Source: an uncultured Prevotellaceae bacterium
GTDB lineage: Bacteria; Bacteroidota; Bacteroidia; Bacteroidales; Muribaculaceae
DNA length: 35,785 bases
Direction: 5' to 3'
NCBI GenBank assembly: GCA_900319525.1
Contig: ONOU01000026.1
Location: forward strand, 1-35,785
Shown here: in pieces, positions 1-35,785 of the stretch
Layout of the letters: the number at the start of each line of letters is the position of its first letter
Position numbering within the stretch: the first letter of the stretch is position 1
Notes under the pieces: model-generated
Databases searched by the model: none
The model's input: the letters and a program-made list of their open reading frames with translations, nothing else
Told to the model about the DNA's origin: nothing
Position numbers and translations under genes: made by a program

Positions 1-3
1 GCA

Positions 4-27
4 CCGTAAAATTACATAATTTTACGG
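4..27. repeat. Perfect 11-bp inverted repeat
   Basis: CCGTAAAATTA (4-14) and TAATTTTACGG (17-27) are exact reverse complements separated by CA. The palindrome lies just before the terminator at 35-67. It could be a second 3' hairpin of the gene to the left of the window or a protein-binding palindrome. The sequence does not decide which. Confidence 0.6.
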
Positions 28-34
28 ATATGAC

Positions 35-67
35 AAAGCCTCCGCTTGGGAAAGTAGAGGCTTTTTT
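35..67 (+). terminator. Rho-independent terminator of a gene left of the window
   Basis: AAAGCCTC (35-42) pairs with GAGGCTTT (57-64), with a 14-nt loop, and the stem runs into a T tract at 62-67. The orientation fits a + strand gene ending before position 1. No coding sequence of that gene is visible in the window. Confidence 0.75.
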
Positions 68-345
68 CATTTTTGAGGTATGTTTTGCAACAGCCTCTGA
101 AGCCCCCCGCACTGCCGTCAACGCATCACAGGCCGCCACCTTGTAAAAGGCACAACCACGTCGATGTATTGCAAGCCTCTGGCTTGCACCCCCCGCACTG
201 TCAAGAAAGCGACAAGCGTTGCCATCGCTGTTTCAGCAATTTATCCTCGAGTTGTTGAGTGGTTCAGTCACATAAAAAACTTGAAATTCTTAATAAAAAA
301 ACACGTTTTTCTCTTAATTAAAGTTTATTTTTAAAATTTTTGTAG
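68..345. other. Non-coding leader region upstream of susC
   Basis: No convincing gene is visible. The left half (about 85-235) holds a degenerate repeated element: a CCCCCCGCACTG word occurs twice, and the 158-232 part has a second copy near 26018-26094. The right half (about 260-345) is very AT-rich and leads into the susC promoter. A 61-codon open frame at 73-258 lies over the repeat and is composed like non-coding DNA, so it was not called. Confidence 0.5.
158..232 (+). repeat. REP-like dispersed element, copy 1
   Basis: A stretch of about 75 bp matches the reverse complement of 26018-26094 at close to 88% by eye. Its core is a perfect palindrome, GCAAGCC-TCT-GGCTTGC (171-187), followed by a C-rich run and a GACAAGCG word. 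Both copies are intergenic. A truncated, degenerate version of the same unit lies just upstream at about 85-125. Confidence 0.75.
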
Positions 346-353
346 TAATTTTG
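346..353 (+). promoter_or_regulatory. Putative promoter (-7 box) of the susC-susD operon
   Basis: TAATTTTG matches the Bacteroidetes -7 consensus TAnnTTTG within an AT-rich tract. No good -33 TTTG is seen 19-21 bp upstream. Transcription would start near 360, giving an untranslated leader of roughly 110 nt before the ATG at 472. Confidence 0.45.
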
Positions 354-471
354 TAAAATTTTATTTTTAAGGACATGCAACTTGTGGCACACTTACACCC
401 CGATCCACCCACATTATGACCTTGATATTTAATTTATTTTAATATAAACATTTAAACTAAACTTGACGTGT

Positions 472-3400
472 ATGAAAAAATTCTCGTTACTGCTTTTGAG
501 TCTGCTGCTGACATGCTCAGCGGCACTCGCGCAGGTCACTGTCACAGGTACTGTTGTACAGGCCAGTGACAACGAACCTGTCATCGGTGCGACAGTCACC
601 GTTGTAGGCACAAAGACGGTTACCGCCACCGACCTCGATGGCCGTTTCACCGTGACCGTGCCCAATTCAAACAGTCAACTGCACATTACCTACATCGGCA
701 TGACGCCCACAACCGTCAAGGCCTCGAATGGCATGGTTGTAGAGCTCTACAGCAACACCCAGGACCTGGACGAGGTTGTGGTAGTTGCCTATGGTACAGC
801 CAAGAAGAGTGAGCTCACCGGTGCCGTGTCACAGGTAACCGCACAGCAGATCGATGCACGCCCCGTGACCAGTGTCACCTCGGCACTCGAGGGCACCACG
901 ACCGGTCTGGTGGTCAACTCGACCTACGGCCAGCCCGGTAGCGGTGCATCGGTCCGCATTCGCGGTTTCACTTCGATCAACGGTGACAACAGCCCCATGT
1001 ATGTCATCGATGGTGTACCCTTCAGCGGCAACATCAGCGACTTGAACAGCGCCGATATCGAGAGCATCACCGTGTTGAAGGATGCTACCTCGTCGGCCCT
1101 GTACGGTAACCGCGCCGGTAACGGTGTCATCATGATCAACACCAAGAAGGGTCGCAACGACAAGGCCCGCATCAACGCATCAATCATGATGGGTACCTAC
1201 AACCGCGGTATTCCCGAGTATGACCGCATGGATGCCCGCCAGTGGATGAACGCCATGATGCAGAGCTACGTGCGTGAGATCCACACTGCCGGCAACTCTG
1301 GCGAGAACACCGACGGCACGCCCAAGGTCATGAGTTGGGCTGATGCGATGGGCAAAGCCAATCAGGAAATCATCGGTTCCTATCTGCACTACAACATTTT
1401 TGACCAGCCCAGCGACAATCTGTTCAATGGCTACAAGCTCAGGGATGATGCTAACATCAAGAGCGAAATCGCCGGTGACCTTGACTGGTTCAAGGCCGCT
1501 ATCCGCAGCGGTTTCCGCCAGGAGTACAACCTCAGCGGCGATGGTGGTTCCAAGACTGCCAACTACTACCTGGGCGTGGGTTACACCAAGGAGGACGGTT
1601 ACACCAAGGAGTCGGGCTTCGAACGCATCAGTGGCCGTGCCCGCGTCAACCTGGAGCCCAAGACCTGGTTCAAGGCAGGTTTGAACCTGTCTGGTTCTCA
1701 CCAGCTCACCCGCTTCCACAGCGATAGCGAGAGCAGCTACAAGAACGCCTTCAGCTACTGCCGCAACATCGCACCCATCTATCCTGTTTATCAGCACGAC
1801 CTGGCGTCACCTAACGGTGCCTACGTACTGGACGAGGAGGGCAACAAGATCTATGACAGCGGTGAAGACAATGGACGTCCCCAGTACTCGGGCCGCCACT
1901 ACCTGTGGGAGATCGAGTTGGATACCGACAAGACCTACCGCAACACCCTCAATGGTCAAGGCAATGTCAGCTTCGTGCTGCCTTATGGCTTTGACATTAC
2001 CCTGAATGCCGACCTGAATGTGCGCAACGCCGAGAACCGCACTTACAACAACGCCATTATCGGTGACGGTATGGGTAACAATGCCCGCACCAAGCGCAGC
2101 ATCACACGCTATAAGAACTTCACCCTCCAGCAACTGTTGAACTGGAACCAGACCTATGCCGACCGTCACGCCTTTGTGGTACTGCTCGGCCACGAGAGCT
2201 ACTACTACAAGTACAACTACCTGTATGGCTACAAGGCCAATCAGTCGCTGAGCGGCCTCATCGACATGGTCAACTTCTCGGATATTCAGAACCTGTATGA
2301 CTACGAGGATAATGACCGCAAGGAGAGCTACCTGGGCCGTTTGCGCTACGTCTATGACAACAAGTACTCTCTTGAGGGCACCTTCCGTCGCGACGGTAGC
2401 TCACGCTTCCACAAGGACCATCGCTGGGGCAACTTCTACAGCATCGGTGCGAGCTGGATCCTGAGCCGTGAAGAGTTCATCCGCAAGTATGACTGGATCA
2501 ACAACCTCAAGTTCCGTATCGCCTATGGTGAGGCTGCTAACGACCTTTCGGCCGGTTATTACAGCTACATGTCCCTGTATGACATCACCGTCAATGGTGG
2601 CATGGGCGCTCTGGTGAAGACCCAGTTGACCAACGAGAACCTGACATGGGAGTCGGTTAGGAACCTGAGTGTTGGTCTTGAAGGCCGTCTGTACAACCGC
2701 CTGAACTTCAGCATCGAATACTTCCTCAAGGGCTCGCATGACCTGATCTTCGGCCTTAACCAGCCACTGTCGGCCGGTGCCACCAGCACCAGCAGCGCCG
2801 TGTCACAGGTACAGGTCAACATCGGTAACATGATGAACCAAGGTTTTGAGCTCTCGGCCGACGCCGACATTGTAAAGACCACCGACTTCCGCTTGAACAT
2901 GGGCTTGAACCTGACTTACCTCAAGAACAAGATCACCAAGATGCCGGACATCTACAATGTGAGCGACGAGAAGGATGAGTACAATGCCGGTATGCAGAGC
3001 GGCCAGTACAACTACCGCAAGGGTCACTCGATGTATGAGTTCTACACCTATACCTATAAGGGCATCGATGATATGACTGGTAGGGCGCTCTACACCTTCA
3101 ACGATCATGACTTCTATGTTCCCGGTATGCTGAAAGACGGCGAGGACATCTCCAAACGTGAGGCTATCCCCACAGGAGAGTATGTTGTCATCGACGGTGT
3201 GCCCTACGTTTACAAGCCTGCCACCTATGGCAAGCGCGAGTGGCACGGGTCGGCAGTACCCAAGTTCTATGGTAGCTTCAATCCCACGATTGACTTCAAG
3301 AACTTCACCTTGAGCGGCATCTTCACCTTCCAGCTGGGCGGCAAGTGTATCGACTGGACCTACCAGAGCCTGACCTCGATGGGCGGCACTCCCAGTGCCA

Positions 3401-3837
3401 TCCATGCCGACATGACCAAGGCCTGGACCAAGGACCTCGATGGCACCGCCGTCACCTACACCGATGATCAGATCAAGGCCATGACCGTGGGTGAAGGCGA
3501 CGACAGCTACGTGAACTATCCCGCCAACCGTCTTGATCCCAAGGGCACGCCCGCTGTTTACTCGGGTGACAACAGCTACAACAGCGCCACCAGCGACCGC
3601 TACATCACCTCGTCTAACTACTTCATTGTTAAGAACATCGGCCTCAGCTACCGCCTGCCGAACTTCATCTTGAACAAGATCGGTTTCACCAACATCTCGC
3701 TCACGGCCACCGTCGAGAACCTGTACACCAAGACCGCCCGCAAGGGTATGAATGCCCAGCAGAACTTCAGCGGTTATGTGGGTGATTACATGGTAACCCC
3801 GCGCGTGTTCTCGTTCGGTGTGAAATTCGGTTTCTAA
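472..3837 (+). CDS. SusC/RagA-family TonB-linked outer-membrane transporter
   Basis: Outer-membrane barrel that, with its SusD partner, imports oligomers (usually glycans, sometimes peptides) using TonB energy. The 1121-residue product starts at ATG 472 with a clear signal peptide ending at about residue 21. An in-frame TTG three codons upstream (463) is less likely. A carboxypeptidase-D-regulatory-like beta-sandwich spans about residues 22-95, a TonB-box-like segment DEVVVVAYG follows near 100, and the plug (GxxxxVRIRG and YVIDGVP motifs) spans about 110-230. The rest is barrel, ending in an aromatic Phe (KFGF). There is no STN domain, so this copy should not signal to an anti-sigma factor. 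susD follows after 34 bp. No glycoside hydrolase, sensor or sigma gene is adjacent, so the substrate cannot be read from context. The family assignment is very secure. Confidence 0.96.
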   Translation: MKKFSLLLLSLLLTCSAALAQVTVTGTVVQASDNEPVIGATVTVVGTKTVTATDLDGRFTVTVPNSNSQLHITYIGMTPTTVKASNGMVVELYSNTQDLDEVVVVAYGTAKKSELTGAVSQVTAQQIDARPVTSVTSALEGTTTGLVVNSTYGQPGSGASVRIRGFTSINGDNSPMYVIDGVPFSGNISDLNSADIESITVLKDATSSALYGNRAGNGVIMINTKKGRNDKARINASIMMGTYNRGIPEYDRMDARQWMNAMMQSYVREIHTAGNSGENTDGTPKVMSWADAMGKANQEIIGSYLHYNIFDQPSDNLFNGYKLRDDANIKSEIAGDLDWFKAAIRSGFRQEYNLSGDGGSKTANYYLGVGYTKEDGYTKESGFERISGRARVNLEPKTWFKAGLNLSGSHQLTRFHSDSESSYKNAFSYCRNIAPIYPVYQHDLASPNGAYVLDEEGNKIYDSGEDNGRPQYSGRHYLWEIELDTDKTYRNTLNGQGNVSFVLPYGFDITLNADLNVRNAENRTYNNAIIGDGMGNNARTKRSITRYKNFTLQQLLNWNQTYADRHAFVVLLGHESYYYKYNYLYGYKANQSLSGLIDMVNFSDIQNLYDYEDNDRKESYLGRLRYVYDNKYSLEGTFRRDGSSRFHKDHRWGNFYSIGASWILSREEFIRKYDWINNLKFRIAYGEAANDLSAGYYSYMSLYDITVNGGMGALVKTQLTNENLTWESVRNLSVGLEGRLYNRLNFSIEYFLKGSHDLIFGLNQPLSAGATSTSSAVSQVQVNIGNMMNQGFELSADADIVKTTDFRLNMGLNLTYLKNKITKMPDIYNVSDEKDEYNAGMQSGQYNYRKGHSMYEFYTYTYKGIDDMTGRALYTFNDHDFYVPGMLKDGEDISKREAIPTGEYVVIDGVPYVYKPATYGKREWHGSAVPKFYGSFNPTIDFKNFTLSGIFTFQLGGKCIDWTYQSLTSMGGTPSAIHADMTKAWTKDLDGTAVTYTDDQIKAMTVGEGDDSYVNYPANRLDPKGTPAVYSGDNSYNSATSDRYITSSNYFIVKNIGLSYRLPNFILNKIGFTNISLTATVENLYTKTARKGMNAQQNFSGYVGDYMVTPRVFSFGVKFGF

Positions 3838-3871
3838 TCAACAATCGTTACATTATTAAATTGAATACATT

Positions 3872-5437
3872 ATGAAAATTTTCAAATATATACTGATTGC
3901 AGGTGTAGTTGCTCTCGGACTGTCATCGTGCTCTAAAGACTATCTGAAGACCGGACCGACCGCCGAGACAGGTACGACGACCGTATTCGAGAACACCGAT
4001 AACGTCAAGCTGGCCGTCAATGGCTGCGCCCGCGTGATGATGAACCAGTACCTGAGCACACAGGGTATGTGCGGCGAGGGTTGTATCAAGATGTGGTACG
4101 GCAACTATCCCGGCCAGGACTTCTACGTGAACCTGCCAGGTTGGGCATCGCTCATCAACCAAAATGTGCACGACACCCCCAACAGCCTGTACACCTACTA
4201 TCCCTGGTTCTACTACTACAAGCTCATCAGCAACGCCAACAGTATCGTCCTGCACGTTGACGAGGCCGAGGGCGTTGAGGCCGACAAGCAGTTCCTCAAG
4301 GCGCAGGGTCTCACCTTCCGTGCCTATGCCTACATGATGCTGGCCCAGATCTACTGCAAGCGCTGGGTGGACAGTGACAACGGCACCTGCCCGGGTCTTG
4401 TGCTCCGTCTGGACGAGAGCGTGGGTGACCTGCCGCTGACTTCACTGGCCGATGCTTATGCCCAGATCTATGCCGACCTCGACGAGGCCATTAACCTCTA
4501 TCAGTCCTCAGGCCGTCACCGTGCTGCCGACGAGTTCTTCCTGCCCGACATCGAGGTAGCTTATGCCACCTATGCCCGTGCAGCCCTCAACCGCTGCGAC
4601 TGGAGCAACGCTTCCAAGTATGCCAAGCTGGCCCGCCAGGGTCACGACCTGATGACCAACAGCCAGTTGCTGAGCGACGGTTTCTGCACCCACAACAGCG
4701 AGTGGATCTGGGGTGGCTACAGCGCTACCGACCAGACGCTGTACTACTACAGCTACCATGCTTACATTGCCTATAACAGCAATGCCGGTAACGTGCGCAA
4801 CTATCCCAAGTGCATCAGCAGGGAATTATTCAATCAGATTCCCGCAAGCGACATCCGTCGTCAGTGGTGGCTCGATCCCACAGGTTACACCTACACCACC
4901 ACGACTGGTGTGGCAGCCAACAGCACCCAACTGGCTAAGGATACCCGTGCCAGTCATCCCGACATCTTGAGCAATGCTACGATTTATGCCTACATGCAGT
5001 TCAAGGTACGTTGCAACGACACCCCCGGTGTGGGTGAGCTGAACAACTTCCGCTCCAGCGAGATGCTGCTTATCGAGGCCGAGGCCGAGTATATGCTGGG
5101 TAACACCAGCGGTGCACAGGCTGCTCTCGTTGCCCTGAACAAGACTTCGGGCCGCGATCCCGAGTACAGCTGCAACAAGACGGGCGCCGACCTGCTCAAC
5201 GAGATCAAGCTCTATCGCCGCATCGAGCTGTGGGGCGAAGGCTTCGATTGGTTTGACCTCAAGCGCTGGAAAGACACCCTCGTCCGTCATACCTATGAGG
5301 ATGGCGGCAACTTCCTGACCACGCTGGCAGTGACCATCACCCCCGAGGAGAAGAACGAGTGGCGTTACATGATCCCCACCCGCGAGACCGACTACAACAA
5401 GGCCGTGCGCGACGGTGTCATCACCCCCGCCGAGTAA
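3872..5437 (+). CDS. SusD/RagB-family surface nutrient-binding lipoprotein
   Basis: The lid-like partner of the SusC channel, which binds substrate at the cell surface. The 521-residue product has a lipoprotein signal peptide with lipobox LSSC, lipidated at Cys20. The residues after it, SKD, resemble the Bacteroidetes surface-export signal of Ser/Lys followed by an acidic residue. TPR-like helices follow, and the C-terminal motif RIELWGEGFDWFDLKRW (near residues 450-466) is the family signature. The gene lies 34 bp downstream of susC and is almost certainly co-transcribed with it. A strong hairpin closes the operon at 5494-5529. Ligand specificity is unknown because no enzyme is encoded nearby. 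Confidence 0.95.
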   Translation: MKIFKYILIAGVVALGLSSCSKDYLKTGPTAETGTTTVFENTDNVKLAVNGCARVMMNQYLSTQGMCGEGCIKMWYGNYPGQDFYVNLPGWASLINQNVHDTPNSLYTYYPWFYYYKLISNANSIVLHVDEAEGVEADKQFLKAQGLTFRAYAYMMLAQIYCKRWVDSDNGTCPGLVLRLDESVGDLPLTSLADAYAQIYADLDEAINLYQSSGRHRAADEFFLPDIEVAYATYARAALNRCDWSNASKYAKLARQGHDLMTNSQLLSDGFCTHNSEWIWGGYSATDQTLYYYSYHAYIAYNSNAGNVRNYPKCISRELFNQIPASDIRRQWWLDPTGYTYTTTTGVAANSTQLAKDTRASHPDILSNATIYAYMQFKVRCNDTPGVGELNNFRSSEMLLIEAEAEYMLGNTSGAQAALVALNKTSGRDPEYSCNKTGADLLNEIKLYRRIELWGEGFDWFDLKRWKDTLVRHTYEDGGNFLTTLAVTITPEEKNEWRYMIPTRETDYNKAVRDGVITPAE

Positions 5438-5493
5438 CCCTCTTTATTTCAGACAACAGCAACAACCTGTTGACAACTGAAACAACCTGACCA

Positions 5494-5534
5494 AATTAGT
5501 GCCGACGCCTCACCGCGCCGGCACTAATTCTTTA
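5494..5534 (+). terminator. Terminator of the susC-susD operon
   Basis: AATTAGTGCCG (5494-5504) and CGGCACTAATT (5519-5529) form a perfect 11-bp stem with a 14-nt loop, followed by CTTTAA. The T tract is short, but the stem is strong and the site is 56 bp after the susD stop. Confidence 0.7.
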
Positions 5535-5585
5535 ACGGCCATTCGGTACAGGATTGAAAAAAACAATAGTGTCCGGTAAAGCCCT

Positions 5586-5800
5586 GTTAGGGGCGCTCAG
5601 GGCATAGGCAGGGGTGTAGTGAGGCGAAGCCGAGCGCAACCCCTGCAGTAGTAAACCGCACTAGTCTTAGCCCCATCGGGGCGGCAGTAAAACCTTGACG
5701 CACAGAGTGTCGCCCCTAATGGGGCTATTGCTCATGTATGGTACTTATTTACAGGAGTTCCGCTTCGCTACACTCCTGCCTATGACCTGACAGCCCTACG
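5586..5800. repeat. MITE-like nested inverted-repeat element
   Basis: Outer arms: CATAGGCAGGGGTGTAG (5603-5619) and CTACACTCCTGCCTATG (5768-5784) pair at 16 of 17 bases. The similarity extends outward, with gaps, through about 15 more bases on each side. Inner arms: AGCCCCATCGGGGCG (5669-5683) and CGCCCCTAATGGGGCT (5711-5726) also pair. No open frame inside looks real. The structure resembles a non-autonomous mobile element or a REP-type element in the gap between the Sus operon and the peptidase. I see no clear target-site duplication. Confidence 0.6.
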
Positions 5801-5917
5801 GGATTAAAAAGTAAGTTCCACATGCGAAAACATCGTTAATATAATGAAAATCATCCACTTATTATTCTTGCTTGATTATTTACAGAACAGTAATGGCATT
5901 CTTTGATGATAATATTG

Positions 5918-5926
5918 TAACTTTGC
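5918..5926 (+). promoter_or_regulatory. Putative promoter (-7 box) of the aminopeptidase P gene
   Basis: TAACTTTGC fits the Bacteroidetes -7 consensus and lies 44 bp before the ATG at 5970. Transcription would begin near 5933. No -33 box at the usual distance is evident. Confidence 0.55.
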
Positions 5927-5969
5927 AGGTCATTAATTTGAAATCTAACGACAAAATATCTATAGTACA

Positions 5970-7751
5970 ATGAGTAGAGAGACGTTTTCTCATCTTGAGG
6001 CGCTGCGTGAGGAGATGCGCCGCGTGAATGTGGATGCCGTGATCATTCCCGGCACCGATCCGCATCAGAGTGAATACATCTGTGACCACTGGAAGTTCCG
6101 CGACTGGGTCAGTGGCTTCACTGGCAGTAACGGCACGGCTGTGGTCACCCTCGACCAAGCGGCCCTGTGGACCGACTCGCGCTATTTCCTGCAGGCCGAA
6201 ATCGAGCTGGAGGACAGCGGCTTCGTTATGATGAAGGAGAATATGGGCAATGATCCCACCATCCACGAGTGGCTCCAGCAAGTGCTGGAAGAGGACTCGG
6301 TCATCGCCATCGACGGCATGCTCTATAACGCGCAGGAGGCCAACAGGCTGGAACGCTTCTGTGGTGAGAACGGCTTCATGCTCGTCACTGAGTTCCATCC
6401 TGCCGAAAGAGTCTGGACCGACCGTCCTGCCCGTCCCAGCGAGCCAGCCTACGTACACGATGTTCAATATGCCGGCGAAGAAGCTGCCGACAAACTCGAG
6501 CGCCTGTTGCAGATACTGGAAGGCAACGATGCCACAGCCATGCTGGTCACTGCTCTTGATGATATTGCCTGGCTGCTGAACCTGCGCGGCAATGACGTGG
6601 CTTTCACGCCCGTTGCCATTGCCTATGCCTACATTTCACGCAGCAACAGGGAACTGTTCATCGATGAGAACAAGGTTACCGACGAGGTGCGCCAGCATCT
6701 CAAAGCATGTGGTGTGAGGGTGCGTAACTATGACGACATTGTTCATTTCCTGGAGCGTGTGAGCGAGCACGAGGTCGTCCTCATCGACCCCAACCGCGTG
6801 AGTGACACCCTGGCCAACGCCCTGCAGTGCCAGAAGGTTTACTTCCGCTCGCCCATCACCGACCTGAAGTGCATCAAGAACGATGTGCAGATCGAGGGAT
6901 TCCGCCACGCCATGGAGCGCGACGGAGCCGCGTTGGTACGCCTGTTCAAGTGGATCGAGGAGACTGCCCCCAGCGGCACGATCAATGAGGTGGACGTCTG
7001 GAACAAGGGTATGGAATTCCGTGCCCAGCAAGACCTGTACCGCGAGGACAGCTTCGCCATGATTTGCGGCTACAAGGAGCATGGTGCCATCGTGCACTAT
7101 GAGGCTACCGACGAGAGTGCATCGACGCTGCACGGCGAGGGCATCCTGCTTGTGGATAGCGGTGCACAATACCTCGACGGCACTACCGACATCACCCGCA
7201 CCATCACCCTGGGCAACCCCACTGCCCAGGAGAAGCATGACTTTACCCTTGTGCTCAAGGGACACCTGGCCCTGCAACGCGCCAAGTTCCCCGTGGGCAC
7301 TACGGGCTGCCAACTCGACGTGCTGGCCCGCATGCCGCTCTGGCAAGAGGCGATGACCTATGGTCACGGCACGGGACACGGTGTGGGACACTTCCTGGGT
7401 TGTCATGAGGGGCCCCAGAGCATCCGCACCAATCTGGTTGACGTCAGGTTGCAGCCCGGCATGGTTACCAGCAACGAGCCTGGGCTCTACAAGACAGGCG
7501 AATATGGCATCCGCACCGAGAACCTGCTGCTCACTGTCGAGGCCGAGAAGACCGAGGAATTTGGCAACTTCCTGACCTTTGAGCCGCTGACGCTGTTCCC
7601 CTATGACCTGCAGCTTATTGACCGCACGATGCTCACCAGCGAGGAAGTGGCCCAGATCAACGACTACCACCGCATGGTGCGCGACCGCATCACCCCGCTG
7701 CTCAATGCTGACGAAGCTGCCTGGCTCGCCGCCAAGACCAAAGAAATTTAA
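5970..7751 (+). CDS. Xaa-Pro aminopeptidase (aminopeptidase P, M24 family)
   Basis: Cytoplasmic metallopeptidase that removes an N-terminal residue preceding proline. The 593-residue length and layout match the long, three-domain form (human XPNPEP1-like): two creatinase-N-type domains (about 1-300) followed by the pita-bread catalytic domain. Metal ligands can be placed: Asp396 in DSGAQY, Asp407 in GTTDITRT, a His in the GHGTGHGVGHFLGCHEGP segment, and Glu residues in NEPGLY and GIRTENL. There is no signal peptide. The start is ATG 5970, 44 bp after a good -7 box. The carbonic anhydrase-like gene begins 37 bp after its stop and is probably co-transcribed. Confidence 0.94.
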   Translation: MSRETFSHLEALREEMRRVNVDAVIIPGTDPHQSEYICDHWKFRDWVSGFTGSNGTAVVTLDQAALWTDSRYFLQAEIELEDSGFVMMKENMGNDPTIHEWLQQVLEEDSVIAIDGMLYNAQEANRLERFCGENGFMLVTEFHPAERVWTDRPARPSEPAYVHDVQYAGEEAADKLERLLQILEGNDATAMLVTALDDIAWLLNLRGNDVAFTPVAIAYAYISRSNRELFIDENKVTDEVRQHLKACGVRVRNYDDIVHFLERVSEHEVVLIDPNRVSDTLANALQCQKVYFRSPITDLKCIKNDVQIEGFRHAMERDGAALVRLFKWIEETAPSGTINEVDVWNKGMEFRAQQDLYREDSFAMICGYKEHGAIVHYEATDESASTLHGEGILLVDSGAQYLDGTTDITRTITLGNPTAQEKHDFTLVLKGHLALQRAKFPVGTTGCQLDVLARMPLWQEAMTYGHGTGHGVGHFLGCHEGPQSIRTNLVDVRLQPGMVTSNEPGLYKTGEYGIRTENLLLTVEAEKTEEFGNFLTFEPLTLFPYDLQLIDRTMLTSEEVAQINDYHRMVRDRITPLLNADEAAWLAAKTKEI

Positions 7752-7787
7752 AACCAAAAACTAACAACTAAGAACTAAAAACTAAAT
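7752..7787. repeat. AACTAA-type simple repeats between two genes
   Basis: The gap is built almost entirely of degenerate AACTAA units starting at the peptidase stop codon. The same vocabulary recurs, as its reverse complement, at 25968-26008 and again near 28834-28878. No terminator is visible, so the two flanking genes may be read through. Confidence 0.55.
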
Positions 7788-7788
7788 A

Positions 7789-8304
7789 ATGGCTATCATC
7801 AAGAAAGTTAGGGGCTATGAGCCCAAAATTGGAGAGAACTGTTTTCTGGCCGACAACGCCGTCGTTGTGGGCGATGTGACTATGGGCAACGATTGCAGCA
7901 TCTGGTTCAATGCCGTGCTGCGTGGCGATGTAAACACCATCACCATCGGCAACCGTGTCAACATCCAGGACAACAGCGTAATCCATACCCTGTACGAGAA
8001 ATCGGTCACCGAAATCGGCAACGACGTGTCCATCGGTCACAACGTGGTCGTGCATGGCGCCAAAATCGGCGACATGGCCCTCATCGGCATGGGCAGTGTC
8101 ATCCTGGACCATGCAGAAATCGGCGAGGGTGCTATCATCGCAGCCGGCAGCGTCGTGCTGGGTGGCACCAAGGTTGGCCCCCACGAGCTGTGGGCCGGCA
8201 GCCCGGCGAAGTTCAAGAAGATGGTCGATCCCAAGCAGGCCAGCGAAATCAACGTGAAAATCGCCAAGAATTATCTCATGTACTCCACCTGGTACGAGGA
8301 ATAA
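7789..8304 (+). CDS. Gamma-class carbonic anhydrase-like hexapeptide protein (YrdA/PaaY type)
   Basis: Left-handed beta-helix protein of 171 residues made of repeated hexapeptides ([LIV]-G-x4), such as IGNRVNIQDNS and IGDMALIGMG. The three zinc-ligand histidines of the gamma-carbonic anhydrase group are present at His66, His84 and His89 with the characteristic spacing. C-terminal GSPAKF and the following helix are typical of this clade. It is cytoplasmic, and homologues trimerise. Many relatives show little measurable carbonic anhydrase activity, so the substrate is uncertain; thioesterase or metal-storage roles have been suggested for relatives. It follows the peptidase by 37 bp and precedes the CotH gene by 47 bp. 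Confidence 0.9.
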   Translation: MAIIKKVRGYEPKIGENCFLADNAVVVGDVTMGNDCSIWFNAVLRGDVNTITIGNRVNIQDNSVIHTLYEKSVTEIGNDVSIGHNVVVHGAKIGDMALIGMGSVILDHAEIGEGAIIAAGSVVLGGTKVGPHELWAGSPAKFKKMVDPKQASEINVKIAKNYLMYSTWYEE

Positions 8305-8325
8305 CTATAGAAGCTATAGCTATAG
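8305..8325. repeat. CTATAG short repeats after the stop codon
   Basis: Three copies of the self-complementary hexamer CTATAG lie immediately after the carbonic anhydrase stop codon (CTATAG-aag-CTATAG-CTATAG). It is one of several simple repeats in this window that begin at or next to a stop codon. Confidence 0.5.
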
Positions 8326-8351
8326 AGAACTGAAACCAGCCAAAATTCAAG

Positions 8352-10283
8352 ATGAATAAGTATTATAGATTATTGACTTTAATGGCTCTCGTGCTGACAA
8401 TTATGCCAGCACGAGCAGCCATATACATGGTGGGAAACAACCCTTTTGGCGACTGGAACCCAGGTCAAGGCGTCGAGATGACCGATCAAGGCAATGGCAC
8501 CTACACGTTAACTGTGAGCATCAGCGGCACAGTATGGTTTGTGTTTGCCGACGGCCAGAGCAGTGACTGGAACGTCTTTAACGCCAATTACCGCTATGGC
8601 CCCAATCAGGGTGGCAGCCAGGAAGTCACCGTGGACAACACCTATACGACCCAGAAGAGCAATAACAACCATTCCTACAAGTTTACTGGAGAAGGGAAAG
8701 ACTACACCTTTACATTTGACGAGAGCAATCTCACGTTTTCCATCAGCGAATACCAGGAACCTCCCCTACCCGACCCCTTCAGCCTACAGGTGGGAGACGT
8801 GAATGGGGATGGAGAAATCAACATTGCCGATGTCAACGGCATCATCGACATCCTGTTAGGAGGGTTTGCGAACTATGACAAGCGTCACAGGAGCGACGCA
8901 AACCGTGACGACGAAATCAACATTGCTGATGTCAATGCGGTTATCGACTTGCTGCTGGGCGGCGAACTACCCGAACCCGTCAAGGAGGGCTACGATTACG
9001 TGTGGGATGATGAAGTCCTGCCCGAGGTGCACCTGAACGTGAGCCTCGCCGAGTGGAACAGGTTGCTAGCATTGTATGATGCCAATGCCTTCACGACACA
9101 GTATGTGCAGGCAACACTCTCGTTTGTCAAGGACGGAGAGACCACCGTTATCGACAATGTGGGCCTGCGGCTCAAGGGCAACACATCGCGCCGCCGCCCC
9201 GAGGGGAGTTACGGCCAGATGCACCAGCGCGACAACACCGACTGGCATCATGCCCACTTCGGCGTGAACTTGCGCAAATTTGCCGATGATGATGCCCACA
9301 CCATTCAGGGCGTGCGCAAACTGCATCTCAAGTGGTTCAAGGATGATCCGGCCTATGTGCGCGAGGTTTTCTGTTACGAGCTCTTTCGCCGCGCGGGCGT
9401 ATGGACTGCAGTCCGCGACAACTACTGCCGCCTGTGGCTCCATGTTGAGGGAGACAGCAAGGAGGCGTATTACGGTGTGTACGAGCTGATGGAGCCCATT
9501 GACAAGCACTACCTCAAGGACAGGAAAAACCGTTTCGGTTCCAACAAAGGTTACCTGTGGAAATGCCGCAACAGCGCGGCAGGCCTCAATAACCCCAACG
9601 GCGACATCTGGTATGATGACGACACCGACGACCGCCATGCCTACACATTGGAAACACAGACCGAGGAGTTTGACAGCGCCCGTGTACAGCTTGTTGATTT
9701 CATGAACAAGCTCAACGGCCTCAATGACAACGAATTTTACACCTGGATTCAACAGGTCACCGACGTGGATCTGCTCTTGAAGACATACGCTGTCAACGTG
9801 GCCGTGGGCATGTGGGACGACTACTGGAACAATGCCAACAACTATTACATCTACTTTAACGGCAAGGGATTGACAGGCTATAAGTTCTTCTTTATCCCCT
9901 ACGACTACGATAACACGTTGGGGACCAGCCTGCGTTGCGGCGTGCAGGACGATGCCGGCCGGCAAAATCCGCTCAACTGGGGAAACAATAACAATCGCCT
10001 GATTGCCAGGATTCTCAGGTTCAATGATTTCAAACAGAAATATATCACTTACCTCAAAGGGCTCATTGACGCTCCAAACGCCCTCATGGACCGCGCGTCC
10101 TCACAGGCGCGCATCCGCTCGTGGCAGCAGCGCATCGAGCCCTACGTCAACAATGACACGGGCGAGGATACTGCCATCGAGGACAAGCCAGCCTCATGGG
10201 GCAACCACAGCGAGTATAGGCTGCTGAAGAATGGCAGCGACAACTTCTTTACGGTAAAAGCTGCCAGCATATCGCCGCTTTAA
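8352..10283 (+). CDS. Secreted CotH-kinase family protein with dockerin-like repeats
   Basis: A 643-residue exported protein. Signal peptide 1-22 (cut after ARA). Residues about 23-135 form a beta-sandwich resembling SusE/SusF-type or other carbohydrate-binding modules (inference from pattern). Residues about 147-205 hold two dockerin-type calcium-loop repeats, GDVNGDGEINIADVNGIID and SDANRDDEINIADVNAVID, each followed by a Leu-rich helix with GG. Residues about 215-600 are a CotH domain. The segment near 495-525 (WDDYWNNANNYY, then FIPYDYDNTLG) matches the family's Asp/Asn active-site region. CotH proteins are atypical kinases that phosphorylate spore-coat proteins in Bacillus; the role in Bacteroidetes is unknown. 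The gene ends 12 bp before the convergent dnaX stop. Confidence 0.88.
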   Translation: MNKYYRLLTLMALVLTIMPARAAIYMVGNNPFGDWNPGQGVEMTDQGNGTYTLTVSISGTVWFVFADGQSSDWNVFNANYRYGPNQGGSQEVTVDNTYTTQKSNNNHSYKFTGEGKDYTFTFDESNLTFSISEYQEPPLPDPFSLQVGDVNGDGEINIADVNGIIDILLGGFANYDKRHRSDANRDDEINIADVNAVIDLLLGGELPEPVKEGYDYVWDDEVLPEVHLNVSLAEWNRLLALYDANAFTTQYVQATLSFVKDGETTVIDNVGLRLKGNTSRRRPEGSYGQMHQRDNTDWHHAHFGVNLRKFADDDAHTIQGVRKLHLKWFKDDPAYVREVFCYELFRRAGVWTAVRDNYCRLWLHVEGDSKEAYYGVYELMEPIDKHYLKDRKNRFGSNKGYLWKCRNSAAGLNNPNGDIWYDDDTDDRHAYTLETQTEEFDSARVQLVDFMNKLNGLNDNEFYTWIQQVTDVDLLLKTYAVNVAVGMWDDYWNNANNYYIYFNGKGLTGYKFFFIPYDYDNTLGTSLRCGVQDDAGRQNPLNWGNNNNRLIARILRFNDFKQKYITYLKGLIDAPNALMDRASSQARIRSWQQRIEPYVNNDTGEDTAIEDKPASWGNHSEYRLLKNGSDNFFTVKAASISPL

Positions 10284-10295
10284 CGGCAAGTGCCG

Positions 10296-12179
10296 TCAAG
10301 CCAGTCCCAAGTCAAAATCTTTCAGGAACTGTGTAAAGCCTGGGTTGTGCTGCTTGATCTGCTCCACGACTTCACGAGGAGACAGAATCTTGGGAGTATC
10401 TATAGGCACTTCACTCACCTTCACATCCAGGGCGAGACGGTCGTTCTGCAACTGGTCGGCCAGGAACTGCAGCAACGCCTGCTTGTGCTCCTCGACATTC
10501 TTCTGCTCGGTGGGGCTGCCCACGATCATCACATAGTGCTCGGCATTGCCCTCTACCTGCTTGGGCAAGGCATAGGACATGGTTGTGCACAGCGCCCTCT
10601 CCTGGGGATGCTGGTCGATGTAGCTTTGCCATGCAGCCTGCATCTGCTCGCCGGTAAACTGTCGGGAGCGCTGCGGAACAGTGGCAGCAACGGCCTCCTG
10701 CTGCTGGGCTTGCGGGTCATTGCTCACGTTGACCATGATGCGCGGACCGTTGCCACCGACCCGTGCCACAGGACGACCTGCAGGCATTCCTGCAGATGCC
10801 GGGCGCGGTGCAGCCTGAGCCGGATGAGGAGCCACTTGAGCCGGATGGGGAGCCGAGGCAGCCTGAGCCGGATGGGGAGCCACTTGAGCCGGATGGGGAG
10901 CCGAGGCAGCCTGAGCCGGATGAGGAGCCGGGGGAACTACAGCAGCCTGCTGGGCAGCAGGTTTAGGTTCTTGCGCTTGAGGCCGCTGAGCGGGCGCTGC
11001 CTGACGTGGAGGCGCTTGTTGAGGCTGCGGCTGTGGGGTAATCTTCTGGACTGGGGGCTGAACAGCCTGTTGTGTCGGTTGAGGAGCCACCAGTTGGCAC
11101 AGCTTGATGAGCGTGAGTTCTACCAGCAGCTGCTTACTGCTGGCATTGCGGTAATTCAGGTCACAGCTGTTGCACAGGTCCAGGGCCCGGTAATAGAACT
11201 GCGGTGACAACTTGGCGCTCTGTTCGCCATAGCGTTGAGCCACCTCATCGTTCATCTCGAGCAGTTGACGCGTCTGTGGTGTGCTCGCGACCATCAAGTC
11301 GCGCAGGTGCTGCGCCAGGCCGTTAATAAAGAATTGCGAATCAAAGCCCTTGTCGCGTATTTCCTTATAAATCAGCAGTGCCTGCATGACATCACCCGAC
11401 AGGAAAGTGTCAACCAGCCTGAAGTAGTAATCATAGTCCAGCACGTTCAAGTTATCTAACGCGCTCTGATAGGTAATGTGGCCCTGAGTCGATGCGGCCA
11501 CCTGATCAAAGATGGACAGGGCGTCACGCATGGCTCCATCGGCCTTCTGGGCGATCACATTGAGGGCTGCAGGCTCGGCCTCGATGGACTCCTGCTCACA
11601 GACGTATTGCAGTTGCTGTACGATGTCGGGAACGGTAATACGCGCGAAGTCATAAATCTGGCAGCGAGACAGAATTGTGGGAATCACCTTCTGCTTCTCG
11701 GTGGTAGCGAGAATGAAGATGGCATATTCAGGCGGTTCCTCCAGTGTCTTGAGGAATGCGTTGAAAGCGGCTTGCGACAGCATGTGCACCTCATCGATGA
11801 TGAAGACACGGTACCGTCCCGTTTGCGGCGGGATGCGCACCTGTTCGGTCAAGTCACGGATGTTATCAACACTATTGTTGGACGCGCCATCCAGCTCATT
11901 GATGTTGTAGGAACGCTGCTCGTTGAACGCGATGCACGACGGGCACTCGTTACAAGCCTCGCCATCGGGCGTGGGATGCTCACAGTTGATGGTCTTGGCA
12001 AAAATGCGGGCACAAGTCGTCTTTCCCACGCCTCGCGGGCCACAAAAGAGGTAGGCATGCGCCAAACGTCCACTGGCTATCGCCGTCTTGAGCGTGTGGG
12101 TCAACGACTGCTGCCCCACCACGCTACGGAAGGTTGAGGGCCTGTATTTTCTCGCCGATACGATATACTTCTCACTCAT
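10296..12179 (-). CDS. dnaX: DNA polymerase III subunit gamma/tau
   Basis: AAA+ ATPase that loads the sliding clamp and couples polymerase cores. The start is placed at 12179 (MSEKYIVSARKYRP), giving 627 residues. The open frame extends 52 codons upstream, but a -7 promoter box at 12223-12230 lies inside that extension. Walker A GPRGVGKT is at 47-54; zinc cysteines 66, 76, 79 and 82; Walker B FIIDEVH near 126-132; sensor-1/SRC region 158-173. The arm and tau regions contain a Pro/Ala/Gln-rich linker made by a 48-bp tandem repeat (10813-10929). I did not identify a programmed frameshift site for a separate gamma form. Confidence 0.96.
   Translation of the reverse strand: MSEKYIVSARKYRPSTFRSVVGQQSLTHTLKTAIASGRLAHAYLFCGPRGVGKTTCARIFAKTINCEHPTPDGEACNECPSCIAFNEQRSYNINELDGASNNSVDNIRDLTEQVRIPPQTGRYRVFIIDEVHMLSQAAFNAFLKTLEEPPEYAIFILATTEKQKVIPTILSRCQIYDFARITVPDIVQQLQYVCEQESIEAEPAALNVIAQKADGAMRDALSIFDQVAASTQGHITYQSALDNLNVLDYDYYFRLVDTFLSGDVMQALLIYKEIRDKGFDSQFFINGLAQHLRDLMVASTPQTRQLLEMNDEVAQRYGEQSAKLSPQFYYRALDLCNSCDLNYRNASSKQLLVELTLIKLCQLVAPQPTQQAVQPPVQKITPQPQPQQAPPRQAAPAQRPQAQEPKPAAQQAAVVPPAPHPAQAASAPHPAQVAPHPAQAASAPHPAQVAPHPAQAAPRPASAGMPAGRPVARVGGNGPRIMVNVSNDPQAQQQEAVAATVPQRSRQFTGEQMQAAWQSYIDQHPQERALCTTMSYALPKQVEGNAEHYVMIVGSPTEQKNVEEHKQALLQFLADQLQNDRLALDVKVSEVPIDTPKILSPREVVEQIKQHNPGFTQFLKDFDLGLA
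10813..10929 (-). repeat. 48-bp tandem repeat within the dnaX linker
   Basis: Two full copies (10813-10860 and 10861-10908) and a partial third (10909-10929) of a 48-bp unit differ by about one base. Each encodes a 16-residue APHPAQ-rich segment in the tau linker. Each unit itself contains two related half-units. The repeat keeps the reading frame. Confidence 0.85.
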
Positions 12180-12222
12180 CAGATTACAAACTAGTTTGCC
12201 GGATTTATTTCTGTCTAATCTG

Positions 12223-12230
12223 CAAAGATA
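12223..12230 (-). promoter_or_regulatory. Putative promoter (-7 box) of dnaX
   Basis: On the - strand the bases read TATCTTTG followed by C, a strong Bacteroidetes -7 box. The start site would fall near 12216, leaving about a 37-nt leader before ATG 12179 and ruling against the longer open frame. Confidence 0.6.
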
Positions 12231-12319
12231 ATCATTTTCGCCCAAAGGGCTTCCATGCCGCCGCATTTTTTCCAATTCCCCTTGACATCTTTCATAAAAA
12301 CACGGGCATGGCCAAATGC

Positions 12320-12361
12320 AAAAAAACGCCCACAACGCCGATAATCACCGACCTTGCGGGC
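12320..12361 (-). terminator. Terminator of the hydrolase operon
   Basis: On the - strand GCCCGCAA pairs with TTGTGGGC (one G-U pair) and is followed by G and seven T. It lies 24 bp past the hydrolase stop and would end the 14684-12385 transcription unit before dnaX. Confidence 0.65.
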
Positions 12362-12384
12362 TCTTCATGTCTATCAATCTTGAA

Positions 12385-13473
12385 TTACTTCAAATTCTGC
12401 TTGAAGAACTGCTCCAACTTGTCATAAGGAATCTTGCCGTTCACGTCATCATAGAGATCGGTGTGGACTGCATCGGGGATAATCATCAGTTCCTTGTTGC
12501 CAATGACCATGCTCTTGCCGTTGGGCTTGGTGCCCGTCATCTTCTCAAATGCCATCTCGCTAAAGTAGCGGCTGTGTGCCTTCTCTCCATGGATGAGCAA
12601 TACAGGAGCTTCGATCTCATCAGCATAGGCCAGGATGGGCTGATTGAGGAAGGACTGGCAACCGGTCACGTTCCAGCCATCGGTGCTGTTACCGCTGCGC
12701 TCGTGGTAGCCACGCTTGGTCTTGTAGTAGTCATAGTAGTCCTTGACAAAGAACGGTGCATCTTCGGGCAGCGGGTCAACGACACCACCGGCGCGCTTGT
12801 TCGTTCCCGTGCGGAAGTCCTCGGTGCGCTGTGCTGCCAGGGCCTTACGTTTTTCCATTCGCTGCGCCTGCGAGTCCTCGCTGTCAAAATAACCACAAGC
12901 ATTGATATGGCTCATGTTGTACATGGTTGAGGCCACAGTAGCCTTGATGCGCGGGTCAAGAGCAGCAGCGTTAACTGCCATTTCACCCCATCCGCAGATG
13001 CCGATGATACCGATGCGCTCGGGATCAACATCGTCCTGAACCGAGAGAAAATCAACAGCCGCCAGGAAGTCCTCGGTATTGATGTCGGGAGATGCCACAC
13101 GACGAGGCTCACCGCCACTCTCACCAGTAAATGAGGGGTCAAAGGCGATAGCGATAAAACCGCGCTCGGCCATGTGCTGGGCATAGAGGCCGCTGCACTG
13201 CTCCTTGACCGCTCCAAAGGGGCCACTTACCGCGATTGCGGGAAGTTTTCCATTGGCATCCTTGGGTGTGTACATGTCGGCTGCCAACTCAATACCATAG
13301 CGGTTCTTGAATGTCACCTTCTTGTGATTTACTTTGTCACTCTTGGGGAACGTTTTGTCCCATTCTTGTGTCAAACTTAATGTTGTATTCATTTTTTCTT
13401 CAGTTTGGTTGTTCTGATTACAGGATACGAGCATGATGCCCATAAGCGCTGCTATAAATAAAACGTGTTTCAT
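12385..13473 (-). CDS. Lipoprotein alpha/beta hydrolase (dienelactone-hydrolase-like)
   Basis: A 362-residue exported hydrolase. A lipoprotein signal peptide ends in LVSC (Cys18); the following NQNN lacks an acidic surface-export signal, so a periplasmic position is likely. The fold is read from the strand/oxyanion region AIAVSGPFGAV, the elbow IGIIGICGWGEMA, in which Cys occupies the nucleophile position as in dienelactone hydrolases, a late Asp/Glu near LLIHGEKAHS, and the terminal His in PDAVHTDLYD. Substrate unknown. It is 44 bp downstream of the flavodoxin fusion gene on the same strand and ends at a terminator, so both probably form one unit opposite the AraC regulator. Confidence 0.85.
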   Translation of the reverse strand: MKHVLFIAALMGIMLVSCNQNNQTEEKMNTTLSLTQEWDKTFPKSDKVNHKKVTFKNRYGIELAADMYTPKDANGKLPAIAVSGPFGAVKEQCSGLYAQHMAERGFIAIAFDPSFTGESGGEPRRVASPDINTEDFLAAVDFLSVQDDVDPERIGIIGICGWGEMAVNAAALDPRIKATVASTMYNMSHINACGYFDSEDSQAQRMEKRKALAAQRTEDFRTGTNKRAGGVVDPLPEDAPFFVKDYYDYYKTKRGYHERSGNSTDGWNVTGCQSFLNQPILAYADEIEAPVLLIHGEKAHSRYFSEMAFEKMTGTKPNGKSMVIGNKELMIIPDAVHTDLYDDVNGKIPYDKLEQFFKQNLK

Positions 13474-13517
13474 GCCTTTCTATTATCTGTTTTTAAATAT
13501 ATAATTGCTTGCGGATC

Positions 13518-14684
13518 TCATTTGGCGCCACCACCGAGCAGCAAATCTATCACACTGGTGACATCGCCGATGTTCACCTCACCGTCCACGTTGACATCAG
13601 CAACCTCTGGGCCCGTTTCACCGCTCAACAACAGGTCAATCAATGCGGTCACATCACCGATGTTCACCTCGCCATCGCCATTCACATCACCCCTCTTTGC
13701 AGCAGTGCCGGCGGTGAGCGACAAGGTCACGCTGATATTGCTTTCTCCCGCCTTGAGGAAAGTTCTCAACTCACTTTGGGTCAAGTCGTCGATGTGTCCC
13801 AAGCGGGTGTAGCTCCATGAGTTAGAGCCGTAGAAGAGGCAGATGTTACTGCCATTGTACAGAACGATGTCTCCAGGTTGGGCATTGACTTGCTCATTGC
13901 TCGTGGGGAGCGCAAAGCCCAGCGGCCCCCAGATCTCGAAGCCACCACTGGAATTGAGCGTCACCGTGATTGGAGCGGTCTGAAGCCTAGTCACCAGCTC
14001 ACGTGTGGCCGCATTATCGACAAGCGTTGCCGACTGGGTCACGCCATCGATGGTGATGTACAATTTTTCCATCGTTGATTGGCCCGCGGCAAAGTCTAAC
14101 GTGTTGATCCAGTTCTGAATCAGCGTGGCACGGTTGGAATGGTTGCTGGCCCTGATCCACAAGGCATCACCCATCCACACGGCGTCAGGCACGAGGCGCT
14201 GGGCATCGGCCACCACCCGAGAGATACTGCTCGAATGGCTTGACACTATCAATCCCACGTGTTTGCCTGCCATTTGCGGGCCATAATTGAAGAGATAAGT
14301 CTGCATGATGGCCGCCATCTGGCTCCACCACAGTGGCGTGACGATGATGATATTGTCATAACCGCTCAAGTCGGTAATCGACACAGGGTCGATAGCGGGA
14401 TAGCTGTCGGGATCATCGGGCGCTGCGTTAATCGCATTCAGCAGTTGGGTACCCAAGGCGTAGTTGTTGGCATCGTACTGCAAACCCTTTTCAGCTGGTT
14501 CGATTTCCATCACATCAGCATCGATCTGATCAGTCAGTGACTCCACTATCTGGCGGCAATTACCAGTATAGCTGTAATAAACCACCAGCACCTTGCCGGC
14601 CTCATTCACACTGGCTGCGCGAGCCACGCCATGTGCCGAGCAACAAGCCATCACAATCGCCATAATTAAAAGAATCCGTTTCAT
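13518..14684 (-). CDS. Secreted flavodoxin / cyclophilin-like / dockerin-like fusion protein
   Basis: A 388-residue three-part protein. Signal peptide 1-23 (cut near ARA). Flavodoxin domain about 30-195 with the FMN phosphate loop SYTGN (38-42) and PLWWSQMA (117-124). Cyclophilin-like beta-barrel about 206-300, with I-T-I-D-G near its start and the GDIVLYNGSNICLFYG segment. Two dockerin-like repeats at 332-388 (GDVNGDGEVNIGDVTALID and a degenerate DVNVDGEVNIGDVTSVID). An in-frame ATG four codons earlier (14696) is possible, but MKRILL makes the better signal peptide. Stand-alone flavodoxin and cyclophilin-like genes are common neighbours of such hydrolases; here they are fused and exported, which is unusual for an FMN protein. 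Presumably an electron carrier or quinone-type reductase outside the cytoplasm, but the partner is unknown. Confidence 0.85.
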   Translation of the reverse strand: MKRILLIMAIVMACCSAHGVARAASVNEAGKVLVVYYSYTGNCRQIVESLTDQIDADVMEIEPAEKGLQYDANNYALGTQLLNAINAAPDDPDSYPAIDPVSITDLSGYDNIIIVTPLWWSQMAAIMQTYLFNYGPQMAGKHVGLIVSSHSSSISRVVADAQRLVPDAVWMGDALWIRASNHSNRATLIQNWINTLDFAAGQSTMEKLYITIDGVTQSATLVDNAATRELVTRLQTAPITVTLNSSGGFEIWGPLGFALPTSNEQVNAQPGDIVLYNGSNICLFYGSNSWSYTRLGHIDDLTQSELRTFLKAGESNISVTLSLTAGTAAKRGDVNGDGEVNIGDVTALIDLLLSGETGPEVADVNVDGEVNIGDVTSVIDLLLGGGAK

Positions 14685-14716
14685 ATCGCATTTCATTCAG
14701 TTTGTTAAATACAATG

Positions 14717-14724
14717 CAAAATTA
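14717..14724 (-). promoter_or_regulatory. Putative promoter (-7 box) of the flavodoxin fusion operon
   Basis: The - strand reads TAATTTTG followed by C. Transcription would start near 14710, 26 nt before ATG 14684. The 139-bp divergent gap to the AraC gene holds both promoters, so a regulator bound there could affect both. Confidence 0.5.
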
Positions 14725-14811
14725 CACTCATTTAAATCATTGGGATTTAAACGAATTACGGAAATAAATACCATAATTGCAGAAACAGCTTCACTTCTCA
14801 CATTTAATCCT

Positions 14812-14819
14812 TATCTTTG
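14812..14819 (+). promoter_or_regulatory. Putative promoter (-7 box) of the AraC gene, apparently leaderless
   Basis: TATCTTTG is followed by CACC and then the ATG at 14824, only four bases beyond the box. A normal start point 5-8 nt downstream would coincide with the start codon. No ribosome-binding site is present. Confidence 0.5.
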
Positions 14820-14823
14820 CACC

Positions 14824-15729
14824 ATGAAACAGCATGGCACATACGTTCTTGACAGCATTGACCAGTACAACAAATGGCACGGGAAGGAGACGCTACATCC
14901 ACTGGTGACAGTCATCAATCATGATTCAACACCCGAATGGATGAATGGCGCCACAGTGCAGTACAAGGTTTACGCCCTTTTCTTGAAACAGGGCGAAGGC
15001 TGCACTGCGCGCTATGGACGTGAAACATTTGACTATCAAGATGGAACCATCGTGACATTTGCCCCAGGGCAAACCGTCACCGTCGAGTGGCGCGATGACC
15101 TGCCCATGCCACCCTCACGCGGACTGCTGTTCCATCCCGACCTCATCCACGGCACGCCGCTGGGCCGAAAGATACATGACTACACGTACTTTGACTACGG
15201 CCAGCGGGAAGCCCTGCACCTGAGCGAACGGGAAAGAATAACCGTCATGTCATTGATCGAGCAGATCGGGGCAGAAATTGAGCATCCAGTGGATCACCAC
15301 TCACAAACACTCATCACCGATGCCATCTCCTTGCTGCTGGATTACTGCATGCGTTACTATGACCGCCAATTCATCACGCGCCACAAGCAGTGCTCCGAGG
15401 TGTTCTCGCAATTTGAGCGGCAGTTGAAGGAATACTTTGAGCACGGCAGTCCCGAGCACAATGGACTTCCCTCGGTAGCCTATTTTGCCGACAAGGCCTG
15501 TCTGTCGGCCAGCTACTTTGGCGATCTGATCAAGAAAGAGACGGGAACCACGGCTCAACACCACATCCAGTATGCCATCATCGAGCGCTCAAAACACCTG
15601 CTGCGTGAGAGCGACCAGGGCATCAGCGAAATCGCCTATCGGTTAGGTTTCCTCTATGCACAACACTTCACCCGGCTGTTCAAAGCCCAGACGGGAATGT
15701 CTCCCAGCGAATACCGCAAGCAGGCCTAA
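14824..15729 (+). CDS. AraC-family transcriptional regulator
   Basis: A 301-residue regulator with an N-terminal cupin-like sensor region (about 40-130, with the FAPGQTVTVEW strand pattern) and a C-terminal double helix-turn-helix (about 200-301). The second recognition helix contains the family signature ISEIAYRLGFLYAQHFTRLFKAQTGMSPSEYRK (split over residues near 265-298). Start chosen at ATG 14824, right after a -7 box; the open frame runs 77 codons further upstream but would then include the promoter. Divergent from the flavodoxin fusion and hydrolase genes, the likely targets, by analogy with AraC regulators that control a neighbouring oxidoreductase operon. Ligand unknown. Confidence 0.9.
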   Translation: MKQHGTYVLDSIDQYNKWHGKETLHPLVTVINHDSTPEWMNGATVQYKVYALFLKQGEGCTARYGRETFDYQDGTIVTFAPGQTVTVEWRDDLPMPPSRGLLFHPDLIHGTPLGRKIHDYTYFDYGQREALHLSERERITVMSLIEQIGAEIEHPVDHHSQTLITDAISLLLDYCMRYYDRQFITRHKQCSEVFSQFERQLKEYFEHGSPEHNGLPSVAYFADKACLSASYFGDLIKKETGTTAQHHIQYAIIERSKHLLRESDQGISEIAYRLGFLYAQHFTRLFKAQTGMSPSEYRKQA

Positions 15730-15751
15730 AGTCCACCTTGCCGTCCATTTT

Positions 15752-16969
15752 CTAGAAGCGGATACCCACGAGGGCTGTGAAGTCGAGCAGGGAACCAATG
15801 AAATAGTTCTTCTCGGACTTGTAGCGATGGAAGTCTCCATAGTTCTGCAGCCCCACAAAATATTTCTTGTGATTATAAATAGCTCCCATACGCACTCGCA
15901 TATTCACAGACCAGGCACTGGCGCGGTCCACGTTCTGTGTGGCAAGCAGATGGCGGTAACCCATATAGGGCGCTACCGTCAAGTTGAGGAGCCATTTTGT
16001 GCCTAGCACCCAGTTGTAGCCATAACCAGCCATCAGGCAATAGTCATTATAGAGAAAGTGAGGCATCTCCTGACCTGGCGGAATCTGATCCAGAACGAAT
16101 GGCGGGAACTCCTCCATGTTAATGCCCATGTCTCGGTGCTGCAGGCAGATGCCGGCAATGAACGAGCCGGCGCTACGCTTCTGGTACTTGGAGAAGCAGT
16201 AGGCGGCCGCCTGGGCATAACGGCGATTGTTGAAGAAGTAATAGGCTCTCATACCATATGCCTTGCGGTGGAACCCGCCAAATTCCCTAAGGGTCGCATT
16301 CCATTTCTCGCCGTCGGTTCTTCCTCTCACCCGCACAGTGACGGTACCTCGGTTCTCCATATAATAGGCCTCGGCTGCAAACCGTGCACAGGTAAAGGAG
16401 AAATCGACCTTGTTAGATACCTTCTCGCCATTTATCAGGTTGGTGATACCCAATGTATAGCCCACACTTACTGCCATAAACGATAGTTGGAGACCCATAT
16501 TAGCAGCCAGCTTGCTGCGCATGTCCACATGCATATTCTCGACTGATGGCTCACCCCGGTAATTATCGCTCCAGATGTTGGACTTGTAGATTAACTTCCA
16601 GTTCTTGCCTGTGCTCACCACATAGGATGTGTCGTAGCTGTTGAAAGTCTTGTCACCCCATTTATAGACCCTCCAGGCAAAACGCAGAAACTTGGGATAA
16701 TGGATGGTTTTGCCCGTCAAGTCCACTTTGCCATGTTTCATGGCCCGCCACCAGTAAGTACCGTCGCGGACGGTATCGTAAGGTTCATTCATCTTTTCCT
16801 CGATGCGGTCCTTAACGAGCTCCTTGACGTGCTCCTTAATTCTCTGGAACCTATTCATTTGGGCTGTCGAGTCGGCAGCCACCACCGTGTCAACCGGGAC
16901 ATCCTGTCCCCATGCGGCGATTGACATCAACGCAATGACGATAAACAATATGTGACGTGACATTCTCAT
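15752..16969 (-). CDS. DUF4421-family outer-membrane-type protein
   Basis: A 405-residue protein with a signal peptide (RHILFIVIALMSIAAWGQ, cut after about residue 21) and a repetitive, aromatic beta-rich body ending in a Phe (VGIRF), which fits an outer-membrane beta-barrel. The family assignment to DUF4421, a Bacteroidetes group of unknown function, is from recall of its pattern. A Lys/Glu-rich helical stretch (about 38-62) precedes the barrel. Two ATGs are possible, 16969 and 16963; a -7 box at 16978-16985 puts the transcript start within a few bases of the first. Divergent from threonine dehydrogenase and convergent with AraC (22-bp gap). Confidence 0.75.
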   Translation of the reverse strand: MRMSRHILFIVIALMSIAAWGQDVPVDTVVAADSTAQMNRFQRIKEHVKELVKDRIEEKMNEPYDTVRDGTYWWRAMKHGKVDLTGKTIHYPKFLRFAWRVYKWGDKTFNSYDTSYVVSTGKNWKLIYKSNIWSDNYRGEPSVENMHVDMRSKLAANMGLQLSFMAVSVGYTLGITNLINGEKVSNKVDFSFTCARFAAEAYYMENRGTVTVRVRGRTDGEKWNATLREFGGFHRKAYGMRAYYFFNNRRYAQAAAYCFSKYQKRSAGSFIAGICLQHRDMGINMEEFPPFVLDQIPPGQEMPHFLYNDYCLMAGYGYNWVLGTKWLLNLTVAPYMGYRHLLATQNVDRASAWSVNMRVRMGAIYNHKKYFVGLQNYGDFHRYKSEKNYFIGSLLDFTALVGIRF

Positions 16970-16977
16970 TGGCACCA

Positions 16978-16985
16978 CAAAGGTA
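16978..16985 (-). promoter_or_regulatory. Putative promoter (-7 box) of the DUF4421 gene
   Basis: The - strand reads TACCTTTG, then TGGTGCCA, then ATG. With initiation about 7 nt past the box, the leader would be 0-3 nt for ATG 16969 or about 8 nt for ATG 16963. This is a second candidate for a leaderless message. Confidence 0.5.
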
Positions 16986-17090
16986 ATACAAATCTTGCAA
17001 TCCTCTATCGCTATGGCCTGCACAAGTCTAGAGCCATAGGCATTCTGGCGCCGAATCACGAGACAGCTTAAAAAAATATCCGTATCAATA

Positions 17091-17121
17091 TTGCACAATT
17101 ATGAGAATTGGTGTATTTTTG
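17091..17121 (+). promoter_or_regulatory. Promoter of threonine dehydrogenase (-33 TTG, -7 TATTTTTG)
   Basis: TTG at 17091-17093, 20 bp, then TATTTTTG at 17114-17121: close to the Bacteroidetes primary-sigma consensus in sequence and spacing. The start would be near 17128, giving about a 42-nt leader before ATG 17170. Confidence 0.65.
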
Positions 17122-17169
17122 CCGCTTGATAAGACAACATAAACCTGAACATATTATAGAATTATTGTA

Positions 17170-18129
17170 ATGAAAAATATCCTGATCATCGGCTCGACAG
17201 GACAAATCGGTTCGGAGCTGACAATGAAGTTGAGAGGTATTTACACGGGCAACGTGGTTGCTGGTTATATTCCCGGAGCAGAGCCCAAAGGCGAATTGCT
17301 GGAGAGCGGCCCCTCGGAAATTGTTGACATCACCAACGCCCAGCAAATCGGAGCCGTTGTAGATAAGTACAACATCGACACCATCTATAACCTGGCAGCC
17401 CTGCTGAGTGCCGTTGCCGAGAACAAGCCCCAACTGGCTTGGCACATCGGCATCGACGGCCTGATGAACGTGCTGGAAGTATCGCGCGAGAAACACTGCG
17501 CCGTATTCACCCCCAGCAGCATCGGTTCGTTTGGTCCCAACGCGCCCAAGGACGGCACCCCTCAAGACACCATCCAGCAGCCACGCACGATGTACGGCGT
17601 GACCAAGGTAACCGGTGAGCTCTTGAGCAACTATTACGCCCTGAAGTTTGGCGTTGACACCCGCTCGGTACGCTTCCCCGGTCTGATCAGCTACGTAACA
17701 CCTCCGGGCGGCGGTACTACCGACTATGCCGTTGACATCTACTACAGTGCCGTTCAAGGCAAGAAGTTCACCTGCCCCATCGCCGCCGGCACCCTGATGG
17801 ACATGATGTATATGCCCGACGCCCTGCGCGCCGCCATCGAGATCATGGAAGCCGACCCGACGCGTCTTGTGCACCGCAACTCGTTCAACATCGCCTCAAT
17901 GAGCTTTGACCCAGATTGCATCTACCACAAGATCAAGGAGTATATTCCCGAATTTGAGATGGAATATGACGTTGACCCGCTGCGTCAAGGCATTGCCGAC
18001 AGCTGGCCCAACAAGCTGGACGACACCTGTGCCCGCATGGAGTGGGACTGGAAGCCCGAGTATGACCTTGACGCAATGACCAAGGACATGATTGAGAAAC
18101 TGCGCATCAAGTTCGGCATCAACAAGTAA
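17170..18129 (+). CDS. L-threonine 3-dehydrogenase, epimerase-like SDR type
   Basis: Cytoplasmic NAD-dependent enzyme that oxidises L-threonine to 2-amino-3-ketobutyrate. At 319 residues it belongs to the extended short-chain dehydrogenase (UDP-galactose epimerase-like) form, not the zinc-dependent E. coli Tdh. The NAD loop is GSTGQIG (8-14), the SDR catalytic pair is Tyr142 and Lys146 in MYGVTK, and the S-S-I-G-S-F-G-P strand (116-123) supplies the Ser. The segment PGLISYVTPPGGGTTDYA is characteristic of the threonine-dehydrogenase clade. Its product is the substrate of the CoA ligase at 27575. A small lipoprotein gene follows after 12 bp, probably in the same transcript. Confidence 0.92.
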   Translation: MKNILIIGSTGQIGSELTMKLRGIYTGNVVAGYIPGAEPKGELLESGPSEIVDITNAQQIGAVVDKYNIDTIYNLAALLSAVAENKPQLAWHIGIDGLMNVLEVSREKHCAVFTPSSIGSFGPNAPKDGTPQDTIQQPRTMYGVTKVTGELLSNYYALKFGVDTRSVRFPGLISYVTPPGGGTTDYAVDIYYSAVQGKKFTCPIAAGTLMDMMYMPDALRAAIEIMEADPTRLVHRNSFNIASMSFDPDCIYHKIKEYIPEFEMEYDVDPLRQGIADSWPNKLDDTCARMEWDWKPEYDLDAMTKDMIEKLRIKFGINK

Positions 18130-18141
18130 AGCATCTCCTGA

Positions 18142-18498
18142 ATGAGACGATTGCTCCTAGCCCTGTGTGGTGCCGCTTGCCTGTTGTTGAGCGGATGCTC
18201 AGACAACAGCTACAAACTGGCCAAGGACTATGCGACGCGGGACACCTTTGGCTTCATGGTGTTCGTCAGCGAGTCTGGCAAGCAGTATGATGACCTGTGG
18301 GTCAACATATCAGGGCTGGACAAGACATTCCAGGCCTCGACCGCACAAATAATTGACGGGAAAGTCGTGGGCATGCGATACGGAGCGCAGCAAGGCACCC
18401 GCCAGGTAATGATTCGCCAGAAGAACGAGCGGCTGCTCTATCAAGACATCATTACCCTGCGCGCCGGCGAGGACACAATCATCAAGTTCAAGGACTGA
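18142..18498 (+). CDS. Small lipoprotein of unknown function
   Basis: A 118-residue product with a lipoprotein signal peptide and lipobox LSGC (Cys19). The rest is a compact beta-rich domain (strands such as FGFMVFV, VVGMRYG, RQVMIRQ, EDTIIKFK) that I do not recognise. SDNS after the Cys lacks the usual acidic surface signal, so it may stay periplasmic. It starts 12 bp after the threonine dehydrogenase stop and ends at a terminator, so the pair is likely one operon, though no functional link is apparent. Confidence 0.75.
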   Translation: MRRLLLALCGAACLLLSGCSDNSYKLAKDYATRDTFGFMVFVSESGKQYDDLWVNISGLDKTFQASTAQIIDGKVVGMRYGAQQGTRQVMIRQKNERLLYQDIITLRAGEDTIIKFKD

Positions 18499-18524
18499 TT
18501 CAACATCCAGACAACATTAAATTA

Positions 18525-18563
18525 AACAAGGGATAGCCCAATGGTTGTCCCTTGTTCGTTTTA
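18525..18563 (+). terminator. Terminator after the small lipoprotein
   Basis: AACAAGGGA (18525-18533) pairs perfectly with TCCCTTGTT (18548-18556), followed by CGTTTTATC. It closes the threonine dehydrogenase-lipoprotein unit and faces the convergent glycosylase-like gene. Confidence 0.75.
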
Positions 18564-18592
18564 TCCATTAAGTCAATAAGCACACACGAATT

Positions 18593-19627
18593 TCATTTAC
18601 ATTGAAAATTCCTGTATCGTGCCCATTCTTGCTGCAAGTCGGTCTCATGGTCACCCAGGAAGAATTCCATCAGATTCCCCTGCTTGAACGGTGCCCAGTT
18701 GCCGCAGATCATGCCATCATGGGCAATGACCGGCTGGAAGATGCCACTATTGTTGTGTGCCCGATGACGATAGTCTGGCGAGAGAACGATGTCACGACTC
18801 TTGTAACTGATAAGGTACTCGTCGTAAGGCGGAATGAGATGGTAACGGTCCTTGCGGAATCCTCGCGTACGGCAATCCTCGGTCAAATAGAATTCACGGC
18901 CTTGCCACCGCACCATGTGAATGGCATCGCCCATCATTGCGATGCCACGACGGCAGTCGCCGATATTGAGCCCCGACCACCACACGAAGTCCTCGAGTGT
19001 AGCGGGCTGGCGGCTATTGAAATACTTGCGCGTCAACATCAACAGAGCCTCGTCCCTGTCAAAACGAGTTTGAGGTCCCATCTTAACGCTCACGAGTGAA
19101 TAGGAAGCCTTCATGGGCAGCAGTTCACCGCTACACAGTGTGCCCGTCAACTCGGCCATGCGCAGGTGATAGGACAAGCGGTGCTCATCCATGGTGATGC
19201 CTCTCATGGCAAGGGCTTGCACAAAATCCTCCTTCACCGCGCTGCCCTTGTCGTCAACCGTCTGGACAAGAATCTCACGGATACGCGCCGCTTCTTCATC
19301 GCCGATGCTGACGCGATTGCTGTGCATCCAACCCTGAATAACCGCGAGGGCCTTGGGGGCACACAGCTGGAGCAGTGGCCAATAATCCTCGGCTGCCACA
19401 AGCTGCCATGTTCCACGCATCAAGTGCAGCCTGACAATCAGACCGCTATCAAACGCCTGCTTGAATGCTTTTAACGACGGTTTGCGGGTGCGCATAGCCA
19501 CACCCCAACGCATCATGCGGTATTCCTGAGCCTGAATGGCGCCCATGTGAGCTACCACATCGGCAGGATCGCTGAATTGGGGGCTGATGAGTTGCTGGTT
19601 AAGCAGCCGCAGGGCTATCGGATTCAT
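18593..19627 (-). CDS. Winged-helix DNA glycosylase-like protein (HTH_42 / AlkZ family)
   Basis: A 344-residue protein of the HTH_42 family, which includes the bacterial DNA glycosylases AlkZ and AlkX (YcaQ) that unhook interstrand crosslinks and remove bulky alkylated bases. The N-terminal IQAQE (Gln32 and Gln34) matches the catalytic Q-x-Q motif of AlkZ. Other family signs are LHLMRGTWQLVAAEDYWPLL and the C-terminal IPPYDEYLISYKSRD. No signal peptide. It follows the Sir2 gene by 18 bp on the same strand and is likely co-transcribed. Whether it acts on crosslinks or on monoadducts cannot be told. Confidence 0.82.
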   Translation of the reverse strand: MNPIALRLLNQQLISPQFSDPADVVAHMGAIQAQEYRMMRWGVAMRTRKPSLKAFKQAFDSGLIVRLHLMRGTWQLVAAEDYWPLLQLCAPKALAVIQGWMHSNRVSIGDEEAARIREILVQTVDDKGSAVKEDFVQALAMRGITMDEHRLSYHLRMAELTGTLCSGELLPMKASYSLVSVKMGPQTRFDRDEALLMLTRKYFNSRQPATLEDFVWWSGLNIGDCRRGIAMMGDAIHMVRWQGREFYLTEDCRTRGFRKDRYHLIPPYDEYLISYKSRDIVLSPDYRHRAHNNSGIFQPVIAHDGMICGNWAPFKQGNLMEFFLGDHETDLQQEWARYRNFQCK

Positions 19628-19645
19628 CGGTCACCAGGCTAACAA

Positions 19646-20350
19646 TCAGCTACGCAGGATGTCGATAAGGTCGGCAACGCCTTGTGTAGCGGGCTTTTTG
19701 ATGACATGGACCCAATCGGGCACCGAGGCCGGGTTGGGATCGATGTAGTAGATGGGCACTCCACGCTTGACATACTGGATGAGCGCGGCGGCAGGATAAA
19801 CCACCAAGGAAGTGCCGATGACGACAAAGATGTCGGCGTCATGGGCCAGTTGTGCCGCATCTTCCATATTGGGCACAGCCTCGCCAAAGAAGACGATGTG
19901 AGGCCGGACAGGGTCACCATAGGGGTCACGGGTGTCCACACTGGTCTCGATGCCCTTGTCGCTCAAGTCGTCGCAGGGCAAGGTGTAGAGACGGTCTTCA
20001 CGACGCAACGAGCGCACCTTCATCAACTCGCCATGCAGGTGCAGCACGCTGGAACTGCCGGCACGCTCGTGCAGGTCATCCACGTTCTGGGTGATGACGC
20101 GCACGTCAAAGTCCTTCTCCAGTTCCACCAGCCCCAGATGAGCTGCATTGGGCTGAGCACCCAGCAGTTGGGCACGACGCTCGTTATAGAACTTGTGGAT
20201 GAGTGACGGGTTACGCAGGAAGCCCTCATGGCTTGCCACATCCATCACGGGATAATTCTCCCACAGACCATCGGCATCACGAAAGGTCTTAATGCCACTC
20301 TCGGCGCTGATGCCCGCTCCCGATGAGATTACTAATTTCTTCTTGCTCAT
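19646..20350 (-). CDS. Sir2-family NAD-dependent protein deacylase (class III type)
   Basis: A 234-residue cytoplasmic sirtuin. NAD loop GAGISAES (11-18), TQNVDD (87-92) and catalytic His106 in LHGEL are present. Tyr55-x-x-Arg58 (FYNERR) is the acyl-pocket pair of SIRT5/CobB-like desuccinylases. The four zinc cysteines are missing: the insert between LHGELMKVR and PHIVFFGE contains only Cys126. From memory some Bacteroidetes homologues also lack them. Start set at MSKKKLV (20350); the frame extends 34 codons upstream through the promoter. First gene of an operon with the glycosylase-like gene and divergent from the FKBP operon. Confidence 0.92.
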   Translation of the reverse strand: MSKKKLVISSGAGISAESGIKTFRDADGLWENYPVMDVASHEGFLRNPSLIHKFYNERRAQLLGAQPNAAHLGLVELEKDFDVRVITQNVDDLHERAGSSSVLHLHGELMKVRSLRREDRLYTLPCDDLSDKGIETSVDTRDPYGDPVRPHIVFFGEAVPNMEDAAQLAHDADIFVVIGTSLVVYPAAALIQYVKRGVPIYYIDPNPASVPDWVHVIKKPATQGVADLIDILRS

Positions 20351-20402
20351 AGTTATATGCTTATTAAATACAATATCACTGGTTAACTCTTGAATGTGAT
20401 AG

Positions 20403-20410
20403 CAAAAATA
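20403..20410 (-). promoter_or_regulatory. Putative promoter (-7 box) of the Sir2 operon
   Basis: The - strand reads TATTTTTG followed by C, 53 bp before ATG 20350. With the + strand box at 20453-20460 it forms a compact divergent promoter pair for the Sir2 and FKBP operons. Confidence 0.5.
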
Positions 20411-20452
20411 GTAAATTTTTTCTAAAAAAGTACAGCCAATCACATAAATCAC

Positions 20453-20460
20453 TATCTTTG
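20453..20460 (+). promoter_or_regulatory. Putative promoter (-7 box) of the FKBP operon
   Basis: TATCTTTG followed by CACC matches the Bacteroidetes -7 box. The start would be near 20467, about 25 nt before ATG 20492. Confidence 0.55.
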
Positions 20461-20491
20461 CACCGTTTTTTACAAAAAAGAAGACTTTTCA

Positions 20492-21079
20492 ATGGATAAA
20501 CTGAGTTACGCATTAGGCTTGAGCATGGGTGGAAATTTCATTGGCTCAGGCATCAAGAAATTGGATATCAACGATTTCGCTGACGGCTTGAGAGCCATCT
20601 ATGAAGGAGCTGAGCAGAAAATGACCTTTGACGAGGCCAAACAGATCGTTACCGAATTCTTCACCAATCTGGAAAAACAAGGCGCAGAGCAGAATGAGCG
20701 CATGGGCCGTGAGTTCCTCGAGCAGAACAAGAATGCCGATGGCGTGAAAGTTACCGCCAGTGGGCTGCAGTACCAGGTTGTGAAAGAGGGCGATGGCTTG
20801 CAGCCTGGTCCCAATGACGTGGTTACCGTACACTATACCGGCAAGCTGATCGACGGCACCGTGTTTGACAGCAGCGTGGAACGCGGCGAGCCCGCCACCT
20901 TTGCTGTTGGGCAAGTGATTCCCGGTTGGGTCGAAGGACTGCAGCTGATGCGCGAGGGTGCTGCCTACAGGCTGTTTATCCCCTCCAATCTCGCCTATGG
21001 TCCCCATGGCACCGGCCCGATTCAGCCCAACTCGACGCTCATCTTTGACGTCCAGCTCATCAAGGTAGAAAAGAAATAA
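20492..21079 (+). CDS. FKBP-type peptidyl-prolyl isomerase, cytoplasmic form
   Basis: Prolyl isomerase of 195 residues. An N-terminal helical dimerisation domain (about 1-85, MDKLSYALGLSMGGNF typical of FklB/FkpA/Mip-like proteins) precedes the FKBP fold (about 88-193). The catalytic-domain signatures VTVHYTGKLIDGTVFDSS, VIPGWVEGLQLM and LAYGPHGTG are intact. There is no signal peptide, in contrast to the next two genes, so it should act in the cytoplasm. It is the first gene of three FKBP genes in a row; the next starts 18 bp after its stop. Confidence 0.93.
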   Translation: MDKLSYALGLSMGGNFIGSGIKKLDINDFADGLRAIYEGAEQKMTFDEAKQIVTEFFTNLEKQGAEQNERMGREFLEQNKNADGVKVTASGLQYQVVKEGDGLQPGPNDVVTVHYTGKLIDGTVFDSSVERGEPATFAVGQVIPGWVEGLQLMREGAAYRLFIPSNLAYGPHGTGPIQPNSTLIFDVQLIKVEKK

Positions 21080-21097
21080 CTAATATTTCAAGAGACA

Positions 21098-21622
21098 ATG
21101 AAGAAGTTTATCTTTATCGCACTGTCAGCGCTGCTCATGACCGGAATGGCAAGTTGCGGCGGCAACAGCACCTCGACCAGCGAGAGCACCGAGCAAGCTG
21201 CTCCCGAGTACGGCCAGCAGATCAAGGACAACAAGACCATCGGTCGTGAGTTCATGGAGCAGAATGCCAAGAACGACAGCGTTGTGCAAACCAAGAGCGG
21301 CCTCCAGTACATGGTACTGAAAGAGGGCACCGGTGCCAAGCCCGGTCCCACCGATGAGGTGACTGTTCACTATACCGGCCGCCTGCTGAACGGCACCGTG
21401 TTTGACAGCAGTGTTGACCGCGGCGAACCTGCCACGTTCCCTCTGGACAAAGTCATTCCGGGCTGGACCGAGGGTCTGCAACTGATGAGTGAAGGCGCAA
21501 AGTACCGCCTGTTCATTCCCAGTGAGCTGGCTTACGGTTCAAAGGGTGCCGGCGAACAGATCCTTCCCAACTCGACCCTTATCTTTGATGTCGAGTTGAT
21601 CAAGGTGAACAAGAAGGACTAA
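21098..21622 (+). CDS. FKBP-type peptidyl-prolyl isomerase lipoprotein (short)
   Basis: A 174-residue exported prolyl isomerase. Signal peptide with lipobox MASC (Cys20), then a short Ser/Thr/Glu-rich spacer, a remnant of the N-terminal helix (GREFMEQNAKNDS, like the first paralogue's last helix) and one FKBP domain (about 62-172). VTVHYTGRLLNGTVFDSS, VIPGWTEGLQLM and LAYGSKGAGEQI match the first gene closely, pointing to duplication followed by gain of a lipoprotein signal and loss of the dimerisation domain. The Gly-rich sequence after the Cys lacks a surface signal, so it probably faces the periplasm. Confidence 0.92.
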   Translation: MKKFIFIALSALLMTGMASCGGNSTSTSESTEQAAPEYGQQIKDNKTIGREFMEQNAKNDSVVQTKSGLQYMVLKEGTGAKPGPTDEVTVHYTGRLLNGTVFDSSVDRGEPATFPLDKVIPGWTEGLQLMSEGAKYRLFIPSELAYGSKGAGEQILPNSTLIFDVELIKVNKKD

Positions 21623-21677
21623 ACAATATTTTTTATAACAACATTCAATTCATTTAAAAAACTGGTTTTTTATTATT

Positions 21678-22556
21678 ATGAAGAAGATTTTAGCAATTGC
21701 AGCTGCCGGCCTGTTGGCCGTAGGTTTTGTAGGCTGCAACAGCAAGGCAGGTGGCAGCAACGAGGCTATGGACTCGTTGAGCATGGCATTTGGTGACCTG
21801 TATGGCGCCGGTATGGGCCAGCAGCTGCGCAGCATGGACTCCACCGTCAACATGGAGCAGGCCCTCAAGGGTATGGAGTACATCGCTAATGCTGACACCA
21901 GCAAGAACTTCATGGCCGGTCTGCAGATGGGTATGCAGATTGCCCAACTCTATGCAGGCATCGAGCAGCAGTGCGGTATGCCCATCAACAAGAGCCTCTT
22001 CATGAAGCACCTGCGTGACGCCATCATGAAGACCACTCCCATGGGTCAGGAAGAGATGATGGCCCTGCAGAGCAAGATTGAGCCTCTGCTGAACAAGGCT
22101 ATGGAGCAGTCTCCCAAGGCTATTGCCAACAAGAAGGCCGGTGAGGACTACATGGCAAAGCTCAAGAACGACAAGAACTACACCTTTACCAAGAGCGGTA
22201 TCGCCTACAAGGTGATCAAAGCCGGTGAGGGCAAGAACTTCAGCGACAGCGACGTCGTTAAGGTGAACTACGTAGGTCGCCACATCGACGGTACCGAGTT
22301 TGACAAGAGCGGTGAGAACCCCGTGCCCTTCAACCTGAAGCAAGTCATCCCCGGCTTCGCCGAGATGATCCAGCTCATGAAGCCCGGCAGCAAGGTAACC
22401 GTTGTTATCCCCGGTGAACTCGCTTACGGTCCTCAGGGCAATCGCGGCATCGAGCCCAACGAGACCCTGATTTTTGACATCGAGACCCTCGGTGTACAGG
22501 ATCCCAACGAGCAGCCCGCTCGTCCCCAGATGCCTGTCCGTCCCATGAAGAAGTAA
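21678..22556 (+). CDS. FKBP-type peptidyl-prolyl isomerase lipoprotein (long)
   Basis: A 292-residue exported prolyl isomerase. Lipobox FVGC (Cys20), a Met-rich helical N-terminal domain (about 30-160; this corresponds to the FKBP_N dimerisation region of Mip/FkpA) and an FKBP domain (about 165-275), followed by a Pro-rich tail (QPARPQMPVRP). The domain is more diverged than in the other two: VKVNYVGRHIDGTEFDKS, VIPGFAEMIQLM and LAYGPQGNRGI. Trp of the canonical pocket motif (PGW) is Phe here. Last gene of the three-gene FKBP unit, 55 bp after the second, closed by a strong terminator. Confidence 0.92.
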   Translation: MKKILAIAAAGLLAVGFVGCNSKAGGSNEAMDSLSMAFGDLYGAGMGQQLRSMDSTVNMEQALKGMEYIANADTSKNFMAGLQMGMQIAQLYAGIEQQCGMPINKSLFMKHLRDAIMKTTPMGQEEMMALQSKIEPLLNKAMEQSPKAIANKKAGEDYMAKLKNDKNYTFTKSGIAYKVIKAGEGKNFSDSDVVKVNYVGRHIDGTEFDKSGENPVPFNLKQVIPGFAEMIQLMKPGSKVTVVIPGELAYGPQGNRGIEPNETLIFDIETLGVQDPNEQPARPQMPVRPMKK

Positions 22557-22578
22557 TCAAGACGGCATAGAAACAACG

Positions 22579-22618
22579 ATCCGCCCTGGGCTTGAGGCCT
22601 GGGGCGGATTTCTTTCTT
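22579..22618 (+). terminator. Terminator of the FKBP operon
   Basis: ATCCGCCC (22579-22586) pairs perfectly with GGGCGGAT (22602-22609), followed by TTCTTTCTT. It lies 22 bp after the last FKBP stop. Confidence 0.8.
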
Positions 22619-22674
22619 ATTCAAGTTTTGATGTGTTTACCGCTTCAGAAACTTAAAATTCCTATTTCACAACA

Positions 22675-23373
22675 CTATAGCCACAGGAGGAAGTCCTCGC
22701 GCTGCAACTTGGGGTTAGGCAAGAGGATAGCGATTTTTCCATTGGTATAGGTCTGTCCTTTGTCCATGAGGGCACAGGCCGACTCATAAGAGCCACGCAT
22801 TGCCTCATTGTGGTGCAGGTTGCGCATCACCATCACTGTTCCAGAGTCTATCAGCCGCTTGATTGCGGCCTGGTCAACAGGCACGTTAATGAGTGCCAAT
22901 GCAGGCTTTCCGGCTGTTGATGCCTGGAGAAATTCATCCACGGCCACCGCTAGGTCATCATAGCACTCGATACGGTCAAGCTGACTCTGCAGGACGCGCA
23001 CGGCGAGAGCCTTTTGCTCCAATTGGGCATCATAGAGATAGAGGCGGCTCGTGCGGCACACCTCCAGCATGGTGACAGTCTCGATGCCTGTGGCCGCCCC
23101 CACTTGCAGGATGCGGGGCGGATTGAAGAAATTTGTCACCCGGAACAGCAACCGAGCCTCCCGCTCATCGATCAGGTCCATTTCCCGGCGCTCGCGACTA
23201 GTAGTGGATGCCTTGATGGTGTCTATCAGCTGGTGGATGTCCTCATAGGCATAGTAGGGCAAAGGCTGACGCCACACGTGACGCACAAACCGGTAAGCAT
23301 AGGGAGAATGTATGCCGAAGCCGCTACTGTGGTGGTAGCGGCTCCATGCGGTCCAATATCTTTTCCAGGACAT
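22675..23373 (-). CDS. Class I SAM-dependent methyltransferase-like protein
   Basis: A 232-residue cytoplasmic protein. The segment ILQVGAATGIETVTML (about 88-103) is the SAM-binding motif I of the Rossmann methyltransferase fold, and the following LYLYDAQLE has an acidic residue at the end of strand 2. N-terminal GFGIHSPYAYRF is a feature of a Bacteroidales family I know only as SAM-dependent methyltransferase; the substrate is unknown. It starts 6 bp after the YfhO stop codon and is clearly translated from the same message. Confidence 0.78.
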   Translation of the reverse strand: MSWKRYWTAWSRYHHSSGFGIHSPYAYRFVRHVWRQPLPYYAYEDIHQLIDTIKASTTSRERREMDLIDEREARLLFRVTNFFNPPRILQVGAATGIETVTMLEVCRTSRLYLYDAQLEQKALAVRVLQSQLDRIECYDDLAVAVDEFLQASTAGKPALALINVPVDQAAIKRLIDSGTVMVMRNLHHNEAMRGSYESACALMDKGQTYTNGKIAILLPNPKLQREDFLLWL

Positions 23374-23379
23374 CAGGCT

Positions 23380-25914
23380 TTAAGCTTGGGTTGACGCAAC
23401 GTCCTCTTTCTTCTTAAAGAGCTTGTCGCCAAACAGAGCATAGTTCAGCGCCAACAGCAGCAACAGGTAGATGGCGATGACGGCAATGCGTGCCCACGTC
23501 TGGGTTGTCTTCACCTCATCGGGATCAAACTTGAAGTCGATCTCATGGTCACCTGCCGGCAATTGCAGGGCGCGCAGGACGTAATTCACACGACCCATCT
23601 CAACGGGCTTGCCATCAACCGTCACCTTCCAACCCCAGGGGAAGTAAACCTCGCTGAAGACCGCTAGGCCGCCAGTTGCACTGTGGCTCTTGTAGGTCAA
23701 GTGGTTGGGCGCATAGGACGTCTCATAGATGGTATCGCCGGGTTGAACCGCCCTAGCATCACCCAGTTGCTTCTTGAACTTGGCATCGGCCACGGCACTG
23801 CGGGCAGGGTTGAAATTGTCAAGGAATACCATTTCCTGGTCGGCATTGTCAACATAGGTGAGCGAATCCACAAACCAGGCATTGCCCAGGGCCTCGGTGT
23901 TGCCTTGCACCGTCTGGTCATCGACGATGACATACCGGGTGTTGAGCATGTTGAGGACTTGGACATTATTCTTGGCAATCTGGTTATTGATCAGGTCATT
24001 GTAACGCGACAACTTAGCGGCATGGTAACCGCCGACGGTCTTGTGGAAATAGCTGGGCATGGCTTCGCCAAAGTGCTGGACGTCCATCACACGGTAGTTC
24101 ATGTCCTTGTCTTGCAAGATCTGCTGGTCGGCAGGACGAGGCACGAAGGACTGTTCGGGCACATCATAATGGGAAGTAAACGAGTCGCTGTTGATGTAGC
24201 GCTTGTTGACCGCATACATGTCTACCAGCACAATGCCAGCGATGATGAGGGTAGCGGCCATCTCGTTGAGTTTGCCCTTCAGGAACGTGAAAATGACGCC
24301 AAATCCCAGCAAGATGATGATCAGGCTGCGCCATGCGTCGCCACTCACCAGTGCGCCTCGCACGGCAGCAATAGCGACATCCACACTGGGATATTGCTGA
24401 ATCTGGCCCGAAGCGACAAGCTGCTCGTGCTCCTCGGCCGAGAAGTGGCCAAATATGCCCGGGAACAAAGCCGTAACCAGGCAGATGGCTGCTGTCAGTC
24501 CAAACGAGCACAGCAAGGCGACGCGGTGCTTGCGCCAGCCATCAGGCTCCTTAAACAGTTCGCGCAGACCCAGTACCGCCAGTATGGGCATGGCAATCTC
24601 GGCAATGACCAGAATTGATGCCACGGTTCTGAACTTGTTGTACATGGGGAAGTGGTCAATCATCCAGTCGGTGAGCCACATCATGTTGTGTCCCCAAGAG
24701 AGCAGAATGCTGATGATGGTAACGATGAGCAAGGCCCACTTCATGGGGCCCTTGACGATGAAACAGCCCAGCAGGAACAGGGCGCATATCAGGGCACCGA
24801 CATACACGGGGCCGTTGGTCATGGGCTGGTCGCCGAAGTACTGCGGGAACTGGCTCAGGATCTGGTAGTCCTGTTGCCCCATCTGGCCTGTATTGACCAT
24901 CTTCTCGGCCTTCTTGGTGCCGCTCAAGGCGAGCATGCGGCTGTCCCCCTTCTCGGGCTTGATGGTCGCACCACCCTTGACATTGGGCATCAACAGGGTG
25001 AAAGTCTCGCCCTTGCCATAGCTCCACTGCGTGATATAATCCTTATCCAGACCGCCCTTTGTGGGCTTGGCGTTGACAGCGTCCTCGCCTTTGGGGGTGA
25101 GCTCACTGTGTCCGCCACGGATGGTTTCCTGCGAATACTTGTAGGTCATGAACAGGTTGGGTGAGTTGGCGGCCAGAGCCAGCGCTGCTGCTACCGCCAG
25201 CGAGGCAGTGGCGATGCACCAGCGTCCCATCTGCTTGTCGAGGATTGCCTTGACAAGGAAAGCAATGACGATGGCCACCACGATGAACATCGAGTAATAG
25301 GTCATCTGCACATGGTTGCTGGCCAGCTGCAACGCGGCAAAGAAGGCGGCAACGGCGGCACCACCCAGATACTTGCCACGATAGCACCACACGATGCCTG
25401 CCAGCGTGGGCGGGATGTAGGCCAGCACCATCAGTTTCCAGATGTGACCCGCACCCATCAGGATGAAGAAGTAACTCGAGAAGGCGTAGCCAATGGCGCC
25501 AAGCACAGCATAATACCACTTGACCTTGAATGCCAGCATCAACAGGAAGAAGCCCAGCATGAGCACAAAAATCCAGCTGACAGGCGTGGGGAATCCCAAG
25601 CGATAGATCACCGATGCCGGTGACAGCATCGTCGTGCCCTGGTAGGACGGGGCGATCTGGAACGTGGGCATACCGCCAAAGAGGGCATCGGTCCACCAGG
25701 ACTTTTCGCCCGTTTGCTGCTCATAGGAGTTGACTTCCTGGCCGTTGGCCAGACCCTGCATGATATCGTTCTGCTGCAGGACATCTCCGTTCACGTCGTT
25801 GGGATAGAAATAAATCCACGAGATGGCGGCAAAAATCACCACCGCAATCACAAAACGGATCACGTCGCCCAGTGTGAGCGACCCAATCAGTTTCTTGTCT
25901 AAGTTACTCTTCAT
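23380..25914 (-). CDS. YfhO-family polytopic membrane protein
   Basis: A large (844-residue) inner-membrane protein. About a dozen hydrophobic segments occupy residues 18-620 (for example VIRFVIAVVIFAAISWIYF, ILVIAEIAMPILAVLGL), followed by a soluble, beta-rich domain of about 190 residues and a last membrane helix (IAVIAIYLLLLLALNYALF) before a Lys-rich cytoplasmic tail. The layout is typical of YfhO proteins, GT-C-like membrane proteins that in Gram-positive bacteria transfer sugars to teichoic acids. The role in Bacteroidetes is unknown. First gene of a two-gene unit with the methyltransferase. Confidence 0.88.
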   Translation of the reverse strand: MKSNLDKKLIGSLTLGDVIRFVIAVVIFAAISWIYFYPNDVNGDVLQQNDIMQGLANGQEVNSYEQQTGEKSWWTDALFGGMPTFQIAPSYQGTTMLSPASVIYRLGFPTPVSWIFVLMLGFFLLMLAFKVKWYYAVLGAIGYAFSSYFFILMGAGHIWKLMVLAYIPPTLAGIVWCYRGKYLGGAAVAAFFAALQLASNHVQMTYYSMFIVVAIVIAFLVKAILDKQMGRWCIATASLAVAAALALAANSPNLFMTYKYSQETIRGGHSELTPKGEDAVNAKPTKGGLDKDYITQWSYGKGETFTLLMPNVKGGATIKPEKGDSRMLALSGTKKAEKMVNTGQMGQQDYQILSQFPQYFGDQPMTNGPVYVGALICALFLLGCFIVKGPMKWALLIVTIISILLSWGHNMMWLTDWMIDHFPMYNKFRTVASILVIAEIAMPILAVLGLRELFKEPDGWRKHRVALLCSFGLTAAICLVTALFPGIFGHFSAEEHEQLVASGQIQQYPSVDVAIAAVRGALVSGDAWRSLIIILLGFGVIFTFLKGKLNEMAATLIIAGIVLVDMYAVNKRYINSDSFTSHYDVPEQSFVPRPADQQILQDKDMNYRVMDVQHFGEAMPSYFHKTVGGYHAAKLSRYNDLINNQIAKNNVQVLNMLNTRYVIVDDQTVQGNTEALGNAWFVDSLTYVDNADQEMVFLDNFNPARSAVADAKFKKQLGDARAVQPGDTIYETSYAPNHLTYKSHSATGGLAVFSEVYFPWGWKVTVDGKPVEMGRVNYVLRALQLPAGDHEIDFKFDPDEVKTTQTWARIAVIAIYLLLLLALNYALFGDKLFKKKEDVASTQA

Positions 25915-25953
25915 TATCGTCGTTAATTATTTGGTTTTCTTGATTACAACCTG

Positions 25954-25961
25954 CAAAGGTA
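25954..25961 (-). promoter_or_regulatory. Putative promoter (-7 box) of the YfhO operon
   Basis: The - strand reads TACCTTTG followed by C, 40 bp before ATG 25914. The usual -33 position lies inside the 14-bp tandem repeats at 25968-26008, so repeat-number change could alter promoter spacing. Confidence 0.55.
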
Positions 25962-25967
25962 GTGAAA

Positions 25968-26008
25968 AGTTTTTAGTTGTCAGTTTTTAGTTGTCAGTTT
26001 TTAGTTGT
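25968..26008. repeat. 14-bp tandem repeat AGTTTTTAGTTGTC
   Basis: Exact copies at 25968-25981 and 25982-25995 and 13 bases of a third at 25996-26008. As its reverse complement it is built from the same AACTAAAAACT words seen at 7752-7787. It sits directly upstream of the YfhO -7 box. Confidence 0.85.
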
Positions 26009-26017
26009 TGGATGACG

Positions 26018-26094
26018 AAACAATGGCAGCAGCGCTTGTCGCTTCACTGACGGTGCGGGGGTGTGCAAGCCAGAGGCTTGCAATACATCGACAT
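26018..26094 (-). repeat. REP-like dispersed element, copy 2
   Basis: Reverse complement of the element at 158-232, about 88% identical by eye, containing the same core palindrome GCAAGCC-AGA-GGCTTGC (26065-26081). Intergenic, opposite orientation to copy 1 and about 26 kb away. Confidence 0.75.
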
Positions 26095-26126
26095 GACAGG
26101 CGTGGGGAGCTGACCGCATGAGATGA

Positions 26127-26155
26127 TTAGAGACGCAAGGTTATTGCGTCTCTAA
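26127..26155. repeat. AGAGACGCAA palindrome, single copy
   Basis: TTAGAGACGCAA (26127-26138) and TTGCGTCTCTAA (26144-26155) are exact reverse complements with a 5-nt loop. The same GAGACGCAA word forms the paired elements at 29015-29093. It lies 65 bp past the cytidine deaminase stop but lacks a T run, so it is a dispersed hairpin more than a classical terminator. Confidence 0.75.
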
Positions 26156-26219
26156 AGTGTTGATGTCAACTGGATAATCCAGGGGATTAATGACTTGGCG
26201 TGAAGGTCAAAGAAAAAAT

Positions 26220-26684
26220 TTAGAACTCGGTGAAGGACAGAGGCATGGTGGACATGAAACTGTCAAGGACATAAATCTTTTCCTTGCCTGCAAGGATGAG
26301 TTCAATGGGATGAGCATTCTTTTCAAACTCGAGGAAAGCTTGACGGCACACGCCACAAGGCGCTGTGGGCTCCTCGACAAACTCGTCGCGGGTGAAAGAT
26401 GTGATGGCCACCGACTTGACGGGCACACCAGGGTACTTGGCTCCCGCAGCATAGAGTGCGGAGCGCTCTCCACAGATGCCTGCAAAGGCCGCATTCTCCT
26501 GATTAGCACCGATAAACACCTCGCCGTTGTCGAGCATCAATGCCGCCCCGACCTTGAAGTTACTATAGGGTGAATATGAATGCGTTGTGGCCTCACGAGC
26601 CATGTCAACTAATTTTTTTTGCTCCTCGGTGAGTTCATTATAAGAATAAACTCGTACCTTTGTGGTGATTTTCTTTTCGGTCAT
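26220..26684 (-). CDS. cdd: Cytidine deaminase
   Basis: Cytoplasmic zinc enzyme that deaminates cytidine and deoxycytidine to uridine and deoxyuridine for pyrimidine salvage. The 154-residue length is near that of the tetrameric type (about 130-150). SPYSNFKVGAAL (38-49) opens the fold, Cys71-Gly72-Glu73 carries a zinc ligand and the catalytic Glu, and PCGVCRQ supplies Cys110 and Cys113. The start is ATG 26684 (MTEKKITTK); an open frame continues 42 codons further but passes through the promoter at 26715-26744. Its first codons overlap the promoter of the divergent glucosaminidase gene. Confidence 0.94.
   Translation of the reverse strand: MTEKKITTKVRVYSYNELTEEQKKLVDMAREATTHSYSPYSNFKVGAALMLDNGEVFIGANQENAAFAGICGERSALYAAGAKYPGVPVKSVAITSFTRDEFVEEPTAPCGVCRQAFLEFEKNAHPIELILAGKEKIYVLDSFMSTMPLSFTEF
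26655..26662 (+). promoter_or_regulatory. Putative promoter (-7 box) of the glucosaminidase gene, inside cdd
   Basis: TACCTTTG on the + strand lies within the first ten codons of cdd on the other strand. Initiation near 26669 would give about a 26-nt leader before ATG 26695 and make the two messages overlap at their 5' ends. Confidence 0.5.
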
Positions 26685-26694
26685 AAACGGAATT

Positions 26695-27447
26695 ATGAGT
26701 TTGAACTTTGAACGCAAAATTATAGATTTTTTTTCGATAAGCAAGCAAATATCGCATTTTTGCTTGATTTTTGCGCTGTTTTGCGCCATTTCGGCGCCGG
26801 CACAGACCAAACAGCAACGATATATGGACTATATCGAGCGCTACAAGACCGTTGCGCTGCAGCATGAGAAGGACTATGGCGTGCCCGCCAGCATCACGCT
26901 CGCCCAGGGCATTCTAGAAAGCAGTGTCGGACAGAGCAGGATGGCCCAAGAGGCCAACAACCACTTTGGCATCAAGGCCTATCACTGGAAGGGAGAGGTG
27001 TATGGCCGTTGCGACTCACTCAAGCAGGTGGGCTACCGCAAATATGGCTCCCCCGAGGATTCCTTCCTTGACCACACCAAGTTTCTTAAAGGTCCACGCT
27101 ATAGCGTGCTGTACCAGCTGGACGTAAACGACTACCGCAGTTGGGCTCAGGGGTTAAGGGATTGCGGCTATGCCGAGGACGTCAACTACCCCACCAAGCT
27201 CATCGCCATCATCGAGCAGTATGAACTCTATGCGCTCAATGGCGGCAAGCGACTTGATGGAGTTAAAACCGTAAACGAGATATCCACCGAGGAGACCTCC
27301 ACCAACAGTGACCGCTGGCATCACCGCAAACGCCGCAGCCACGCCGCGAGCCAGCAGCAGGCACAACAGGAGCCCGGCAGCGAGCCCCAGCAGGCGCTCA
27401 CGCCCATGCGCCAGGGCCATGTTGGCTCCAGTGCCGACAATGAGTGA
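26695..27447 (+). CDS. Secreted glucosaminidase-domain protein (GH73-like peptidoglycan hydrolase)
   Basis: Exported 250-residue lysozyme-fold protein expected to cleave N-acetylglucosaminyl bonds in peptidoglycan. A long basic N-region precedes the hydrophobic core HFCLIFALFCAISAPAQ (signal peptide of about 38 residues). The catalytic domain, about 45-190, has ITLAQGILESSVGQS with the catalytic Glu, NNHFGIK, and the family strand YGSPEDSFLDHTKFL. A low-complexity tail rich in Arg, His and Gln follows (about 205-250). Two starts are possible: ATG 26695, chosen because it follows a -7 box, and an upstream one at 26662 that would coincide with that box. Divergent from cdd, with only 10 bp between the start codons. 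Confidence 0.85.
   Translation: MSLNFERKIIDFFSISKQISHFCLIFALFCAISAPAQTKQQRYMDYIERYKTVALQHEKDYGVPASITLAQGILESSVGQSRMAQEANNHFGIKAYHWKGEVYGRCDSLKQVGYRKYGSPEDSFLDHTKFLKGPRYSVLYQLDVNDYRSWAQGLRDCGYAEDVNYPTKLIAIIEQYELYALNGGKRLDGVKTVNEISTEETSTNSDRWHHRKRRSHAASQQQAQQEPGSEPQQALTPMRQGHVGSSADNE
26715..26744 (-). promoter_or_regulatory. Promoter of cdd (-33 TTG, -7 TAATTTTG)
   Basis: On the - strand TTG (26744-26742), 19 bp, then TAATTTTG (26722-26715): sequence and spacing fit the Bacteroidetes primary promoter. The start would be near 26708, about 24 nt before ATG 26684. The site lies inside the signal-peptide coding region of the divergent glucosaminidase gene. Confidence 0.65.
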
Positions 27448-27449
27448 GG

Positions 27450-27470
27450 TTTTAGGCTTTAGGCTTTAGG
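27450..27470. repeat. TTTAGGC tandem repeat after the stop codon
   Basis: A 7-bp unit (TTTAGGC) is repeated three times, the last incomplete, beginning 2 bp after the glucosaminidase stop codon. No terminator is seen in the gap to kbl. Confidence 0.7.
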
Positions 27471-27514
27471 TGAAAGTATTCATTCTAAAAACTAAAACTT
27501 TAGAAAAAAACCAT

Positions 27515-27522
27515 TACCTTTG
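27515..27522 (+). promoter_or_regulatory. Putative promoter (-7 box) of kbl
   Basis: TACCTTTG lies 52 bp before the ATG at 27575, giving a leader of about 46 nt. It lies inside the 35-codon upstream extension of the open frame, which supports the shorter start. Confidence 0.55.
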
Positions 27523-27574
27523 TGGTCAATTAGAACATACTATTAATGTCAAACCTTTTAAAATAGATTTTATC

Positions 27575-28765
27575 ATGTTTGGAAAATTCCAGGAACATCT
27601 CCAGAAGGAGCTTGCCGACATCCAGGCTGCCGGTTTGTACAAGAACGAACGTATCATCACCACCCCGCAGCGCGCCGACATCAAGGTGCAGCCCAACGAC
27701 GAGGTGCTGAACTTCTGTGCCAACAACTATCTGGGTCTGAGCGACAACAGCCGCTTGATCAAGGCCGCTACCGAGACCATGTCTCACCACGGCTACGGCA
27801 TGTCGTCGGTACGCTTCATCTGCGGTACCAGCGATATTCACAAGGAACTTGAGGCCGCTATCGCCGACTACTTCCACACCGAGGACGCCATCCTCTACGG
27901 TTCCTGCTTTGACGCCAACGGCGGCCTGTTTGAGGCCCTGTTGACCGACGAGGATGCCATCATCAGCGACTCGTTGAACCACGCTTCGATCATCGACGGC
28001 GTGCGCCTGTGCAAGGCAAAACGCTACCGCTATGCCAACGCCGACATGGGCGAGCTCGAGGAGTGCCTGAAGCAGGCCCAGGAGCAGCGCTTCCGCATCA
28101 TCGCCACCGACGGCGTGTTCTCGATGGACGGCAACGTGGCTCCCATGGACAAGATCTGTGACCTGGCTGAGAAATATGACGCCATGGTGATGGTCGATGA
28201 GTCACACTCGGCAGGTGTCGTTGGCCCGACCGGCCACGGTGTAGCCGAGCAGTACAACATCTATGGCCGCATCGACGTCTTCACCGGCACGCTGGGCAAG
28301 GCCTTTGGCGGTGCTATGGGTGGTTTCACCACTGGCCGCAAGGAGATCATCGACATGCTGCGCCAGCGCTCACGTCCCTACCTGTTCAGCAACAGCATCG
28401 CTCCCGGCATCGTGGGTGCCAGCATCGAGATGTTCAAGATGCTCAAGGAGAGCAACGCTCTGCACGACAAGCTGGTGGACAACGTGAACTACTTCCGCGA
28501 CAAGATGATCGCTGCTGGCTTTGACATCAAGCCGACGCAGAGCGCCATCTGCGCCGTGATGCTCTACGACGCCAAGTTGTCGCAGGACTTCGCTGCCGAG
28601 CTGCAGAAGGAAGGCATCTACGTTACCGGTTTCTACTATCCCGTTGTGCCCAAGGGCCAGGCCCGCATCCGCGTGCAGGTATCGGCCGGTCACGAGCGTG
28701 AGCACCTCGACAAGTGCATCAACGCCTTCATCAAGATCGGCAAGCAGATGGGAATCATCAAGTGA
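27575..28765 (+). CDS. kbl: 2-amino-3-ketobutyrate CoA ligase (glycine C-acetyltransferase)
   Basis: PLP enzyme that splits 2-amino-3-ketobutyrate with CoA into glycine and acetyl-CoA, the second step of threonine breakdown. The 396-residue length equals the usual size. Family features: NNYLGLS (about 47-53), GYGMSSVRFICGT, the aspartate in MVDESHSAG that contacts the pyridine ring, and the PLP lysine Lys242 in GTLGKAFGG. Start at ATG 27575 (MFGKFQEHLQ), where homologues begin; the frame runs 35 codons upstream. Related enzymes (8-amino-7-oxononanoate synthase, serine palmitoyltransferase) share the fold, but the N-terminus and length favour Kbl, and a matching threonine dehydrogenase is encoded at 17170. 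Confidence 0.93.
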   Translation: MFGKFQEHLQKELADIQAAGLYKNERIITTPQRADIKVQPNDEVLNFCANNYLGLSDNSRLIKAATETMSHHGYGMSSVRFICGTSDIHKELEAAIADYFHTEDAILYGSCFDANGGLFEALLTDEDAIISDSLNHASIIDGVRLCKAKRYRYANADMGELEECLKQAQEQRFRIIATDGVFSMDGNVAPMDKICDLAEKYDAMVMVDESHSAGVVGPTGHGVAEQYNIYGRIDVFTGTLGKAFGGAMGGFTTGRKEIIDMLRQRSRPYLFSNSIAPGIVGASIEMFKMLKESNALHDKLVDNVNYFRDKMIAAGFDIKPTQSAICAVMLYDAKLSQDFAAELQKEGIYVTGFYYPVVPKGQARIRVQVSAGHEREHLDKCINAFIKIGKQMGIIK

Positions 28766-28821
28766 GTTAATAGTTAATAGTTAACAGTTAACAGTTAACA
28801 GTTAATAGTTAATAGTTAATA
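28766..28821. repeat. 7-bp tandem repeat GTTAAYA, eight copies
   Basis: Eight consecutive copies of GTTAATA or GTTAACA begin at the first base after the kbl stop codon (28763-28765). The copies run T-T-C-C-C-T-T-T at the sixth position. Such a run is prone to slippage. Confidence 0.9.
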
Positions 28822-28921
28822 GTTGCATCCGCCAACTAATTAAGGACTAAGGACTAGAAACTAGAAACTAAGGACTAGAGACACTAACAATCATTATAAC
28901 ACCCAGAAAAAACCTCATGTT
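28822..28921. other. Simple-repeat spacer before the kbl terminator
   Basis: After a short unique segment comes a run of AACTAA, GGACTAAGGACTAG and AAACTAG words (about 28834-28878), related to the low-complexity DNA at 7752 and 25968. No open frame or promoter is evident. Confidence 0.45.
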
Positions 28922-28959
28922 GACGGTCGCAGGTGCATCCACCCGCGACCGTCTTTTTT
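28922..28959 (+). terminator. Terminator of kbl
   Basis: GACGGTCGC (28922-28930) pairs perfectly with GCGACCGTC (28945-28953), with GGTG/CACC able to pair inside, followed by six T (28954-28959). It is placed 157 bp after the kbl stop, beyond the repeats. Confidence 0.85.
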
Positions 28960-29014
28960 CGACATGCTACAAATACTCCTTAGTATTTCAACAAGTATGC
29001 ATTCTGAAGGCCTG

Positions 29015-29093
29015 TAGAGACGCAAAATCTTGCGTCTCCAATCGTTAGGCTTTACCTAAATCCACCCTTGAGACGCAAGATTTTGCGTCTCTA
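29015..29093. repeat. Paired palindromes TAGAGACGCAA...
   Basis: A 24-bp sequence at 29015-29038 is repeated as its exact reverse complement at 29070-29093, and each arm is itself a hairpin (GAGACGCAA with TTGCGTCTC, 4-nt loop). The gap of 31 bp is unique sequence. A related single copy is at 26127-26155. Confidence 0.85.
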
Positions 29094-29119
29094 CAATGCG
29101 GGTGAATTGAGATTCTCAC

Positions 29120-31675
29120 TTACAGGCGGGATTTCTCGTCGTTGCCGGCGCCAGTGCCCTTGTACTTGCTGCGGGTGACATTGAATTTATAGGTCACGGT
29201 CATGCCGATGGTGCGGTCAAAGTTGTAGCAATCCTTGGTGAAATTGGTGCCTATACCGTAGGTGGTCCATCGTTCCTGGCTGGTCTTGAAGATGTCGTCG
29301 GCATAGAGGTTGACCAGCAGCGCCTTGTTGAAGAAGGATTTGTTGATACGCGCCCCAACCGTCCAATAGTGCTTGACACTCTGGAACTCGTCATCGGCAT
29401 CACTTGCGACACACACACCCAGCACAGCTGTCCAGGAATGAGGAAGGACAAAGGTGTTCCTCAGTTCAAACCGCCACAACGGACTGTGATGGGTCAAACG
29501 AGAGCCATATTGCTCGGCATCAAAGAAGACCTTGTTGAAACTCAGCGTCACCGTGGGCCGATAGACGCCGAAACGAGGTGCAGCCACCAGCGAGGCAAAC
29601 AAGCGCTGAGCATCGCCATAGTTGTGGGTACACAGCAGGGCATAACGCTTGTCCTGCTCCAACACGGGCACCCAGCACATGGTGCTCTGACTGTAAGTGT
29701 AGCGCACCTGCAGGCTCAGCCACGAGTAGATGGCCGACAACTCCAAACGGTGGTTCAGCTGTGGGCGTAACAGTGGATTGCCACCCTCGTAGGTGTAACG
29801 GTTATCGTACTGGATGAAATTGCGCAGCTGGAAATAGCTGGGGCGATTGATGCGGCGGCTATAATTCAGTTGCCAGTTCCACTTGTCCTTCTTCCAGGCA
29901 ACGGAGGCATTGGGAAACCAGTCATTATAGGTGCGGCTGGGTTCCTCCTCACGGATGCCTGACGAATAGTAGTCGGAGTTGATGTGCTCAAAGCGCAGTC
30001 CGGCGCCGAAAGTGAAATTGCCCAGGGTGAAGTCATACTCGGCAAAGCCCGAACTGTTATTCTCGCGGATGCGCGTGTCGGATGACAAATGGGACTGGTC
30101 GTCGTTGGAATAGGTGCCGTCGGTGCGGGTAAAGGTCAACTCAGTGCCGATGCTGGCGGTACCCTTCCACAGGGGGTGACTCAGGATGAGTTTGCCAGCG
30201 GTCATCTGGTTACGCTGGCGACTCTGGGTGAGCACATGGCGGTCATCAAGTTCATCGCTTAATTCAGTGCGTTCATCAGTATTGCGTTCATTGCGACAAT
30301 ACCACGTGCCGTTAAAGTCGATTGACAATTGGCCAACTTTGCCCACATAATACATATTGACATCGTGCAACGGATTTTGTTTGCGATTGACGAGGGCATC
30401 ATACAAGACGCTACCCTCAAGCACACCGTTGTTCCATATCTGTTGCTCACCGATGACGCTGCCATTCTTAATATTGACACCGCTCAAGGTGTAAGAAGCG
30501 CCCAACGAATGGTTGTCGTTGATATCGTAATTGAAGCCTACTTGCTCATAATGCGACTTGCTGCGGTACTTGGTGTCACCCGTCTGATCGACATGCACTG
30601 TGCCATCCTCCAAGAATAAGTCATTATTAATGTCATTGTCCTCACCCATCCATGCGCTACGCCAGTAACCCTCGGCAAACAGTTCCAGGCCGTGGGTGCG
30701 GTATTTCACGTTAATGTCCTGATATCCACCCCACTCGTGGTTGTTGCGCACGTTGGTAATGGTGCTAACACTGAAGCCATCTCCTTGGGGCTTGACCGTG
30801 TAGATGCGGATGACGGACGACACATTCTTTTTGTATCGCGCACCTGGGCTCGTAATCACGTCGATAGACTTGATGTCGCCCGACTTGAGGCGTGACAACT
30901 CGGTATTGCTCTGAATCGGGTGGTTATTGATGTAGATGAGCGGTGTGCCACTGCCAAAGACGCTCACCTGGCCGTCGCCCTTGACATCGACACGCGGCAA
31001 CTGGCCCAGCACGTCAATACCCGTACCCATGTCGCTGAGCACCGTGCCCGCAACATTCACCGTCATGCCACCAGTGGTCATCTGGTACTGGGGGCGTTCG
31101 CCCTTGACGGTGACGCCGTCGAGGGTGTATTGGTCGGGCTGCATTTTGATGGTGCCTAGGTGGGGCGACTTGCAGTGGCGATAGACGGGACGGTAGCCCA
31201 CGTAGGTGATGCGGGCGAGGACGCCGCTTTGGTCACAGGGGATGACGAACAAGCCGCTCTCGTTGGTCACGCCGCCGGTGATCACCGTCGAGTCGCGTAG
31301 TGAGAGCAGGGCCACGTTGGCGTAGGGCAACGGCTGGCCCGTTTCGTCAAGGACGGTGCCCTTGTAGCGCGTTGCTTCACGCAGGGGGCATTCCACGGCG
31401 ATATCCTTGCCCTGAACGGTCATCTTGATGGGATAGAAACCGATCAACTGCTGGATGGCATCGGGCACCGACTTGTTTTTAACCGACGTCGTCACCCTGA
31501 AGTCCTCCAGGTCGTTATACAGGAAACTGATGTTGTATTCCCCACCCCGCTCGTTGAGCCACTTGAGCGCCTCGCTCATCGACACGTCATCAAACGAGCG
31601 CGTCACTCGCTGGCCAAAGACGGGAGAAAACAAAGATAGAACTGATAGAAAGAATAACGTATATAATCGATTCAT
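29120..31675 (-). CDS. STN-domain outer-membrane beta-barrel receptor A
   Basis: An 851-residue outer-membrane protein. Signal peptide 1-21; STN (secretin/TonB N-terminal) signalling domain about 25-92; carboxypeptidase-D-regulatory-like domain about 103-182; a plug-like segment about 185-310 (VTVKGERPQ, then IYINNHPI and IDVITSPGARY); then a barrel of the OMP_b-brl_3 type, with the clade's positively charged tail KYKGTGAGNDEKSRL and not a terminal Phe. STN domains in such receptors contact FecR-like anti-sigma factors when ligand binds. Residues 20-185 are nearly identical to those of receptor B, while the rest is clearly different. No promoter was found for it; the TA operon lies between it and receptor B. 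Confidence 0.9.
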   Translation of the reverse strand: MNRLYTLFFLSVLSLFSPVFGQRVTRSFDDVSMSEALKWLNERGGEYNISFLYNDLEDFRVTTSVKNKSVPDAIQQLIGFYPIKMTVQGKDIAVECPLREATRYKGTVLDETGQPLPYANVALLSLRDSTVITGGVTNESGLFVIPCDQSGVLARITYVGYRPVYRHCKSPHLGTIKMQPDQYTLDGVTVKGERPQYQMTTGGMTVNVAGTVLSDMGTGIDVLGQLPRVDVKGDGQVSVFGSGTPLIYINNHPIQSNTELSRLKSGDIKSIDVITSPGARYKKNVSSVIRIYTVKPQGDGFSVSTITNVRNNHEWGGYQDINVKYRTHGLELFAEGYWRSAWMGEDNDINNDLFLEDGTVHVDQTGDTKYRSKSHYEQVGFNYDINDNHSLGASYTLSGVNIKNGSVIGEQQIWNNGVLEGSVLYDALVNRKQNPLHDVNMYYVGKVGQLSIDFNGTWYCRNERNTDERTELSDELDDRHVLTQSRQRNQMTAGKLILSHPLWKGTASIGTELTFTRTDGTYSNDDQSHLSSDTRIRENNSSGFAEYDFTLGNFTFGAGLRFEHINSDYYSSGIREEEPSRTYNDWFPNASVAWKKDKWNWQLNYSRRINRPSYFQLRNFIQYDNRYTYEGGNPLLRPQLNHRLELSAIYSWLSLQVRYTYSQSTMCWVPVLEQDKRYALLCTHNYGDAQRLFASLVAAPRFGVYRPTVTLSFNKVFFDAEQYGSRLTHHSPLWRFELRNTFVLPHSWTAVLGVCVASDADDEFQSVKHYWTVGARINKSFFNKALLVNLYADDIFKTSQERWTTYGIGTNFTKDCYNFDRTIGMTVTYKFNVTRSKYKGTGAGNDEKSRL

Positions 31676-31696
31676 GCTTTTTTATCTGAGTTTTTA

Positions 31697-31727
31697 TTTG
31701 ACAATAGAAAATTTTCATGTATCTTTG
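31697..31727 (+). promoter_or_regulatory. Promoter of the toxin-antitoxin operon (consensus)
   Basis: TTTG (31697-31700), 19 bp, TATCTTTG (31720-31727): a perfect match to the Bacteroidetes -33/-7 consensus and spacing. The start would be near 31734, about 20 nt before ATG 31754. It is the strongest promoter in the window by eye. Confidence 0.75.
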
Positions 31728-31753
31728 TATTCATAATCAAAGCCATTCCAATT

Positions 31754-32002
31754 ATGACACCAATACAATTAAACGCAGAATTATATCGAGCTATGGGCGT
31801 GATAGCTGAAGACGAAGCACTGCTTAAACGTGCTGTAAGGTATCTGAAAAAACTAGCAGCCCAAAAGCAAGAAGAAGATTCACAGATGACAAAAGAGGAG
31901 TTTTTTGCCCGTGTGGATGAAGCCAAGCAAGAAATAGCTGATGGCAAGGGCCGCTCATTTACCAATATTGAAGAGTTGGACCGACACATCCGTAGCCTAT
32001 GA
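31754..32002 (+). CDS. Antitoxin of the YoeB-type module
   Basis: An 82-residue, highly charged helical protein. It starts at ATG 31754 and its stop overlaps the toxin start by 4 bp (ATGA), the usual antitoxin-first arrangement with translational coupling. The sequence is not a recognisable YefM/Phd antitoxin. The N-terminal part (residues 1-35) is a compact helical region that could bind DNA or dimerise, and the C-terminal TKEEFFARVDEAKQEI is a likely toxin-neutralising helix. The call rests on position and composition, and on recall of similar small proteins next to RelE-superfamily toxins in Bacteroides. Confidence 0.75.
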   Translation: MTPIQLNAELYRAMGVIAEDEALLKRAVRYLKKLAAQKQEEDSQMTKEEFFARVDEAKQEIADGKGRSFTNIEELDRHIRSL

Positions 32003-32274
32003 AATACAATGTAATCATTGCTCCCAAAGCTGAAGAAGACCTGAAACGCCTGCTTACTAATGAGCCAAAGGCTTATCAGAAAGCCATCACCCTCATTGGT
32101 GAACTTTATGAGCATCCCCGAACGGGAACAGGTAAACCCGAGCCACTTGCTGGTGACCGTTCGGGCCAATGGAGCCGTCGAATCAGCAAGAGGCACCGAT
32201 TGGTCTACGAAATTCAAGATACTGAAGTCATTGTGCTTGTTCTCACCGCCTACGGGCATTATGGTGACAAATAG
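31999..32274 (+). CDS. YoeB/Txe-family mRNA-cleaving toxin
   Basis: A 91-residue RelE-superfamily ribonuclease that would cut mRNA at the ribosome. Residues equivalent to the YoeB active site are present: Glu48 in GKPEPL, Arg67 in KRHRLVY, and the C-terminal His87-Tyr88 in AYGHYGDK. The GDRSGQWSRRIS stretch is the family signature. The open frame appears intact. It is coupled to the antitoxin by a 4-bp overlap, and the pair lies on the opposite strand to both neighbouring receptor genes. Confidence 0.9.
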   Translation: MKYNVIIAPKAEEDLKRLLTNEPKAYQKAITLIGELYEHPRTGTGKPEPLAGDRSGQWSRRISKRHRLVYEIQDTEVIVLVLTAYGHYGDK

Positions 32275-32296
32275 CGTTTGAGCAACACCCTTATTC

Positions 32297-32326
32297 CACC
32301 CTCTCGCTGTCGCTGGTGAGAGGGTG
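32297..32326. terminator. Hairpin between the toxin gene and receptor B
   Basis: CACCCTCTC (32297-32305) and GAGAGGGTG (32318-32326) form a 9-bp stem with a 12-nt loop. No T tract follows on either strand, so it would be an atypical terminator, possibly serving the two convergent transcription units (toxin +, receptor B -). Confidence 0.45.
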
Positions 32327-32372
32327 AATTGCATTGGGTGATATGTTGAAGCTATTACCTGCATAACATTGA

Positions 32373-34916
32373 TTACAGGCGGTTACGCTCGCTCTGTCCG
32401 GCATGGCTGCCTTTGTAGCGGCTCTTGGTGGCATTGAACTTCCAAGAGAGGTCGATGCCGATGCGGCGCTTATCTTGATACTCATGGTAGTGGGTGCGGA
32501 AGTTGATACCCCCATAAGCGACTTGCTCTTTTGATTGCGTGTGCAGGATATCCTTGGCAACCAAAGCGATACTCAGACTCTTATCCTTCAGGAATTGTTT
32601 GCCAATGCGCAGATTAAGGCTTCCACTGGCTTCTGTCTGACTGGGACCAGACTCACAGTAAGGCGTGATCATCCCATTCACATTCAGAAGCCAATCGTGT
32701 GGCAACATCAACGTGTTATCAAGCGAGAAACTGGAAACTAACCCGTTCCACTTGTGGGTCATCCCCAACCGATAAACATCTTCATTACAAAAATAGAGAT
32801 CTGCTGAATAGTTCATCTGCCAGATGCCCACCTTAGGCGAGAAGTTCAGAGTGATACCATAGTATTCCATCTTTGTATTGCGATAGTCCATGATGACAAC
32901 GCCTGGATGGTTCACGTCGTCATAGGCGGTCTGGAACGAACGTATATTATTCTTGATGTCTTCATAAAAGACCTCGGCATAAATCCATTTCCAAGAAGAG
33001 CTCCAAGTGAAACTATGTTTTGTCATGGGCTTCAAATAGGGATTGCCTGTATCATACTCATACTTGCTGCGGTAATTGACCGCGGTGGAGAAGAATCCGT
33101 AATTCGGATTAAAACGAGTACAATTGTAAGCCAACCTATGCTGCCAGTAGTCAGTAATATAGGAAATAGAGAGGCGGGGTATCAGAAAGGAATAATCAGG
33201 ACTCATCTCTGCATTGTGCTGCTCGTTACTTTCATACTGGTTATACTCGTTCTGCCAGCGCAGGCCGGCATTGATTGAGAATTTGCCCAATTTTAAGGCG
33301 TAGTTAGCAAAAAGCGACCAGATATAGGTCTGCTGGCGAACATGGCCATCGGCCGAGAAGCCACTCTGAATGAAGTCATGAGTGCGATGGACCGAGGAGG
33401 CTTCTTCGCCAAAGGTCAATTCGCCTTTGGGCACAGGGGCCGTGATGACCAGTTTCTCGGCCAAAAGTCGATTATTGGAGTTGGTTTGACTACTGACTGT
33501 GGTCGAGCCTTCGGTGCCGCCTTCCATCTCTTTAAGAGACGCTGACTGATAGAAATCTGCACTGAAGTCGATGTTCCACTTGCCGACATTGCCAGCGTAG
33601 TAGGCATTCAGCGTGTGACTCATGCGAGGTTTATCGACTGTATTTGTCCTGCTGTGGCCTCCATCAACGAGAATGCCGTCACGCCAAGTCTGCTCGTCCA
33701 TCTCACGACGGGTCAGACTGTTACCGATGTAATTGAAGGCTGTGTAGGTCACGCCCACCGAGTGGCGGTCGTTGATTTCCCAGTTCCAGCCAAGGTCGGC
33801 AAAGTAGTACTTGACCTTGAAAAGCCACGAGGCTTCTTTCTGGTAATCCCATGTGGAGGATGCCTGCAATTGGTCCTGGGACGTAGCATTAATGACCAAG
33901 TTGTTATCGGTCAGAAACCCTCGAGCGAAAAAGTCCATGCCGCCAGGAGTGCGATAGTTCAGGGCTGCATTTAGACTGGCATAGTATTCTTTCCCTTGGC
34001 GGTAGGCTGCCGAGAAATTGCCGCTCCAGCCCTCGCCCGCCTTGCGCACGGTCTTCAAGCGGATGACCGAAGTCACATCGGCACTGTATTCTGGGCCGGG
34101 ATTGGTGATGATCTCTGCCGAGAGGATTTCGTCAGCGCGATAGCGGTCGAGTTCTGCCTTGTTACGCACTTTCTTATTATTGATGTAGATTTCGGGCGTG
34201 CCGTGGCCAGCAATCTTGCCGTCACTCATCATTAAGGGTAGGTGAGTCAGCATCTCGGTGACCGAGCCGAATTGTTCCAATACGGTGCCCTGCACATTAG
34301 CCAGCAGGCCACGATCGGTGGGACGGACAAGTCGTTTGGAGCCCTTGACGGTGACACTGCCAAGGGTGTATTGGTCGGGTTGCATTTTGATGGTGCCCAG
34401 GTGGGGCGACTTGCAGTGGCGATAGACGGGGCGGTAGCCCACGTAGGTGATGCGGGCCAGCACGCCGCTTTGGTCACAGGGGATGACGAACAGGCCGCTC
34501 TCGTTGGTCACTCCACCGGTGATAACCGTCGAGTCGAGCGGTGAGAGCAGCGCAACGTTGGCGTAGGGCAACGGCTGGCCCGTTTCGTCAAGGACGGTGC
34601 CCTTGTAGCGCGTCGCTTCCCGCAAGGGGCATTCCACAGCGATGTCCTTGCCCTGCACGGTCATCTTAATGGGATAGAAACCGATCAACTGCTGGATGGC
34701 ATCAGGCACTGACTTGTTCTTGACCGACGTCGTTACCCTGAAGTCCTCCAGGTCGTTATACAGGAAACTGATGTTGTATTCCCCACCCCGCTCATTGAGC
34801 CACTTGAGCGCCTCGCTCATCGACACGTCATTGAACGTCCGCGTTACCCGCTGCCCGAAGGCAGCCGTGGCCATGGACAAGCATGCCACGAGATAAATCA
34901 TGCGCCTAGTCATCAT
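32373..34916 (-). CDS. STN-domain outer-membrane beta-barrel receptor B
   Basis: An 847-residue paralogue of receptor A with the same plan: signal peptide 1-21, STN domain about 25-92, carboxypeptidase-D-regulatory-like domain about 103-182, plug-like region (VTVKGSKRL, IYINNKKV, EIITNPGPEY) and an OMP_b-brl_3 barrel ending RYKGSHAGQSERNRL. Its ATG overlaps the stop of the anti-sigma gene by 4 bp, so it is translated with the sigma/anti-sigma pair and is the obvious surface sensor or autoregulated target of that pair. Ligand unknown; without a SusD partner it resembles siderophore- or peptide-type receptors more than a glycan importer (inference). Confidence 0.9.
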   Translation of the reverse strand: MMTRRMIYLVACLSMATAAFGQRVTRTFNDVSMSEALKWLNERGGEYNISFLYNDLEDFRVTTSVKNKSVPDAIQQLIGFYPIKMTVQGKDIAVECPLREATRYKGTVLDETGQPLPYANVALLSPLDSTVITGGVTNESGLFVIPCDQSGVLARITYVGYRPVYRHCKSPHLGTIKMQPDQYTLGSVTVKGSKRLVRPTDRGLLANVQGTVLEQFGSVTEMLTHLPLMMSDGKIAGHGTPEIYINNKKVRNKAELDRYRADEILSAEIITNPGPEYSADVTSVIRLKTVRKAGEGWSGNFSAAYRQGKEYYASLNAALNYRTPGGMDFFARGFLTDNNLVINATSQDQLQASSTWDYQKEASWLFKVKYYFADLGWNWEINDRHSVGVTYTAFNYIGNSLTRREMDEQTWRDGILVDGGHSRTNTVDKPRMSHTLNAYYAGNVGKWNIDFSADFYQSASLKEMEGGTEGSTTVSSQTNSNNRLLAEKLVITAPVPKGELTFGEEASSVHRTHDFIQSGFSADGHVRQQTYIWSLFANYALKLGKFSINAGLRWQNEYNQYESNEQHNAEMSPDYSFLIPRLSISYITDYWQHRLAYNCTRFNPNYGFFSTAVNYRSKYEYDTGNPYLKPMTKHSFTWSSSWKWIYAEVFYEDIKNNIRSFQTAYDDVNHPGVVIMDYRNTKMEYYGITLNFSPKVGIWQMNYSADLYFCNEDVYRLGMTHKWNGLVSSFSLDNTLMLPHDWLLNVNGMITPYCESGPSQTEASGSLNLRIGKQFLKDKSLSIALVAKDILHTQSKEQVAYGGINFRTHYHEYQDKRRIGIDLSWKFNATKSRYKGSHAGQSERNRL

Positions 34917-35470
34917 TCCACCACGATTGTATTGCCCTCGATGCTGACTGACACGCGCTCGAACATGTTCAGGCGCTCCACGACGCTCGACAACTCTTCG
35001 CCCGGATGCAACTCGAAGTAGAAGCGCAAGTCACGAGCCTCCTCGTTGCGGAACTCGACTTGCTTACCATAACGGGAAGCGATACCTTCCAGCATCTGGC
35101 CGAGCGGCAGGTTGTCAAATACCACAGGTTCCTCCACGACTGCTATTGTATCGGCTACTGCAACACGTGAGGCCGATTCGGCCGATTCCTCCGAGGCATA
35201 GGTGAAGGCCGAGAGCATGATCACGCCCGCAATCATGGCGGCAACCTTGAGCCAGCGGCGGTTTTTCAATGGGGCGTTAAGGTGCTCCTGCTCGAAACGT
35301 AGCCACTCGGCATCCACATCGGGCACGGGGATATCGGTCATCGCCCGCTTGGCGGTGGCCAGGTGCTCCTGCATTTCATCCTTGAGCATAGCGGCCAGCT
35401 GCTCGTCGGTGTAATTCTCGGGGTGCTCGTGCATGTCGAGCAAGAGACGGATTTTATCGTTCTGTTCCAT
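34913..35470 (-). CDS. FecR-like anti-sigma factor (DUF4974 type)
   Basis: A 185-residue inner-membrane protein. The N-terminal cytoplasmic part (about 1-82; IRLLLDMHEHPENYTDEQL and a helix) would bind the ECF sigma factor, a single membrane helix follows (WLKVAAMIAGVIMLSAFTYA, about 85-105), then a spacer and a periplasmic domain (about 122-185) of the DUF4974 type, which has an STN-like fold. The central FecR domain of classical FecR proteins is absent, so this is a short form. Start at ATG 35470; the open frame continues upstream into the sigma gene. It begins 5 bp after the sigma stop and ends in a 4-bp overlap with receptor B. Confidence 0.85.
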   Translation of the reverse strand: MEQNDKIRLLLDMHEHPENYTDEQLAAMLKDEMQEHLATAKRAMTDIPVPDVDAEWLRFEQEHLNAPLKNRRWLKVAAMIAGVIMLSAFTYASEESAESASRVAVADTIAVVEEPVVFDNLPLGQMLEGIASRYGKQVEFRNEEARDLRFYFELHPGEELSSVVERLNMFERVSVSIEGNTIVVE

Positions 35471-35475
35471 AACGT

Positions 35476-35785
35476 CTATCGTTTTGAGTTGTTGAAGTAA
35501 GCGTTGATTTTCTCCAATGACTGTGACAAGTGATGATGAACTGTCACGCGGCTCACGCCCACGGCATTGGCGACCTGCTGGCAAGTCATGTCGTGCAAGA
35601 AGCGCAGGGTGAAGATGCGGCGCGATAGTGGTGGCAGGTTGTTGTCGATGTATTCCCGCAACTCGGCAAGCGTAAGAGAATCGTCGGGGCCATCGGCAAG
35701 CGGCTCGGCCCTATTTGAATAGAGTTTCATAAAGCGTTCACGCATCTGCTTGTGCCGGATCACATTGATGCAACTGTTGCGCACA
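35476..35785 (-). CDS. ECF sigma factor, C-terminal part (partial at window edge)
   Basis: The last 102 codons of an RNA polymerase extracytoplasmic-function sigma factor; the gene runs off the right edge. Visible are the end of region 2 or the linker (RNSCINVIRHKQM) and a complete region 4 with the helix-turn-helix TCQQVANAVGVSRVTVHHHLSQSLEKI that recognises the -35 element. The apparent start near 35784 is only the window boundary. Followed by the anti-sigma gene after 5 bp, as expected of a sigma/anti-sigma pair. Target promoters cannot be read here but probably include its own operon. Confidence 0.9.
   Translation of the reverse strand, partial: VRNSCINVIRHKQMRERFMKLYSNRAEPLADGPDDSLTLAELREYIDNNLPPLSRRIFTLRFLHDMTCQQVANAVGVSRVTVHHHLSQSLEKINAYFNNSKR

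Follow-up and report, generated by a model that had tools for sequence, protein, structure and literature searches.

A shared signalling block on two TonB-dependent receptors with different barrels: probable natural domain swapping around a single sigma/anti-sigma pair

Can two surface receptors with clearly different barrels report to one and the same sigma factor? This question is raised by the window (the whole stretch of 35,785 nucleotides that was analysed), in which a single ECF sigma/anti-sigma pair is followed on the minus strand by two receptor genes. The sigma gene (35476-35784, minus strand) is present only as its ~103 C-terminal codons because the contig ends there. Nonetheless, its sigma region 4 is recognized by PF04545 and PF08281 above their cut-offs, and TIGR02937 scores 46.4 bits (cut-off 42.9). 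Alongside is encoded a FecR-type anti-sigma (34913-35470, minus strand; PF16344, 41 bits, cut-off 24.4), and the stop of its gene is overlapped by the start of receptor B (32373-34916, minus strand, 847 aa, slot type s1, barrel family B). Receptor A (29120-31675, minus strand, 851 aa, slot type s2, barrel family A) is separated from receptor B by an antisense YoeB toxin-antitoxin pair. An aminotransferase gene, which we take to be kbl-like (27578-28765, plus strand; PF00155), bounds the locus in many relatives. No RNA family was found at gathering scores in the Rfam scan of 28700-35785.

Receptor A consists of a signal peptide, an STN-like domain, a CarboxypepD_reg-like domain, a plug and an OMP_b-brl_3 barrel. 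PF14905 lies above its cut-off in both receptors and PF00593 is found in A, while the Pfam Plug model reaches 18.2 bits in A versus a cut-off of 23.9 and has no match in B. Pfam and Foldseek together identify a TonB-dependent plug and transmembrane beta barrel in both receptors, with Foldseek matching the receptor model to Cir, FecA, FoxA, and FpvA (whole-chain TM 0.41-0.49 by query length). When solved structures were searched by sequence, receptor A returned nothing at E 0.01. The STN-like domain is predicted at residues 20-100 of each receptor (31376-31618 in A and 34617-34859 in B, both minus strand). In A, the helix and strand order of the model, which is of moderate confidence in this region (pLDDT 64-78), would fit such a domain, as would the alignment over the full length of FpvA and FoxA, and Pfam STN has no match in either receptor when the whole chain is searched. 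In B, the prediction comes from the match to A and from the tracking of the anti-sigma described below. The CarboxypepD_reg-like domain follows at residues 101-185 (31121-31375 in A, where the model has seven strands, and 34362-34616 in B, both minus strand), with PF13620 scoring 32.7 bits in A and 31.2 bits in B, just above and just below the cut-off of 32.3. For the anti-sigma, the model has a pTM of 0.38 and gives one Foldseek match at E <= 0.001; its C-terminal domain (~34919-35122, minus strand) is STN-like in the model and matches the anti-sigma 4m0n in Foldseek.

The first-pass annotation described residues 20-185 of the two receptors as a nearly identical block, and the comparison gives exactly the 4 differences in 166 amino acids that had been reported, at positions 27, 29, 126, and 127. 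The sharp drop in similarity on both sides of this block is equally clear at the nucleotide level, with an identity (by parts of A) of 0.37 for residues 1-19, 0.92 for 20-100, 0.94 for 101-185, 0.54 for 186-300, 0.42-0.46 for 301-829, and 0.64 for the last 22 codons. The signal peptides (0.37), plugs and barrels (0.42-0.54 over residues 186-829) are distinct, as had been claimed, and identity along the two genes is non-uniform, as the reading of a shared block needs. Uniform paralogy of A and B is ruled out by the contrast between 0.92-0.94 in the block and 0.37-0.64 outside. The DNA of the block (31121-31618 versus 34362-34859) was said to show only scattered changes; the differences are indeed few (36 of 498 nucleotides), but this description understates the silent divergence, given that 22 of 81 fourfold sites differ (0.27).

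Near-identity of A and B is confined to the block, as would be expected if it had been newly copied between the receptors by plain duplication or conversion, its identity then being without functional need. However, the fourfold divergence of the pair (0.27, and 0.33 in the STN part) reaches that between species, with a median of 0.21 for the kbl-like aminotransferase gene and 0.23 for the block itself, the genes used having satisfied set limits of identity and coverage. For this reason, a recent conversion of the whole block in this pair is unlikely and was set aside. Furthermore, 31 of the 35 changed codons are silent, indicating selection on the protein, while an unconstrained copy would be expected to carry few silent changes and proportional amino acid change, with which the counts disagree. 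Across 56 loci, block types also agree with those of the anti-sigma. A degree of copying or local exchange does take place, given that in 10 genomes the pairs of blocks from the same genome are closer than re-paired ones, at fourfold sites too (0.183 versus 0.235), a value as low being obtained in 3 of 10,000 re-pairings; this set comprised 41 sequences more than 85% identical to that of A, a limit that the G019 and G070 receptors with a C barrel did not reach, and base-level comparison dropped pairs with fewer than 400 compared bases. Plain recent copying is thus quite improbable as the whole explanation. Of the gene conversion or selection that had been proposed, purifying selection together with slow homogenisation within the locus appears to fit the block identity better.

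The block type is present in 32 of 101 genomes of the genus. In the comparison of receptors, matches below 70 bits were dropped. The first-position receptor adjoins the anti-sigma in 31 of 32 cases, the single exception being at a contig end. All 16 receptors of the second, third, and fourth types carry the STN of this system and none of them adjoins an anti-sigma, which means that the second sigma/anti-sigma pair beside A-type receptors that would have spoken against shared signalling is absent. The signal peptide and upstream sequence follow gene position and not barrel, the position-1 signal peptide (34860-34916 in B, minus strand) being conserved across relatives regardless of the barrel. 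For tandem neighbours (one contig, same strand, within 8 kb), the STN identity is 0.90-0.99 in 14 of 16 pairs, with exceptions at 0.70 (G066) and 0.82 (G006). The second domain is just 46-60% identical in 6 of the 16 pairs, where the STN is 82-96% identical. The proposal that the block is kept identical holds mainly for the STN, and less for the CarboxypepD_reg-like domain.

Across relatives, the STN co-varies with the adjacent anti-sigma (partial r of 0.82-0.89 between distances given the barrel, residues 20-59), while the receptor from residue 200 onwards tracks the barrel alone. The Mantel correlation with the anti-sigma is 0.83 for the block and 0.38, which is not zero, for the barrel, among 56 first-position receptors with an open frame of at least 566 codons and an intact anti-sigma of at least 150 residues. 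In trees of 69 receptors of at least 560 codons from four named systems (G124_C99_807 being relabelled by its locus), the system label changes 3 times for the STN, which is the minimum, 11 times for the CarboxypepD domain and 14 times for the barrel, versus shuffled means of ~31; these labels rest on signal peptides, which physically adjoin the STN. The survey also found the shared block on other barrels. Average linkage resolves ten plug/barrel families, distributed over several sigma/anti-sigma systems, among 88 receptors of 276 codons or more, and six of the ten occur in two or more of the four named systems. Single linkage at 50% wrongly joined a second family to A, and average linkage was used instead.

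Barrel exchange is seen in 21 pairs, mutually non-independent, in which the barrels are at least 80% and the anti-sigmas at most 50% identical: the STN identity is 0.50-0.64 in all of them. Between this system and system t, receptors with barrel B share 79-89% identity beyond the block, versus 60-62% within it and ~56% in the STN; for barrel G the figure is 93%, on blocks of 61% identity. The plug and barrel of A share 91-98% identity with those of every one of the 23 other s1-s4 receptors of family A, a set that leaves out three rows at ~30%, which are another family, and two system u rows at 75%. Judged from these comparisons, the signal peptide is tied to gene position and the STN to the neighbouring anti-sigma, whereas plug and barrel move independently. 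This suggests that barrels are traded like cassettes, with the signalling end staying with its own regulator.

The sources are mostly metagenome assemblies (76 of 77 titled loci are marked MAG or uncultured) and several contigs terminate inside or close to the block, as might occur if short-read assemblers had attached wrong barrels to shared blocks. Nonetheless, the two blocks of the window share no identical stretch longer than 59 nt, which disfavours a simple assembly duplication. Identical combinations recur across assemblies of different projects, and for 18 of 27 relatives a contig with a receptor of this system also carries the kbl-like gene, whole or in part. An assembly artefact is, on these grounds, extremely improbable.

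We consider it very probable that both receptors feed one sigma/anti-sigma pair through their shared STN, with barrels exchanged by homologous recombination. Residues 20-100 of each receptor, the STN-like domain, would dock on the one anti-sigma at its predicted STN-like C-terminal domain and, because both are predicted to dock on the same protein, two ligands would converge on one sigma factor. The need to fit the local anti-sigma would keep the STN nearly identical. The exchangeable part, which in A comprises the TonB-box region, plug, and barrel (29120-31120, minus strand, from the comparison of relatives' barrels), would move between locus positions, and from one sigma/anti-sigma system to another, through homologous recombination. 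Crossovers would fall in the conserved N-terminal region, close to residues 100 and 185, and might also use the conserved last ~20 codons. We infer the docking, the signalling of A and B through one sigma factor and the route of exchange from sequence.

It is conceivable that only B signals, with A carried along as a passenger or silent spare and its STN retained solely to provide homology for recombination, in the manner of an expression site and storage copies. The place of position 1 directly after the anti-sigma would suit this, as would downstream slots that lie mostly behind antisense gene pairs and in some cases show apparent decay, with a scar in G093 and broken frames in G073 (s3, s4), G100 (s3), and G098 (s2). 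However, frames are broken at first positions too (G017, G032), so decay is not peculiar to downstream slots. Receptor A itself is intact. Its plug and barrel are conserved in the 23 receptors mentioned above, and the protein sequence of its STN is conserved as well, which would be unnecessary in a mere substrate for recombination. Signalling by B alone is therefore unlikely, and convergence of both receptors is preferred.

Bacteroides SusC/SusD and S-layer shufflons join a constant part to alternative parts of surface proteins, which resembles this locus. In contrast to shufflons, the block copies here are direct repeats and not inverted; the sole inverted repeat of at least 20 nt in 28800-35785 is a 26-nt hairpin, and no recombinase was found among the 15 window proteins scanned. 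A SusC/SusD importer is not indicated either: TIGR04056 scores 42.6 bits in A versus a cut-off of 368.25, with no match in B, and the receptors neighbour the anti-sigma, the YoeB pair, and the aminotransferase, with no SusD gene beside them. As in FecA/FecR/FecI, FpvA, FoxA/FoxR, and PupB/PupR, the receptors have a plug and barrel and a predicted STN-like N-terminus, and an anti-sigma with a predicted STN-like end stands next to an ECF sigma. Unlike in those transducers, several receptors with one common STN are found per anti-sigma, a CarboxypepD_reg-like domain lies between STN and TonB box, the periplasmic part of the anti-sigma appears short from its sequence, and barrels are exchanged between systems. 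The Bacteroides SusC-type transporters of ECF/anti-sigma loci, as described in PMC7782687, are alike in their control and in having an STN, which is predicted here, and a CarboxypepD-type N-terminal extension, but there the extension precedes the STN, whereas here the predicted STN comes first.

According to the review PMC9249621, the target of the engineered PupBA receptor was determined by the N-terminus of PupB (Koster 1994) and the ligand by the barrel of PupA, and in the PupBA/PupAB chimeras, as proposed here, the N-terminal domain sets the regulator and the barrel the ligand. Those chimeras were laboratory-made, whereas the present pattern is natural and repeated across the genus. No description of natural barrel exchange on a fixed STN was found in full-text literature titles and abstract starts, a coverage that mostly excludes subscription journals. 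The locus is best read as natural domain swapping within classical cell-surface signalling, and several natural receptors per FecR-type anti-sigma with exchanged barrels would represent a variant of it. As a replicated natural counterpart of the classic chimera, it provides many pairs with the same barrel and different heads, or the reverse, from which the STN residues that choose the anti-sigma could be read off and with which the reading of several receptors by one regulator could be tested. It also suggests a way for a gut bacterium to alter its imports without rewiring regulation, and points to uncharacterised barrels that belong to the same exchange pool.

A wider and more speculative reading, which we regard as possible but doubtful when taken as a whole, concerns the entire array. 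The signalling head, signal peptide, and regulator would remain at a fixed chromosomal position and draw barrels from a genus-wide pool, while addiction modules between the direct-repeat heads would penalise deletion by recombination. In the Fox system, PMC11637429 reports that the unliganded signalling domain protects the anti-sigma; two receptors with one STN could thus give an output that reflects the proportion of empty versus loaded receptors and is not a simple OR.

The antisense pair between the receptors consists of a putative antitoxin (31754-32002, plus strand), an 82-aa ORF in which no Pfam family passes its cut-off, and a Txe/YoeB-family toxin (31999-32274, plus strand; TIGR02116, 77.4 bits, cut-off 51.8; PF06769, 66.1, cut-off 27), the start of which it overlaps by 4 nt, as in a type II YoeB module. 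The 230-aa ORF at 31672-32364 (minus strand), with no Pfam match, was rejected as a gene, being an antisense shadow of this pair. No sigma-driven promoter was found upstream of A when the stretch was inspected by eye together with relatives, nothing there being defensibly conserved. Extra receptors in relatives are often set apart by antisense gene pairs, although an obligate pairing of toxin-antitoxin and extra receptor is no strict rule: the pair is missing at the s2 receptors of G098 and G114, and G033 and G026 have it without a subsequent receptor.

The window spans the full length (35,785 bases) of one contig in a genome assembly of 54 contigs. Its minus strand carries, in order, the last part of an ECF sigma gene that is truncated at the contig edge, a gene for a FecR-type anti-sigma factor, receptor B (32373-34916), whose start codon overlaps the anti-sigma stop, and receptor A (29120-31675). 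Downstream of the receptors lies an aminotransferase gene (27578-28765, plus strand), which we take to be kbl-like. In both receptors the barrel is of the OMP_b-brl_3 type, and a CarboxypepD_reg-like domain is found at the cut-off in A and just below it in B. A perfect inverted repeat of 26 nt around a 31-nt loop lies just 3' of receptor A (29013-29095). Related contigs are mostly labelled as uncultured Muribaculaceae, Prevotellaceae or Bacteroidales, with a ruminant origin in several cases.

The claim of the first-pass annotation that A and B differ within residues 20-185 only at positions 27, 29, 126 and 127 is exact to the residue. Nucleotide identity along the two genes is not uniform and is high in this block only, with the sharp drop described at both borders (0.92-0.94 inside versus 0.37 upstream, and 0.54 then 0.42-0.46 downstream). 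The blocks differ at 36 of 498 bases, in 35 codons of which 31 are changed silently, and at 22 of 81 fourfold sites, while their proteins are 2.4% different. Between genomes of the genus, the median fourfold divergence is 0.206 for barrel A (20 genomes), 0.212 for the kbl-like gene (23), 0.229 for the first-position block (30), 0.263 for sigma (29) and 0.338 for anti-sigma (30). Judged by silent sites, the window's two blocks are as old as blocks of different species. Given this between-species level of divergence, the identity of the block proteins is best explained by selection. Recent gene conversion of the whole block is unlikely for this pair in view of its silent divergence, although gene conversion had been offered as the other explanation. 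Nonetheless, in the ten genomes with two blocks, own pairs are closer than re-paired ones in amino acid distance (0.052 versus 0.080; 1 in 10,000 re-pairings as low) and at fourfold sites (0.183 versus 0.235; 3 in 10,000) in a test that ignores genome kinship, indicating that some copying within genomes or local exchange takes place.

A search of 101 genomes of the genus with the block gave some match in 98, and the window's block type at high identity in 32. All listed places of at least 68% identity and a selection of those at about 60% were analysed, giving 80 stretches including the window, with 104 block matches, fragments counted. The receptors group by position into systems. The 32 first-position genes (s1) of the window's system have one common signal peptide regardless of barrel, and 31 of them sit 57-60 nt past an anti-sigma match. 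The 16 further receptors of the system (seven s2, six s3 and three s4) have signal peptides that differ from s1, each type being common to several genomes and the s2 and s3 types also found across barrels; an adjacent anti-sigma was found beside none of the 16. In the window, B has the s1 type and A the s2 type, and barrel A occurs elsewhere at s1 (G035 and G120), s3 (G002) and s4 (G007 and G110). For 18 of the 27 relatives examined, a receptor of this system shares its contig with all or part of the kbl-like gene, so the locus appears to be a single chromosomal site whose content varies. One assembly, G070, with a listed contamination of 4%, has two first-position copies of this system (contigs C68 and C72, stretches L116 and L117), one bearing barrel D, the other barrel C. 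In six relatives (L041, L042, L048, L053, L054 and L066) a leader is strongly conserved directly before the sigma start, and a TAnnTTTG-like element, presumably a Bacteroidetes promoter element, is seen by eye farther upstream.

Average-linkage clustering of 88 receptors gave 10 barrel families, and the block is indeed found swapped among other barrels in relatives: six families occur within 28 first-position genes of the window's system alone, and six of the 10 are present in at least two of four named systems. Barrel B is 79-89% identical after the block between the window's system and system t, with blocks 60-62% identical; as further examples, barrel G is 93% identical (block 61%) and barrel C 90-91% (block 72-73%). 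A second cluster in the source genome (contig C40) joins barrels C, G and E to other types of STN. In two further records that may lie outside the genus, L181 and L183, identity is 0.94 for anti-sigma, 0.96 for STN and only 0.24 for the barrel.

Distances among 56 first-position receptors separate the part that follows the anti-sigma from the part that follows the barrel. With the barrel accounted for, residues 20-59 vary with anti-sigma distance (partial r 0.82-0.89); this relation is weaker in the second domain (0.43-0.57 across its 20-residue windows), the changeover falls at residues 180-199, and from residue 200 onward only the barrel is tracked (0.90-0.91, versus -0.05 to -0.11 for anti-sigma). 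The system label changes 3 times on the STN tree, 11 on the second-domain tree and 14 on the barrel tree (shuffled means about 31), and for barrel family 31 changes are required on the STN tree and the minimum of 9 on the barrel tree. In 21 exchanged-barrel pairs, which share members and are not independent, identity is 0.50-0.64 in STN while it is 0.58-0.95 in the second domain, as if crossovers had occurred near residue 100 in some pairs and near 185 in others. Tandem neighbours have STN identities of 0.90-0.99 in 14 of 16 pairs (0.82 and 0.70 in the other two), with second-domain identities from 0.46 to 0.99. For the seven pairs of system u, own-locus pairs are closer in the STN than re-paired ones (distance 0.108 versus 0.180; 24 in 10,000), and in the second domain they are not (0.366 versus 0.384; 30%).

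The Pfam STN model gave no match in the receptors. In the predicted structure of receptor A (mean pLDDT 76), helices and strands come in an STN-like order at residues 23-95; seven strands follow at 103-177, and then a low-confidence linker at 181-195, in which VTVKG appears to occupy the place of a TonB box, before the plug and barrel. Foldseek matches of this model are TonB-dependent transporters with modest TM-scores (0.41-0.49 by query length), including full-length FpvA and FoxA with signalling domains. Among 27 aligned receptors, 51 columns are invariant, and 47 of these lie inside residues 22-176. The anti-sigma model has a confident domain at residues 116-184 with the same helix/strand order as the receptor STN-like domain; in Foldseek only a Parabacteroides anti-sigma factor matches it at E <= 0.001, with PupR and the signalling domains of PupA and FecA among the lower-ranking matches. 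In the established scheme, as outlined in PMC9249621 and PMC11637429, the receptor's STN meets the anti-sigma at its STN-like end, and the sigma factor is released upon ligand binding. Most likely, A and B would both serve the one anti-sigma in this way, the STN of either touching its STN-like end, and ligand would then free the sigma factor. The PupBA chimera is the closest precedent for this locus. The kind is known, and the swapping, which is natural and recurrent, together with the several-to-one arrangement makes it a variant, for which a full-text literature search (titles and abstract starts) returned no earlier description.

Directly upstream of every extra-receptor position is an antisense gene pair specific to that position. 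In the window, an antitoxin-like ORF of 82 aa and a Txe/YoeB toxin gene lie between B and A (31754-32274, plus strand, opposite to the receptors). This YoeB-type s2 module is complete in G000, G019, G079 and G095, truncated where the contig begins in G032, and absent in G098 and G114. The s3 module has a PIN-domain ORF (6/6, with shortened forms in G035 and G120) and the s4 module a DUF6169 ORF, a family of unknown function (3/3), each assignment resting on one example. The 101 genomes contain nine copies of YoeB with 95% or more identity to that of the window, two of them with an inner stop, besides an 18-residue remnant at a contig end in G032. Seven of the nine are beside analysed receptors of the locus (G000, G019, G026, G033, G079, G093 and G095), and those of G035 and G100 adjoin the kbl-like gene on other contigs. 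Since no receptor follows the pair in G033 and G026, its link with the extra receptor is loose; the slot in G093 is a scar with the signal peptide, a few block codons and the 3' end of a barrel. Given that the pairs lie between direct repeats that could recombine, a guarding role against such recombination is possible. Five further genomes of the genus encode a toxin protein 100% identical to the window's. Towards the other contig end are a gene pair encoding SusC-like (CarbopepD_reg_2 and Plug) and SusD-like proteins (463-5437) and a CotH-kinase protein with a dockerin-like stretch (8352-10283).
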